The notes below the pieces were generated by a model, which saw only the letters and a list, made by a program, of their open reading frames with translations, ran no database searches and was not told the DNA's origin. Source: Aceticella autotrophica (GTDB lineage Bacteria > Bacillota > Thermoanaerobacteria > Thermoanaerobacterales > Thermoanaerobacteraceae). Taken from it: a DNA stretch of 64,000 nt. The DNA lies in NCBI RefSeq assembly GCF_017357865.1, contig NZ_CP060096.1, positions 1,723,001-1,787,000 of the forward strand. The letters are read 5' to 3'. Both the position numbers and the translations under genes were made by a program. Shown one piece after another: positions 1-64,000 of the stretch (position 1 is its first letter; every line of letters starts with the position of its first letter).

Positions 1-1
1 T

Positions 2-835
2 GGAAAGGTAGGTTGTGGTTTCGGCTTTCTATTATCAAAAAATAATGTTTATCTATCTGGGTATTTAAGCAAAAATATCGAATCGGCAAAGTATGCTGCA
101 GTACTTACAAAATCTGCATATTATGACAATTATGACGCCATATTAAAGGATTCTGATGTTATAATAATCAGCACTAATGATACCTCAATAGATAATGTAG
201 TACAAGAACTAATCAAATATAAACATCTTATTAAAGATAAAGTGTTTGCACATTTGAGTGGCGCAATAACCTTAAAAATTTTAAATCCAATAAGTGAAAT
301 AGGCGGACATGGAATGGTTATACATCCTGTTCAAACATGCCCTTCTATTAATGCTGCTATATCATTGCTGCCGGAATCGTATATTACCATTGAGGGTGAT
401 TCTATAGCAATAAGTATAGGAAAATATTTAGCAGAAAAAATTGGCGCAAAACCCATAATCATTAGTGATATCAATAAACCCCTTTATCATGCTGCATGTG
501 TTGTGGTATCAAACTACCTTGTTACACTTACGCAAGCAGGCTTAACAATTCTTAAATCTTCAGGATTTCCTGTTGAAAAGTATCCTGACGTACTTATTCC
601 GCTTATGGAGGGAACTTTAAAAAATATAAATGAAAAAGGATGCTTAAATTCATTATCAGGTCCTGTAGCAAGAGGTGACACAGATACTATTAAACTTCAT
701 CTTGAAAATATTTCAGAGGAGGAAATTCTTAAACTTTACAAGACCCTTGGCAAAATGACTCTTAATATAGCTTCAAAAACAGAAAATTTTCCATATAATA
801 AATATAAAGAAATGGAGGATATTTTTAATGAATGA
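2..835 (+). CDS. panG: Ketopantoate reductase candidate (Rossmann/DUF2520), 5' end cut by window
   Basis: The reading frame is already open at base 2 and runs to TGA at 833-835, so the start lies outside the window. The first visible residues, GKVGCGFG, are the tail of a glycine-rich NAD(P)-binding turn. A Rossmann strand (VIIISTND) follows, then the HLSG and HGMVIHPVQT segments typical of Rossmann/DUF2520 proteins (COG5495). The stop overlaps the panB start, so it is translated with panB-panC-panD. The neighbouring genes supply every pantoate/pantothenate step except ketopantoate reductase. A protein called PanG has been shown to do that step in Francisella and Enterococcus, and I believe it is of this type. 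The role as NADPH-dependent ketopantoate reductase is therefore inferred from family and operon. Confidence 0.72.
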   Translation, partial: GKVGCGFGFLLSKNNVYLSGYLSKNIESAKYAAVLTKSAYYDNYDAILKDSDVIIISTNDTSIDNVVQELIKYKHLIKDKVFAHLSGAITLKILNPISEIGGHGMVIHPVQTCPSINAAISLLPESYITIEGDSIAISIGKYLAEKIGAKPIIISDINKPLYHAACVVVSNYLVTLTQAGLTILKSSGFPVEKYPDVLIPLMEGTLKNINEKGCLNSLSGPVARGDTDTIKLHLENISEEEILKLYKTLGKMTLNIASKTENFPYNKYKEMEDIFNE

Positions 836-1652
836 AAAAATAACCGTATCAACACTTAAAAAATATAAACAAACCGGTAAGAAGATTACCGCACTTACCG
901 CATATGATTTCCCAACTGCAAAAATACTCGATGAAAGCGGTATTGACATGATTTTAGTAGGCGACTCACTTGGAATGGTTGTTCTTGGATATGAAAGCAC
1001 ATTACCTGTTACCATGGATGACATGGTACATCATACAAAAGCCGTAACACGAGGTGTAAAAAGGTCATTTGTTATGGCAGATATGCCATTTATGTCCTAT
1101 TCTATTTCAAAAGAAACCACTATGCAAAATGCAGCAAGGCTTATTGCGGAAGGCAATGCGCAATCAATAAAAATTGAAGGCGGCTGTGAAGTAGCACCTA
1201 TTATAAAGTTAATAGTAGATGCAGGCATTCCGGTCATAGGACATTTAGGACTTACGCCCCAATACATAAATCAATTGGGAGGATATAAGATACAAGGAAA
1301 AGATATGGAAAAAGCAAAAAAAATCATGAAGGATGCAAAAACTTTAGAAGAAGCCGGTATCTGCGCTCTTGTTTTAGAATGTGTTCCATCAGAACTGGCA
1401 AAAGATATTACAGAAAACATATCAATACCTACAATCGGAATAGGTGCGGGACCTTATTGCGATGGTCAAATCCTTGTTACACATGATATGTTGGGAATTA
1501 CTCAAGGACACAGACCAAAATTTGTAAAACAATATGCAAATATAGATGAAATCATGAAAAATGGTCTTAAAAATTATGTAAATGATGTAGAATCAGGAAG
1601 CTTTCCTTCAAAAGAACATTCATTTACAACTGAAAAGAGAGAAAATAAATGA
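828..1652 (+). CDS. panB: 3-methyl-2-oxobutanoate hydroxymethyltransferase
   Basis: Cytoplasmic TIM-barrel enzyme that transfers a hydroxymethyl group from 5,10-methylene-tetrahydrofolate to 2-oxoisovalerate, giving ketopantoate, the first committed step to pantothenate and coenzyme A. The 274-residue length is normal. Visible family segments are TAYDFPTAK near the N-terminus, VGDSLGMV with the metal-binding Asp, the KIEGG segment, PVIGHLGLTPQ, and GIGAGPYCDGQ near the C-terminus. ATG at 828 overlaps the preceding gene, with AGGAGG-like sequence (AATGGAGGA) about ten bases upstream. Its end overlaps panC by four bases (ATGA), indicating translational coupling. Confidence 0.96.
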   Translation: MNEKITVSTLKKYKQTGKKITALTAYDFPTAKILDESGIDMILVGDSLGMVVLGYESTLPVTMDDMVHHTKAVTRGVKRSFVMADMPFMSYSISKETTMQNAARLIAEGNAQSIKIEGGCEVAPIIKLIVDAGIPVIGHLGLTPQYINQLGGYKIQGKDMEKAKKIMKDAKTLEEAGICALVLECVPSELAKDITENISIPTIGIGAGPYCDGQILVTHDMLGITQGHRPKFVKQYANIDEIMKNGLKNYVNDVESGSFPSKEHSFTTEKRENK

Positions 1653-2500
1653 TAATCATAGATAAAATAAGTAAACTGAGAGAGATAATTGCGGAGTGCA
1701 GACTTTCCGGAAAAAAAATAGGACTTGTGCCAACAATGGGTTATCTTCATAATGGACATCTTTCCCTCGTAAAAAAAGCAAAGGAGTATTCAGATTTCGT
1801 TTGTGTCAGTATATTTGTAAATCCAATTCAGTTTGGGGAAAATGAAGATTTTGCAAAATATCCAAGGGACCTGAATAGAGATACTGAACTTTTAAAAGAA
1901 ACAGGCTGTGACTTATGTTTCACACCTTCAGTCAAGGAAATGTATCCAAATGAAATATTAACATCAGTAAGTGTAGACAAACTTACAGATAAGCTCTGCG
2001 GTGCATACAGACCCGGTCATTTTACAGGTGTATGTACGATAGTATCTAAACTTTTCAACATATTTACACCTGATATAGCTGTATTTGGGCAAAAAGATGC
2101 ACAACAACTTGCAGTGATAAAAAAAATGGTGGAGGATTTGAATTTTCCGATAGAGATTATTAAAGCTCCGATTATCAGGGAAAAGGACGGTCTTGCCATG
2201 AGCTCAAGAAATATTTATTTAAACGAGGAAGAAAGAAAAGCAGCAGTGGTTTTACACAAATCATTAAAGGAAGCCGAAAAACTTCTTTTAAAAAATGAAA
2301 AAAATCCCTCAAATATAATCAATAAAGTAATTGAAGTATTGACAACAGAACCTTTATGTAAAATACAATATGTATCATGTGTACATCCTTACACATTGGA
2401 GGATTTAAATGAAATTAAAGATAAAGCGCTTATTGCAATAGCATGTTATATCGGTAAAACAAGATTAATAGATAATCTACTATGGGGTGAAAAAATATAA
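1649..2500 (+). CDS. panC: Pantoate--beta-alanine ligase (pantothenate synthetase)
   Basis: Condenses pantoate and beta-alanine with ATP through a pantoyl-adenylate. The 283 residues include the nucleotidyltransferase HIGH-like signature ([11 protein letters not shown] near residue 28), the pantoate-binding stretch [22 protein letters not shown], and the KMSKS-like MSSRNIYL near residue 185. It overlaps panB by ATGA and its stop codon shares one base with the panD start, so the four pan genes form one tightly packed operon. Confidence 0.96.
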
Positions 2501-2847
2501 TGCAGAGAATCATGATAAAATCAAAAATCCATAGGGCGACAGTAACAGATGCAAATATCAATTATGAAGGTTCCATTACAATTGATAAACAGCTTATGGA
2601 ACTTTCGAATATAATTCCCGGAGAAAAGGTTCAGATTGTAAACATAAATAATGGAGCAAGACTTGAAACATATGTAATAGAAGGGAAAGAAAATTCAGGC
2701 ATTATCTGCCTTAATGGTGCAGCTGCAAGACTGTGCCAGAAAGGTGATATTGTAATCATTATATCATATGCACTTATGGAAGATATGGAAGCAATAAATT
2801 ACAAACCTAAAATTGTCTTTGTAGATGAAAAGAACTGCCCTCTATAG
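2500..2847 (+). CDS. panD: Aspartate 1-decarboxylase proenzyme
   Basis: Decarboxylates L-aspartate to beta-alanine, the second substrate of PanC. It is a pyruvoyl enzyme that cleaves itself between Gly24 and Ser25. The YEGS site sits exactly at residues 22-25 when the first ATG is used, which supports that start over the Met at position 5. The length (115 residues) is a little short of the usual 117-130. It is the last gene of the pan operon, and its final codons form the left arm of a terminator hairpin. Confidence 0.95.
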
Positions 2848-2872
2848 GTGCAGCTCTTTTCATCTACTTTTT
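2821..2872 (+). terminator. Terminator of the pan operon
   Basis: Positions 2821-2838 pair with 2850-2867 as an 18-base stem with one mismatch, followed by five T at 2868-2872. The left arm lies inside the last panD codons and the right arm overlaps the end of the converging deacetylase gene, so the two transcripts share the hairpin. Confidence 0.8.
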
Positions 2873-3757
2873 GAAATTTATTATGGTTTTAAATCTTTCA
2901 ATCGTTGTATCAGGTCCAACAAAATATCTCTTTAACGTATAAGGATTGTCCCCCTTTTTCACATCCCCTTGCTGTGTAGTAAAAGCCATTGTATAGCCTA
3001 ATTTATTTAAGATATTAATTGTTTCTTCCGTATATTGCCCATAAGGATATGCAAAATAATCAGTATTTAATATATCCTTGCATGTTTTTAAATCTTTTTC
3101 TGCAACATCAGCACTGCTTCTTATTAAAAGGGTTTTACCATTTACAACATCATGCAAATTATTGGTATGACCTCCATACGTAATAACATCTTTGGAGCTT
3201 TCTATATCTTCCATACTTAGATATTGGAGTTTGTCTGGTGTAAATTTATGAGACTCTTTCTCAATTCTGCTGGTAATAACAAATACAGCCGCTTTAAATC
3301 CATATTTTTTTAAAATCGGATAAGCATATGTGTAATTGCTTAAATACCCATCGTCAAACGTTATAACAACACTCTTTTTAGGTAATCTTAAATCACCTTT
3401 TAAAAATAACTGCAGTTCTTTTAAAGATACGGTTTTATAATTATTATCATGCAGCAGCTTCATCTGTTCTTCAAACTCTTCAACGCTAACTATTGCATCA
3501 TTTTTTTGTTTAATGTCAGAACTTTTAAGCAGATGATGATACATCAATACAGGTATTTCTTTTGCTTCATTATCAGCAGTTATTGTATTTTCAGCAGGAA
3601 GATTATCTGTTGTATTATTTAAATCGGTATGTGTATTGTATTTTTTTTCTGCATTCATTACGCTAAAATCTTTTGAAGTTTTACCGACTTTTAAAATAAT
3701 AACTAATATTATTAAGAAAAGGAGTGAAAAAAGCTTAAGATTTCTTTTCATAAACAA
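2864..3757 (-). CDS. Membrane-anchored polysaccharide deacetylase (NodB domain)
   Basis: Predicted extracytoplasmic metal-dependent de-N-acetylase acting on cell-wall or exopolysaccharide amino sugars. A single hydrophobic anchor (about residues 8-24) is followed by a low-complexity Asn/Thr-rich linker. The NodB fold shows TFDDGY at 133-138 (catalytic Asp and metal Asp), a metal-binding H-x4-H at 197-202, and YFAYPYG at 234-240. The start is ambiguous: TTG at 3757 lies 9-12 bases from GGAGGGAG, while ATG at 3751 lies two codons later. TTG fits the spacing better. It is probably monocistronic, with about 120 bases of AT-rich DNA before it. The substrate is unknown. A PgaB/IcaB-like activity is possible because PNAG-type genes lie at 18-21 kb. 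Confidence 0.85.
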   Translation of the reverse strand: MFMKRNLKLFSLLFLIILVIILKVGKTSKDFSVMNAEKKYNTHTDLNNTTDNLPAENTITADNEAKEIPVLMYHHLLKSSDIKQKNDAIVSVEEFEEQMKLLHDNNYKTVSLKELQLFLKGDLRLPKKSVVITFDDGYLSNYTYAYPILKKYGFKAAVFVITSRIEKESHKFTPDKLQYLSMEDIESSKDVITYGGHTNNLHDVVNGKTLLIRSSADVAEKDLKTCKDILNTDYFAYPYGQYTEETINILNKLGYTMAFTTQQGDVKKGDNPYTLKRYFVGPDTTIERFKTIINFKK

Positions 3758-3880
3758 AATAATACTCTCCCTCCAATAGTTTTATATCTTATTATTATAA
3801 TTCTACACATTTTATTAAAATCCTATATTAATTAAAAAATATTTTTCTGTTTCAGAGAAGGGAGAATTTAATTTCATTTT

Positions 3881-5800
3881 TTATTTATTTTTAACAAAAT
3901 TAATTAATCCTCCTGCTAAAAGAATTTCTCTATTTCTATCTGAAACATCTAAATTAACCTCAAATGTTGTATTTTTTGTTTCATTTTTTATCGTAATTGT
4001 ACCACCCTTTTTAACCTGTTCCACTGCATTTTCTATCGTGAGTAAATCCCCCTGATCTATATTGTCATAATCATCTGAGGATACAAAGGTTAAAGGCAGT
4101 ATCCCGCTATTTATAAGGTTTGCCTTGTGTATTCTGGCAAAGGATTTTGTTATAACAGCTTTGACAGATAACTGTAATGGTGCTAACGCTGCATGTTCAC
4201 GACTTGAACCCTGTCCATAGTTATTGCCGCCTACTATTATCCCGCCTTCCCATTCCATTGCTCTTTTTGAAAAATCCGCATCTATTGTTTCAAAGCAATG
4301 TTTCGAGAGCTCTGGAATATTTGACCTTAAAGGAAGCAATTTGGCATTTGATGGCATTATATGATCTGTTGTAATATCATCACCAACCTTGATAAGCACT
4401 CTTTTTTGTATATCTGATAATGGCTTATTAAGAGGAAATGGCTTTATATTAGGACCTCTTACAACTGTTATCTCCTCTTTTTTATCAACGGACGGCGGCT
4501 TTATAATCATATTGTCATTCACTTTAAATCTATCAGGTACTGCTATAACCGGTGCATCGCCAATTTCTCTGGGATCTATTAAGTAACCGGATAATGCAGA
4601 AGCTGCAGCAACTTCCGGACTTACAAGATATACAGATGCAGTTTTTGTGCCGCATCTTCCATAGAAATTCCTATTGAAGGTCCTCAGTGAAACCGCATTT
4701 GTCGCCGGTGCTTGCCCCATACCTATACAGGGTCCGCATGCATTTTCAAGAATTCTTGCACCTGCGGCTATCAAATCTGCTAATGCCCCGTTCTCTGCAA
4801 GCATATTAAGTACTTGTCTTGAACCCGGTGAAATAACTAAACTTACGTTTTCTGCAACAAGCCCGCCTTTTAATATTGAAGCAACCTTCATCAAATCTGC
4901 ATAAGAAGAATTTGTACAGGAACCTATTGCAACCTGATCAACTTTGATTTTCCCAACATCTTTTACCTTTTTTACATTATCCGGACTGTGTGGAAGTGCT
5001 ACCATCGGTTCAAGTTCATCAAGATTTATTTCAATGATATCATCATATTGGGCATCGTTATCTGCAGTCAATGCCTCAAAATCCTCTTCCCTTTTCTGTG
5101 CTTTCAAAAACTCATATGTTCTTATATCAGATGGGAATATTGATGTTGTGGCACCCAATTCTGCCCCCATATTTGCAATTGTAGCTCTTTCAGGAACTGA
5201 TAATGTTGTGACTCCTTCACCTGAATATTCGAATATTTTGCCAACTCCACCTTTTACTGTCAGCCTTCTCAGTAATTCAAGTATTATATCTTTGGCAGAT
5301 ACCCATGACCTTAGTTTACCCGTAAGCCTTACATTGACAATTTCTGGCATAATTATCCGGTATGGTTCTCCTGCCATAGCAAGTGCAACATCAAGACCTC
5401 CTGCACCTATTGCAAGCATTCCAAGACCACCACCTGTAGGTGTATGACTGTCTGAACCAAGTAGGGTTTTGCCTGGTTTTCCAAACCTTTCAAGGTGGAC
5501 CTGATGACAGATACCATTACCCGGTCTTGAGAAATAAATACCATATTTTGCTGCAATTGTTTGTATAAACTTATGGTCATCAGCATTTTCAAAACCTTCC
5601 TGTAACATATTGTGATCCACATAAGCCACAGAAAGCTCAGTCTTAACCCTGTCAATACCAAGCGCTTCTAATTGCAAATACGCCATTGTGCCTGTTGAAT
5701 CTTGAGTAAGTGTTTGATCGATTTTTATCGCAATTTCATGACCTTTTACCATATCGCCTTCAACAATATGTGATGATAATATTTTTTCAGCAATATTCAT
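3881..5800 (-). CDS. acnA: Aconitate hydratase (compact, Aquifex-type)
   Basis: 4Fe-4S enzyme that interconverts citrate and isocitrate. At 639 residues it is shorter than classical AcnA (about 890) but matches the compact bacterial/archaeal aconitase class. The cluster ligands are visible as Cys295 (GSCTNSS) and Cys355/Cys358 (ACGPC). SDSHTPTGGG near 116-125 is conserved. A swivel domain begins near 465 (KVGDDITTDHIMPS), so large and small subunits are fused as in aconitase and unlike LeuCD. The gene starts 23 bases after the citrate/homocitrate synthase-like gene and must share its promoter. Homoaconitase is the main alternative, but icd a few kilobases away favours aconitase. Confidence 0.88.
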   Translation of the reverse strand: MNIAEKILSSHIVEGDMVKGHEIAIKIDQTLTQDSTGTMAYLQLEALGIDRVKTELSVAYVDHNMLQEGFENADDHKFIQTIAAKYGIYFSRPGNGICHQVHLERFGKPGKTLLGSDSHTPTGGGLGMLAIGAGGLDVALAMAGEPYRIIMPEIVNVRLTGKLRSWVSAKDIILELLRRLTVKGGVGKIFEYSGEGVTTLSVPERATIANMGAELGATTSIFPSDIRTYEFLKAQKREEDFEALTADNDAQYDDIIEINLDELEPMVALPHSPDNVKKVKDVGKIKVDQVAIGSCTNSSYADLMKVASILKGGLVAENVSLVISPGSRQVLNMLAENGALADLIAAGARILENACGPCIGMGQAPATNAVSLRTFNRNFYGRCGTKTASVYLVSPEVAAASALSGYLIDPREIGDAPVIAVPDRFKVNDNMIIKPPSVDKKEEITVVRGPNIKPFPLNKPLSDIQKRVLIKVGDDITTDHIMPSNAKLLPLRSNIPELSKHCFETIDADFSKRAMEWEGGIIVGGNNYGQGSSREHAALAPLQLSVKAVITKSFARIHKANLINSGILPLTFVSSDDYDNIDQGDLLTIENAVEQVKKGGTITIKNETKNTTFEVNLDVSDRNREILLAGGLINFVKNK

Positions 5801-5823
5801 TGATTTTCCTCCTATGTTAAAAA

Positions 5824-6975
5824 TTAAATCACTTTTTTATTTAAAATGTGCTCCTCATATAGATATATTAATTCCTTATCAAAAAGACATCTCTTTAATT
5901 GGATTGATAAACTTCTAACATATGGTAACAACTCCTGCGCCTCAGACTCAGGAAGTGCTCTTCCATATTCCTTGAATTTATTTACAAGTGCCGCCGTACC
6001 TGAATGTTTCCCAATTACTATCTGACGTTCAAGACCAACCTCATCAGGATTGTATATCTCGTATGTCTGTGGATTTTTAAGTGCGCCATCGACATGAATA
6101 CCAGATTCATGTGCAAATACATTTGTTCCTACAATTGCTTTCCATGAAGGAAGCTGTCTTCCAGATGCAGTTGAAACATATTCGGATAATTCTCTGAATT
6201 TTTTCGTATCTATTCCAAGGTCTCGTTTATAAACATACTTTAATGCCATTACAACTTCTTCAAGAGCAGCATTACCAGCTCTTTCTCCAAGACCGTTAAC
6301 CGTAACTCCAACAAAATTTGCTCCTGCTTTTATACCTGCTAATGCATTTGCAGTAGCCATTCCAAAATCATTATGGGTATGCATTTCAATATCAATATCT
6401 GTTGCTTCTTTTACAGCTTTGATTTTTTCATATGTTTCAAACGGATCTAAAATACCAACCGTATCACAGAACCTCAGCCTATCCGCCCCTGCCTGTTTTG
6501 CACTTTTTGCAAATTCTATAAGAAAGTTTATATCTGTTCTTGATGCATCTTCTGCATTTACAGAAATATATACACCTTCCTTTTTTGCAAAAGCAACTGC
6601 TTCTGTCATATGATCAAGCACCCATTGTCTCGATGTTTTTAGCTTATGTTCTATATGGATATCTGATGTGGAGATTGAAATTGCAACAGCATCAACACCA
6701 CACTCTAACGATTCTTTAATATCTTTTATAACAGCTCTGTTCCATGCCATTATGCTAGCATTTAATCCTAATTTTGCAATTTTTGCAATTGTTTCTTTCT
6801 CATCACCGCCCATAGCCGGTATGCCGACCTCTAATTGGTTAACGCCTATCTCATCAAGCATCTTCGCAATCCTTATTTTTTCACTGTTTGCGAATACTAC
6901 GCCTGCAGTCTGTTCACCATCTCTTAATGTAGTATCAACAATATAAAGCTTATCGTTCTCTCTAATGAATTTCAC
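5824..6975 (-). CDS. Homocitrate synthase family protein; possible Re-citrate synthase
   Basis: Member of the DRE-TIM/HMGL-like acyltransferases that condense acetyl-CoA with a 2-oxo acid. The 383 residues carry DTTLRDGEQ (14-22), the metal-binding HTHND (199-203) and NGLGERAGN (227-235), and best resemble NifV. The start is GTG at 6975, with GGAGG seven bases upstream. No nitrogenase or lysine genes are visible. The gene is instead cotranscribed with aconitase, and icd and PFOR are close by. In anaerobic Firmicutes such as Clostridium kluyveri, a protein of this family is the Re-face citrate synthase, so citrate synthesis is a serious alternative. The exact substrate cannot be read from sequence alone. 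Confidence 0.85.
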   Translation of the reverse strand: MKFIRENDKLYIVDTTLRDGEQTAGVVFANSEKIRIAKMLDEIGVNQLEVGIPAMGGDEKETIAKIAKLGLNASIMAWNRAVIKDIKESLECGVDAVAISISTSDIHIEHKLKTSRQWVLDHMTEAVAFAKKEGVYISVNAEDASRTDINFLIEFAKSAKQAGADRLRFCDTVGILDPFETYEKIKAVKEATDIDIEMHTHNDFGMATANALAGIKAGANFVGVTVNGLGERAGNAALEEVVMALKYVYKRDLGIDTKKFRELSEYVSTASGRQLPSWKAIVGTNVFAHESGIHVDGALKNPQTYEIYNPDEVGLERQIVIGKHSGTAALVNKFKEYGRALPESEAQELLPYVRSLSIQLKRCLFDKELIYLYEEHILNKKVI

Positions 6976-7017
6976 CGTGCTTCCTCCTTCACTTTTTTAA
7001 AAAATACTTATGTATAT

Positions 7018-7046
7018 ATTCTATGCATTTACTTAGATAAAGTCAA
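7018..7046 (-). promoter_or_regulatory. Promoter for the synthase-aconitase operon
   Basis: On the minus strand, -35 TTGACT (7046-7041) and -10 TAGAAT (7023-7018) are separated by exactly 17 bases, about 40 bases before the GTG start. Confidence 0.7.
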
Positions 7047-7074
7047 TAGTTTTTGAATTTCTGAATATCTAAAA

Positions 7075-7112
7075 TTGCAATAGGCGGATTCTTTCAAATC
7101 TGCCTATTGCAA
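7075..7112 (-). terminator. Terminator after pdp
   Basis: Positions 7075-7090 and 7097-7112 form a 16-base inverted repeat (TTGCAATAGGC core, one mismatch) with a six-base loop, followed on the minus strand by TTTT. The rest of the gap (7113-7243) holds no recognisable feature. Confidence 0.65.
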
Positions 7113-7243
7113 ATCATATATTGTTCTTTTTATGTATATTTCAAGATATCTTGTTTTACTTCACATCATTCGGCTGTTTGCCATCAAGAATTATTTTGCA
7201 ATATTTACTTCATATTCTATTATTTCATTGATTTTTTTCAACG

Positions 7244-8539
7244 TTATGTATATATTAACGAAGGCCTTTCAACAAATTCATCTGAAAGTACTATACACCT
7301 TTTTAAATTCTCAATTGCCCAATCAAGCCTACCCTTGTTATTTGCATATACCGTTGCTATCGGATAACCCTTCTTAATAACATCCCCTGTTTTACCGCCG
7401 AGCATAATTCCAACAGAAAGGTCTATAACATCTTCTTTCCTTTCACGTCCTGCTCCAAGCTTCATTGCTATAAGCCCTAATTCAAAAGCCGGTAAATCCT
7501 TTATATAAACTTCTTTATCGGCAGTCCATTCCTCTACAAATTTTGCCTGTGGCAAAAGTGTAATATCATCAACTACCCTTTCATCACCTCCCTGTGCTTT
7601 TATGAATTCTTTGAATTTTTTCAAGGCTATCCCGCTTTTCAAAGCATTATTCAACATTTCTTTTGCCTTATCATCATTTTTAACAATGCCGGCTACTTTA
7701 AGCATATCTATGCCAAGAGTCATGCAAACCTCCAACAAATCTTTTGAGCCGTGTCCTTTTAATACCTCTATCGCTTCAGCAACTTCAAGAGAATTACCTA
7801 TTGCAAGCCCCAGAGGCTGATCCATATTGGTAATATGTGCAATGGTTTTTTTTCCTACCAAATTTCCTATATCAACCATTAGATTTGATAGTTTTTTAGC
7901 ACTATCAAGGTCTTTCATAAATGCTCCACGCCCAACCTTTACATCCAGCACTATACCATCGGCTCCTGCAGCAATTTTTTTGCTCATGATGGAACTTGCT
8001 ATAAGAGGAATAGAATCAACTGTTGCCGTAACATCTCTTAATGCATATATCTTTTTATCTGCCGGTGCAATATTGCCGGATTGACCCATCACTGCAATGC
8101 CATATTTATTTATATTATTAATAAATTCTTCTTTAGATAGTTCAACCCTCATACCTGGTATTGATTCAAGCTTATCTATTGTACCGCCGGTATGTCCAAG
8201 CCCTCTTCCGGACATTTTTGCAACAGGTACGCCACATGCTGCAACAAGCGGGGCTAATACAAGGGTTGTTGTATCAGCAACACCACCTGTGGAATGCTTA
8301 TCAACTTTTATTCCTTTTATATTTGATAAATCCATTATTTCACCGGAATATGCCATTGCCATTGTCAAATCTGCAGTCTCTCCCGGACTCATGCCATTAA
8401 AGTATATCGCCATTAAAAGAGCACTCATCTGATAATCCGGCAGATAATCTTTTGTATATGAAGATATTATAAAATTAATTTCTTCTTTACTTAGTATTCC
8501 GCCATCCCGTTTTTTCATGATAAGGTCGTACATACGCAT
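7244..8539 (-). CDS. pdp: Pyrimidine-nucleoside phosphorylase
   Basis: Phosphorolyses uridine, deoxyuridine and thymidine to base plus (deoxy)ribose-1-phosphate. The 431-residue length is normal for the NP-II family. The phosphate/substrate signature KHSTGGVAD is at 81-89 and the family signature SGRGLGHTGGTIDKLE at 110-125. It follows cdd by 35 bases in the same direction, so deaminated cytidine can pass straight to this enzyme. ATG at 8539 is preceded by GGGAA. A second ATG two codons later is possible. Confidence 0.95.
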   Translation of the reverse strand: MRMYDLIMKKRDGGILSKEEINFIISSYTKDYLPDYQMSALLMAIYFNGMSPGETADLTMAMAYSGEIMDLSNIKGIKVDKHSTGGVADTTTLVLAPLVAACGVPVAKMSGRGLGHTGGTIDKLESIPGMRVELSKEEFINNINKYGIAVMGQSGNIAPADKKIYALRDVTATVDSIPLIASSIMSKKIAAGADGIVLDVKVGRGAFMKDLDSAKKLSNLMVDIGNLVGKKTIAHITNMDQPLGLAIGNSLEVAEAIEVLKGHGSKDLLEVCMTLGIDMLKVAGIVKNDDKAKEMLNNALKSGIALKKFKEFIKAQGGDERVVDDITLLPQAKFVEEWTADKEVYIKDLPAFELGLIAMKLGAGRERKEDVIDLSVGIMLGGKTGDVIKKGYPIATVYANNKGRLDWAIENLKRCIVLSDEFVERPSLIYT

Positions 8540-8574
8540 ACAAACACTTCCCTTGTTATTTTATATAAGATTTT

Positions 8575-8988
8575 TTATACATACCAGCGCTTCATGGATA
8601 AATCCTTTGAAGAAAATGCTCCCGGCAGCAAATCCTTAGATTTTTTTATTATATACTCACCTTTTAAATTCCCCATTATTACATCAATGTCTTCTCCCCC
8701 AAGTTCATATATCACCTGTCTGCATGCACCGCATGGTGATATAGGCTTTTCCGTATCAGCCACAACCGCTAATGCTTTCAGTTTAGTATCTCCGTTTGAA
8801 TATGCATTAAATAGAGCAGTCCTTTCAGCACAATTTGAGAGTCCGTATGATGCATTTTCAATATTACATCCTTTGTATATATTTCCATTTTCAGCTATAC
8901 AACATGCCCCTACTTTAAAATTTGAATATGGTGCATATGCCATATTCCTTACCTCTTTTGCTATCTTTATAAGACTGTCATATTCCAT
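8575..8988 (-). CDS. cdd: Cytidine deaminase
   Basis: Hydrolytic deamination of cytidine and deoxycytidine to uridine and deoxyuridine. It is a 137-residue tetrameric-type enzyme. The zinc ligands Cys53, Cys86 and Cys89 and the proton-shuttling Glu55 are visible in NCAERTALF and PCGACRQV. It lies between fchA and pdp with short gaps, most likely in one transcript. Pairing with pdp makes a pyrimidine ribonucleoside salvage module. Confidence 0.95.
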   Translation of the reverse strand: MEYDSLIKIAKEVRNMAYAPYSNFKVGACCIAENGNIYKGCNIENASYGLSNCAERTALFNAYSNGDTKLKALAVVADTEKPISPCGACRQVIYELGGEDIDVIMGNLKGEYIIKKSKDLLPGAFSSKDLSMKRWYV

Positions 8989-9038
8989 GATACCATTCCT
9001 TCCTTTTTTATTTTTTATGCCTTATAAATCTATAATAA

Positions 9039-9671
9039 TTACATGCCTTTTAAGGAAATATTGATTATCTCATCTTTAATAGGCTCATATTTTTTTAATA
9101 AGTCATCACATTCTTTCAAAACATCTTCAACCATTTTTTTATCTGTAATATTTGATATATTCGTCTTTACAATTATAACAGCACTCTGCATAGCAGCATA
9201 AAGCAAAACTGCACCAACAGCAGCATCTGCAACAGCATTTTGATTTCCATACTGGGCTATAAGTAATATAGGAACTAAACCCTCATCGCAAAGCCTTGCA
9301 AGTTTTAGTGGGACATCTACGGCTTTGATATAAGCTTTCTCCAATTCCTCTTGTTTTAACTCCTTTTGATTCTCATTTCCTTTTTCCGTCATAATCTTGA
9401 ATACATCCTCATATGCAGCAACATCTTCATCTATCAGCTTTATGTATTCTCCAAATAATCTGCTGCTAATTTTAAGACCGTTTTCAATTTTGTCTTTCAA
9501 ATCGCCGTCATATTCTTCATAAAATTTTTTCCCTATTGTCAGATTGTAAACCATAGATGATAATGCAATTCCAAGTCCAGCTGCTACAGCCGAAGCACTG
9601 CCGCATCCTGGAAACGGAGAAGGTGATGCTACCTCCTTGAGGTATTCTTTTATTGTTTTATCGGAAAACAC
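9039..9671 (-). CDS. fchA: Methenyltetrahydrofolate cyclohydrolase / cyclodeaminase family
   Basis: Four-helix-bundle protein of the formiminotransferase-cyclodeaminase C-domain family, 210 residues. The N-terminal hallmark SPSPFPGCGSASAVAAGLG and a following Met-Val-Tyr-Asn-Leu-Thr segment are present. In acetogenic and purinolytic clostridia this stand-alone form is FchA, which interconverts 5,10-methenyl- and 10-formyl-tetrahydrofolate. The start is GTG at 9671, eight bases after GGGAG. An out-of-frame ATG lies nearby. No fhs, folD or glutamate formiminotransferase gene is next to it, so cyclohydrolase versus cyclodeaminase activity cannot be settled here. Confidence 0.85.
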   Translation of the reverse strand: MFSDKTIKEYLKEVASPSPFPGCGSASAVAAGLGIALSSMVYNLTIGKKFYEEYDGDLKDKIENGLKISSRLFGEYIKLIDEDVAAYEDVFKIMTEKGNENQKELKQEELEKAYIKAVDVPLKLARLCDEGLVPILLIAQYGNQNAVADAAVGAVLLYAAMQSAVIIVKTNISNITDKKMVEDVLKECDDLLKKYEPIKDEIINISLKGM

Positions 9672-9746
9672 AGGATCATCTCCCTTGACAAATTTTTTTC
9701 TTTTTTAAATTATATCATATAAATATTTTCCGGCAAAAGCCATATA

Positions 9747-9780
9747 AAATAAATAGCAGTACATGTCTGCTATTTATTTT
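9747..9780 (-). terminator. Terminator at end of icd
   Basis: AAATAAATAGCAG and CTGCTATTTATTT pair around a seven-base loop (9760-9766). The stem includes the icd stop codon and is T-rich on its minus-strand 3' side. Confidence 0.55.
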
Positions 9781-10990
9781 TTAATATAGAATTAAGGTTT
9801 TCTTTAATTTTCAGTAAAAATTTTTCAGTATTTACAACATTTTTATTCGGTATGTCAGATAATGCTGCAAGGTCTTTTGTTAAGGTACCTTCTTCAACGG
9901 TTTTTATTGAGGCTCTTTCAAGAGCATTTGCATACTCGATAAGTGTATGTATATCATCTAATTCTCCCCTCTTTTTTAATGCACCGGTCCATGCAAATAT
10001 AGTTGCCATAGGATTTGTAGAGGTTTCTTCACCTTTTAAATATTTATAATAATGTCTTGTAACCGTACCATGCGCAGCTTCAAACTCATAATTACCATCA
10101 GGTGATACCAAGACTGATGTCATCATGGCAAGACTTCCAAAGGCTGTTGCTACCATATCTGACATTACATCGCCATCATAGTTTTTGCATGCCCATACCA
10201 TACCTCCATTTGACCTGACAATTCTTGCAACAGCATCATCTATTAATGTGTAAAAATAATCAATACCACTATTTTTAAATTTGTCCTTATATTCATTTTC
10301 AAATATTTTTTGAAATATGTCCTTGAATCTACGGTCATATGTTTTAGATACTGTATCCTTTGTTGCAAACCACAGATTTTGTTTTGTATCAAGGGCATAA
10401 TTAAAACAAGACCTTGCAAAGCTTTCAATTGAGCTGTCAAGATTGTACATCCCCAGTATTATACCGGGTCTATCAAATTCATATATTGTTTGTTTTACTA
10501 TTTCGCCATTTTTATATGTTGTTACAAGTTCTGATTTTGCAGAAGCTTCAACACGATATTCTATATCCTTATATATATCCCCATATGCATGTCTTGCTAT
10601 TGTGATGGGTTTTTCCCATGTTTTGATTAATGGTTTTATGTTGTCAACAAGAATAGGGGTTCTAAAAACAGTTCCATCAAGTATGGCTCTTATTGTACCA
10701 TTAGGGCTTTTCCACATTTTTTTAAGCTTATATTCTTCCATTCTTTGTGCATTTGGAGTTATTGTAGCACATTTCACGCCTACACCGTATTTTTTAATGG
10801 CATTTGCCGCATCTATTGTAACCTGGTCGTCTGTTGCATCTCTGTTTTTAAGGGATAAATCATAATATTCTGTTTTAAGTTCTATATAGGGATTAATCAA
10901 TATTTCTTTTATCATTTTCCATATAATTCTTGTCATTTCATCCCCATCCATCTCTACAAGAGGGATGTTCATTTTTATTTTTCCCTTCAT
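9770..10990 (-). CDS. icd: Isocitrate dehydrogenase, NADP-type (eukaryote-like subfamily)
   Basis: Oxidative decarboxylation of isocitrate to 2-oxoglutarate. At 406 residues with VEMDGDEMTR near the N-terminus, the substrate-binding SPNGTIR at 95-101 and the C-terminal NYDGDVMSDMVA segment, it belongs to the subfamily shared with eukaryotic NADP-IDH, not the E. coli type. Two starts are possible: ATG 10990, with AAGGGGAC upstream, or ATG 10972, with AGGGA upstream. With the synthase-aconitase pair at 4-7 kb it completes a route to 2-oxoglutarate and glutamate. It has its own terminator and is followed by fchA. Confidence 0.93.
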   Translation of the reverse strand: MKGKIKMNIPLVEMDGDEMTRIIWKMIKEILINPYIELKTEYYDLSLKNRDATDDQVTIDAANAIKKYGVGVKCATITPNAQRMEEYKLKKMWKSPNGTIRAILDGTVFRTPILVDNIKPLIKTWEKPITIARHAYGDIYKDIEYRVEASAKSELVTTYKNGEIVKQTIYEFDRPGIILGMYNLDSSIESFARSCFNYALDTKQNLWFATKDTVSKTYDRRFKDIFQKIFENEYKDKFKNSGIDYFYTLIDDAVARIVRSNGGMVWACKNYDGDVMSDMVATAFGSLAMMTSVLVSPDGNYEFEAAHGTVTRHYYKYLKGEETSTNPMATIFAWTGALKKRGELDDIHTLIEYANALERASIKTVEEGTLTKDLAALSDIPNKNVVNTEKFLLKIKENLNSILKNK

Positions 10991-11110
10991 CTCTATGTCC
11001 CCTTTACTAAGAATTTATACACTTCTATAAATAAGCTTACATTGATTATTGTATATCTTTTTTTAAATATAAACAATAAAACTTGTGAATCATACTATGG
11101 ATTTACAATA

Positions 11111-14750
<3,640 letters not shown>

Positions 14751-14798
14751 TTAAAACCTATATATTATAATCAGCGTATACTTATTATAATACCTAAG

Positions 14799-14826
14799 AG
14801 TATAATTTTTATAAGTATAATAGCAA
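14799..14826 (-). promoter_or_regulatory. Candidate nifJ promoter
   Basis: Minus-strand TTGCTA (14826-14821) and TATACT (14804-14799) with a 16-base spacer, about 70 bases before the first nifJ start. Other TATAAT-like hexamers lie closer to the gene, so the choice is tentative. The rest of the 14730-15064 divergent gap is AT-rich, with no gene seen. Confidence 0.4.
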
Positions 14827-15002
14827 CATTATTTTTGAACCATAACCGATTTTATGTATATATATAGGATTTAAATTAGATTTTAACTTTATTATATCAT
14901 AAGTAAAAAAAAAGTGAAATATTTTTTTTGCCTTCTTGCAATTTTTATTATAATATAACCATTCTATATCTAATGATTTTCTGAAAATAAATTTTCTTAC
15001 TT

Positions 15003-15030
15003 TTGAGAGTTTCATGAAAAGTGATATAAT
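15003..15030 (+). promoter_or_regulatory. Promoter for the hem genes
   Basis: TTGAGA (15003-15008), 16-base spacer, TATAAT (15025-15030), 35 bases ahead of the hemB start. Confidence 0.7.
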
Positions 15031-15064
15031 ATACTTATAGATTATACTTAAAGGGGCGATTCAT

Positions 15065-16036
15065 GTGAACTTAATAAAAAGGCCGAGAAGATTAAGAATA
15101 AATAAAACCATAAGAGAGATGGTCAGTGAAACAACCATTGAAATAAAAAACCTTATTTATCCGCTGTTTGTTGTACCTGGCAGTAATATTAAAGAAGAAA
15201 TTGACTCCATGCCGGGTGTTTATCATTTTTCTATAGATAATCTTATAAATGAAGTAAGAGAGGTAGATGCTTTGGGAATTCCAGCTGTATTGCTGTTCGG
15301 TATACCATCGCATAAGGATGAATTTGCCTCCGAAGCATACGCTGATGACGGAATAATCCAGAGGGCTGTACGAGAAATAAAAAAAGCAGTACCGCAAATA
15401 ATCGTTGTTACAGATGTATGTATGTGTGAATATACAAGTCATGGGCACTGCGGTATAGTAAAAAATAATTATGTGGTAAATGATGAAACGATAGATTATC
15501 TGATTAAGATATCTCTATCACATGTAAAAGCCGGTGCAGATATTATAGCGCCATCTGATATGATGGATGGACGTATCGGTGCAATAAGGCAAGCACTTGA
15601 TGCAAATGGATATACAAACACTCCTATTATGGCATATAGCGCTAAATACGCCTCGGCATTTTATGGTCCGTTTAGGGAAGCGGCAGAATCCGCACCAAAA
15701 TTTGGAGATAGAAAATCATACCAGATGGATCCGGCTAATTCTGATGAAGCCTTAAGAGAGATTGCACTTGATATAGAGGAGGGGGCGGACATCATAATGG
15801 TAAAACCTGCACTTCCATACCTTGATATAATAAGAAGGGCAAAAGATTCCTTTAATATCCCTGTTGCAGCATACAATGTAAGCGGGGAATATTCAATGTT
15901 AAAAGCTGCTGTTAAAAATGGCTGGCTTGATGATAGCTCTATTATGGAGTCCCTTACCTCAATCAAAAGAGCAGGAGCAGATATAATAATAACATACTTT
16001 GCAAAGGATGTTGCAAAATGGATTACTACCCTGTAA
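15065..16036 (+). CDS. hemB: Porphobilinogen synthase (delta-aminolevulinate dehydratase)
   Basis: Condenses two 5-aminolevulinate molecules to porphobilinogen for heme, siroheme and corrinoids. The 323 residues contain the Schiff-base lysines Lys194 (YSAKYAS) and Lys247 (MVKPALPY). A cysteine-rich zinc site, Cys119/Cys121/Cys129 ([13 protein letters not shown]), makes this a zinc-type enzyme. GTG at 15065 follows AAAGGGG. The gene ends inside the next one by 19 bases, so the two are cotranslated. Confidence 0.96.
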
Positions 16037-16590
16037 TGATGAATATTAAGGATAAAAAATGTCTTGTCGTTGGCGGCGGGAATGTTGCATTAAGAAAAAT
16101 ATCCTCATTGTTAAAATGCGGTGCTAAGGTTACCGTAATTTCACAGGCATTTAAAAAAGAAATATATATGTTGTACAATGAAGGAAAAATTGATCTGATT
16201 GAACGCTGTTATTTTGATGATGATGTTAAAGAATACAATATTGTAATTGTTGCGACAGACGATAGAAAGACTAATAAGCGAGTTGCATCTGATTGCCAAA
16301 AATATAATATTCCTGTAAACGTCGTTGATGACAAAGGATTATCCACATTTATAGTACCCTCCGTTGTTGCAAAAGGAGATATAACAATATCCATATCCAC
16401 AAATGGCAAAAGCCCTCTACTCACCAGAATGATAAGAGAGAAACTGGAAAAACAGTTTACAGAGGAATATGAACTGCTGCTTAAAGAACTTGAAAAAATG
16501 AGAAACAGACTTAAAGAGAGCGACTTAGCAGAAGAAGATAAAATTAAAACATACAGAGAAATTATTGATAAAAGCGGATTATTCCAGTAA
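16018..16590 (+). CDS. Precorrin-2 dehydrogenase / sirohydrochlorin ferrochelatase (CysG N-domain type)
   Basis: NAD-dependent oxidation of precorrin-2 to sirohydrochlorin, possibly also iron or cobalt insertion. The 190 residues have a Rossmann start ([15 protein letters not shown] near residue 10), VIVATDD, and the family segment STNGKSPLL near 130, followed by a helical tail. There is no uroporphyrinogen methyltransferase domain, so it is the stand-alone Met8/SirC form. It overlaps hemB, and no hemA, hemC, hemD or cobA gene is adjacent, so the substrate must be supplied by loci elsewhere. Confidence 0.9.
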
Positions 16591-16641
16591 CATCTTGAGA
16601 TGTGCTTTTATCTTGAAAATATAAACAAACGAAAGGAGGAA

Positions 16642-16713
16642 CTGATTTCTGTTATAAACCATATTATTACTATATTAATGTGGTTTGTATACCAGATAAT
16701 CAAATTATTATGA
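16642..16713 (+). other. Possible hydrophobic leader peptide coupled to hemL
   Basis: A very strong ribosome site, AAAGGAGGA (16632-16640), has no ATG, GTG or TTG at normal distance. The open frame at the right spacing begins with CTG 16642 or ATT 16645 and encodes about 23 hydrophobic residues ([14 protein letters not shown]... ending IIKLL). Its TGA (16711-16713) overlaps the hemL ATG (16710) as ATGA. This is a regulatory or coupling leader by inference. It depends on a rare start codon. Confidence 0.3.
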
Positions 16714-18008
16714 TTAATAATAAAAGGTCTGAAAAATTATTTGATAAAGCGAAAAAGATTATGCCCGGCGGTGTTAACAGCCCTGTAAGGGCATTTAAAT
16801 CTGTTGGTATGAATCCGCTATTTATTAGTCGCGGAGCTGGGAGCCATATATGGGATGTTGATGGAAATGAGTACATAGATTATGTTATGTCATGGGGTCC
16901 TTTAATACTTGGACATTCGCATCCTGATGTAGTAGATGCTGTAAAGATGCAGGTGGAATTGGGTACAAGCTTTGGAGCCTGTACGGAATTAGAGGTTGAA
17001 ATGGCAGAAAAGGTTGTAAATGCTGTACCCTCCTGTGATATTGTAAGAATGGTCAACTCCGGTACAGAGGCTACAATGAGTGCAATAAGGCTTTCAAGAG
17101 GATATACGGGTAGAGATATTATAGTGAAATTCGCCGGCTGTTACCATGGACATTCAGACAGCCTTTTGATAAAGGCTGGTTCCGGTGCTTTAACCTTTGG
17201 TTCTCCGGATTCAAAGGGTGTTACTAAGGAAACAGCAAAGGATACAATTATAGCAAGATATAATGATGTTAAAATGATTGAGGATATCTTTTTAAATTTT
17301 GGTGATAAAATTGCAGGTGTTATCGTAGAACCTGTTGCCGGAAACATGGGAACGGTAAAACCTAAAGAGGAATTTTTAAAGGCTTTAAGAGAGTTAACCA
17401 AAAAGTATGAAGCTCTTTTGATATTTGATGAGGTTATGTCGGGCTTTAGGGTATCTTATGCATCCGCACAAGGATTATACGGGATAATACCAGATTTAAC
17501 AACACTTGGAAAAATCATAGGCGGGGGACTTCCTGTGGGAGCATATGGCGGGAGAGAAGATATTATGAGAATGATATCTCCTGATGGACCGGTATATCAG
17601 GCAGGAACCCTATCAGGCAATCCCCTTGCAATGGCAGCAGGGCTTATGACTTTAAACATATTATCGAAAAATCCTGAGTTGTATGAGGAAATTAATAAAA
17701 AAGCAGAGAGATTATGCAATGGTTTAGAAGAAAGTATGAAGCAAAATGGTATACCTGTTACAATAAACAGAGTTGGCACTATGATGTGTATGTTCTTTAA
17801 TGAAGAACCTGTATATGATTACGATACTGCTGTAAAATCCAACACCGATATGTATGAAAAATATTTTAAAGAAATGATAAAGAGGGGGATTTATTTACCG
17901 CCGTCACAATTTGAAACCTTCTTTCTTTCGACTGCTCATACTGATATTGATATTGAAAAAACAATTAAGGCAAGCTTTGAAGCAGCAAAATGCTTAAAGA
18001 TGTATTGA
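16710..18008 (+). CDS. hemL: Glutamate-1-semialdehyde 2,1-aminomutase
   Basis: PLP enzyme that converts glutamate-1-semialdehyde to 5-aminolevulinate in the C5 pathway. From ATG 16710 it has 432 residues and begins [15 protein letters not shown], as family members do. Lys268 in [10 protein letters not shown] is the PLP lysine, [10 protein letters not shown] (238-247) carries the PLP-ring Asp, and PGGVNSPVR is near residue 19. An upstream in-frame GTG at 16680 is less likely. ATG 16710 has no ribosome site of its own and overlaps the stop of the candidate leader peptide, suggesting translational coupling. It shares a direction with hemB, 120 bases upstream. Confidence 0.95.
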
Positions 18009-18018
18009 CAGTTGAATT

Positions 18019-18873
18019 TTAACGATAGCGAGCCCAATCGGCTACCTTTTGCCAGCTATTAGGGGTAACCAATATACGTCCTATAAAAAAGCACGGGTCT
18101 CCTTGATGATTTACCCTTGAATCTAATGTGAATATATAAGGTATTTGATGTCCTATAAGAATACGATCGGTTGAAGGTGTGCCAAATCCATAAGGATAAG
18201 CAAAATATTTAACCTTTATGCCAAGTTGTTTTTTAAAACTGTTTATTCCTTTTTCCGTATCAGCAGCAAAAAGCTTTTCTTTATCTGGAAGGAGGAAAAC
18301 AGGTTTTTTTGTTTGTGAATCAAAATAATGAAGGTCATAGGTATGAAGTCCAACAGTACAAAGGCCGCTCCCTACCATTTCTTTTAATTGATTCCATGTA
18401 CACATATTAAAGCCCTCCCATTCTTTTCCTGCTTGACCTGCAATAAAGAAAAGCATAAAAGGAATATGCTTTTCTTTAAGTACAGGGAAAGCATGCTTGT
18501 ATACACTAAGATCACCGTCATCAAATGTTATAAGTACAAGCTTTCCAGAAAATAATTTACGTCCGTTTAAAAAATCTTCGGCTTCCTGAGGTGTTACAAA
18601 GCGGACTCCCTGCTGCTTTAAATAATTTAATTGTTTGTTAAAATCCTTAGTACTTATAGCATAACGGGAAAGTTCTGATTCTGAAGGATAGAATAATTTT
18701 CCCCAGTGTAATACCCATGTAGGCAGTACCCTATGATAGCAGAGAACCACCAATCCATTTCCTTTTAAATTATTTGGGATTGTTAAAGTTTTTTCTTTTT
18801 GCGTAAAGCTGCAACCCGTAACAAAAATTGTTAAAAGTATTAAACTTCCAATAATCCTATTTAAATTCTTCAA
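18019..18873 (-). CDS. PgaB/IcaB-like polysaccharide deacetylase lipoprotein
   Basis: Secreted lipoprotein with a NodB deacetylase fold. The signal peptide ends in the lipobox FVTGC (Cys21). TFDDGD at 116-121 supplies the catalytic and metal Asp, a metal H-x4-H occurs in GLHTYDLHYF, and KYFAYPYGFG follows. TTG at 18873 is eight bases after AAAGGGG. It is the last gene behind a PgaC-type synthase and a PgaD-like protein, so the likely job is partial de-N-acetylation of poly-beta-1,6-N-acetylglucosamine at the cell surface. At 284 residues it lacks the C-terminal hydrolase domain of E. coli PgaB and resembles the compact staphylococcal IcaB layout. Confidence 0.82.
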   Translation of the reverse strand: MKNLNRIIGSLILLTIFVTGCSFTQKEKTLTIPNNLKGNGLVVLCYHRVLPTWVLHWGKLFYPSESELSRYAISTKDFNKQLNYLKQQGVRFVTPQEAEDFLNGRKLFSGKLVLITFDDGDLSVYKHAFPVLKEKHIPFMLFFIAGQAGKEWEGFNMCTWNQLKEMVGSGLCTVGLHTYDLHYFDSQTKKPVFLLPDKEKLFAADTEKGINSFKKQLGIKVKYFAYPYGFGTPSTDRILIGHQIPYIFTLDSRVNHQGDPCFFIGRILVTPNSWQKVADWARYR

Positions 18874-18913
18874 TCTAAAAACCCCTTTAAAAATAATAAC
18901 CTCACTTTGTATT

Positions 18914-20170
18914 TTAGCTGTTTGCTACCTGTCTTTTCGGACTTTTCCACCTACCAACATTCTCAAGACTTCCGAAAAGGCCTTTTGGAGCTGTCCATAC
19001 TATCGTAATGGCACCAAATGCGAAAAAGAAAATAGGATACCATGGAATCCAAAAAAATGTACGATAAAGCTTTGGATCATACCTATGATTAAGAAACAAC
19101 GCTATTGCCATTTGAAAGATACATACTATAGAGATTAAAGCACCATACCATGCAGGAATCGGACTAAAACCGATCGGTGATAATTTTAAGAAATATGTAA
19201 TAAGCCAATAGATTGTTCCAAAAACAAAAACAAATGCCCAAAAGGTACTTAACACAAATTCCAAGTATGTCGGATAAAGATATCGCCATTTTAAATTTTT
19301 AAATATATCTTTATGTGTTCTCAAAAGATGCCACCCGCCTAATGCCCAGCGCCGCCTTTGTTTCCAATATTCCTTAAAAGTTGAAGGACATTGGATAAAA
19401 ACGGCTGCCTGCGGTGCAAACCATACCTCATAAAAATGGCGCTGTATCTTCCAAGTAATATCAATATCTTCTGTGGCTGTTTTAAAGGAAAAGCCGCCGA
19501 CCTCTTTAAGTACCTCTGTCCTATAAGCAGTGGCACATCCGGATACGGTAAGAACACGACCTATAACCCTCTGTGAACGTTTGATAAGCCCTATGATAGA
19601 AGCAAACTCTGCGGCTTGAAGTTTCTCTAAGATGCTAATACGTTTAACAGCTAATGGATTTCCTGTAACCGCCCCAAGCCTTGGCTGTGAGGAAAAAGGG
19701 GCTACAAGATATTTCAATGCATCAGGCGTAAGAATAGTATCAGCATCGATTACAACAGTTATTGAGGCTGTTACAACTGTCGCAAGAGCATAATTCAATG
19801 CTTGCGCTTTGCCGCAGTTTTTAGTAAGGCTAAGCAAGTGAAAATTAGGATTATCAGGGAGGAAGTGTCTTATTGCTGCTGCCGTATCATCCGTCGAGGC
19901 ATCATCAATAAAAATCACCTGATAATCAGGGTAATTCAATAACTGCAAGCTGGTGCATATGGAAGCAATACCAGCTGACTCGTTGTGGCATGGTATTAAT
20001 ATCGTTACAGGGGGCCAGAGATTGGGCCATTCTTTTTTTTCTTTATCAGGATTTCTCTCGCGCCGCCACCAAAAGTAAAATCCCAAAATAGACCAAACTA
20101 TACTTAATGCAAAGGGATACAAAAAAACATACCAGCCAAGAAACCACCAAATATTCCCGATTATTTTCAT
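18914..20170 (-). CDS. pgaC: Processive GT2 glycosyltransferase, poly-N-acetylglucosamine synthase type
   Basis: Membrane glycosyltransferase that polymerises and probably exports poly-beta-1,6-GlcNAc from UDP-GlcNAc. The 418 residues have one N-terminal membrane segment (about 8-35), then a GT2 domain: IPCHNE (59-64), IDDAST (88-93), IDADT (141-145), the catalytic TED (233-235) and the QxxRW motif QRRRW (271-275). Hydrophobic segments follow at about 295-320, 335-355 and 370-390. The start overlaps the stop of the PgaD-like gene (ATGA). Cellulose or hyaluronan synthase would be the alternatives; the PgaD- and PgaB-like neighbours favour PNAG. Confidence 0.85.
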   Translation of the reverse strand: MKIIGNIWWFLGWYVFLYPFALSIVWSILGFYFWWRRERNPDKEKKEWPNLWPPVTILIPCHNESAGIASICTSLQLLNYPDYQVIFIDDASTDDTAAAIRHFLPDNPNFHLLSLTKNCGKAQALNYALATVVTASITVVIDADTILTPDALKYLVAPFSSQPRLGAVTGNPLAVKRISILEKLQAAEFASIIGLIKRSQRVIGRVLTVSGCATAYRTEVLKEVGGFSFKTATEDIDITWKIQRHFYEVWFAPQAAVFIQCPSTFKEYWKQRRRWALGGWHLLRTHKDIFKNLKWRYLYPTYLEFVLSTFWAFVFVFGTIYWLITYFLKLSPIGFSPIPAWYGALISIVCIFQMAIALFLNHRYDPKLYRTFFWIPWYPIFFFAFGAITIVWTAPKGLFGSLENVGRWKSPKRQVANS

Positions 20171-20835
20171 CTGCCTTCCTCCTCAGAAAAAAATTGTTTT
20201 GATAACTTAGTGATAAACTCACCGTATAATCCACAGCCTATTATCTTTTCAAGCTTTTTTGGGGTGATGATTTCTTCCGCTGCTAAGATAATTTTCCCTG
20301 TCTCATCCTGAAGGTTCTCTTGTAGGGTTATGCCATGCAAAAGCACCTCATCAGGGTAGTATTCATGATTTTCTCTATTTTCAACTGATGCGGCTGTTTC
20401 TTTATAACTTGAATTGTCTGATAAAACTTTTAAATGGGGTGGATTGATTAGAATCCCTTTAGAGGTATCTATAATATTTTCCTGCCATAAAAGCTTTTGT
20501 GCTTTTAAAGTTGGAGGCAAAAGCTGCCTTTTGTTATGTTGGTAATAACGGTGATAGTGGTAGCGGGACCATAAAAGTGCACTGCACCAAAGCAATATAG
20601 CCCATAAAGTTGCGGCAAGAACTGCTGTAACAGTTGGATAAACTGCACTTGGTACAAAAAGCTCTTTCAACCATAACCGTGCAAGCAGATACCAGCCGAT
20701 CGCACCTAAAACCCATATAATAGATAGAAACAATAAGGTCCATGCGCCTAAGGTTGTGGTAATTATTAATAAGCGAGCCAATCTATTCTTAAGAGCATTG
20801 TAAGGGGTTGTTTTATTATTTGTATTAAGATTCAT
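20167..20835 (-). CDS. PgaD-like synthase partner protein
   Basis: 222 residues with two hydrophobic hairpins (about 22-52 and 67-89) followed by an aromatic-basic stretch (SRYHYHRYYQHNKRQ) and a soluble tail. This is the architecture of PgaD, the small inner-membrane partner that forms the c-di-GMP-binding PNAG synthase with PgaC in E. coli. It is much longer than the roughly 137-residue E. coli protein; the additional C-terminal 80 residues are of unknown role. First gene of the operon, overlapping pgaC by four bases. The assignment rests on topology and context and needs a profile search. Confidence 0.6.
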   Translation of the reverse strand: MNLNTNNKTTPYNALKNRLARLLIITTTLGAWTLLFLSIIWVLGAIGWYLLARLWLKELFVPSAVYPTVTAVLAATLWAILLWCSALLWSRYHYHRYYQHNKRQLLPPTLKAQKLLWQENIIDTSKGILINPPHLKVLSDNSSYKETAASVENRENHEYYPDEVLLHGITLQENLQDETGKIILAAEEIITPKKLEKIIGCGLYGEFITKLSKQFFSEEEGR

Positions 20836-20894
20836 AATATCACCTGTAAAATTTTTTGTTAAGTATCTCCAATCATTTTAGTTTATCATAGATA

Positions 20895-20940
20895 AATAAA
20901 TCAGGCAAGAAAAGAATTTTCTCTTGCCTGATTTATTTTT
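20895..20940 (-). terminator. Terminator between the beta-propeller gene and the pga operon
   Basis: AAATAAATCAGGCAAG and CTTGCCTGATTTATTT form a long inverted repeat around 20911-20920. It is AT-rich on both outer sides, so it may work in both directions. It should stop most transcription from the riboswitch-controlled gene before pgaD. Confidence 0.7.
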
Positions 20941-21016
20941 ATGAAGTATAATACCAAATTTATTTTCATTTTAACCTTGCGAATATCACTTGAAAAACAG
21001 TAATTGTCTTTTCTCA

Positions 21017-21913
21017 TTAATTTTTAATAATAACAATCGGATTAAGTACCGGCAATACATCACTTGCTATCTTGGATATCCTATTAGTAGTAATATCAGC
21101 AATATATCCTTCATACCTGCGTTCATCATTGCCGCGTTCTGAATTGAATGTCATATATTTATTTGTTCCAAGCACCCAATGGGGGTCTGCATCACTTACC
21201 CCTGGAGCATTAAGAGGCAACAATTCTTTATAAGTTGAATTTGGAAGAATACGGTAAATATCATCTTCATTATCATTGAATCTTCCAACGAAATATAAAC
21301 TTCCATCCTCTCCAAAAGCTGGGTACCAACCGGGTGCAACTGTCTGTTCTCTGCCATCGTCCCAAACGACTATTTGGCATTTGTCTCCTATCCCTCTTGT
21401 AAATGCTATCCTTCCATCAGGAGCAAAGTTTGGCGCCCATTCTTCAGTGTCGGATGTATTTGTAATTTCCCGTATAATAGAACCATCAAGCGCACATACG
21501 ACAATATCACCGTTTCTTTTGTATACAACCTTACTGCCATCCCAAGATAAACGTGGATCTTCTGAACGTGAAATTCCGTCTGACAGCATGCGTATATTTG
21601 ATAATTTATCTCTATTTACATCTGCTATATAAATCTGCCATGCTCCGGTTTTACTTGAAGCATAAACTATTCTTCGCCCGTCCCTTGAAACGTCAAAGTT
21701 TCCGCCATCACCTTTAATTAACGTTGCTACCTTACCCGTAGTAAAATCTTTTAATTTAATATCTCCTGGAAATCCGGCAAGATAAAATACCTTTGAAATA
21801 TTTCCGTATACAACATCTGTAGAATTTACATAAGTTTTAGCTTCATATGTATGAAAATTTATTATAAAAACAAAAAGAAATATTAGAAAAATTATTAAAA
21901 ATTTTTTAATCAT
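21017..21913 (-). CDS. Secreted TolB/WD40-like beta-propeller protein
   Basis: 298 residues from ATG 21913, chosen because GGGGGA precedes it and a signal peptide or membrane anchor (about residues 1-20) follows at once. The open frame runs further upstream but would translate the riboswitch. At least four PD40-type blade motifs are visible (DGRRIVYASS, DGSKVVYKRN, DGRIAFTRG, DGSLYFVGR), each followed by an aspartate-rich strand. Such propellers bind proteins or glycans and usually lack catalysis. The leader carries a c-di-GMP riboswitch and the pga operon lies immediately downstream, so a role in surface attachment or polymer handling is plausible but unproven. Confidence 0.75.
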   Translation of the reverse strand: MIKKFLIIFLIFLFVFIINFHTYEAKTYVNSTDVVYGNISKVFYLAGFPGDIKLKDFTTGKVATLIKGDGGNFDVSRDGRRIVYASSKTGAWQIYIADVNRDKLSNIRMLSDGISRSEDPRLSWDGSKVVYKRNGDIVVCALDGSIIREITNTSDTEEWAPNFAPDGRIAFTRGIGDKCQIVVWDDGREQTVAPGWYPAFGEDGSLYFVGRFNDNEDDIYRILPNSTYKELLPLNAPGVSDADPHWVLGTNKYMTFNSERGNDERRYEGYIADITTNRISKIASDVLPVLNPIVIIKN

Positions 21914-21919
21914 TCCATA

Positions 21920-21964
21920 TCCCCCTATATGAAGTTTCCCGTAGGAACCCCATATAGGAGTTCC
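21920..21964 (-). promoter_or_regulatory. Riboswitch expression platform masking the ribosome site
   Basis: Two exclusive pairings are visible on the minus strand. One is a hairpin with 8-base arms, 21964-21957 (GGAACTCC) with 21951-21944 (GGGGTTCC). The other pairs CTCCTATATG (21960-21951) with CATATAGGGG (21931-21922), covering the ribosome-binding GGGGGA. No T-run follows, so control is probably at translation initiation. Confidence 0.6.
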
Positions 21965-22042
21965 TGGCAACCTGGCAGCCATAGCGATTAATCGCCTTAG
22001 GCCCATAATTTTGCGTCCTTAGATTTCTCTAAGTTTGCCTTT
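21963..22042 (-). promoter_or_regulatory. Cyclic di-GMP class I (GEMM-I) riboswitch aptamer
   Basis: On the minus strand the aptamer shows GGCAAAC at its 5' side, a CTTAGA stem capped by a GAAA tetraloop, the invariant GACGCAAA, then CCTAAG and TATGG, which together are the canonical 11-nucleotide GAAA-tetraloop receptor. GGCTGCCAGGTTGCC closes the P1 helix with GGCAA. The order and spacing match the Vibrio Vc2-type fold. It sits about 50 bases before the ATG of the beta-propeller gene. The family binds c-di-GMP; whether binding turns expression on or off is not determined here. Confidence 0.93.
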
Positions 22043-22093
22043 TTCAGAATTAAATATTAAACTTATAATTTACATTTCTTTTTTATGTGTAAA

Positions 22094-22177
22094 TGGTGCG
22101 GGCGAAGGGATTTGAACCCCCACGTAAATTACACCAGATCCTAAGTCTGGCGCGTCTGCCAGTTCCGCCACGCCCGC
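22094..22177 (-). tRNA. tRNA-Leu (anticodon UAG)
   Basis: Minus strand; acceptor GCGGGCG pairs with CGCCCGC, the discriminator is A and CCA is encoded (22096-22094). The long variable arm fits class II Leu. The anticodon stem CCAGA/TCTGG encloses loop CTTAGGA, anticodon TAG. It lies about 50 bases upstream of the riboswitch with no clear terminator between. Confidence 0.95.
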
Positions 22178-22222
22178 ATATCTCTCTCGATATTTACTTC
22201 TTAATGTCAACTGTATATCGGT

Positions 22223-22251
22223 ATTTTACATGAAATTTATCTAAATGTCAA
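22223..22251 (-). promoter_or_regulatory. Promoter of tRNA-Leu
   Basis: Minus-strand TTGACA (22251-22246), 17-base spacer, TAAAAT (22228-22223). The -35 box lies inside the last codons of murJ. Confidence 0.7.
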
Positions 22252-23806
22252 GCATCCCTATTGTTTGTTTTATTTTGTATGCAGCCGTATTATAAATATA
22301 ATTAAATTCTTTGACTTTTAGTATATATAGCAAAATCATATAAATCAATGAACCTATTAAAACTATTAACATCGTATAAAGTAATTCCGACTTAAACCCA
22401 ACCATTAAATTCCCTAAGTACCTATTTAAAAGTATTATTATAACACACATAATTGACGATGCCATAATTAATTTTATAGCCGTTATTAACATTTCACGGC
22501 CTCCTATGCTTCCCATTTTCTTCTTAAAATCTTTCATAAGCAGTACCGCACATATAGCTGCAGAAACAGAAGAACCTATTGCAATTCCAGCTATACCCAT
22601 ATATTTAACAAGTATAATACTAATCAATATGTTTGCTGTTATACCAATAATACTGTTAATCATTGGAGTTTTTGTATCTTTAGTAGAATAAAACGAAATA
22701 TTAAACACATCTCTTATTCCATAAAAAACCATACCGATCGAAAGAAATAAAAGAGCAACCGATGTTATTTCTACACTATATTCATTAAATTTTCCATGCT
22801 TAAATAAAATATCTATTATATGATAGCGTAATACCATTATACCCAATGATAATGGAATCATAATCATATTAATATTATTTATTGCTTTTACAATATGATT
22901 TTTTAAACCTTTAATATCACCAATACTTCCTTCTTTGGATAGTGTTGGAAATATAACTGTAACTACAGATGTAGCAAATGTACTATAAAATGCCCCATTA
23001 AGCAGACTAGCATAACTAAATGCTGTTATATTGCCATTTGGCAAACCTGATGCCAACCGCGTATTAATAATTATATTTATTTGATTTACTGACAATCCTA
23101 TTATTACCGGACTAATAAGCTTAAGCATTTTAAAAATACGCGGATCCTTTAAATTTAATTTAAAACTGTATCTATATTTATTTTTTAACAACCATGGTAT
23201 TTGATTTACTACTTGCAAACCAAAAGCTATTGTTGTAAATATCGTCAATCCAACTATTCCACCATACTTAACAAAAAACAGAGTAAATATAATGGGTGGT
23301 ATATCTATTAAGATCCCATTAAGTGCCGGAGCGGTAAAATCATTCATTATTTGAAGAATAGCCGTAAAACCTGCAGACATACTTAAAAACAATAAATTCA
23401 CAATACTAATTTTAGTTAAATATACTGTTAAAGCAAATTTCTCACCGGTAAAATGTGACGCCATTATTTTTACTAACAACGGCGTCATTACCCAGGCAAT
23501 AATAAATATCACCGTTGAAAGCAAAAATAAAATATTCATGACATTGTTCGCAAATTCAAACATATCTTCTTTACCTTTTTCTGCATAACTCTCATTTAAC
23601 AATGGAATAAAAGCTGTTGATACAGCAACACCTATAATAGAATATAATATGGTAGGAATATTAAGAGAAACCGTATATGCATCTGTTGCACCTGTCGTAC
23701 CAAAAGCCCTTCCTTGAAAGGTATTTTTTAAAAATCCCATGAACTTTCCAATAATAGTAATAACTGCAACATATCCTGCCGATTTAACCAATTTTTTATT
23801 AGTCAT
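22241..23806 (-). CDS. murJ: MurJ/MviN-type lipid flippase
   Basis: Polytopic protein of the MOP exporter superfamily, 521 residues and about 14 hydrophobic segments. MurJ flips lipid II across the membrane for peptidoglycan assembly. The N-terminal stretch with TIIGKFMGFLKNT and AFGTTGATDAY is typical of the MviN family, as is the length. ATG 23806 follows AGGAGG. It has its own promoter and a leader of about 85 bases. A second MOP protein, SpoVB-like, is at 55.9-57.5 kb. A paralogue that exports another polysaccharide remains possible, given the nearby pga genes. Confidence 0.8.
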   Translation of the reverse strand: MTNKKLVKSAGYVAVITIIGKFMGFLKNTFQGRAFGTTGATDAYTVSLNIPTILYSIIGVAVSTAFIPLLNESYAEKGKEDMFEFANNVMNILFLLSTVIFIIAWVMTPLLVKIMASHFTGEKFALTVYLTKISIVNLLFLSMSAGFTAILQIMNDFTAPALNGILIDIPPIIFTLFFVKYGGIVGLTIFTTIAFGLQVVNQIPWLLKNKYRYSFKLNLKDPRIFKMLKLISPVIIGLSVNQINIIINTRLASGLPNGNITAFSYASLLNGAFYSTFATSVVTVIFPTLSKEGSIGDIKGLKNHIVKAINNINMIMIPLSLGIMVLRYHIIDILFKHGKFNEYSVEITSVALLFLSIGMVFYGIRDVFNISFYSTKDTKTPMINSIIGITANILISIILVKYMGIAGIAIGSSVSAAICAVLLMKDFKKKMGSIGGREMLITAIKLIMASSIMCVIIILLNRYLGNLMVGFKSELLYTMLIVLIGSLIYMILLYILKVKEFNYIYNTAAYKIKQTIGMLDI

Positions 23807-23895
23807 ATTGCCTCCTAATTATGTGATCTGATAACTCTCCAACACATCTGACGGTTCAGCCATTTGAGAGAATATCTTTAGTTGCTACACAGAAT

Positions 23896-23924
23896 ATTAT
23901 ATCAAATCGTATAACCGCTGTCAC
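23896..23924 (-). promoter_or_regulatory. Promoter of murJ
   Basis: Minus-strand GTGACA (23924-23919), 17-base spacer, TATAAT (23901-23896). The remaining 23925-24025 shows nothing recognisable. Confidence 0.7.
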
Positions 23925-24025
23925 TGATAATATAATAAACACCACCCAATAAAAATTACCCGGAAAACCAGTCAGAGGATTGGAATATTTGGCAATTATC
24001 CCATAAATCCCTCTTCATATCATAA

Positions 24026-27000
24026 TTACATTTTGACGGCATCAATCCACGTGGAGAAAAAATAAATATATCTTTCTTTAACCTTTTTGCCCGTTATATA
24101 TTCAAGGGATTTTGAATATAACTCAATTTGAATTTTATATTCATTTTTTAAACTATCAAGATTGTCTTTTGTTACATAATCCGTTTTATAATCAATAAGG
24201 ACAAGCCCGCCATCCTCTTCAAAGTAACAATCTATCTTTCCCTGCAGGAGTATATATTCATTTTCATATTCTGATGTAAGGTCTTTATATATCTCCGTGG
24301 CTTTAATCTTAGTTAAAAACGGTATCTCCCTGTATAGCTTCTCAGCATTTTTCATCCTGATACCAACAGGTGTACATAAAAATGCTAATATTTTTCCTGT
24401 ATCCACCGTTTTTGCCTGACTTTCAGCTAAAATTCCTGATCGAACCATCAACTCAATCTGTTCTTTTATGTTATTTTCCGTTTTTACCTTTGAAAAATCA
24501 AGTTTCTGCATAACCAAATGCAGAAAAGTACCTTTTTCTGCCGCACTAAAATCTTTTTTTTCATCAAGAAAGGCAGGTTTTTTTAGATGGCTGCTTTTAA
24601 TTAAGAAAGTGCTCATGTCATCATTTAGAAGCTTCTTGACCTCCGTAACAGTAAGTTTCGCCGGCAAAACCGTTGACTTCTCAAATGGGTACTTATATTG
24701 AAGCCTTCTGTCAACTTCATCCGCAAATTTACTTCTTGCATTTTTAATACCTTTTAATTCATCTAAAATGTTTTGTATATCTTCGTTAACAGCTTTTTCA
24801 TCATTGATTATAAACTCACGCTGCCATACCCTTACTTCCCATTTCGATGTATCATCAATCAGGTCAATATTGCCCTGCAGATATTCCCTCAAGGCTTTGC
24901 CATCCTTATGCTTTAAAATAACAGGGCAGATCCAATCAAGATAGTTTTTAGCCCTCAATGTATTATATATTGATAGTTTACCACCAATGGCATATCTTCC
25001 CCATCTTGCCACATCTTTTTCCACATCGTTTGATGAACCTGTAATAATAAGCCTTTCCCTACACCTTGTAAGTGCAACATACAATATCCTCATTTCTTCA
25101 GAAAGGGTATCATATAATATCTGCTTTTTAACGGCTTCCTTTACAATAGACGAATGAAAAATTCTTTTTTTACAATCGACAAATTCAGGCCCAAAACCTA
25201 AATCATAATGAAATAGAACAGGCTTTTTTAAATCCTTAAGGTTAAACTTTTTTCCTATATCGGATACAAAAACAACAGGAAATTCAAGCCCCTTGCTTTT
25301 ATGTACGCTCATTATTCTAACCACATTTTCATTTTCCCCAAGAACTTTTGCGCTTGCCATATCTTCTTCGTGGTATTTAAGTTTATTTATATAATTTATA
25401 AAATTAAAAAGTCCCTTAAAGCTTGTATCTTCATACTCTTTAGCTCTTATTAATAATATCCTTAAATTTGCCTGTCTTATTGTCCCTTCTTCCATAGTAC
25501 CGACATATCCGTAATAGCCTGTTTCCTCATATAAATATCTTATTAGTTCATCAATCGGCATATTCAGCGCTTTTTCCCGCCATTTTTCGATACATTCTAT
25601 AACATGTTTTGCTTTTTTACCTATTACATCATTTTTCAAGGAAGCCCTTAATAACGCCCTATAAAATGCACCCTCCACATCCTCAAGCCTAACATCAACT
25701 AAATCATCCGGTGTAAATTCGAATATCGGTGAATTTAATACGGCAATGAGGGGTATATCCTGCATTGGATTATCTATAACCTGCAGCAGAGATATTATCA
25801 TTTTAATCTCTGGTGTTTCAAAATATCCAAGACCGGCATCCGCATATGCAGGTATGTCTGATTTTGACAATTCCTCTAAAAATATAGGCGCCCTATCAGA
25901 TACAGACCTCAACAATATGACAATATCCCTGTATTTGAGAGCTCTCAAACCCTGAATATTTTTATCATAAACCTTTAATCTCAAACCATTTTCATCAGGA
26001 GATATTAACTGCTTTATCCTTTTTGCTACCATCTTCGCCTCAAGCCGTATATTTTCAATCGGCTCATCTTCACTGTCATCCTCCTCTGATGAAACCTCCT
26101 CATTTTTTGTATATGCTTTGTTTTCAATAATATGAAGTTCCGTCTTTACCTCTTCTTCTATCTCAGGAAAATCCGCACTGTAATTAAGCATTTCCTCATC
26201 ATTATAATCAAGTTCTCCGATTTCTTTTGACATTATATTCTTAAAAATATAATTGATACTGTCTATTATTTCTTTTCTGCTCCTAAAATTATCATTAAGC
26301 AGGATTTTTCTTTTCTCACTGTTTTGATCATAAGAATAGCTTTTATACTTTTCAAGAAAAAGCTCCGGTTTTGCCTGACGAAATCTGTATATACTCTGCT
26401 TGACATCACCAACCATAAAGATATTGTTATCTTTTGATATAGAATTAAGAATAACCTCCTGTATAATGTTGCTGTCCTGATACTCATCAATCAATATTTC
26501 CTCAAACTTACTCCTGTATATTTTTGCAACCTCTGTCGATTCCGTATCTCCCTTTTCATTTCTCCTGAGCAGTATATTAAGTGCATAATGTTCAATATCA
26601 TTGAAATCCATAATATTTTTTCCCTTTTTAAGCATTGAATACTTTTTATCAAAATCAACAACAAGGCTGCACAGGGTTTTCATCAAAGGATATAATGATT
26701 TTATCTCTTTTTTGATTTCCTCTCGGGTATATGAAAATATTTCCTCTTTTATTTTATTGATACCTGTTTTAACCTCATTCCGTATCTTTGTAACAGTCTC
26801 CTTAGCCACTATATCCGCATCTTTTTTGCAGCTTTTTAAATTTTTGAAATTTATATTATTAAATGCATAACAAAGACTCTCCCATGATTTTTCCGTACAT
26901 TTAATCAAATTCTCAATAATCTCAAGCTCTTCATCATAATTATCGAGATATGGCAAAAGTCCATCTGAAGAAACAATTATGGATATCGCCTTCTCTATAG

Positions 27001-27694
27001 CATTTTTATAACCCGTTAGTTCTATTTTGATGCCTTTTATGAGACAGTTTCCCCATTCAGATTTACCAAAATCGAAATTATCATCTATATTGAATTTTTT
27101 TATTTTATCTCTAAGCCATTCTTCCGGAAATGGCATTGACTTTGCAAAATTATATAAATCAAAAATTATTTCTTTAAGCTTAGAATCACCCCGGCTTCCG
27201 CCATAACTTTCAACAAGTATAATGAAATCCCAATTATTATCCTTATCATACCATTCCTCTAAAAGTTCCTCCATCGCCTCCTGTTTAATTAAATCTGTTT
27301 CTATGTCATCTGCAATTCTAAAATACGGGTCAATATCGGTCATATGAAAATTATTCCTGATTACTTCAAGACAAAATGAATGTATCGTAGAGATATTAGC
27401 CCTACACAAAAGTTTAAGCTGTGCCTCTATTCTTTTGTTTTCAGGATTTTTTATAAGAACATCGGATATCACATTTCCTATTCTTTCCCTAAGTTCAGAT
27501 GCGGCAGCATCCGTAAATGTAACAACAAGGAGTTTGTCAATATCAACCGGGTTTTTTATATCCGTTATCCTTTTTATAATCCTTTCAACAAGTACAGCTG
27601 TTTTACCGGCTCCTGCCGCTGCGGAAACAAGGAGGCTTGAATTTCTCGAATTTATCGCATCTCCCTGTTCTTTAGTCCATTTTGCAACATTCAT
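24026..27694 (-). CDS. addA: ATP-dependent helicase/nuclease subunit A
   Basis: Catalytic helicase and nuclease of AddAB, the Firmicute counterpart of RecBCD, which resects double-strand breaks for RecA. 1222 residues. UvrD-type Walker A (AAAGAGKTA, 25-33), the DEYQDSN box, the QSIYRFR motif, the SVHKSKGLEFPVVF motif and VALTRCRERL are all present. The C-terminal RecB-type nuclease motif LIDYKTDY lies near residue 1165. Its start lies inside the 3' end of addB (23-base overlap), so the subunits are made in step. Confidence 0.97.
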   Translation of the reverse strand: MNVAKWTKEQGDAINSRNSSLLVSAAAGAGKTAVLVERIIKRITDIKNPVDIDKLLVVTFTDAAASELRERIGNVISDVLIKNPENKRIEAQLKLLCRANISTIHSFCLEVIRNNFHMTDIDPYFRIADDIETDLIKQEAMEELLEEWYDKDNNWDFIILVESYGGSRGDSKLKEIIFDLYNFAKSMPFPEEWLRDKIKKFNIDDNFDFGKSEWGNCLIKGIKIELTGYKNAIEKAISIIVSSDGLLPYLDNYDEELEIIENLIKCTEKSWESLCYAFNNINFKNLKSCKKDADIVAKETVTKIRNEVKTGINKIKEEIFSYTREEIKKEIKSLYPLMKTLCSLVVDFDKKYSMLKKGKNIMDFNDIEHYALNILLRRNEKGDTESTEVAKIYRSKFEEILIDEYQDSNIIQEVILNSISKDNNIFMVGDVKQSIYRFRQAKPELFLEKYKSYSYDQNSEKRKILLNDNFRSRKEIIDSINYIFKNIMSKEIGELDYNDEEMLNYSADFPEIEEEVKTELHIIENKAYTKNEEVSSEEDDSEDEPIENIRLEAKMVAKRIKQLISPDENGLRLKVYDKNIQGLRALKYRDIVILLRSVSDRAPIFLEELSKSDIPAYADAGLGYFETPEIKMIISLLQVIDNPMQDIPLIAVLNSPIFEFTPDDLVDVRLEDVEGAFYRALLRASLKNDVIGKKAKHVIECIEKWREKALNMPIDELIRYLYEETGYYGYVGTMEEGTIRQANLRILLIRAKEYEDTSFKGLFNFINYINKLKYHEEDMASAKVLGENENVVRIMSVHKSKGLEFPVVFVSDIGKKFNLKDLKKPVLFHYDLGFGPEFVDCKKRIFHSSIVKEAVKKQILYDTLSEEMRILYVALTRCRERLIITGSSNDVEKDVARWGRYAIGGKLSIYNTLRAKNYLDWICPVILKHKDGKALREYLQGNIDLIDDTSKWEVRVWQREFIINDEKAVNEDIQNILDELKGIKNARSKFADEVDRRLQYKYPFEKSTVLPAKLTVTEVKKLLNDDMSTFLIKSSHLKKPAFLDEKKDFSAAEKGTFLHLVMQKLDFSKVKTENNIKEQIELMVRSGILAESQAKTVDTGKILAFLCTPVGIRMKNAEKLYREIPFLTKIKATEIYKDLTSEYENEYILLQGKIDCYFEEDGGLVLIDYKTDYVTKDNLDSLKNEYKIQIELYSKSLEYITGKKVKERYIYFFSTWIDAVKM

Positions 27695-30600
27695 TTTTTA
27701 AGCCCCTCTCCATCAAATCCCATATTACATCATCTTTTTCATTGTTTATTATCCTGTATCCATTGAAATTTTTATCAATTCTGCATACATCAGAAAACTT
27801 ACAGAATTGACATGGTGACATATCTCCATTCTTATATGGTTTTATCTCTATGTTGCCCTTGAGGATATCATCACATAGCTTTTGTATATAATACTTAACA
27901 TAATCACGCAATAACTTGAATTGCTCTTTTGTCACCCCATGGGTGTTTCTTCCCACACTGCCGTCATTTTTCAAATAAACCGGTATTATTGAAGAATAAC
28001 CGCTTTTTAATGTATTATCCATTTCTTTTATAATATTGCTGTCATTCAAAACAAGACCCTTCATCTTTAGTGCCTTCAATACCTCTCTTTCAATTTCTTC
28101 TTCGGATAAATCTTCCTTTGATTTAATCATTGGTTCGTCAATTTTTAAATAAAATATTCCGGCGGGATTTAACTTCATATCACCACTTACGCTTTCCAAT
28201 ATTACATCAAGGTATAATATCAGTTGAAGCTGCAAACCATGATATACATCAGCAAGGTTTAAGCCTTTATTCCCTGATTTATAATCAATTATTCTCACAT
28301 ATAACTCCCCGTCTTTTTTCATAACGTCTACCCTGTCAATCCTGCCGATAATATTTATCACATCTCCAGATGAAGTAGCAATTTTTACAGGGGAATACCT
28401 CTTGCCGCCTCCAAAGCCTACTTCATATTCCAGAGGATTAAAAGAACCCCTTTTAATATGTTCTGCAATAGTCCATACGGCTCTTGTTATAACCCGCTTA
28501 AATCTATCGGATATATATCTATACCTTGAAGATGAATTCAATATATATCCGGGCATTTTCTTAAGCATATCATCAACAATTAACGATACTTTTTCACTGC
28601 ACCATTCTCTGTCTATCTCCCTCCATGACAGCTCTTTATTTTTAATACCCCTAGAAAACTCCTCCAATACTTTGTGGAAAAAGCTACCCATATCAATTGC
28701 TTCAAAGCTGTATGTTTTTCGTTCCTTAGCTTTAAGCCCGTATTCCATAAAATATGAAAAGGGGCATCCCGAATATCTCTCAAGCCTTGAAATACTTAAA
28801 GTAATATTACTGCCATATAACCTTTTTATTTTATAAGGAAATACCTGATATGTATGACTAAAGCCTTCAAAGGCTTTGGATAGCCTCTCCTTCCATTCAG
28901 GTCTGCTGCAAAACCATCTATATACATCTATCCAAATCGGATTCACATCTTTTATACTGCTGCTCTTTTTTAATTCCTTGACCATTTCATAAAACGTCGG
29001 TGCAGGACTTGAAACGCAATTTAAAACAGTGGAAGATGAATGAGGCGTTTCAATCTTTTCCTCACATTTTATGTCGGGAAATATCTTTTTAAGCTTTGAT
29101 ATCATAATTGAAGGTCTCATTGTTTTACCTTCCTGGTCAGCAATGGGATAACTTATTCTAAGGTATTTTTTTGCAGATGTCATTGCCTTATAAATAATAA
29201 ATTGTTCTTCCATGATTCTTTCATTTATATCACCATCTACAACAATACCAAGTTCCTTGAGCTTCTTACGATCATCATCAGATAAGATTCCTTCATTTTT
29301 ATGTATGGAAGGAATAATTCCATCATTTGCACCCATTATGTACAATACCTTCGTATTATGGTTTTTTAGTCTGTTAAGATTGCTTATCAAAACCTGATCA
29401 ATTGCCGGTGGTATAAGACCAATATTGTATGAATCAAATCCCATTGTAATAACTTCTAAAAATTGAGCTAACGTTACTACTTCATTCCCCATTATCTCAA
29501 CCATTTGATCCAATACATCCATTACAATACCCCAAATATTTGAATATTCCTCTGCCGTATCGGCTTCACCTATATCCTTATAATTGCCTACAAGTTTTTC
29601 TATCTTGTCATATACCCCTATATTTACCATAAATTCATATAATGCCTTGCATATATCGGCAACTTTGCATTTATTAATCCTTTCATGCAAGGATATTAAG
29701 GGTTTTGTTATTGATGCTTTTATCATATTTATCCTGTTTATTGTATCTTTTTCCTCTTCAGTCAAATTCATCCTGTCGAATCTGTACAAAAGCCTGTATT
29801 CCCAATTGTCTTTAAACCATTTATTTTCTTTTATGCCGTTTGCAATAACATAATTCTCTATAAGGCATATATCATTATAATCAATGTTCAATAATCCTGT
29901 CTTTAAATATCTGAAAACCGGTTCATATTCCCAATCCTTCGTAAATATTCGAAGCAATGATGTGATAAACACAATAATAGGATTATTGCTTATGTCTTTC
30001 TTTTGATTAATAAAATATGGAATGCCGTATTCTGTAAATATTCCTTTTGTGAGTTTCGCATATTTATTTATATCACATAGCGCAATGGTAATATCCTTAT
30101 ATCTCAAATTACCATCTCTCACTAATCTTAAAACATCCTTTGCAGTCTCTTCGATCTCGTCATAACGATTTGCAGATTCTAAGATGCTTATATCTTGTAT
30201 TTCCCCATTATATATATTAAAAGGATATTTAAATATATTTTCTTCAAGATGCTTAATTTCAGGACTCCCTAAAACTACCGCAGGCTTTTCGTTTAAATCG
30301 ACAGGGTTCTCCAATTCAATATCATTATCATGGCAAAGTTTTATTAATTCTTCTTCGGTATTTTTTAGAGGTGAAAATAATTCAATATTTTCAAATTCAT
30401 TATCATTTAATGTATCTCTGCAAAGTGAAATATTTACTCTTGCTGCTTTTTTTATAAGTTTTTCTATGATTTTTAACTGCTGCGGCGTAAACTTTGTGAA
30501 TCCGTCAATCCAGATTTCAGCCCCTCTTAATTCCTCCGAATAATCAAGCATCTTTATAAGTAATTCCATTTCGTCTTCCTGGTCTATGTATTTTTTATGA

Positions 30601-31109
30601 AGCTCATGCTCATAATTCTTGTAAATTAAATTTATTTCTTTAAGTTTTTCTTTTAATAATGAATTGTTTAGTATATTTATAATATTATCAAGAAGCTCCG
30701 GCGTTATCCTATATGTCTTTAGCTCCATAATTATTGAAGATATTTCATTAACAAATCCCGGATATTTAAGTGACCTATGAAAGATATGCAAATTATCCTT
30801 AGTTCTGTCCGTTATTTTATACATAAGGATTCCTCTGCTGCATGGTTTTATAGGATTGCAGGCGGCAGTACCCCCGACTTCTCCGAATACTCTTATCGCA
30901 AGCCTATTAAAGCTCAGCACCTGTGCCCTCATGTCAGCATCCCGCTCAACCATATCCAATAGGTTTTTTTCCGTTTCAAATGTATACTCATCAGGCACTA
31001 TCATCAAAAGAGGATATTTTCCTCCATCACAGAGCTTTTTCTTAAGGTCCTTAAGGCAGTATGTACTTTTCCCTTTGCCTGCTCTACCATATATAAACCT
31101 CACACACAT
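27672..31109 (-). CDS. addB: ATP-dependent helicase/nuclease subunit B
   Basis: Second subunit of AddAB, 1145 residues, with an N-terminal nucleotide-binding loop GRAGKGKST (8-16), an inactivated helicase core thought to recognise Chi, and a C-terminal nuclease domain (IIDYKSGNKG). The iron-sulfur staple is visible as an upstream Cys in RYSGCPFSY and Cys1100, Cys1103 and Cys1109 (CQFCKFSDVC). The ribosome site is weak. ATG 31109 is used because the conserved VRFIYGRAG follows directly. Confidence 0.96.
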   Translation of the reverse strand: MCVRFIYGRAGKGKSTYCLKDLKKKLCDGGKYPLLMIVPDEYTFETEKNLLDMVERDADMRAQVLSFNRLAIRVFGEVGGTAACNPIKPCSRGILMYKITDRTKDNLHIFHRSLKYPGFVNEISSIIMELKTYRITPELLDNIINILNNSLLKEKLKEINLIYKNYEHELHKKYIDQEDEMELLIKMLDYSEELRGAEIWIDGFTKFTPQQLKIIEKLIKKAARVNISLCRDTLNDNEFENIELFSPLKNTEEELIKLCHDNDIELENPVDLNEKPAVVLGSPEIKHLEENIFKYPFNIYNGEIQDISILESANRYDEIEETAKDVLRLVRDGNLRYKDITIALCDINKYAKLTKGIFTEYGIPYFINQKKDISNNPIIVFITSLLRIFTKDWEYEPVFRYLKTGLLNIDYNDICLIENYVIANGIKENKWFKDNWEYRLLYRFDRMNLTEEEKDTINRINMIKASITKPLISLHERINKCKVADICKALYEFMVNIGVYDKIEKLVGNYKDIGEADTAEEYSNIWGIVMDVLDQMVEIMGNEVVTLAQFLEVITMGFDSYNIGLIPPAIDQVLISNLNRLKNHNTKVLYIMGANDGIIPSIHKNEGILSDDDRKKLKELGIVVDGDINERIMEEQFIIYKAMTSAKKYLRISYPIADQEGKTMRPSIMISKLKKIFPDIKCEEKIETPHSSSTVLNCVSSPAPTFYEMVKELKKSSSIKDVNPIWIDVYRWFCSRPEWKERLSKAFEGFSHTYQVFPYKIKRLYGSNITLSISRLERYSGCPFSYFMEYGLKAKERKTYSFEAIDMGSFFHKVLEEFSRGIKNKELSWREIDREWCSEKVSLIVDDMLKKMPGYILNSSSRYRYISDRFKRVITRAVWTIAEHIKRGSFNPLEYEVGFGGGKRYSPVKIATSSGDVINIIGRIDRVDVMKKDGELYVRIIDYKSGNKGLNLADVYHGLQLQLILYLDVILESVSGDMKLNPAGIFYLKIDEPMIKSKEDLSEEEIEREVLKALKMKGLVLNDSNIIKEMDNTLKSGYSSIIPVYLKNDGSVGRNTHGVTKEQFKLLRDYVKYYIQKLCDDILKGNIEIKPYKNGDMSPCQFCKFSDVCRIDKNFNGYRIINNEKDDVIWDLMERGLKNECCKMD

Positions 31110-31200
31110 CTATATCATCCCAATCATTATACTTATATTTTCTTGACTATAAGATATAAATAACTTAAGTATAATTTAAACATATTACATTTGTTAAGTG

Positions 31201-33405
31201 TCAACTATTTAAATTTAACTTTGATAGTGCATCGGAAAGTGCAGAATTAATAGGGGTTTCATTTTCTTCCCTTAGTTTTTTTATATATTTCTCCACATCT
31301 CTCTTGTCAGCTTTATGATTGTTTTCCTTAAATCTTTTATTAAAAGATGATAGTTTTTCTTTAAAATGACAATTTGTACATACATAAATCTGTCCTTCAC
31401 CCTGACCTCTTAATTCTAATTTTTTATGGCATTCCGGACATCTTGCATTTGTAAATCTGCTTAGCATCTCTCTATGACCACATTCCCTGTCCTGACATAC
31501 AAGCATTCTTCCTGTTTTGCTTTTTACTTCAAGCATATGTTTTCCACATACAGGACATTTATTTCCGGTTAAATTATCATGTATATACTTGTCTGTACTG
31601 TTTTTAACAATTTTTACGAGCTTTTCGGCGTATTGTTTCATTTTGTCTACAAATGTATTCCCATCCATCTTTCCCTTACTGATTAAATCCAGTTCTCTTT
31701 CCCATTTTGCCGTAAGAAGGGGCGATTTTAATTCATCAGGCACTAAATCTATCAATTGCCTTCCCTTAGATGTTGGAATAATTTCTTTGCCCTTTTTTTC
31801 AATATAAAATGCATTAAAGAGTTTTTCAATAATGTCTGCTCTTGTAGCAACAGTACCAAGTCCTCCTGTTTCCCCTAATGTTTTTGATAATTCACTATCC
31901 ATTTGTACATATTTTTGAGGATTTTCCATGGCAGATAAAAGTGTCGCCTCATTAAATCTTGTTGGAGGCTTTGTTTGCAATTTATGCAGATCAACTGAAA
32001 CAAATGATATATTATCTCCTTTTTTTATCATCGGAAGTATCTGGTCCTTAAGTCCTTCCGCATTTTTATCCTCATTGTTCTCCTCAAGATTTTCATCACT
32101 ATCATAAACAGTCTTCCAACCTTTTGATTTGACAATTTTACCTTTTGCCGTAAAAATTTCTCCATTAACTTCTGCTTTTATAGTTATTTGTAAATATTCA
32201 AAAGGAGGCAGCATAACACTTAAAAAGCGTTTTATTACCATGTTATAAATATTTCTTTCTTCATTATTGAGATTGGAAATATTCATCCTTTCCTCAGTCG
32301 GAATTATCGCATGATGATCTGTAATTTTTTTATCATCAACAAATCCTTTATGTGATACTATTTTATTTTTTAATATTCCATTTGCTATTTTCCCGTATTG
32401 CCCGAAAGATACAGCCTTTAATCTGTCCGGCAATGTAGGTACAATATCACTGGAAATATATCTTGAGTCAGTTCTAGGATATGTCAAAACCTTATAATTC
32501 TCATATAATCTTTGCATAATAGAAAGGGTTTCTTTTGCCGAATAACCGTATATTCTATTAGCTTCTCTTTGTAATTCCGTTAAATCATATAAAGCCGGAG
32601 AATACTGCTTCCGATTATTTTCTTCCACGTCAATTATCTTTCCTGATTTTCCGGTAACCTTCATTAATACTTCTTTTGCAAAATTTTCATCAAATATCTT
32701 AGAATTACCATTTTTATTTTGCCATTGAAGTTTAAAATCTTTAGTTTTACCTGTTATGATATAGTAATCCTTCGGCTTAAACCTTTTTATTTCTTCTTCT
32801 CTTTCAATTATCATAGAAAGAATCGGAGTCTGAACCCTGCCTGCAGAAAGTTGGGCATTATATTTACATGTCAATGCTCTTGTAACATTAAGACCAATCA
32901 ACCAATCTGCCTCGGCTCTGCATACGGCAGATTGGTATAAATTCAGATAATCGTTTCCCGGTTTTAATCTTTTGAACCCATCAATTATTGCCTTATCAGT
33001 TTGAGAAGAAATCCAAAGACGCTTAATCGGTTTTCTAAATCCAACCTTCTCTATAATCCATCTTCCTACTAATTCACCCTCTCTTGCAGGGTCTGTTGCT
33101 AATATTAATTCGTCTATATCGTTTCTTTTCATAACTTTTCTGACTTCTCCAAAATGCTTTGCTGTTTTTGGTATCACAGTCAGCTCCATTTTTTTCGGCA
33201 ACATAGGAAGTGTATCCATGCTCCATTTCTTAAGATTGATATCATAAATATCAGGATCTGCTAACGTTACTAAATGACCAAGAGCCCAAGTGATTACGTA
33301 CTTATCACCTTCTAAATAACTTTTCCCATTTATATTGCATTTTAAAACCTTACCTATATCACGAGCTACACTGGGTTTCTCAGCCAGCACTAAAATTTTT
33401 CCCAT
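31201..33405 (-). CDS. topB: DNA topoisomerase III
   Basis: Type IA topoisomerase for decatenation and recombination intermediates. 734 residues with an N-terminal TOPRIM domain (MGKILVLAEKPSVARDI), the DPAREGELVGRW acidic motif, and catalytic Tyr in LTYPRTDSRYI. Two C-terminal zinc-ribbon units (CPVCGKHM...CGH and CPECHKK...CTNCH) precede a basic tail. It is encoded just upstream of addB in the same direction (92-base gap). Confidence 0.95.
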   Translation of the reverse strand: MGKILVLAEKPSVARDIGKVLKCNINGKSYLEGDKYVITWALGHLVTLADPDIYDINLKKWSMDTLPMLPKKMELTVIPKTAKHFGEVRKVMKRNDIDELILATDPAREGELVGRWIIEKVGFRKPIKRLWISSQTDKAIIDGFKRLKPGNDYLNLYQSAVCRAEADWLIGLNVTRALTCKYNAQLSAGRVQTPILSMIIEREEEIKRFKPKDYYIITGKTKDFKLQWQNKNGNSKIFDENFAKEVLMKVTGKSGKIIDVEENNRKQYSPALYDLTELQREANRIYGYSAKETLSIMQRLYENYKVLTYPRTDSRYISSDIVPTLPDRLKAVSFGQYGKIANGILKNKIVSHKGFVDDKKITDHHAIIPTEERMNISNLNNEERNIYNMVIKRFLSVMLPPFEYLQITIKAEVNGEIFTAKGKIVKSKGWKTVYDSDENLEENNEDKNAEGLKDQILPMIKKGDNISFVSVDLHKLQTKPPTRFNEATLLSAMENPQKYVQMDSELSKTLGETGGLGTVATRADIIEKLFNAFYIEKKGKEIIPTSKGRQLIDLVPDELKSPLLTAKWERELDLISKGKMDGNTFVDKMKQYAEKLVKIVKNSTDKYIHDNLTGNKCPVCGKHMLEVKSKTGRMLVCQDRECGHREMLSRFTNARCPECHKKLELRGQGEGQIYVCTNCHFKEKLSSFNKRFKENNHKADKRDVEKYIKKLREENETPINSALSDALSKLNLNS

Positions 33406-33467
33406 TATTATTTAACTTCCTTCCATTATTGAATTAATACAACTTATGACAACATCTATTTTTGAAT

Positions 33468-34562
33468 TTACTTTATTATGTGTGATTTATCCTTCTTTAT
33501 CAATATACTTGATATTAAGGCGGTTAAAGGTACTGAAGCAACCAAACCGCTGCTTTCTGCCAAAGAACGTACAATTTCATTAGCTACTATATTTAGGTTT
33601 AGTACATCGTTTAAAGAACTTTGATATGCTACAAATAAGAAAAACAAGGCTATGGCACTGCCTGAATAAGCTAAAATCAAGGTATTCACCATTGTACCCA
33701 TTATATCCCTACCAATATTCATTCCTGCTGTATACAATTCTTTTATTGTTAAATTCTGATTTGCTCGGCTTACCTCATCAACGGCAGATGCTATTGAAAT
33801 ACTCACATCCATGACAGCCCCTAAAGCACCTAAAACAATTCCGGGAAATAACAAACTTCTGAAATCAATTTTATAAGGCATATTCATAATCAGCTGGGCA
33901 ACATCATCACTGCTTAAACCAGTCAAACCAATTTTATTCTGAATGAAATAAGCTATAAAACCTGCTAACAATACTCCACCTATTGTTCCTATAATCGCAG
34001 AAAAACTTTTATTATTAATGCCTGCTATTATAAACATTGAAAAAACAATAATTGCAATGGAAAGGAGAATCGTAACAAGTATAGAGCTGTATCCAAGCAA
34101 AATTGCCGGTAAAAGAATTTTGATAATTACAAATATCGTAAAAGCTAATGTGATAATTGATTTTATCCCTTTTCCTCTGCCGATGACAATCAATAAAGTT
34201 ACAAAAAACAGCATTAAATATAAAATATAATTTTGATGATAATAATCAACAATAAATACATTTAAGTGTCCGTTTTGTTTTTGTATAAACACTGAAACTT
34301 TATCGCCTTTTTTGACAACCATATCATAAGCATAATTCCCCACCGTTTCATTTTCTATGGTAAATACTTTTCCTTTATATTTTCCGCTGATAACTTTAAG
34401 AGTTACTGTTTGATAGGTCGGAGAAACACCTTTAAGAGCACTGGCTTCTAAAATAATTGCAGCATCTGTCTCTTGCATTGCATATATGGTTGCAGGAGAA
34501 AATATTGCTGCTAATAAAATTATTATAAATAATCTGCGAAATAATTTGTTCAAATAGGTCAT
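33468..34562 (-). CDS. YibE/YibF-like membrane protein
   Basis: 364 residues. There is a signal-type N-terminus, then an extracytoplasmic beta-rich region of about 90 residues (LEASALKGVSPTYQTVTLKV, VGNYAYDMVVKKGDKVSV). About seven membrane helices from residue 115 follow, with an FPGIVLGALGAVMDVSISIASAV segment conserved in the YibE/F family. Biochemical function is unknown; homologues include a Lactococcus protein linked to multidrug sensitivity. It precedes topB by 62 bases, perhaps cotranscribed by chance. Confidence 0.8.
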   Translation of the reverse strand: MTYLNKLFRRLFIIILLAAIFSPATIYAMQETDAAIILEASALKGVSPTYQTVTLKVISGKYKGKVFTIENETVGNYAYDMVVKKGDKVSVFIQKQNGHLNVFIVDYYHQNYILYLMLFFVTLLIVIGRGKGIKSIITLAFTIFVIIKILLPAILLGYSSILVTILLSIAIIVFSMFIIAGINNKSFSAIIGTIGGVLLAGFIAYFIQNKIGLTGLSSDDVAQLIMNMPYKIDFRSLLFPGIVLGALGAVMDVSISIASAVDEVSRANQNLTIKELYTAGMNIGRDIMGTMVNTLILAYSGSAIALFFLFVAYQSSLNDVLNLNIVANEIVRSLAESSGLVASVPLTALISSILIKKDKSHIIK

Positions 34563-34699
34563 TTTACATACCTCTCTAAGTATAAAGTGTTTTTAAATTT
34601 TTTCATGCATATAGAGAATATCATTAATCGCCATGTAACAATTTGTTCATAAATATATGTTATAATACATCTTAACATACACGGAGGTAAAAAACAATT

Positions 34700-36106
34700 A
34701 TGAAGAAAAAGCATATAATTTACTTGGCTTTATTTGTATCTTTATTAATAGGTGTATCTTATATAATGAACTGGAAAATGGCTATTGCAAACTTAAGAGA
34801 AAAAAATGACTTTCCGTCCTTTGATGACCCTGGCAACCGAATCCTTGTGATTGTTCCACATCCGGATGATGAAACACTAGGCATGGCAGGGATTATTCAA
34901 AGAGCTGTAAAACAAAATATACCTATAAAAGTTGTAATTGTTACAAGCGGAGAAAGTTATAAAAAGGCTGCCATGTCATTTTCAAGCAAATTAAATCCTA
35001 CTCCAAAAGATTTTTATCAGTTAGGACTGGCAAGGCAACAGGAAAGTATAAATGCCATGAAGGTTTTGGGATTGCCACGAAATGATTTGATTTTTTTGGG
35101 ATTTGCTGATGGAAGTACAAGGTTTTTATGGAGCCAATATTGGGATAATAATCATCCGAGGATAAGCGGAGGAACGAATGTTGCATATGCACCTTATGAT
35201 ACCGTATATAAACCCGGAATTCCATATACAGGTACAAATTTGGTAAAAGAATTAACAGAGATAATTAAGAACTTTAAACCAACGGATATATATTATCCTT
35301 TAGCAGACGACATACATCCAGATCATTGGGCAGTAAGCAATTTTGTAAGGTATGCAATTACGGCTATGAATATCAATGTGCATGAACATATGTTTTTAGT
35401 CCATTATCCACAATGGCCCGTACCTTGGATGGCAGAAAAAAATACTCCTATGTTGCCTCCGGAAAACATGAATGATAGCAATACTGATTGGCAATCCTTC
35501 TATTTGACTCAACAAGAAGTTGTTACAAAGCAAATTGCTATAAAGCAATACAGAACCCAAACAGAAGTTATGGAACCATTTTTAATGGCTTTCGTACGAA
35601 AAAGTGAACTATTTGCTACAAAGCCGGTTTTATATATACCGGTAGTTCAATTAAAGCCTAACTTACAAAGCAAAACTTTCCCTTATTCTTTATTAAAAGT
35701 ACCTACAATGGGAATGTTAAATGAAGAAATATACAGAAGTGCGGCACTTTCACAATTAGGAGCTTTTTATGATAATGATAAATTGTATATTGGTTTGCAA
35801 TCGGCAAAATCTATATCGAAAAAAGTGGTATATCACATTGAAATGCGACTGTTTTACAAAAACAACGATATTAAACGTATAGATATAGGATTAATTGATG
35901 GCAAAGTTTATCAATACAAAAGGGCTGATAATTCTTTGACGGATGTTCTGTCATCAAAACCAATGGTAGAAGGAAATAAGGTATGGATTGTATTACAAAT
36001 ACCACATGAAAATAATCTAAAATGTATATTTATGGGTGCAGATTCAATTTATAAGAATAAATTGATAGATAAAATTCCATGGAATATGTACAAAATTAAG
36101 CAATAA
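34700..36106 (+). CDS. Membrane-anchored PIG-L/LmbE-type deacetylase
   Basis: 468 residues. An N-terminal anchor (about 4-22) is followed by a PIG-L domain: the zinc motif HPDDE (54-58) and a second metal His in DDIHPDHWA near 215. The family removes N-acetyl groups from GlcNAc-containing glycans or thiol precursors. A C-terminal extension of about 150 residues (from about 310) is beta-rich and matches nothing I recognise. ATG is preceded by GGAGG, and a TATAAT box lies at 34667-34672 without a convincing -35. It is a lone plus-strand gene between minus-strand units. The anchor and the absence of mycothiol or bacillithiol genes nearby suggest a surface-glycan substrate. Confidence 0.8.
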   Translation: MKKKHIIYLALFVSLLIGVSYIMNWKMAIANLREKNDFPSFDDPGNRILVIVPHPDDETLGMAGIIQRAVKQNIPIKVVIVTSGESYKKAAMSFSSKLNPTPKDFYQLGLARQQESINAMKVLGLPRNDLIFLGFADGSTRFLWSQYWDNNHPRISGGTNVAYAPYDTVYKPGIPYTGTNLVKELTEIIKNFKPTDIYYPLADDIHPDHWAVSNFVRYAITAMNINVHEHMFLVHYPQWPVPWMAEKNTPMLPPENMNDSNTDWQSFYLTQQEVVTKQIAIKQYRTQTEVMEPFLMAFVRKSELFATKPVLYIPVVQLKPNLQSKTFPYSLLKVPTMGMLNEEIYRSAALSQLGAFYDNDKLYIGLQSAKSISKKVVYHIEMRLFYKNNDIKRIDIGLIDGKVYQYKRADNSLTDVLSSKPMVEGNKVWIVLQIPHENNLKCIFMGADSIYKNKLIDKIPWNMYKIKQ

Positions 36107-36127
36107 AAATAAAAATCCTCAATTAAT

Positions 36128-36177
36128 AAGAGGAAGATTTGCAAAAACTAACAGATGAGATATAACATCTTCCTCTT
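36128..36177 (+). terminator. Hairpin between converging genes
   Basis: AAGAGGAAGAT (36128-36138) pairs with ATCTTCCTCTT (36167-36177) across a 28-base loop. It is weakly T-rich afterwards and may serve both the PIG-L and GH18 genes. Confidence 0.5.
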
Positions 36178-36184
36178 TCAATAA

Positions 36185-37249
36185 TTAACTCCCAATTTTT
36201 TTTATAATAACATCCCAGAATTCAGGGGTTTCAAAACCAATGCGCCAAATGCAAATACCATAAAGCTTGTATTTCTTGGCTATATCTATCTTTTCGCTCA
36301 TTGTAGTCGCATTTTCAAACCAAACTTCCCTTTCCATACTATATGTTTTATCGAAATAGGTATAATATGGTTCTTGATATTTATCACTCCATTTTATATT
36401 TATACCCTTAATCTTTGCATTTTCCAATATTTCTTTTGTGGGTAAAGAAAAACCTCCGCTTTCATTTGCCGGCCAATTATACCCATATGTTGCCACACCA
36501 AGGCAAATCTGCTCTGGTTTAAAACCTTCAGACAATGCATCCTTTATATTGTACTCGACCCATTCTGCCGGCGAAACTGGTCCTGGCGGTGACGAAGCAT
36601 TATGTCTGTCATATGTCATTAATGTTACATGATCCACCAAAGGAGCCAATTTATGATAATCATATATACCGGACACCTCAGGAGAAACCTGATAATGCGG
36701 TATAACTGATATGTCAAGAAGCTTGCCTTCTTTTTTCATCTTATCTCTCAAAACACTTATAAATTCTGTAAGATTGTCCTTATCTTTTACGTAATTTTTT
36801 TCGCCGTGAGGTATAAATTCAAAATCTATATTATATCCGTCAAATTTATATTTTTTCAATAGTTGTATTAATTGGTCTATAGTTTCTCCTCTTATTTTAA
36901 GATTTAGCAAGACAGCATCTTTACTTTCAACAACGTTCACTAGTGGAATAACTTTTAATCCATTTTCCCTTGCAAATTTTAAAGCCTCTAAATTCGTAGA
37001 ATCTTTAACAGTTCCATCACCTTGTACCGTCATCCAAAGCGGGGATAATACATCCATATGTTTTGAGTATCTTACCAATGAATTATAAGAATTATCATAT
37101 CCTTCTGTATCAACATAAAATCCAACAACGTTAAGACTTTTCTTGACAAAAGGCATTTTAACTTTTCCTTTACATGCAGACAATAAACCTGCAAATAATA
37201 TTAATATCAACAAAAAAATCATTGATATTAAAACCTTTCTTTTCTTCAT
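36185..37249 (-). CDS. Glycoside hydrolase family 18 lipoprotein
   Basis: Exported lipoprotein with lipobox GLLSAC (Cys26) and a GH18 TIM barrel. The catalytic DxxDxDxE signature is DGYNIDFE (137-144), with Glu144 the acid. VTLMTYDRHN and WPANESGGFS segments are conserved in the YaaH/YdhD chitinase-like class. These enzymes cut beta-1,4-GlcNAc linkages in chitin or peptidoglycan and several act in spore germination. This one has no LysM or copper-amine-oxidase-type domains, so it is the catalytic module alone. 354 residues, single gene. Confidence 0.88.
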   Translation of the reverse strand: MKKRKVLISMIFLLILILFAGLLSACKGKVKMPFVKKSLNVVGFYVDTEGYDNSYNSLVRYSKHMDVLSPLWMTVQGDGTVKDSTNLEALKFARENGLKVIPLVNVVESKDAVLLNLKIRGETIDQLIQLLKKYKFDGYNIDFEFIPHGEKNYVKDKDNLTEFISVLRDKMKKEGKLLDISVIPHYQVSPEVSGIYDYHKLAPLVDHVTLMTYDRHNASSPPGPVSPAEWVEYNIKDALSEGFKPEQICLGVATYGYNWPANESGGFSLPTKEILENAKIKGINIKWSDKYQEPYYTYFDKTYSMEREVWFENATTMSEKIDIAKKYKLYGICIWRIGFETPEFWDVIIKKIGS

Positions 37250-37462
37250 TGTTAATAACCTCCTATATTTTATTGTTTATATATGATTATTTTCTTCTTA
37301 ATGAATACATTTTATGTAAAAATATATGTGGAAATATTAAAATTGTTTATGTTACACCCAAAAGTTCTCCCAGTATTTAGTAGAAAAATCCCTCACTTTA
37401 AGATAAAATTTCTCTCCTGAAATAAGATCATGAGAAAGTGGCGGAATTGATATAATTAAAAG

Positions 37463-37585
37463 ATGGATGTTGTATCAGTTTCAAGAAATAATCGTACTTA
37501 TCTGCCTGCAAAATTTGTATAAGAGGCTTTTGAATATAAGATAGAGTGGAATAAAAACAAAAATACGGTTATATTGAAACAATAA
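37463..37585 (+). pseudogene. Remnant of a copper amine oxidase-like N-terminal (stalk) domain
   Basis: From ATG 37463 the frame reads NNRTYLPAKFV, then an internal TAA (37520-37522), then EAFEYKIEWN and NTVILKQ before TAA 37583. This matches the tandem stalk-domain pattern RTYVPARFVAEALGY-W seen intact in the proteins at 40.5 and 61.6 kb. Only the last part of one domain remains. Within the 450-base gap 37250-37702, this remnant and the following hairpin are all I can see. Confidence 0.75.
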
Positions 37586-37617
37586 CTCAGGTAATTAATA
37601 ATTTTACCTGAGTTATT
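37581..37617. terminator. Bidirectional terminator-like hairpin
   Basis: A perfect 14-base stem, AATAACTCAGGTAA (37581-37594) and TTACCTGAGTTATT (37604-37617), with T-rich flanks on both strands. It may end the stalk remnant on the plus strand and the tRNA operon on the minus strand. Confidence 0.7.
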
Positions 37618-37702
37618 TTATATTATACTTTAAGTAGTTTTATTTACTTTAATTTATTACGTTAGCAAATACGTAAGCAATTTAATATAAAAAGCATTGA
37701 AA

Positions 37703-37778
<76 letters not shown>

Positions 37779-37796
37779 ACGGTAAATTAATGTTTC

Positions 37797-37872
37797 TGGA
37801 GCGGACAACGAGATTCGAACTCGCGACCCTTACCTTGGCAAGGTAATGCTCTACCAGCTGAGCTATATCCGC
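37797..37872 (-). tRNA. tRNA-Gly (anticodon GCC)
   Basis: Acceptor GCGGATA with encoded CCA and U discriminator; anticodon stem TTACC/GGTAA, loop TTGCCAA. Confidence 0.96.
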
Positions 37873-37881
37873 ATATTATTA

Positions 37882-37967
37882 TGGTGCGGGAGAAGGGACT
37901 TGAACCCATATGCCTTTTGGACACTAGAACCTGAATCTAGCGCGTCTGCCAATTCCGCCACTCCCGC
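37882..37967 (-). tRNA. tRNA-Leu (anticodon CAG)
   Basis: Class II tRNA with long variable arm; acceptor GCGGGAG, CCA encoded; anticodon stem CTAGA/TCTAG, loop TTCAGGT. Confidence 0.95.
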
Positions 37968-37992
37968 AAAAAAATCAAATTTCTCATAATGT

Positions 37993-38068
37993 TGGTGACC
38001 CATCCGCGATTCGAACGCGGGACACCCTGCTTAAAAGGCAGGTGCTCTGCCGACTGAGCTAATGGGTC
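37993..38068 (-). tRNA. tRNA-Lys (anticodon UUU)
   Basis: Acceptor GACCCAT with encoded CCA; anticodon stem CCTGC/GCAGG, loop CTTTTAA. Confidence 0.96.
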
Positions 38069-38078
38069 ATATATAACA

Positions 38079-38154
38079 TGGCTGGGATGGCAGGATTCGA
38101 ACCTACGAAATGCCAGAGTCAAAGTCTGGTGCCTTACCACTTGGCTACATCCCA
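38079..38154 (-). tRNA. tRNA-Gln (anticodon UUG)
   Basis: Acceptor TGGGATG, G discriminator, CCA encoded; anticodon stem CCAGA/TCTGG, loop CTTTGAC. GatCAB at 48-51 kb would amidate it if Glu is mischarged onto it. Confidence 0.96.
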
Positions 38155-38159
38155 CTAAA

Positions 38160-38237
38160 TGGGGTGGATAGTGGGACTCGAACCCACGACCTCCAGAGCC
38201 ACAATCTGGCGCTCTAGCCAGCTGAACTATACCCACC
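38160..38237 (-). tRNA. tRNA-His (anticodon GUG)
   Basis: Acceptor GTGGGTA with genome-encoded extra 5' G (38237) opposite C73, as expected for His; CCA encoded; loop TTGTGGC. Confidence 0.96.
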
Positions 38238-38261
38238 ATAGTAATCAAACTCTATTAAAAA

Positions 38262-38338
38262 TGGTGCGCCTGAAGAGATTCGAACTCCCGACACACGGAT
38301 TAGAAGTCCGTTGCTCTATCCAACTGAGCTACAGGCGC
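38262..38338 (-). tRNA. tRNA-Arg (anticodon UCU)
   Basis: Acceptor GCGCCTG with encoded CCA; anticodon stem ACGGA/TCCGT, loop CTTCTAA. Confidence 0.96.
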
Positions 38339-38342
38339 AGAA

Positions 38343-38416
38343 TGGAGCGGGTGATGGGAATCGAACCCACGTAGCTAGCTTGGAAGGCTAGAACTCTACC
38401 ATTGAGCTACACCCGC
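38343..38416 (-). tRNA. tRNA-Gly (anticodon UCC)
   Basis: Acceptor GCGGGTG, U discriminator, CCA encoded; anticodon stem CTAGC/GCTAG, loop CTTCCAA. First gene of the eight-tRNA operon. Confidence 0.96.
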
Positions 38417-38459
38417 ACATTAAGTTTAAAAACTTATTATATTGCTCTGACAATTAAAG

Positions 38460-38488
38460 ATTATATCAGGATTAACCTCATTTGTCAA
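38460..38488 (-). promoter_or_regulatory. Consensus promoter of the tRNA operon
   Basis: Minus-strand TTGACA (38488-38483), exactly 17 bases, TATAAT (38465-38460): a perfect sigma-A consensus, as expected for stable RNA, 44 bases before the first tRNA. Confidence 0.9.
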
Positions 38489-38510
38489 CACTCTATTTAA
38501 AATTTTTATA

Positions 38511-38996
38511 TTAATTTATTTCATCAAGGTTTATAATCTGCGGTATTATTTCATTGTTTTCTATTGAAACAACTGCCGCAGACCTGTTTGAACCTCCTCT
38601 TGGCATTGAAGCGCTTCCCGGATTTAACAGTAAAATATGACCATGCTTTGATATCATCGGGATATGAGTATGCCCAAAGAAAACCGCATCTACTTTTGAT
38701 TCTTTGGCTTTTATAATTATAGTATCTTTTTCAAATTTCACATGGTACCTGTGCCCATGTGTAAGAAGTATCTTTTTACCACAAATTTCAATTATTTTAT
38801 CCGTTTTATCCTTGTCTGTAAAATCACAATTCCCATAAACATACTTTGTCGGTATATTAAATTCTTTTGATAATGTCTCTGCATCCGTATAATAATCTCC
38901 AAGATGTATTATATAATCTATATCATCAACCTGCTTTAAGTAATTCCGAACGTATTTGAGTATGCCATGAGTATCGCTTACTACAAACAACTTCAT
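38511..38996 (-). CDS. YfcE/MJ0936-family metallophosphodiesterase
   Basis: Small calcineurin-like phosphoesterase, 161 residues. Metal-binding motifs are SDTHG (7-11), HLGDYYTDAE, YGNCDF, THGHRYHV and FGHTHIP. Homologues hydrolyse phosphodiesters in vitro with poorly defined physiological substrates. ATG overlaps the rdgB stop (ATGA), so it is the last gene of the rph-rdgB-yfcE operon, a common arrangement in Firmicutes. Confidence 0.9.
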   Translation of the reverse strand: MKLFVVSDTHGILKYVRNYLKQVDDIDYIIHLGDYYTDAETLSKEFNIPTKYVYGNCDFTDKDKTDKIIEICGKKILLTHGHRYHVKFEKDTIIIKAKESKVDAVFFGHTHIPMISKHGHILLLNPGSASMPRGGSNRSAAVVSIENNEIIPQIINLDEIN

Positions 38997-39592
38997 TCCT
39001 TATCCCCCATTGTTTTATATAAATAGCTTTTAAGTTTATTTAAAGCCCTTGCTCTGTGGCTAATGGTGTTTTTCTCTTCAAGAGTCATCTCTGCTAATGT
39101 TTTTTTAGCTTCATCAACATAAAATATCGGGTCATATCCAAATCCATTTTTTCCTCTCTGTTTGTATAGAATTCTTCCGTCTAATCTTCCCTCAATGACT
39201 GTTTCCTTATCTTTATTAAGTAAAGCTATCACTGTTTTGAAATGTGCCGTTCTTTTATCAAAAGGCACACCTTCAAGCATTTTTAAAAGTTTCATGTTAT
39301 TATCTTCATATGTTGCATTTTCTCCGGCAAATCTTGCAGAATAAACACCGGGATTACCATTAAGGTAGTCTACAAAAAGTCCTGTATCATCTGCCATTAT
39401 TAATCCTTCCGTTTTGTTTTTTAAAGCCCTTGCCTTTACTAATGCATTTTCTTCAATGGTCTTTCCCGTTTCAGGTATTTCCTCCTGTATACCTATTTCA
39501 GCCATTGAAGAAATTTCTATATCAAAATCAGAAAGAATTTCCCTGATTTCTTTTATCTTATTTATATTATGTGTCGCTACTATTAACCTCAA
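38993..39592 (-). CDS. rdgB: XTP/dITP diphosphatase (non-canonical purine NTP pyrophosphatase)
   Basis: HAM1/RdgB house-cleaning enzyme that removes dITP, XTP and dXTP from the nucleotide pool. 199 residues. The N-terminal [13 protein letters not shown] (substrate SHNxxK-type motif), [33 protein letters not shown] and SHRARAL segments are all family hallmarks. TTG at 39592 is nine bases after AGGAG and lies inside the rph 3' end (26-base overlap). Confidence 0.95.
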
Positions 39593-40337
39593 GATTTTCC
39601 ACTCCTATTTTATCGGCAAGTTTACCAAGTACCTGTTTTTGTATAATTATTATTTCTTTAAGACCTTTTTCCGCCAGTTCCATAAGACTGTTAAATTTTT
39701 CTTTTGAAAAAGGACCACCTTCGCCTGTTCCCTGTATCTCTATAAACTCACCTTTATCCGTCATAACAATATTCATATCAACAAGGGCATTTGAATCCTC
39801 ATGATAACATAAATCCAGAAGTTCCTTATTATCTACAATTCCCACACTTACAGCTGAAACAAAGTTTTTTACGGGCATTTTATTTATCGTGCCTTTTTGT
39901 ATCAGTTTATTTACAGCATCTACAAGTGCAACAAAAGAACCTGTTATTGATGCTGTCCTCGTACCTCCATCAGCCTGTATAACATCACAGTCTATCCAGA
40001 TGGTCTTCTCTCCAAGAAGGCTTAAATCCACAACAGCTCTTAATGCTCTTCCAATAAGTCTTTGTATCTCCATTGTCCTTCCCGACTGTTTACCCTTTGT
40101 CGCTTCTCTCTGTATCCGGATTTCAGTTGCTCTTGGAATCATGGAATATTCGCTGGTTATCCATCCTTTTCCTGTTCCTTTTTGAAACGGAGGCACTTTA
40201 TCCTCTACCGACGCCGTACAAATAACCTTCGTATTTCCAACTTCTATCAATACAGAACCCTCAGCATAATTATTAAAATTCCTTGTTATCTTAATTGGTC
40301 TTAATTCATCGTAATCTCTTCCATCGATTCTTTTCAT
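39567..40337 (-). CDS. rph: Ribonuclease PH
   Basis: Phosphorolytic 3'-5' exoribonuclease that trims tRNA 3' ends. 256 residues with [19 protein letters not shown] at the N-terminus, [15 protein letters not shown] (RNA-binding Arg) and [18 protein letters not shown] (phosphate and metal site). The tRNA operon lies about 1.2 kb downstream in the same direction, but its CCA ends are all encoded. First gene of rph-rdgB-yfcE. Confidence 0.96.
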
Positions 40338-40456
40338 GTCTTCATTCCTTTCATTTTTATTATCATTTTTTCCTTAATCTGTTTTCAATATCCGCTATTA
40401 TAAACTTTCCTCTTTATTTTAAATCCTTTTTTACTAATTTACAAGGAAGCAAAAGA

Positions 40457-40492
40457 AAAAAACAGGTTAAAATCCTCCTGTTTTGGTATTTT
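40457..40492 (-). terminator. Terminator after the amidase gene
   Basis: Minus-strand AAAACAGG (40484-40477) pairs with CCTGTTTT (40466-40459), followed by a T-rich run. 40338-40456 holds the rph leader and no other feature. Confidence 0.65.
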
Positions 40493-40523
40493 TACATCTG
40501 CCTTCACCTGTTTTCTAACCATC

Positions 40524-42065
40524 TCAAGGCAGGTTAAGGGCATTTTTTAAAGCATTCGCAATAGCACCTGCAAGGTCATTTAAAAAATTATCGTCAGATA
40601 GTGCCTTTGCATCGCTGGGATTATTAATAAACAAATTTTCTATTAACGTAGCAGGCATATTTGTATTTGCAAGAACATAGAAGCCGCATTCTTTATACCC
40701 TCTGTCGCAAAAACCCTTTGAAGCGTAAAAAGCGGCAAGACTGTCGTGAATCTTTTGACCTAAGTCCTTTGATGCCTGCGGTGCATTTCTATAATAAAAG
40801 CTTTCAAAGCCTGTCCCATCCGTACCAGGTCCACAGTTGACATGTATTGAAATAAAGTAATCTGCATTCGCATTATTGGCTATGTCGCATCTCGACTGCA
40901 GATCGGTATAAGTATCACGACTATCCCAAGAGGTACTATCACTATCCCTTGTAAGAATAACATTACAGCTGTTCTTTAAAAGGTCTCTTACTTTTAATGC
41001 CAGCTTTAATGTTATGTCTTTTTCTTGAAGCCCGTTCCCAACGGCTCCCGAATCATATCCTCCGTGTCCAGGGTCTATGCATATAATTTTTTTATTTGGA
41101 ATCGGATTTCTTTCGTTTCCTCTTGATACAAAAGTTGGTGCTGTCGCCAAAGGAACAGTTTGATTATTGCTATCTGGTTTAGGTGAATTCTCAGCAATCG
41201 CGGTATTGGGTTTCATATTGTTAAAAGAAATATTCAATGTCTTTCCATCTGCTGATGTATTAACATTATATGGTATATTATGATCCATATCAAATACAAC
41301 CCTTGTTACAGCAGGGTCATTATTAAATTGCCTAATTCTTACATCTTTAAGCCCATTAACATTGATATCGATCCGTTCCTTTGATACTTGATTTACGGCA
41401 TTTTGAAGGTCGAAATATACACGATAATTGTCAGGATTTGATATGTCTCCTTTAACGTATTTTATTGGTCCGTCTGCCTTTATGCTTACTGTCAGTGTAC
41501 CATTATCCTCTGTCTTGTCAAAATTTATAATATTGACATTATTAACAACCTGTGCTGGTTTAGCAGCTACCATTGTTGGTAAAGGCATAATTTTTGTCAC
41601 CTGTATTAAATTTTTATCATCTACCCATTTTACCTTGTATCCAAGGCTTTCAAACAGGAAACGTATCGGCACATATGAGGTTCCACCATTTATTATCCTT
41701 ACTGGTGCCTGCAATGTAACATTTTTGCCATCAACCGTTGCATTATTGCTTCCTATCTTGAATTTAAAAACCTTATCTTTTGTTACCGTAACAGTTTGAG
41801 TGCCTTCATCCCATTTAACATCTGCCCCAAGTCCTTCACTTACAGACCTTGCCGGAACCAACGTAGAGCCATCGATTAAAAGCGGAGGATTATCTCCTGT
41901 ATTAAATGGATTGCCGTCTACGGTTATTGAAATATCCGGTCCGTTGTAACATATCCTCTTGCCATCAAGAACAATATTTTGTGAAAATGCATATGCTGTT
42001 ATGTAAAAGAAGGATAAGGTTAAAACCAAAGCCAAAAATGTAAAAACTTTTTTCAAATCTTTCAC
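40524..42065 (-). CDS. N-acetylmuramoyl-L-alanine amidase with stalk and AMIN domains
   Basis: Exported cell-wall hydrolase of 513 residues. A signal peptide (about 1-26) is followed by a copper amine oxidase-like stalk domain with two repeats (LVPARSVSEGLG at 69-80, YVPIRFLFESLG at 131-142). Then come an AMIN domain (about 175-285), a short linker, and an Amidase_3 catalytic domain with zinc His in DPGHGG (331-336) and Glu348. The domain set suggests targeting to peptidoglycan for cell separation or remodelling. ATG 42065 follows AAGGGGTG. Single-gene unit with its own promoter and terminator. Confidence 0.92.
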   Translation of the reverse strand: MKDLKKVFTFLALVLTLSFFYITAYAFSQNIVLDGKRICYNGPDISITVDGNPFNTGDNPPLLIDGSTLVPARSVSEGLGADVKWDEGTQTVTVTKDKVFKFKIGSNNATVDGKNVTLQAPVRIINGGTSYVPIRFLFESLGYKVKWVDDKNLIQVTKIMPLPTMVAAKPAQVVNNVNIINFDKTEDNGTLTVSIKADGPIKYVKGDISNPDNYRVYFDLQNAVNQVSKERIDINVNGLKDVRIRQFNNDPAVTRVVFDMDHNIPYNVNTSADGKTLNISFNNMKPNTAIAENSPKPDSNNQTVPLATAPTFVSRGNERNPIPNKKIICIDPGHGGYDSGAVGNGLQEKDITLKLALKVRDLLKNSCNVILTRDSDSTSWDSRDTYTDLQSRCDIANNANADYFISIHVNCGPGTDGTGFESFYYRNAPQASKDLGQKIHDSLAAFYASKGFCDRGYKECGFYVLANTNMPATLIENLFINNPSDAKALSDDNFLNDLAGAIANALKNALNLP

Positions 42066-42113
42066 CCCTTCCTTAAAAATTTAATCGGCATAAAATCTAA
42101 ACAATTTAATATT

Positions 42114-42142
42114 ATTATATTTGTGTTACAGAGGGGTTACAA
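42114..42142 (-). promoter_or_regulatory. Promoter of the amidase gene
   Basis: Minus-strand TTGTAA (42142-42137), 17-base spacer, TATAAT (42119-42114). Confidence 0.65.
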
Positions 42143-42215
42143 ACATATTACAAAAAGATTAATTTTATCCTTATTAACTTTGTTTTTACTTGATATATGT
42201 TAGCATAAAATTAAG

Positions 42216-42257
42216 AACAGGATAAAAAAGTATTATACTGTTATATCCTGTTTTTAT
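42216..42257 (-). terminator. Terminator of the opp operon
   Basis: AACAGGATA (42216-42224) pairs with TATCCTGTT (42244-42252) just after the oppF stop. A T-rich tract follows on both strands. Confidence 0.6.
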
Positions 42258-42262
42258 TTGTA

Positions 42263-43219
42263 CTATTTATCAAATAAATGACAAGAAACATAATGACCGT
42301 TGCCAATCTCCTTTAATTTAGGTGTCACCTGACCACATATATCCATTGCATATTTACATCTGTTTTTAAACCTGCAGCCTTCAGGAGGATTAATCGGACT
42401 TGGCACATCACCTCTTAATATTATGCGTTCTCTGTTTTTTTCTATATCGGGATCCGGTATGGGTACAGCAGATAAAAGAGCTTTTGTATATGGATGCAGA
42501 GGATTTTTATAAAGTTCTCCGCTTTCCGTCATTTCAACAATTACACCTAAGTACATTACAGCAACCCTGTCGCTTATATGCTTAACCATGCTTAAATCAT
42601 GTGCGATAAAAAGATATGTCAGGTTTTTTTCCTGCTGTAAATTCATTAGGAGATTGACGATCTGCGCCTGTATTGATACATCAAGAGCTGATATAGGTTC
42701 ATCACAGACTATAAACTCAGGCTCTATTGCCATCGCCCTCGCTATGCCAATCCTTTGTCTTTGTCCTCCCGAAAATTCATGGGGAAACCTGTTGACATGC
42801 TCCCTGTTTAGCCCTACCGTTTCAAGAAGATTATATATCCTCTCCATTCTCTCTTTTCCCTTATAAAGATGGTGTATGTCAATACCTTCTCCTATAATAT
42901 CACCCACCGTCATGCGTGGGTTTAAAGATGCATATGGATCCTGAAATATCATCTGTGCCTTCCTTGTAAATTTCTTTCTTACATCTTTCTTCATATTATG
43001 GATTTTCATTCCATCAAAAACCACAGAGCCCTCCGTTGCTTCATATAGACCTATAATTGTTCTGCCGGTTGTTGATTTGCCACATCCTGATTCACCGACA
43101 AGACCAAGTGTTTCACCTTTTCTTATATAAAAACTTACATCATCAACAGCCTTTAATACGCCGCCGCTTACATTAAAATATTTTTTTAAATTTTTTACTT
43201 CTAATATAGTGTCCTTCAT
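42263..43219 (-). CDS. oppF: Oligopeptide ABC transporter ATP-binding protein OppF
   Basis: Second ATPase of the peptide importer, 318 residues. Walker A GESGCGKSTTG (about 38-48), signature SGGQRQRIGIARA, Walker B EFIVCDEPISALD. The C-terminal oligopeptide-transporter domain has a cysteine cluster (CRFKNRCKYAMDIC, then C near the end) that often binds a 4Fe-4S cluster in this family. Starts inside the oppD stop (ATGA). In this family OppD and OppF form the nucleotide-binding heterodimer. Confidence 0.93.
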   Translation of the reverse strand: MKDTILEVKNLKKYFNVSGGVLKAVDDVSFYIRKGETLGLVGESGCGKSTTGRTIIGLYEATEGSVVFDGMKIHNMKKDVRKKFTRKAQMIFQDPYASLNPRMTVGDIIGEGIDIHHLYKGKERMERIYNLLETVGLNREHVNRFPHEFSGGQRQRIGIARAMAIEPEFIVCDEPISALDVSIQAQIVNLLMNLQQEKNLTYLFIAHDLSMVKHISDRVAVMYLGVIVEMTESGELYKNPLHPYTKALLSAVPIPDPDIEKNRERIILRGDVPSPINPPEGCRFKNRCKYAMDICGQVTPKLKEIGNGHYVSCHLFDK

Positions 43220-44244
43220 GTATTAATACCCCCTTTCCCCATACTACTTTCAACTGAAGGTGCATATGGATGCTTAAGCCAACAGCTTGTCTTATGTGTA
43301 TCGCTTACCTCTGTTTCCTCAGGAGGAGCCTCTAAACATATCTTCATGGCATAATTGCATCTTGCAGCAAATGGGCAGCCAGGAGGCGGAGCAAATAAAT
43401 CCGGTGGTGTGCCAATGATAGGTACCAACCTTTCTTTATTTTCTGCATCAAGCCGCGGGACAGATTTCAACAACCCCCATGTATATGGATGCTGCGGATT
43501 CTTAAAAATTTCATAAGCTGTTCCTCTTTCTATTATCTTACCTGCATACATTACAATTATTCTATCCGCTATATCTGCAACAACACCAAGGTCATGTGTA
43601 ATTATAATAATGGAGGTATTGAATTCCCTTTGTAAATCCTTCATTAAATCCAATATCTGTGCCTGTATTGTTACATCAAGGGCTGTAGTAGGTTCATCTG
43701 CTATCAGAAGCTTAGGCTTACAGGCAAGTGCTATTGCAATCATAGCTCTCTGTCTCATGCCACCGGAAAATTCATGTGGATACTGGTTAATCCTCTTATC
43801 TGCATTTGGAATTCCTACGATATCAAGCATATCCTTGGCTTTTTCAATGGCTTTGGACCTTGAAAGCTTCTGATGCTTTATAATTACCTCTGCTATCTGC
43901 TTACCAATCGACATTGTCGGATTTAAGGATGTCATCGGGTCCTGAAATATCATACCTATTTCCGAACCTCTTATTGACTGCATCTGTTTCTCTGTATATT
44001 TTGATATATCCTTACCGTCAAATATTATACGTCCTGCCTTAAACCTGCCCGGTGGTTCCGGATTAAGCCTTAGGACCGCCTGCATTGTAACGGATTTGCC
44101 GCAACCGGATTCACCGACAATTGCAAGGGCATCACCCTTTAATACATCAAAGCTGACATTCCTTACCGCCTTAACCTCGCCGGCATATGTGTCAAATGAA
44201 TACTCTAAGTTCTGTATGTCCAATAATATTTTTCTATTTTCCAT
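43216..44244 (-). CDS. oppD: Oligopeptide ABC transporter ATP-binding protein OppD
   Basis: First ATPase of the importer, 342 residues. Walker A GESGCGKSVTM (about 41-51), Q-loop MIFQDPMTSLNP, signature SGGMRQRAMIA, Walker B KLLIADEPTTALD. A C-terminal oligopeptide domain has the CPFAARCNYAMKIC cysteine motif. ATG 44244 is preceded by AGGAGG. Confidence 0.93.
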   Translation of the reverse strand: MENRKILLDIQNLEYSFDTYAGEVKAVRNVSFDVLKGDALAIVGESGCGKSVTMQAVLRLNPEPPGRFKAGRIIFDGKDISKYTEKQMQSIRGSEIGMIFQDPMTSLNPTMSIGKQIAEVIIKHQKLSRSKAIEKAKDMLDIVGIPNADKRINQYPHEFSGGMRQRAMIAIALACKPKLLIADEPTTALDVTIQAQILDLMKDLQREFNTSIIIITHDLGVVADIADRIIVMYAGKIIERGTAYEIFKNPQHPYTWGLLKSVPRLDAENKERLVPIIGTPPDLFAPPPGCPFAARCNYAMKICLEAPPEETEVSDTHKTSCWLKHPYAPSVESSMGKGGINT

Positions 44245-44257
44245 GACTACTTACCTC

Positions 44258-45175
44258 CTACCTGCGAAGTCTTGGATCGAGTGCATCTCTCAAACCATCG
44301 CCAAGTAAATTAAATGCCAGCATTGTTGCACTTATGAAAAATGCCGGAAAAAACAACTGATACGGATACATCAAAAGAACCCTTGTGGCATCATTTGCTA
44401 ATGTTCCCCAGCTTGCCATAGGAGGACGTACGCCAAGCCCGATATAACTTAAAAAAGCCTCGGTAAATATCGCATTCGGCACATCAAAAGTTATAGCTAC
44501 AATTATGGGTCCCAATGTATTTGGAATCAAATGCCGCGAAATAATTCTGCCGGAGCTTGCCCCCAGTGTCTTTGCAGCAAGAACAAATTCCTGCTCTTTA
44601 AGCTGAAGTACCTGTCCTCTAACTATTCTTGCCATCCCAACCCATCCGATAATAACCATAGCAATAATTATTGTCCATAAGCCTTGTCCTATAACAACCA
44701 TCAATAATATTACGAGAATAAGATAAGGAATCCCGTAAAGTATATCAACGATACGCATCATAATATTATCTGTCTGACCGCCGAAGTATCCTGAAATACC
44801 TCCATATATAACCCCGATTATTCCATCAAGGACAGCAGCCGTTATCCCTATAAATAAGGATATCCTTGCTCCTATCCAAACCCTTACGAATATATCCCTT
44901 CCGAGATAATCTGTACCAAACCAATGTATGCTTGATATTCCTTTATTTGTATTTAGCAAGTCCTGATCTGCATAATTAAAAGGTCTTAAATAAGGTCCGA
45001 TTAATGCCATTATCCCCAAAAGGATGAGAAAAACCAGAGAAGCCATTGCAACCTTATTCATTTTTAACCTTCTCCATGCATCCTGCCAATAGCTCATACT
45101 GGGTCTTGTAATTGCCTGACTGGCTTCAATGTCATGTCCGACAAATTGAAATTTCTCCTTTTTTATTTCCACCAA
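44258..45175 (-). CDS. oppC: Oligopeptide ABC transporter permease OppC
   Basis: Inner-membrane permease with about six helices and a cytoplasmic N-terminal extension. The EAA-type loop (AAKTLGASSGRIISRHLIPN) near residue 205 contacts the ATPases. TTG at 45175 is chosen because GGAGGG lies seven bases upstream; the frame is open further back but would overlap the ribosome site and oppB. GTG three bases on is an alternative. About 305 residues. Confidence 0.9.
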   Translation of the reverse strand: MVEIKKEKFQFVGHDIEASQAITRPSMSYWQDAWRRLKMNKVAMASLVFLILLGIMALIGPYLRPFNYADQDLLNTNKGISSIHWFGTDYLGRDIFVRVWIGARISLFIGITAAVLDGIIGVIYGGISGYFGGQTDNIMMRIVDILYGIPYLILVILLMVVIGQGLWTIIIAMVIIGWVGMARIVRGQVLQLKEQEFVLAAKTLGASSGRIISRHLIPNTLGPIIVAITFDVPNAIFTEAFLSYIGLGVRPPMASWGTLANDATRVLLMYPYQLFFPAFFISATMLAFNLLGDGLRDALDPRLRR

Positions 45176-45176
45176 G

Positions 45177-46106
45177 CTATTTCCCTCCTTTAGCAAGCCT
45201 TATCCGCGGATCTATAAATCCATATGCAATATCAACAATAAACATCATTACAACAAGAATACTACTGTAAAATATCGTTGTACCGAGAATCATTGTATAA
45301 TCAGCGTCATATATACTCTGAACAAAGAATTTTCCAAGCCCGGGAATCCCAAAGATACCTTCAATAACGAAGGTTCCTGTGACAATCCCTGCTATCAGCG
45401 GTCCCAATACCGTTACTACAGGCATTATGGCATTCCTAATCATATGCTTCCATATAATCTGCATGCGTGACAGTCCTTTTGCTTTTGCTGTCTTTATATA
45501 GTCCTGCCCTATGACATCCAGCATACTGGTTCTCATCATACGGGAAATAATTGCTAAAGACGCAAAAGATAAGGCTATTGAGGGCAAAACCGTATATTGA
45601 AAACCACCCCATCCTGAAACCGGAAACCATTTAAGCTGTGATGCAAAGATAACCTGCAGTAATGTCGCAATGATGAAGTTTGGCACTGAAATGCCAATAA
45701 CAGCTAAAATCATCGATATGAAATCCATTGGTCCTCCCCTGTTCAATGACGCAACAATACCAAAAAATAATCCAAAAACAACCCCTAAAATGATTGATTG
45801 CAAACCCAATTGCAGTGATGCTGGAAAGGAATCTGCAATTACTTGGTTTACCGTCCTGTTTAAATATTTCAGTGAGATACCGAGATTACCATGTAATACA
45901 TTATCTAAGTAATAACCGTATTGTACAATCAATGGCTTATCAAGATGGTATTTTGCAAGCATATTTTGCCTGATTTGCTCCGGAACCCTTTTTTCATTTA
46001 AAAAAGGGTCTCCGGGAATCATGTGCATCAGAAAAAAAGTCAGTGTTACAATAACCCATAATGTTATTAACATGTAAACCATTCTTTTAATCGCATAATT
46101 CAGCAA
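45177..46106 (-). CDS. oppB: Oligopeptide ABC transporter permease OppB
   Basis: First permease, about 309 residues with six helices; the N-terminal YAIKRMVYMLITLWVIVTL and MHMIPGDPF are typical of DppB/OppB. The EAA loop is AKAKGLSRMQIIWKHMIRN. The start is uncertain: GTG 46112 is only three bases from GGAGG, whereas TTG 46106 is nine bases away and preferred. Separated from oppA by a hairpin. Confidence 0.92.
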   Translation of the reverse strand: MLNYAIKRMVYMLITLWVIVTLTFFLMHMIPGDPFLNEKRVPEQIRQNMLAKYHLDKPLIVQYGYYLDNVLHGNLGISLKYLNRTVNQVIADSFPASLQLGLQSIILGVVFGLFFGIVASLNRGGPMDFISMILAVIGISVPNFIIATLLQVIFASQLKWFPVSGWGGFQYTVLPSIALSFASLAIISRMMRTSMLDVIGQDYIKTAKAKGLSRMQIIWKHMIRNAIMPVVTVLGPLIAGIVTGTFVIEGIFGIPGLGKFFVQSIYDADYTMILGTTIFYSSILVVMMFIVDIAYGFIDPRIRLAKGGK

Positions 46107-46189
46107 AATCACAAACCTCCTTTATATTAGATCATCAAACAAGATAATTCTATAACAACTTAAGCTGATTATCAAGACACAAAATAAGA

Positions 46190-46222
46190 CAATGCCGAAT
46201 CATTTATAAGATCCGACATTGC
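46190..46222 (-). terminator. Attenuating hairpin between oppA and oppB
   Basis: On the minus strand CAATGTCGGATC pairs with GATTCGGCATTG (with wobbles) and a moderately T-rich sequence follows. Such a leaky stop would make more of the binding protein OppA than of the membrane parts. Confidence 0.6.
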
Positions 46223-46238
46223 ATCTAAAGTATTAAAT

Positions 46239-47861
46239 CTATTTTTTACCTTCAATATATGTCCATTTTATCTCAAATTCCGAACCAAATACCGGCACAA
46301 CATAATCCTTGACATAAGGTTTTACAACATATGCATATGTCTGATAATACAAGGGAGCTATCGGCATATCCTCCATAAGTAATTTTTCTGCCTTAATAAG
46401 CTCTTCGTTCCTTGCTTTAAGATTAGTATTGACTTTCGCCTCATCGATCAGCTTATCATATTCCGGATTGCTATAGAAAGCCGTGTTATTACCATTTCCT
46501 GTCTGCCACATATCAAGAAAGGTCATAGGGTCATCGTAATCGGCACCCCATCCGGCTAATACCATTTCATAATTACCTTTATTCATATTATCGAGCCTTA
46601 CCTTAAATGCCACATTTTGCAGCTCTACTTTTACACCGAGATTTTTCTCCCACATCTGCTGTAAAGCCTGGTCATACTTTCTGGCTGTATCAGTATCATC
46701 TCCAAGAAATTGAACTGTGGGAAGCTTTGTTATGCCAAGCTCCTTTAACCCTTTATCAAGATAATCCTTTGCTGCCTTTACATCATTATCTTTAAAATAT
46801 GCTTCACCTGCCTGTTTTCTAAACTCTCCGTTGTAACCGGGTACTCCCGGCGGTACAACAGCCTCTGCAGGTAATGAACCATTCTTCAAAACATCCTTTG
46901 TAAATGCTTTTCTATCAAGAGCCAAAGCAAATGCTTTCCTTATATTTGCATTCTTGAATATAGGATTTTTATTATTAAACTGTATATACCAATTTTCTGC
47001 AAGCGGCTGTGTTTTAAACTCAGGTGTGTTTTTGAATTTATCCATATAATCGCTTGGTACACCAATTTCATCCAATGTACCTGAATCATAATTTTGAACC
47101 AATGTGTTGTTATCCTTTATCATGCTGAAATTGACCCTTTCAAGCTTGACACTATCCTTATCCCAGTAGTTTGGATTTTTCTCCAATACAATATTTTGAT
47201 CATGGTTCCATGTCTTTAACACAAAAGGACCGCTATATACCAATTTATCAGGAGCTGAACCGATATTATCTCCGTATTTTTCATAAACCGATTTTTCTAA
47301 CGGAAAATATGTTGGAAATGACATTAAGCTTAAAAACTGCGGTGTCGGGGCTTTTAATGTTACTTCCAATGTCTTGGAATCAAGGGCTTTTACCCCTACT
47401 TGGTCTGCCGTTCCTTTATTAGAATTATACTCCTCAGCCCCTTTGATGTAAAACAACTGATAGGCATACTGCGAGGCTGTCTTTGGATCAAGGGCTCTTT
47501 TCCAAGCATATTCAAAATCCTGTGCTGTTATAGGATTGCCATCGCTCCATTTTGCATCCCTCAAATGAAACGTGTATTTTAATCCATCTGAGGATATATC
47601 CCAATCCTTTGCAAGTCCGGAGCCTTTTTCAATCTTACCGTCTTTATCGTATCTTACCAAACCTTCTAAAACTTCATTTAGGATATCAAAAGATATTACG
47701 TCTGTGGCTTTTTGCGGGTCAAGGTTCGGTACATCAGCACGAAGGTTCAGATTCAATACCTGCTGTGTTGATGTTCCTTGTTTCGCAGAACAGCCGGAAA
47801 ATAATAAAGAAACTGCTAATAATACTGCAATACTTAAAACCACTAATTTTTTGCCTTTCAT
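46239..47861 (-). CDS. oppA: Oligopeptide-binding lipoprotein OppA
   Basis: Extracellular solute-binding protein (family 5), 540 residues, lipobox LFSGC (Cys24) after a hydrophobic signal. AQDFEYAWKRALDP is the family-5 signature near residue 118, and the C-terminal GWGADYDDPMTFLD segment is characteristic of OppA/DppA. It captures peptides for OppBCDF. ATG 47861 follows GGAGGG. First gene of the opp operon. Confidence 0.93.
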   Translation of the reverse strand: MKGKKLVVLSIAVLLAVSLLFSGCSAKQGTSTQQVLNLNLRADVPNLDPQKATDVISFDILNEVLEGLVRYDKDGKIEKGSGLAKDWDISSDGLKYTFHLRDAKWSDGNPITAQDFEYAWKRALDPKTASQYAYQLFYIKGAEEYNSNKGTADQVGVKALDSKTLEVTLKAPTPQFLSLMSFPTYFPLEKSVYEKYGDNIGSAPDKLVYSGPFVLKTWNHDQNIVLEKNPNYWDKDSVKLERVNFSMIKDNNTLVQNYDSGTLDEIGVPSDYMDKFKNTPEFKTQPLAENWYIQFNNKNPIFKNANIRKAFALALDRKAFTKDVLKNGSLPAEAVVPPGVPGYNGEFRKQAGEAYFKDNDVKAAKDYLDKGLKELGITKLPTVQFLGDDTDTARKYDQALQQMWEKNLGVKVELQNVAFKVRLDNMNKGNYEMVLAGWGADYDDPMTFLDMWQTGNGNNTAFYSNPEYDKLIDEAKVNTNLKARNEELIKAEKLLMEDMPIAPLYYQTYAYVVKPYVKDYVVPVFGSEFEIKWTYIEGKK

Positions 47862-47935
47862 TTAATTTCCCTCCAATACAATAATTTAATAGTTTATTGA
47901 TTTTATCAGACCCCGATGCCTGTAATCCATTTATT

Positions 47936-47964
47936 ATTATACCACGGTTTTCTCACATATCCAA
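47936..47964 (-). promoter_or_regulatory. Promoter of the opp operon
   Basis: Minus-strand TTGGAT (47964-47959), 17-base spacer, TATAAT (47941-47936), giving a leader of about 65 bases before oppA. Confidence 0.7.
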
Positions 47965-47971
47965 ATACAAC

Positions 47972-48010
47972 ATAATGAAAAACACCCGTAAAACGGGTGT
48001 TTTTCATTAT
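47972..48010 (-). terminator. Terminator of the gat operon
   Basis: A perfect 18-base stem (47972-47989 with 47993-48010, core AACACCCGT/ACGGGTGTT) and a three-base loop, directly after the gatB stop. T-rich arms allow function on either strand. Confidence 0.88.
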
Positions 48011-48012
48011 CC

Positions 48013-49440
48013 TTATTTTACAAGCTCTTCTCTTAAGATATTATTTACAATCTGTGGATTTGCCTTGCCTTTTGTTGCTTTCATAACCTGCCCCACAAGA
48101 TAGCCTATGGCTTTATCCTTCCCATTCTTGAAGTCCTCAACAGACTTTGGGTTTTCCTTTATAATTCTTACTGCAATTTCCCTCAGCTCATCCTCATTGT
48201 CCATTTGTTTTAAGCCTTTTTCTTCAACGATCTTCTCAGGGTCTTTGCCTGTATTAAACATTTCCTCAAAAACCGTCTTTGCAATCGTCCCCGTTATTGT
48301 GCCGTTATCTATAAGCTTTAAAAGTACAGCCATTTGGTGGGGTTTTATAGGAACATCTTCAATATCTACCCCTGTTTCTTTTAAAAGTCGCATCATTTCA
48401 CCCATTACCCAATTGCTGACGGTTTTTGCAGACGAATATTCCATGACGCATTTCTCAAAGAAACCTGCCAAAGCCTTTGATGATGTTATTACATTCGCAT
48501 CATATTCCGGTATCCCATATTGCGAAATAAACCTTTCTTTCTTATGATGAGGCATCTCCGGCAGGGATTTCTCTATTTCTTCTTTCCATTCGTTTGTTAT
48601 GATAATCGGAACTAAGTCCGGGTCTGGAAAATACCTGTAATCATTAGCTTCTTCTTTTGACCTCATTATCTCGGTTATACCTTTCTGGTCATTCCATCTT
48701 CTGGTCTCCTGCGTTATGCTTCCGCCTTCTTCTAAGACTTTTGTCTGCCTTTTGATTTCATATTCAAGGGACCTTTGGACAGCCTTAAATGAATTAAGAT
48801 TTTTGAGCTCTGTTTTCGTTCCAAACTCCTTAGCACCTACAGGACGCATCGATATATTTGTATCAACCCTTAAAGAGCCCTCCTGCATTTTGCAGTCTGA
48901 TACCTCGCAATATTCCAATATACTTTTTAATTTAGTAAGATATTCATATGCCTCCTCAGGAGTCCTTATATCAGGTTCTGAAACAATCTCCGCAAGGGGC
49001 ACTCCTGTCCTGTTGTAATCAACCAGTGAACCTTCAAGATTTTCATGCATCAATTTTCCGGCATCTTCTTCGATATGCAGCCTTGTCAATCCGATTTTCT
49101 TCTTCCCTTCAGATGTTTCTATTTCAACATATCCATTCTTACATAGGGGAAGGTCATATTGTGAAATTTGATATGCTTTTGGAAGGTCCGGATAGAAATA
49201 ATTTTTCCTGTCCAATTTGCTGAACTGAGCAATTTCGCAATTTAAGGCAATTCCTGCTTTTACGGCAAATTCTACAACCTTTTTGTTTAATACGGGCAGT
49301 GTTCCCGGAAGTCCAAGGCATACAGGACATACATGGGTATTCGGCTCACCGCCGAATTCCGTCGTGCAGCTGCAGAATATCTTGGTTTTTGTAGAGAGCT
49401 CTACATGCACTTCAAGACCTATAACCGCTTCATATTTCAT
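48013..49440 (-). CDS. gatB: Aspartyl/glutamyl-tRNA amidotransferase subunit B
   Basis: tRNA-binding and kinase subunit of GatCAB, which converts Glu-tRNA-Gln and Asp-tRNA-Asn to the correct amides. 475 residues; begins [13 protein letters not shown], has zinc-type cysteines ([12 protein letters not shown]), the [12 protein letters not shown] segment, [17 protein letters not shown], and a C-terminal YqeY-like tail. ATG overlaps the gatA stop by one base. Confidence 0.96.
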
Positions 49441-50909
49441 TATTCCCTCACCCCTTTTATTACAGGTTTTTCATTGAAATTACGTGATTTTTCAAAAGCA
49501 TATGCCCCATTTAAGAGTACCCCTTCATCAAAAGGTCTGCTTACAAGATGCAAGCCAACAGGCATTCCCTTTGAAAGACCGCATGGTACTGACATTCCCG
49601 GTAAACCTGCTATATTTACAGGTACTGTATAGACATCTGCTAAGTACATCGTCAATGGGTCTTCTACTCTTTCACCTATTTTAAATGCAACTGTCGGCGA
49701 TGTTGGTCCGGCTATCAAATCGCATTTCTCAAATGCTTTTTCATAATCTTTTCTTATTAATGTCCTTACCTTTAATGCCTTATTGTAATATGCATCATAG
49801 TATCCGGAACTTAAGGCATATGTACCTATCATTATCCTTCTTTTTACTTCTCTGCCAAAGCCTTCACTTCTTGAAACCATGTACATATCAATCAAGTCAT
49901 CGTAATTTGATGCGGCATGTCCATATCTGATGCCGTCATATCTGGCAAGATTTGAACTGGCTTCTGCTGATGCTACTATATAATATGCTGCCAATGCATA
50001 TTCAAGATGTGGAAGCGAAACCTCAACTATTTCTGCTCCAAGATTTTTAAATATTTTCATTGAAGATTTTATTGCTTCCTTTATTCCTTCATCAAGACCG
50101 TGAGAGAAAAATTCCTTAGCATATCCTATCCTCATGCCCTTAATATCTTCCTTTAAAAATTCTTTATAATCTGCTTTCCTTCTCTTATCAACAGATGTAG
50201 AATCTTTCGGGTCATGTCCGGCAATCGCATTTAATACAATTGCACAATCCTGAACATCCTTTGTCAAGGGTCCTATCTGGTCAAGGGATGAGGCAAATGC
50301 CACAAGCCCATAACGGGATACAAGCCCATATGTTGGTTTCATGCCTACAACACCACAAAGGGATGCAGGCTGCCTTATAGAACCTCCTGTGTCTGAGCCA
50401 AGGGCATATGCGGTTTCATCTGCTGCAACAGATGCTGCAGAACCACCTGATGACCCGCCCGGAACCCTCTCTAAATCCCACGGGTTTTTGGTTATTTTAA
50501 ATGCGGAATTCTCTGTTGATGAACCCATGGCAAATTCATCCATATTTGCTTTACCAACCATAACAGAGCCGGCTTCTGCCAATTTTTCAACAACCGTTGC
50601 ATTGTAAGGAGGTACAAAATTCTCCAACATTTTTGAAGCACAGGTTGTTTTTACACCTTCTGTACACATATTATCCTTTATTATTACAGGTATCCCAGTA
50701 AGGTCATTTATAATTCCCTGTGCTATTTTTTTATCGGCATCTTCAGCCTGTTTTAATGCATAATCTTCAGTTGTACATATAAGGGCATCTATGTATGGTT
50801 CTACGGTTTTTATCCTGTGTAAAAATGCTTTTGTTACCTCTACCGCACTAACCTCCTTCTTTTTTAGAAGGTCATGCAGTTCATGTATCGTAAGTTTATA
50901 TAATTCCAT
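49440..50909 (-). CDS. gatA: Aspartyl/glutamyl-tRNA amidotransferase subunit A
   Basis: Glutaminase/amidase subunit. 489 residues from ATG 50909, chosen because AGGAG lies seven bases upstream; an ATG five codons earlier would bury that site. The amidase-signature Ser-cisSer-Lys triad is visible: Lys in VIIKDNMC, Ser in GSSGGSAA, and nucleophile Ser in [13 protein letters not shown]. Lies between gatC and gatB. Confidence 0.96.
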
Positions 50910-50920
50910 TTTCTCACTCC

Positions 50921-51208
50921 TCATTCTATTATCTTAGGAACTTTAAAACATCCATCTTCTCTATTAGGAGCATTCATTAATATTTTTTCCCTATCCATTG
51001 ATGGTTTTACTTCATCATCTCTAAATACATTACTTATCGGTACAATATGTGCTGTCGGTTCAATGTTTTCTGTATTAAGTTCATTTAATTTATAGACATA
51101 TCCAAGTATACTGTCAAGCTGTGTTGCTAATCTGTCAAGGTCTTTATCTGAAAATTTAAGCCTTGCAAGTTTTGCAACATGCTCAACTTCTTCTCTTGTT
51201 ATAGCCAT
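50921..51208 (-). CDS. gatC: Aspartyl/glutamyl-tRNA amidotransferase subunit C
   Basis: Small stabilising subunit, 95 residues from ATG 51208 ([17 protein letters not shown]), preceded by GGAAGG; an upstream in-frame TTG at 51235 would overlap that site. It ends VPKIIE, typical of GatC. First of the gatC-gatA-gatB set, 55 bases after ligA. Confidence 0.94.
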
Positions 51209-51263
51209 ATTAACACCTTCCTTTTTTATTAACAACTGTATAATATTTATGCTTACGATTATA

Positions 51264-53252
<1,989 letters not shown>

Positions 53253-53255
53253 TTA

Positions 53256-55433
53256 TCAGGATATCCTTTTTATTGGGGCATATTTGACAGACAGCCTTTT
53301 TAAACCAAGTTTAGGGAAAGCTGCAACTATTTCAAGGTCCTCACCGCTTCCTTCAACTGTTACAACGGTACCCTGCCCCCATAGCTTATGTTCTATCCTA
53401 TCGCCAAGATTAAAATTTTTATTATCATTTTTATTTTTGTTGACATGTTTTGCATCAATAGATGTTACAAAGTTATTTATATATGCTGATATGGGTTGAT
53501 ACTCTCTCTTTTGAATTCCTTCTTTATCATATGTCACGACAAGTTCATCAGGTATCTCTTTTAAAAACCTTGAGGATGCATTATACTGCGTCCTCCCATA
53601 TAAATTCCTTACTTTGGCATATGTCATATAAAGAAGTTCCTTTGCCCGCGTTATACCTACGTAGCACAGCCTTCTTTCTTCTTCAAGGGCATGTTCATCC
53701 ATAAAAGAACGGGAACCGGGAAAAATGCCATCCTCCATACCCACCATAAATACAACCGGAAATTCTAAGCCTTTTGCTGAATGCAGGGTCATTAAAACTA
53801 TACTATCGCCGATCTCTCCTGCTGTGTCAATATCAGATACAAGGGTTATTCCTGAAAGGAAAGCTTCGAGGGACTTATCTTCCGAATTTTCTTCAAATTC
53901 TTTTGCTGCTAAAATAAACTCATTTATATTTTCGATTCTGCTTTCAGACTCCTTTGTATTATCTGCTTTAAGTTCATCAACATAACCTGTTTTTTCTAAA
54001 ATGCGATCTATTACTTCTGTTATTGACAAAGAATTCAGTTCTTTCATCATTTCTTCCATAAATATTTTGAACTCATTTGCTGATTTTTTAGCCTTTGGAT
54101 TTATATCTGCCTCTGTTATTGCAAAAAACATGCTTGTGTTATTATTTTGGGCATATTCCTCGAGAACCTTTATCGTAGTATCCCCTATGCCTCTTTTAGG
54201 AACGTTGATTATGCGCTTAAATGATACGTCATCATATGGATTTACTAAAATTCTCAAATACCCCATAACATCCTTTATCTCTTTTCTGTCATAAAATCTC
54301 AATGCCCCGATTAGTTTATAAGGTATGTCATTCATCATTAAAGCCTCTTCAAATATACGTGACTGTGCGTTTGTTCTGTATAAAATGGCAAAATCAGAAT
54401 ATTTCCTGCCTTTTTGCGTTAATTCTTTTATCTGTTCTATAACAAAGGTTACTTCCTCTCTTTCATTGTTCAGTTCACATATGGTAATTTTTTCACCATT
54501 CCCATTTTGAGTCCATAATTTTTTCTTTTTCCTTTTTATGTTATTATCAATTACATAATTTGCTGCATCAAGTATCGTCTGAGAAGAACGGTAATTCTGC
54601 TCAAGCTTTATCACACATGCATCAGGATAATCCTTCTCGAAATCAAGGATGTTTTTAATGTCTGCACCCCGCCAGCCGTATATACTTTGGTCATCATCGC
54701 CAACCACACATAGATTGCGGTATTTTGATGCAAGCATATTGACAAACTTATATTGAGGCGTATTTGTATCTTGATATTCATCCACCATAATATATCTGAA
54801 TTTATTCTGATAATATTTTAGCACAGATTCATCTTTTTTAAACAATTCAATTGTTTTAATTAAAATATCGTCAAAATCCAGCGCATTATTCTTTTTTAAT
54901 TTATTTTCATATAATTCATAAATATCACTTATCTTTTTATTTCTAAAGTCATTACCACATTCAAGCAAATACCTGTCAGGTGTTATCATCTTATCCTTTG
55001 CCGAAGAAATAGCATTCAACATTCCCTTAGGTGTAAACTGCTTATCATTGAGATTTAATTCTTTTATGCAGTCTGTTATAAGGGCTTTTTGGTCTGTAGT
55101 ATCAAAGATAACAAAATTCCTGTCATACCCGATTTTTTCAATATCCCTTCTTAAAATTCTCACACAGGCGGAATGAAATGTCGAAACCCATAAGTCCCCA
55201 ACATATCCCAATAAACCTTCTATCCTGTCCTTCATTTCTTTTGCCGCCTTATTTGTAAATGTGATTGCAATAATATTTGCAGGGGATATCTTTTTTTCTT
55301 TTATAAGATATGCAATTCTATGTGTAAGCACCTTTGTCTTACCGCTGCCTGCCCCTGCCAGCAGTAAAAGGGGACCATCTGTCCTTAATACCGCCTCTTT
55401 CTGTTTGTCATTAAGTTTATCAAAAATATTCAT
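53256..55433 (-). CDS. pcrA: UvrD/PcrA-type ATP-dependent DNA helicase
   Basis: SF1A helicase for repair, plasmid rolling-circle replication and RecA removal. 725 residues: Walker A LAGAGSGKT (26-34 region), VDEYQDTN, GDDDQSIYGWRGAD, TLHSAKGLEFPVVF and VGITRAKELLY. The C-terminal tail ends in a Tudor-like region (GDRIEHKLWGQGTVV) that binds RNA polymerase in PcrA. ATG 55433 is preceded by GGAAG; a TTG lies directly before it. Confidence 0.96.
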   Translation of the reverse strand: MNIFDKLNDKQKEAVLRTDGPLLLLAGAGSGKTKVLTHRIAYLIKEKKISPANIIAITFTNKAAKEMKDRIEGLLGYVGDLWVSTFHSACVRILRRDIEKIGYDRNFVIFDTTDQKALITDCIKELNLNDKQFTPKGMLNAISSAKDKMITPDRYLLECGNDFRNKKISDIYELYENKLKKNNALDFDDILIKTIELFKKDESVLKYYQNKFRYIMVDEYQDTNTPQYKFVNMLASKYRNLCVVGDDDQSIYGWRGADIKNILDFEKDYPDACVIKLEQNYRSSQTILDAANYVIDNNIKRKKKKLWTQNGNGEKITICELNNEREEVTFVIEQIKELTQKGRKYSDFAILYRTNAQSRIFEEALMMNDIPYKLIGALRFYDRKEIKDVMGYLRILVNPYDDVSFKRIINVPKRGIGDTTIKVLEEYAQNNNTSMFFAITEADINPKAKKSANEFKIFMEEMMKELNSLSITEVIDRILEKTGYVDELKADNTKESESRIENINEFILAAKEFEENSEDKSLEAFLSGITLVSDIDTAGEIGDSIVLMTLHSAKGLEFPVVFMVGMEDGIFPGSRSFMDEHALEEERRLCYVGITRAKELLYMTYAKVRNLYGRTQYNASSRFLKEIPDELVVTYDKEGIQKREYQPISAYINNFVTSIDAKHVNKNKNDNKNFNLGDRIEHKLWGQGTVVTVEGSGEDLEIVAAFPKLGLKRLSVKYAPIKRIS

Positions 55434-55524
55434 CAATTTACACTTCCTTATTTATATTGTAGTAGTTCACACCGGTTTTATCAATAAAAACAGTATAAAT
55501 ACGACTTGGGTCCCATGGATTGAT

Positions 55525-55827
55525 TTATGTCTGATTTTTTTCTTCAAATCTATCCAGTACCATCTTATATCCATTTGCTCCATAATTCAATGCCTTGTTT
55601 ACCCTGCTTATGGTGGCAGTACTTGCACCTGTCTTTTCGGCTATCTCTAAATATGTCTTTTTATCATTAAGCATCATGGCAACCTGCAGCCTCTGTGCCA
55701 ATGATTTTACTTCATTTATTGTGGCTATATCTTCGAAAAAACGGTAACATTCATTAATATCTTTTAACATTAAAATCGCTTCAAAAAGCTTGTCCACATG
55801 TTCATCTCGGATTCTGGAATCGTACAT
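55525..55827 (-). CDS. YerC/YecD-family TrpR-like DNA-binding protein
   Basis: 100-residue all-helical protein of the TrpR superfamily YerC/YecD group. The helix-turn-helix is clear in YLEIAEKTGASTATISRVNKAL (split around residues 59-80). Its target is unknown. It precedes pcrA in the same direction, as in B. subtilis where yerC lies near pcrA. Confidence 0.88.
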   Translation of the reverse strand: MYDSRIRDEHVDKLFEAILMLKDINECYRFFEDIATINEVKSLAQRLQVAMMLNDKKTYLEIAEKTGASTATISRVNKALNYGANGYKMVLDRFEEKNQT

Positions 55828-55900
55828 ACTCCTATCCCTCTCTCAAAACGTATTAAATAATCATTTATATTGTACTGAACTTTTAATTATATTTCAATTT

Positions 55901-57451
55901 TTAATTTCTAAATAAAATCATTTTTTTGATATCCGCAATATAAGGAAGCCTTAATACTTCATTAATTGCAAAATAAACAATAGTCCCGATTATAACAGAT
56001 AAAAAGATGTTTACCCATAAATTAAGGGTTAAAAATTGACTATATAAAAACAAAACAATTATACCCATAACAGCAGCAGAAATAATTGGTTTGATAAACC
56101 AGTTCAAATAATCTATTCTTAATTTTGTCAATTTAATTAAATCAAACATATTCAAAATCAAAATTAAGGCGTCTGCGAAAATAGAACCATAAATATAACC
56201 AAAAAGCCTCCATTCAGGTATTGCTACAAAGCAATACATTGCAACTACTGCAATGGCAGTCCAGATAACGGAATTCCTCAGTACGACATTCTGCCTTCCA
56301 AGTCCATTTAATATGCTTGATACAATAGATTCCATATAAGCAAATATACTTCCGGCAGCGATTGCCTTAACAAGCTCAGCAACTCCCGGACTTTTAGGAT
56401 ATAAAAGCATTGATATCTTATCTGGAATTACAAGAAACAGTATTATTACAGGAAATGCAATCATCGTTGTATATCCTATTGCCTGATTTATTCTCAAACG
56501 TACCGTCTCCCACTGTTTAAGGGCAGCCGCTTCAGATACCGCCGGTAAAATCGTTATTGAAAGGCTCATCGTTATTACTGCCGGCATATATGCAAGGGGG
56601 TATGCCATACCGGAAAGCTTGCCATATTCAGAAACTGCTTCTTTATGTGTAAGCCCCGATATAATAAGCCTTTGCGGGATTATAAGGGATTCAAATAAAT
56701 CCAGTATATTTACAATCATTTTAGAAAAGGTAATCGGCATAGATGTATAAATGATGCTTTTCCCTATATAAAAACAACTTAAGTTGCCGCCATTATCATT
56801 TAATTCCTTGTCTATGTATCTTCTTTCGCTTCTATAAAAAAATACATACATTAAAAAACTTATAACCTCTCCTATTGCTATACCGAATATCGCTATTGCC
56901 ACGGTATATTCTACTTTTATGCCTGTATAAATACTAAAGAGATACAGTGTCAGTGATACCCTCACTATCTGCTCAACTATTTCCGATATTGACGCCGGTA
57001 TCATATTAATAAAACCCTGAAAAAAACCTTTAAATATAGAAGATGAAGAAACAATGATAAGCACAGGTGAATAAATAAGTATTGCAAGGTACGCCCTTGG
57101 TTCATGAAGGATGTTTTCTGCAATGTATTTAGCATTAAAAAATAAAACTGCAGATATCAGAAAACCTATTATAAATACGATAATAAAGGACACTTTCATA
57201 ATATTGAATATGTTTCTTTTATTCCCTTTAGCTCTTTCTTCAGAAATAAACCTTGATACCACAGCAGTAATTCCTGATGTTATGAAGGTAATTGAAACAA
57301 AATAAATTGGCAGTGAAATTTGATATATACCGGTGCCCTCCGAACCTAAAAGGTTTGATAAAATTATCCGGAAAACAAATCCTATTCCCCTGTCAACTAT
57401 ATTGGCAATTGTTAAAATAAAAGCACCGCGGACAAATGACCTATTGCGCAT
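55901..57451 (-). CDS. SpoVB/MATE-like polysaccharide exporter (MOP superfamily)
   Basis: 516 residues with about 14 hydrophobic segments; N-terminal RGAFILTIANIVDRGIGFVFRI and LLGSEGTGIYQISLPIY match the SpoVB/YtgP group of the MOP superfamily. Members flip lipid-linked precursors during spore-cortex or wall synthesis. It could be SpoVB itself or a vegetative paralogue (YtgP/MurJ-like). No partner glycosyltransferase is adjacent. Confidence 0.82.
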   Translation of the reverse strand: MRNRSFVRGAFILTIANIVDRGIGFVFRIILSNLLGSEGTGIYQISLPIYFVSITFITSGITAVVSRFISEERAKGNKRNIFNIMKVSFIIVFIIGFLISAVLFFNAKYIAENILHEPRAYLAILIYSPVLIIVSSSSIFKGFFQGFINMIPASISEIVEQIVRVSLTLYLFSIYTGIKVEYTVAIAIFGIAIGEVISFLMYVFFYRSERRYIDKELNDNGGNLSCFYIGKSIIYTSMPITFSKMIVNILDLFESLIIPQRLIISGLTHKEAVSEYGKLSGMAYPLAYMPAVITMSLSITILPAVSEAAALKQWETVRLRINQAIGYTTMIAFPVIILFLVIPDKISMLLYPKSPGVAELVKAIAAGSIFAYMESIVSSILNGLGRQNVVLRNSVIWTAIAVVAMYCFVAIPEWRLFGYIYGSIFADALILILNMFDLIKLTKLRIDYLNWFIKPIISAAVMGIIVLFLYSQFLTLNLWVNIFLSVIIGTIVYFAINEVLRLPYIADIKKMILFRN

Positions 57452-57527
57452 ATATTACACCTCACAATAAGTTTATTCACGGTACTTAAAATATATGATA
57501 AAGCAGAGAGTTAACGATTATTTTAAA

Positions 57528-57971
57528 CTATTCTATCTTTGATAAGACCTCTTTTGCATATTCTTTAGCCGTAAAAAGTGAATGGTCTCGGTAATTGCCG
57601 CATTGTATCTCATTAGTGGCAGGAACATCCTCCTCTTTTGACTCTATAACCTTATTTAGTACCTTCTTCAGCACCTCTTTTATTTCCTCAACTGAAGTGT
57701 CACCAAATTTTATCATATAAAAGCCTGTTCTGCATCCCATTGGAGATATATCTATAATATCATTCATATATTCCCTAAAATACACCGCAAATAAATGCTC
57801 CAACGTGTGTAATCCGCCAGTCGGAATCGCGTTAACATTAGGCTGTGTTAACCTGATGTCATACTTTGTTATGATGTCACCCTTAGGTCCTGTAAGAATA
57901 CCGGCTTTTCTCACGTATGGTGCTTTAACAGTACGATGGTCAAGACTAAAACTTTCTACTTTTATATCCAT
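57528..57971 (-). CDS. luxS: S-ribosylhomocysteine lyase
   Basis: Cleaves S-ribosylhomocysteine to homocysteine and DPD, the autoinducer-2 precursor. 147 residues. The metal ligands His55, His59 (HTLEH) and Cys124 (QCGNYRDH), catalytic Cys80 (MGCRTGFY) and Glu58 are all present, so the enzyme should be active. ATG follows GGAGGG. No pfs gene is adjacent. Confidence 0.97.
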   Translation of the reverse strand: MDIKVESFSLDHRTVKAPYVRKAGILTGPKGDIITKYDIRLTQPNVNAIPTGGLHTLEHLFAVYFREYMNDIIDISPMGCRTGFYMIKFGDTSVEEIKEVLKKVLNKVIESKEEDVPATNEIQCGNYRDHSLFTAKEYAKEVLSKIE

Positions 57972-58032
57972 GAAAAATCCCTCCTGTTTATTAATAAAAT
58001 ATCAATAACATATAAGTTATTTCTTACATGCA

Positions 58033-59265
58033 TCATAATGAATCACTGTAATTAAATAATTTTTTTAAAATGCGTTCATGCTTACATTCTGATTTTACTT
58101 CATTTAAAAAATTAATGGCTGTCATGACATGTACTGCCATACCGATTAAGATGCATTTTTCATCAATATTGAATTTGTTACTATGTATAGGTTTATCTAT
58201 TCCCTTTTCTTTATTGCCGCATCCAAGTCTGTAATAGCATCCCGGTACATATTTCGTAAAATATGCAAAATCCTCAACACCCAGTGTCGGCATAATATTT
58301 TTTATATTGGTATCCCTTAGTATGCTTGATGCACTTGATTTTACCACTTCAATCATTTTCTCATCATTTATAAGACAGGGATAACCTTGAATCCATGAAA
58401 ATTCAATACTTCCACCCATGGCTTCTACAATATTTTCGGCAAGGTGTTTTATCTTTGATACAGTTTCATCCCTTTTTGTTTCATCAAACATGCGAATTAT
58501 TCCAGACATATCTACCTTATCGGCAATAATATTCCTTGCATTTCCACCTTTAATACTGCCTATTGTTATAACTACTGGCTCAAAAGGATTTATATTTCTG
58601 CTTACAACTGTCTGAAGTGCATTTATTATATTCCCTGCTATTACTATCGCATCAACGGCTTTGTGAGGCTCAGCCCCATGTCCGCTTTTACCTTTTACTG
58701 TAATATCAAACATATCTGACGAGGCATAAGCCTTACCATATGTAATCCCTATTTCCCCCGCTTCAATTCCTGGGTCAACATGCAACCCGATGATCCCATC
58801 AACATCAGGATCTTTCAGAACCCCTTCTTCAATCATAGGCAGTGCTCCACCGGTGGTTTCTTCCGCAGGCTGAAATATAAACTTTACATTACCTTTCAGT
58901 TCATCCTTCATATTTGAAAGGAGTTTTGCTGTCCCAAGCAGTATGGCAGTATGTACATCATGACCACATGCATGCATTTTACCGGGTATTTTTGATGCAT
59001 AGTCGATATCATTTTCCTCCTGAATCGGAAGCGCATCCATATCAGCTCTTATAGCTATTGTCCTATCACCGTTTCCTTTTAACAAGCCAACGACGCCTGT
59101 CTTAGCTATCCTCTTTACTTCAAGACCAATATCCTTTAAATAACTGTATACAAGTTCTGATGTCTTTGTTTCCTCAAAGCCCAGTTCAGGATACATGTGA
59201 ATCTTGCGTCTTAAATTTATTATTTCATCTTCGATTTTTTTCGCTTCTGATAAAATATTTAGCAT
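58033..59265 (-). CDS. M20-family N-acyl-amino-acid amidohydrolase
   Basis: Zinc peptidase-like hydrolase, 410 residues. MHACGHDVHTA (about 97-107) supplies metal ligands, PAEETTGGA the catalytic Glu, and VDPGIEAGEIG and HGAEPHKAVDA the dimerisation lid. Resembles hippurate hydrolase, N-acetyl-cysteine deacetylase and DapL-type YkuR proteins. The substrate is not readable from context. ATG 59265 follows GGGG; 14 bases after murI. Confidence 0.9.
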   Translation of the reverse strand: MLNILSEAKKIEDEIINLRRKIHMYPELGFEETKTSELVYSYLKDIGLEVKRIAKTGVVGLLKGNGDRTIAIRADMDALPIQEENDIDYASKIPGKMHACGHDVHTAILLGTAKLLSNMKDELKGNVKFIFQPAEETTGGALPMIEEGVLKDPDVDGIIGLHVDPGIEAGEIGITYGKAYASSDMFDITVKGKSGHGAEPHKAVDAIVIAGNIINALQTVVSRNINPFEPVVITIGSIKGGNARNIIADKVDMSGIIRMFDETKRDETVSKIKHLAENIVEAMGGSIEFSWIQGYPCLINDEKMIEVVKSSASSILRDTNIKNIMPTLGVEDFAYFTKYVPGCYYRLGCGNKEKGIDKPIHSNKFNIDEKCILIGMAVHVMTAINFLNEVKSECKHERILKKLFNYSDSL

Positions 59266-59279
59266 ACTTACCCCCCATT

Positions 59280-60074
59280 TTAATACTTCTCTATATCAAT
59301 TGTGCTTATAGATGTAAATTTTTCACCCATCAATACTTCCGCGGCTTTAATAAAGTTGTTTTTATCCCCGCTTACAAAAAATTGTATATTACCTTTTGCC
59401 TGAGGATTTAACAAATCGTATTTTTTTAAATAATCTTTAGCATCAAAAGAAAGCTTAATTGCAGGGTCAATCAATTTTATATTTTCCCCAACAATTTTCT
59501 TTATTGTTTCAGACATTATGGGATAATGGGTACATCCCAACACAAGGGTATCTATATTTTTATATTTAAAACCACTTAAATATTCATATGCTGATTCATA
59601 TGCCTCATCACTATTCGCAAGACCTCTTTCAATAAGAGGTACAAAATCCGGACAGGCAGCAGAATAAACCTCTATACCTTCATTGATGGCTTTTATATTT
59701 TTATCATAGCTTAAGCTTTCAATTGTTCTCTTAGTTGCAATAACTCCTATTTTTTTGTTTTTTGTAAACAGGGCAGCACTTTTTGCCCCTGCTTGAAGCA
59801 CATCAAAAAGCACTGCATCATATTCCTTTTTATCTATTGTTGCACAGGTTGTGTTGCAGGCTATTACCACAGCTTTTGCATTTTTTTCTTTCATAAAATT
59901 TATGATCTGCCCCGCAAATCTTTTTATCTCCTCTTTGCTTCTATCACCATAAGGCACCCTTTTAGTATCCCCAAAATAAATGTAGTCCTCTCCTGGCAGT
60001 ATTTCAACAAGCCTTCTTAATACCGTCAATCCACCAACACCTGAGTCAAATACTCCTATGGGTCTTAAGTCCAT
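59280..60074 (-). CDS. murI: Glutamate racemase
   Basis: Makes D-glutamate for peptidoglycan. 264 residues; FDSGVGGLTV (9-18), catalytic Cys73 in ACNTTCA and Cys182-His184 in GCTHYP. Upstream gene of the amidohydrolase and luxS, in the same direction. Confidence 0.96.
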   Translation of the reverse strand: MDLRPIGVFDSGVGGLTVLRRLVEILPGEDYIYFGDTKRVPYGDRSKEEIKRFAGQIINFMKEKNAKAVVIACNTTCATIDKKEYDAVLFDVLQAGAKSAALFTKNKKIGVIATKRTIESLSYDKNIKAINEGIEVYSAACPDFVPLIERGLANSDEAYESAYEYLSGFKYKNIDTLVLGCTHYPIMSETIKKIVGENIKLIDPAIKLSFDAKDYLKKYDLLNPQAKGNIQFFVSGDKNNFIKAAEVLMGEKFTSISTIDIEKY

Positions 60075-60150
60075 CTCACCACATCCTATGATTTATAATA
60101 TCTATTATATCATATCACAAATTTGTATAGTAAAAAAAAATAAAATAATG

Positions 60151-60234
60151 TGTTAAAAGGGGACGTGTGTCAAAAGGGGACGTACCTTATTTGACACTTT
60201 TATTTGTTTCAAAAGGGGACGTACCTTATTTGAC
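60151..60234 (+). repeat. Left repeat array of the RAYT unit
   Basis: Partial copy at 60151-60170 (ending GACGTGTGT), full copies at 60169-60195 and 60208-60234. Each full copy has the core AAAAGGGGACGTACCTTA with GTCAAA/TTTGAC (or a one-base variant) at its ends, so a single strand can fold back. Confidence 0.85.
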
Positions 60235-60277
60235 ATTTTTATTGTAAATATAGTACAATTTGTGTGGGTGATAAAAT

Positions 60278-61021
60278 ATGGGAAGACAAGCACGTCAATT
60301 TAGTAAAACCGGACTATATCATATAGTATTCAGGGGAATATGTAGGCAAAATATATTTGAAGAAGATAATGATTTTATTAAAATGCTTAAGACAATTCAA
60401 GAACTTAAGCAAGAAATGCAATTTAAGATTTATGCATATTGCTTAATGAACAACCATGTACACCTTCTCTTAAAGGAAGAAAATACAGGTGACATTTCTT
60501 TAATTATGAAAAGATTGCTTACTAAATATGCTGGCTGGTTTAACAGGAAATACTCAAGAAGTGGTGCATTGATTGCTAATAGATATAAAAGCCAGCCGGT
60601 AGAAATAGATGAATATCTATCATCCTTGATACGATATATTCATCAAAATCCTATCAGAGCAAAGATAGTGACACATATAGATAAATACAGATGGAGCAGC
60701 TATCCTGAATATATGAATGAGAGTATAATTACCGATACAGGATTTATACTCTCAACAATGGATAGAAAGACGTTTGAAATCTATCATAAACAGGAAGAAA
60801 AGGGATATTATGAAGTTAACGATAAAATTGGTAAAAGTGATGAATATATACGACAAAGAATTATAAAATTGATAGATGGCAAGGAACCAAAAGAGATTGG
60901 ATTATTGCCAAAACCAGAGCGAAACAAAATTATTAAACAGCTAAAAGAGGAAGAAGGCTTTTCAATTCGGCAAATTGAAAGAGCAACTGGAATTTCTCGA
61001 GGCATTATAGCAAGATGTTGA
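60278..61021 (+). CDS. REP-associated tyrosine (Y1/HUH) transposase
   Basis: IS200-like single-strand transposase domain plus a C-terminal helix-turn-helix, 247 residues. The HUH motif is NNHVHLLL (His60, His62), and the candidate catalytic Tyr120 lies in SLIRYIHQNPIRA. The C-terminus (FSIRQIERATGISRGIIARC) is a resolvase-like DNA-binding helix pair. The family nicks and rejoins REP-like hairpins and is often a single domesticated copy. All catalytic residues are intact. ATG 60278 has a GGGTG-like site. The stop codon falls in the right-hand repeat. Confidence 0.92.
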   Translation: MGRQARQFSKTGLYHIVFRGICRQNIFEEDNDFIKMLKTIQELKQEMQFKIYAYCLMNNHVHLLLKEENTGDISLIMKRLLTKYAGWFNRKYSRSGALIANRYKSQPVEIDEYLSSLIRYIHQNPIRAKIVTHIDKYRWSSYPEYMNESIITDTGFILSTMDRKTFEIYHKQEEKGYYEVNDKIGKSDEYIRQRIIKLIDGKEPKEIGLLPKPERNKIIKQLKEEEGFSIRQIERATGISRGIIARC

Positions 61022-61045
61022 CAATTAAGGTACGTCCCTTTTTGA
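61018..61045 (-). repeat. Right inverted repeat of the RAYT unit
   Basis: Reads on the minus strand as GTCAAAAAGGGACGTACCTT followed by AATTGTCAA, matching the left copies in inverted orientation. Confidence 0.85.
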
Positions 61046-61100
61046 CTCGTGTTGGACTTCTTTATGCAATAATTAAATAAAAAATCAGGGAGATGTCTTT

Positions 61101-61396
61101 ATGTTTGGTAAATTAAAAGAAAACATTAAAGCTTTAAATACACCATGTATCCCCGTCATTACGCTTGACACTTATCCAGACAAAAAATTTGAAATATTAC
61201 AATTAGTAAGTATCAAGAAGCACGTATAATAGCTGACCCTACATCTCTTTAAGCTGCTGTATCAGTCGCCAAAGAAGCCAAAAAAAACGGTACTGATGCT
61301 GTTATTGGTTTCAAATGTACTGCTCCCTTCGATACAAGAGGTTTAAATACCGCTGTTGCTATGGGATATGGCACAGCAATTAAATTTATAAATTAA
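61101..61396 (+). pseudogene. Broken YbjQ/UPF0145-like heavy-metal-binding domain gene
   Basis: ATG 61101 has GGGAG upstream and reads 43 codons (MFGKLKENIKAL...) to TAA. The homologous frame then shifts by one and continues QEARIIADPTSL, an in-frame TAA, then AKKNGTDAVIGFKC and AVAMGYGTAIKFIN to TAA 61396. The C-terminal pattern (AKxxGADAVVG...A.GTAV) resembles UPF0145. One frameshift and one nonsense codon make it inactive. The family call is moderate. Confidence 0.6.
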
Positions 61397-61401
61397 AGAA
61401 A

Positions 61402-61426
61402 TAGCAAGGTTATTAAAACCTTGCTA
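61402..61426. terminator. Hairpin in the 61.4 kb gap
   Basis: TAGCAAGGTT (61402-61411) pairs with AACCTTGCTA (61417-61426). The minus strand is T-rich afterwards, so it may end the stalk/transglutaminase gene. 61427-61577 shows nothing else. Confidence 0.5.
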
Positions 61427-61577
61427 ATAATACAAGCAGCCACAACTTTGAATTTTATCAAGTTTATACCAAATTCTTTTATGTTTTAAAAGTTCATTGA
61501 CAAGCACTTCCTTACAATATTTACAAAGTTTTTGTCGTTTTCACTAAGCTGTCAGTATGTTTCACCATATAACTATG

Positions 61578-62846
61578 TTAATTAACAGGATAAACATATG
61601 CTGCTTGTTCTAAGCTTCTTTCTCCTAATGACCAACCAGGTTTTGTGGTTTCCATAAAATAATACTTTTTCCCGTTATACTCATAATAATAAGGTACATA
61701 ACCTAAGTTATATGGAATATCATTATCATTAAGAACGATTCCTACTGCCATATGACCGTATTGTTGCCCCGGCAACGGATCAAAATGTAATAAAGCTACT
61801 TCATAATTCATATTCTTCAAGATAGATGCTAAGAGAATTGACTTATCTTTACAATCTCCGCCATCAACTAAGGTTTGTGCTGGTAATTGAGGTGTTTCTG
61901 TAATTTTATATGGAATAGCACCTCCCACAAAGCTTTGCACAAATTCCGCAGTATGAAAATTATCATAACCGTCTGATTGTGCAACCTGTAATAAATACTT
62001 TGAAAGACAACCAATATAAATATAGTTACGTTCTTCATTAACCCATGATGTAAGGTTACCATGTGCTAATTCAGAGCAAGAAAGGACTAAGGTTTTAATT
62101 TCATCAGGCATATATGATAACTGTAGGTATTGTTCTTCTCCATTGCTATTATAAAATTTATTTGTTATTTCTGTTATATTCCTATCATATTCTAAAAGAT
62201 CTGAAGGTACTTCTATATGCCAACAATAGCTTTTATTATTATATTCCCAGACAAAGTCTTGGCTTATTGTGTGTATCTGGGGTACAGGTTGTGTTGTCGG
62301 CTGCGATGTCAGCTGTGGTATTGGCTGCGGTGTCGGCTGTGTTGTATCTGGGTAATAAACCAGTACCTCATGATTTGCCTCATTCCAATCTACTGTATAA
62401 CCTAATGCTTCTGCTACATATCTTGCAGGTACGAATGTTCTTCCAGTATCATTGCCTGAAACATCAAAAGTTGTTGCAGCTGTTTCCATCGTTATTGTTT
62501 TTTTTACGCCATTCTTTGTTACAGACATTTGTTTGCTGCCAAGTGTGAATTGTATCGTTGTATCGCCTTTTACAAATGTTACTACTTTAGTATCCTTATC
62601 ATAGTAAGACTGAGCATTGAGAGCTTCAGCAAGGTATCTTGCAGGTACGATGACACGACCATTTGTTTCATATGCAGCTGTATCCATTGTTTTAGTTGTG
62701 CCATCTACTGTATAATTATTTGAACCTATTGTAAATATTGCTTTATATGTAGGTTTTGCTAAACCTAATATTGGCATTAAAAGAACAGTAAAACAAAGCA
62801 TAACTCCTATCAATGCCTTAGCTGTTTTCTGTTTTGATATTAACAT
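61578..62846 (-). CDS. Exported protein with two stalk repeats and a transglutaminase-like domain
   Basis: 422 residues from ATG 62846, chosen because GGAGG lies eight bases upstream and overlaps an earlier in-frame ATG. A signal peptide (to about residue 30) is followed by two copper amine oxidase-like stalk repeats (RVIVPARYLAEALN, RTFVPARYVAEALGY), then a Pro/Gln/Thr-rich linker. A C-terminal domain has GGDCKDKS (candidate nucleophile Cys) and YGHMAVGI (candidate His), a transglutaminase/cysteine-protease-like layout. It is probably a cell-surface peptidase or cross-linker; activity is inferred only. Confidence 0.75.
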   Translation of the reverse strand: MLISKQKTAKALIGVMLCFTVLLMPILGLAKPTYKAIFTIGSNNYTVDGTTKTMDTAAYETNGRVIVPARYLAEALNAQSYYDKDTKVVTFVKGDTTIQFTLGSKQMSVTKNGVKKTITMETAATTFDVSGNDTGRTFVPARYVAEALGYTVDWNEANHEVLVYYPDTTQPTPQPIPQLTSQPTTQPVPQIHTISQDFVWEYNNKSYCWHIEVPSDLLEYDRNITEITNKFYNSNGEEQYLQLSYMPDEIKTLVLSCSELAHGNLTSWVNEERNYIYIGCLSKYLLQVAQSDGYDNFHTAEFVQSFVGGAIPYKITETPQLPAQTLVDGGDCKDKSILLASILKNMNYEVALLHFDPLPGQQYGHMAVGIVLNDNDIPYNLGYVPYYYEYNGKKYYFMETTKPGWSLGERSLEQAAYVYPVN

Positions 62847-62982
62847 AAAAACTGCCTCCATCTTTTTGATATTAAATTTACATAAATTATTTCGACATAA
62901 ATCTGAAAAATCCTTTATTTTTAAAAATTTTATAAATGATGTAGTAGATTTTCACGATGCCTTTATTTAAACTTATAATCGT

Positions 62983-63117
62983 ATGTTTTATAATAATGTT
63001 TTTGAAGATATTAAAAAAAGAGCTAAATATAAGGACATGGGCTATGAGCTCAGAAAAGCGATAGACATGTACTGGGGAAGGGAGATAAGCGAAACGGAAC
63101 TTAAGGCATTATATCAT
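62983..63117 (+). pseudogene. Short gene remnant cut by a REP-like palindrome
   Basis: The frame encodes about 45 residues, including GYELRKAIDMYW and EISETELKALY, that faintly resemble the N-terminal region of cobalamin-independent methionine synthase (RELKKA-YW-ISEEEL). It has no good ribosome site and loses similarity exactly where the palindrome begins. Low-confidence family call. The rest of 62860-62980 is AT-rich with no feature seen. Confidence 0.35.
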
Positions 63118-63157
63118 AGTGTGACAAACAAGGAACGTCCCCATTTGTCACACTATG
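63115..63157. repeat. Solitary REP-like palindrome related to the RAYT repeats
   Basis: Perfect 14-base arms CATAGTGTGACAAA (63115-63128) and TTTGTCACACTATG (63144-63157) around CAAGGAACGTCCCCA. The centre, reversed, is GGGGACGTTCCTT, nearly the core of the repeats beside the transposase at 60.2 kb. Confidence 0.85.
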
Positions 63158-64000
63158 CCGATGTCCTTTCTGTAATACATTCCTTTGAAATTTATCTTTT
63201 TAAGTTCTTTATAAACTTTTTTCCTTGCTTCATCATATGAATTTCCAAGTGCTGTCAGTGCAAGTACCCTTCCTCCTGATGTTACAATTTTGCCATTCTT
63301 TAATGCCGATCCTGCATGGTATACAAATACATCTTTAAGGTCATCAAAACCTGTTATTTCAAACCCTGTAACATATTTGCCGGGATACCCTTCTGATGCG
63401 GCAACAACGCATACTGCCTTTTTATCTTCCCATTCAATATTTACTTTATTGAGGTTTCCATCTATTATTGCCTCCATTATGTCAACAAGGTCGGTTTTTA
63501 GAAGGGGCAGTATAACCTGCGTTTCAGGGTCTCCAAACCTTGCATTGAATTCAAGAACTTTGGGTCCTTCCCTTGTAAGCATCAGACCCGCATATAGAAC
63601 ACCTTTATATTCAATCCCTTCTTTTCTAAGGGAATTAATTACTGGTTTTAATATCTTCTCCATAACTTCAACCTGCAATTTCTCATCGAAATATGGATTT
63701 GGTGCTACATTTCCCATTCCACCCGTATTAGGTCCTTTATCGCCTTCATAAATCTTTTTATAATCCATAGCTGAAATCATCGGAACAATTGTTTCTCCAT
63801 CAGTAAATGCAAGAACAGATACTTCCTTGCCGAAAAGCATCTCCTCAATAATAATGGTATCTCCTGATGTGCCGAATATTTTTTCCTTCATCATAAGGTC
63901 AATGGCTTCTTTTGCCTCTGTAAAACTTTTTACAAGAAATACTCCCTTACCTTGCGCAAGCCCGTCCGCTTTTACCGCAACCGGATACCATATTTCCTTT
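63148..64000 (-). CDS. purD: Phosphoribosylamine--glycine ligase, N-terminus outside window
   Basis: ATP-grasp enzyme of de novo purine synthesis (GAR synthetase). The frame is open to the right edge; about 283 residues of the C-terminal two-thirds are visible. These include YPVAVKADGLAQGKGV of the ATP-grasp domain, NTGGMGNVAPNP, FNARFGDPETQV and the C-terminal GMYYRKDIG. The last codons ATA GTG TGA are read from the arm of the REP-like palindrome, so the original C-terminus was probably replaced. Other pur genes would be expected to the right. Confidence 0.95.
   Translation of the reverse strand, partial: KEIWYPVAVKADGLAQGKGVFLVKSFTEAKEAIDLMMKEKIFGTSGDTIIIEEMLFGKEVSVLAFTDGETIVPMISAMDYKKIYEGDKGPNTGGMGNVAPNPYFDEKLQVEVMEKILKPVINSLRKEGIEYKGVLYAGLMLTREGPKVLEFNARFGDPETQVILPLLKTDLVDIMEAIIDGNLNKVNIEWEDKKAVCVVAASEGYPGKYVTGFEITGFDDLKDVFVYHAGSALKNGKIVTSGGRVLALTALGNSYDEARKKVYKELKKINFKGMYYRKDIGIV

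Follow-up and report, generated by a model that had tools for sequence, protein, structure and literature searches.

In Clostridioides difficile, c-di-GMP riboswitches of class I act as OFF switches of transcription (PMC11477304), and in Escherichia coli the same second messenger activates PgaCD (review PMC8461298). The locus described here lies in a 64-kb window (C1:1723001-1787000) of the single-contig, 2.27 Mb genome of Aceticella autotrophica, where a class I riboswitch, a tRNA-Leu gene, the gene for an exported beta-propeller and a set of pga-like genes are all on the minus strand. The reading preferred here, to which a probability of about one half is given, is that a transcript reading through from the tRNA gene carries a translational switch by which c-di-GMP turns the propeller gene on, the pga-like genes being expressed independently. 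The elements of the riboswitch-propeller unit are as follows.

21963..22049, minus strand: c-di-GMP-I riboswitch aptamer (Rfam cmscan, RF01051, 85.9 bits), its closing helix P1 formed by 22039-22035 with 21970-21966.
21944..21964, minus strand: anti-sequestor hairpin a/a', GGAACUCC-UAUAU-GGGGUUCC, which leaves the Shine-Dalgarno (SD) sequence free (from sequence, folding and three-copy pairing).
21922..21960, minus strand: sequestor helix b/b', CUCCUAUAUG / CAUAUAGGGG, which masks the SD (from sequence, folding and three-copy pairing).
21921..21926, minus strand: SD sequence AGGGGG (from sequence).
21017..21913, minus strand: exported TolB-like beta-propeller of 298 aa (PD40, AlphaFold2 model, fold search).

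The RNA at 22049-21963 belongs to the known c-di-GMP-I class. The original prediction of such an aptamer had named a GEMM-I covariance search as its check, and this returned a significant full-length match (E 1.5e-15, model positions 1-87 of 87), well above the RF01051 gathering threshold of 35 bits, with c-di-GMP-I the best-scoring member of its Rfam clan. The near-textbook motifs that had been claimed are all present, namely the GAAA tetraloop, the CCTAAG/CTATGG receptor, the GACGCAAA core and the GGCAA/TTGCC pairing of P1. The segment 21900-22049 has a folding energy of -47.9 kcal/mol (z = -4.9), which none of 200 shuffles equalled. An RNA of this sequence would probably bind c-di-GMP rather than cGAMP, with some doubt as to which residue answers to the selectivity position (G20 in Vc2). 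Signalling by c-di-GMP probably exists in this genome, since it contains five matches to GGDEF and one to PilZ.

The roughly 40 nt between P1 and the SD place the aptamer in leader position and contain the two helices that had been predicted to free or mask the ribosome site. Helix a/a' pairs 21964-21957 with 21951-21944, whilst b/b' pairs 21960-21951 with 21931-21922 and takes up the SD; they share one strand and are thus mutually exclusive. The propeller start codon is the ATG at 21913-21911; a 329-aa frame opening at 22006 in the open reading frame list is an unlikely start, beginning as it does within the aptamer. There is no T-run behind either helix in the window leader, which points to a translational type of switch. 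Three copies of the leader (the window copy, a second copy in the same genome and one in a family relative, G009) each show 100% pairing in both helices, and the a-b-a' segment is identical in all of them, with differences in the linker and spacer. No compensatory change was found in this comparison of three near-identical copies, so the argument for the helices is one of conservation rather than covariation. With one of the two exclusive and conserved structures pairing the SD, the predicted SD-masking translational switch is well supported. The platform is distinct from the terminator-like hairpins that stand behind many other aptamers of the family and order, and its core occurs twice among 398 genomes of the phylum, both times in this genome.

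The second riboswitch of the genome (C1:482492-482579, 82.8 bits) precedes a gene for an exported protein that carries the domains Transglut_core and Cu_amine_oxidN1. This copy has the same platform and a signal-peptide start similar to that at the window locus, but the exported transglutaminase-like protein is unrelated to the propeller; leader and signal peptide may have moved together as a shuffled unit. The third copy, in G009 (a different genus), lies ahead of the same propeller. Since the propeller genes of the window genome and G009 are themselves 84% identical in DNA, with some identical stretches of 30 nt, identity of the platform alone is moderate evidence, and preservation of the exclusive helices appears the better argument. 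A truncated riboswitch, of whose aptamer just the 3' portion survives together with the platform, accompanies a broken propeller gene in another relative, G015 (L040 6246-7000, minus strand). Two other RNA elements were seen in relatives: a group II intron (G014 L015 1275-1367, minus strand; RF02001, 51.4 bits) near a c-di-GMP-I riboswitch and its terminator-like hairpin, behind both, and a HEARO RNA (G015 L040 12989-13220, 140.6 bits).

The controlled gene encodes an exported propeller, as had been proposed, with an N-terminal hydrophobic helix, a match to the PD40 repeat and a TolB-like fold. Its AlphaFold2 model, built on an alignment of three rows, has a mean pLDDT of 79.7, and its nearest folds are TolB propellers, with TM-scores of 0.65-0.68 (query). 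The match to the TolB family (TIGR02800) covers the propeller part only and reaches 55.5 bits, against a curated cut-off of 343.15. The protein is very rare: among the 398 phylum genomes it occurs in the window's own only, and beyond that set it was found in three relatives of the family or order, namely G009, G021 and G015, the last as a pseudogene or remnants. Scans of named genomes gave no propeller at first and later a single distant match, on a Marinicaulis metagenome contig. In G021 (L039 8212-9537, minus strand) the propeller lacks a signal peptide and follows a T2SSG-type pseudopilin in frame, with one TGA between them, inside a type II/IV pilus-type cluster. Because of this context, a surface or pilus-related role may be inferred for the propeller by analogy.

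The direction of the switch is less readily deduced. At computed equilibrium the closed form is preferred both by the free RNA and by RNA bearing P1. In both sister copies, formation of P1 and P2 tips the balance towards the open form, by 1.8 and 0.8 kcal/mol at 37 C, and the sign is unchanged at 55 and 65 C. For the window copy, P1 has an effect of at most 0.5 kcal/mol and of inconsistent sign (+0.5 to -0.4), so that an ON direction rests on the sister copies and on kinetics. The computed barrier between open and closed forms is 15-20 kcal/mol, which argues for kinetic control, during transcription. A further helix, UCCUG/CAGGA (UUCUG in the window copy), which is seen in the free folds of the sisters, is a competitor both of P1 and of the foot of a/a'.

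These features suggest the following sequence of events. The GGAACUCC/GGGGUUCC hairpin would form first as the RNA is transcribed, and the ribosome site would stay open. Without ligand, P1 would be unstable and a putative helix between UUCUG (22049-22045) and CAGGA (21966-21962) would capture the foot of the hairpin, upon which the stable sequestor CUCCUAUAUG/CAUAUAGGGG would shut the ribosome site (OFF). With c-di-GMP bound, P1 would be locked beside the hairpin, the open form would be retained and the propeller translated (ON). An ON response to c-di-GMP is slightly favoured over an OFF response, at about 60:30.

The same translational switch working in reverse, with c-di-GMP turning the propeller off, is rather unlikely. 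In the window copy the 3' strand of P1 may extend the anti-sequestor (GGUU/AAAC, CC/GG), and a P1 locked by ligand would remove this extension and let the sequestor win. The extended hairpin is indeed the minimum-energy fold of window RNA truncated before the sequestor strand, P1 gives no preference for the open form in the window copy, and the C. difficile class I switches provide a precedent for OFF control (PMC11477304). However, the extension is missing from the folds of both sister copies, in which P1 stands alongside the open hairpin.

The computed stabilities could also mean that the window copy is decaying and mostly locked OFF. There the sequestor surpasses the open form in stability by 5-6 kcal/mol, a larger gap than in the sisters (-5.9/-5.4 versus -2.6/-0.8 and -2.7/-1.9 kcal/mol at 37 C), the promoter-like site of the window copy is degenerate and a truncated copy exists in G015. 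Yet the aptamer, both helices and the propeller reading frame are all intact, and the propeller shares 81% identity with the G009 protein over 270 residues; decay is an improbable reading.

How the leader is transcribed concerns the sequence upstream of the aptamer, where an earlier reading of the sequence had overlooked a tRNA gene lying directly upstream without a terminator.

22094..22177, minus strand: tRNA-Leu, anticodon UAG, CCA encoded (Rfam match).
22223..22251, minus strand: promoter TTGACA-17-TAAAAT of tRNA-Leu (11/12 consensus positions).
22065..22093, minus strand: degenerate promoter-like TTTACA-17-AATTAT (9/12, a chance-level score).

The tRNA ends about 55 nt before the riboswitch and P1, and no terminator was found between it and the propeller start in the window. 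In relatives, a terminator-like hairpin stands within 160 nt behind tRNA-Leu(UAG) at 20 of 21 loci, the remaining one being followed by another tRNA; a position behind a tRNA without a terminator is also unusual for this riboswitch class, and no case of a c-di-GMP riboswitch behind a tRNA gene was found in the literature searched. The sister riboswitches have TTGACA-17-TAAAAT directly upstream of the aptamer, whereas the window copy has only TTTACA-17-AATTAT. A sequence similar to that before the window tRNA, TTGACATTT..., precedes tRNA-Leu(UAG) in G005, G011 and G015. Given the missing terminator, the degenerate local promoter and the strong promoter before the tRNA, read-through appears likely, albeit unproven, and the promoter at 22251-22223 is the probable source of transcripts reaching the riboswitch. 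Transcription would start there and run through into the propeller gene, and once the 3' end of the tRNA had been processed, the propeller mRNA would begin with the riboswitch. The fuller picture of a composite tRNA-riboswitch-mRNA transcript, in which the riboswitch takes the place of the tRNA-Leu(UAG) terminator, the leader is transcribed from the tRNA promoter and owes its 5' end to tRNA 3' processing, is tentative, with a chance a little under even.

A similar, somewhat less than even, chance is given to the riboswitch having a weak promoter of its own, be it TTTACA-17-AATTAT or another, with the tRNA a mere neighbour and the absence of its terminator incidental. The site at 22093-22065 is roughly where the sister promoters stand, but it lies 6-8 nt nearer the aptamer than these, its score is what chance would give, and incidental absence sits poorly with a terminator-like hairpin that is otherwise near universal behind this tRNA. 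In G015 the propeller remnant is likewise found downstream of tRNA-Leu(UAG), from which terminators and a chemoreceptor gene separate it, and in G009 no tRNA adjoins the riboswitch-propeller unit. An integrated element marked by a duplicated tRNA 3' end was considered and rejected: only tRNA-Leu(CAG) at 37885 matched, and no boundary was found. Elsewhere in the window (37703-38416), eight tRNA genes are clustered, and the identical eight occur in the same order 5.8 kb from tRNA-Leu(UAG) in G015 (L040 2148-2872).

Downstream of the propeller gene lie the following.

20896..20936, minus strand: strong terminator-like hairpin 3' of the propeller gene, with a short U tract (-23.2 kcal/mol).
20880..20908, minus strand: promoter-like TTGCCT-17-TAAACT ahead of the pga-like genes, matched in G009 by its counterpart TTGTGT-17-TAAACT.
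20167..20835, minus strand: two-TM protein occupying the place of PgaD, to which no homology was detected; outside the riboswitch unit.
18914..20170, minus strand: PgaC/IcaA-like glycosyltransferase (386.6 bits to TIGR03937; 35% identity to E. coli PgaC); outside the riboswitch unit.
18019..18873, minus strand: IcaB/PgaB-like polysaccharide deacetylase (profile and domain matches); outside the riboswitch unit.

The original prediction had described these genes as a pgaD-pgaC-pgaB-like operon wired to c-di-GMP through the riboswitch. A PgaC-like synthase and an IcaB/PgaB-like deacetylase are there, both scoring below NCBI curated cut-offs (422.3 bits for the PgaC/IcaA PNAG synthase). The pgaD assignment finds no support in the sequence: the two-TM protein has no match to PF13994 at E 10 and a probability of 3.3% by hhalign against E. 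coli PgaD, and its G006 relative reaches 9.7 bits against a Pfam gathering threshold of 27. The wiring through the riboswitch is not supported either, given the hairpin after the propeller gene and a separate pga promoter conserved in G009. Nor does the propeller always travel with pga: they occur together only in the window genome and G009, the G021 locus has the propeller without pga, and pgaC-like genes, in some cases broken, occur in five relatives that lack the propeller.

A single c-di-GMP regulon of propeller and pga genes is therefore a poor candidate. The order riboswitch-propeller-pgaD-like-pgaC-pgaB-like is kept in both genomes, and the G009 hairpin lacks a T-run, making termination less clear there. 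Against this stand the hairpin and the conserved promoter between propeller and pga, and a translational switch alone would not reach genes with their own start. From the promoter-like site seen in the sequence, the pga-like genes would be transcribed separately, outside the control of this RNA, and a link between riboswitch and PNAG is not supported beyond neighbourhood. Staphylococcus PNAG is possibly independent of c-di-GMP (review PMC8461298), so a transfer of PgaCD activation to this system would be tentative. G009 also has, about 14 kb away from its riboswitch-propeller-pga genes, a 658-aa frame that matches both glycosyltransferase and PilZ (G009:C1:2737004-2738644).

In a Gram-positive lineage where the class I switches studied most closely are terminators, the locus would provide a clear translational example, and its three natural copies allow the workings of such a platform to be compared. 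Should read-through be confirmed, the 5' end of a riboswitch mRNA would here be produced by tRNA processing, and if the composite transcript is true, the supply of switchable mRNA would be tied to tRNA transcription. The pga-like genes resemble pgaBCD and icaADB in having a GT2 synthase and a deacetylase of the PgaC/IcaA and IcaB/PgaB kinds, but differ in their scores below the curated cut-offs, a membrane partner unrecognisable as PgaD and their own promoter-like site. The propeller shares its fold and PD40 repeats with TolB but scores far below the TolB cut-off, and no Tol-Pal function is claimed for it. The RNA itself is like other RF01051 (GEMM-I) members in its full-length aptamer, GNRA tetraloop, receptor, core and P1, and in standing ahead of an exported-protein gene; it differs from many relatives' c-di-GMP-I RNAs in having an SD-masking platform rather than a terminator-like hairpin, and from the typical setting of the class in lying behind a tRNA gene without a terminator. 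With the C. difficile class I switches (e.g. the flgB leader), it shares the aptamer class, a Gram-positive anaerobe lineage and an association with motility and surface genes; those switches are described as turning transcription OFF (PMC11477304), whereas this one lacks a terminator.
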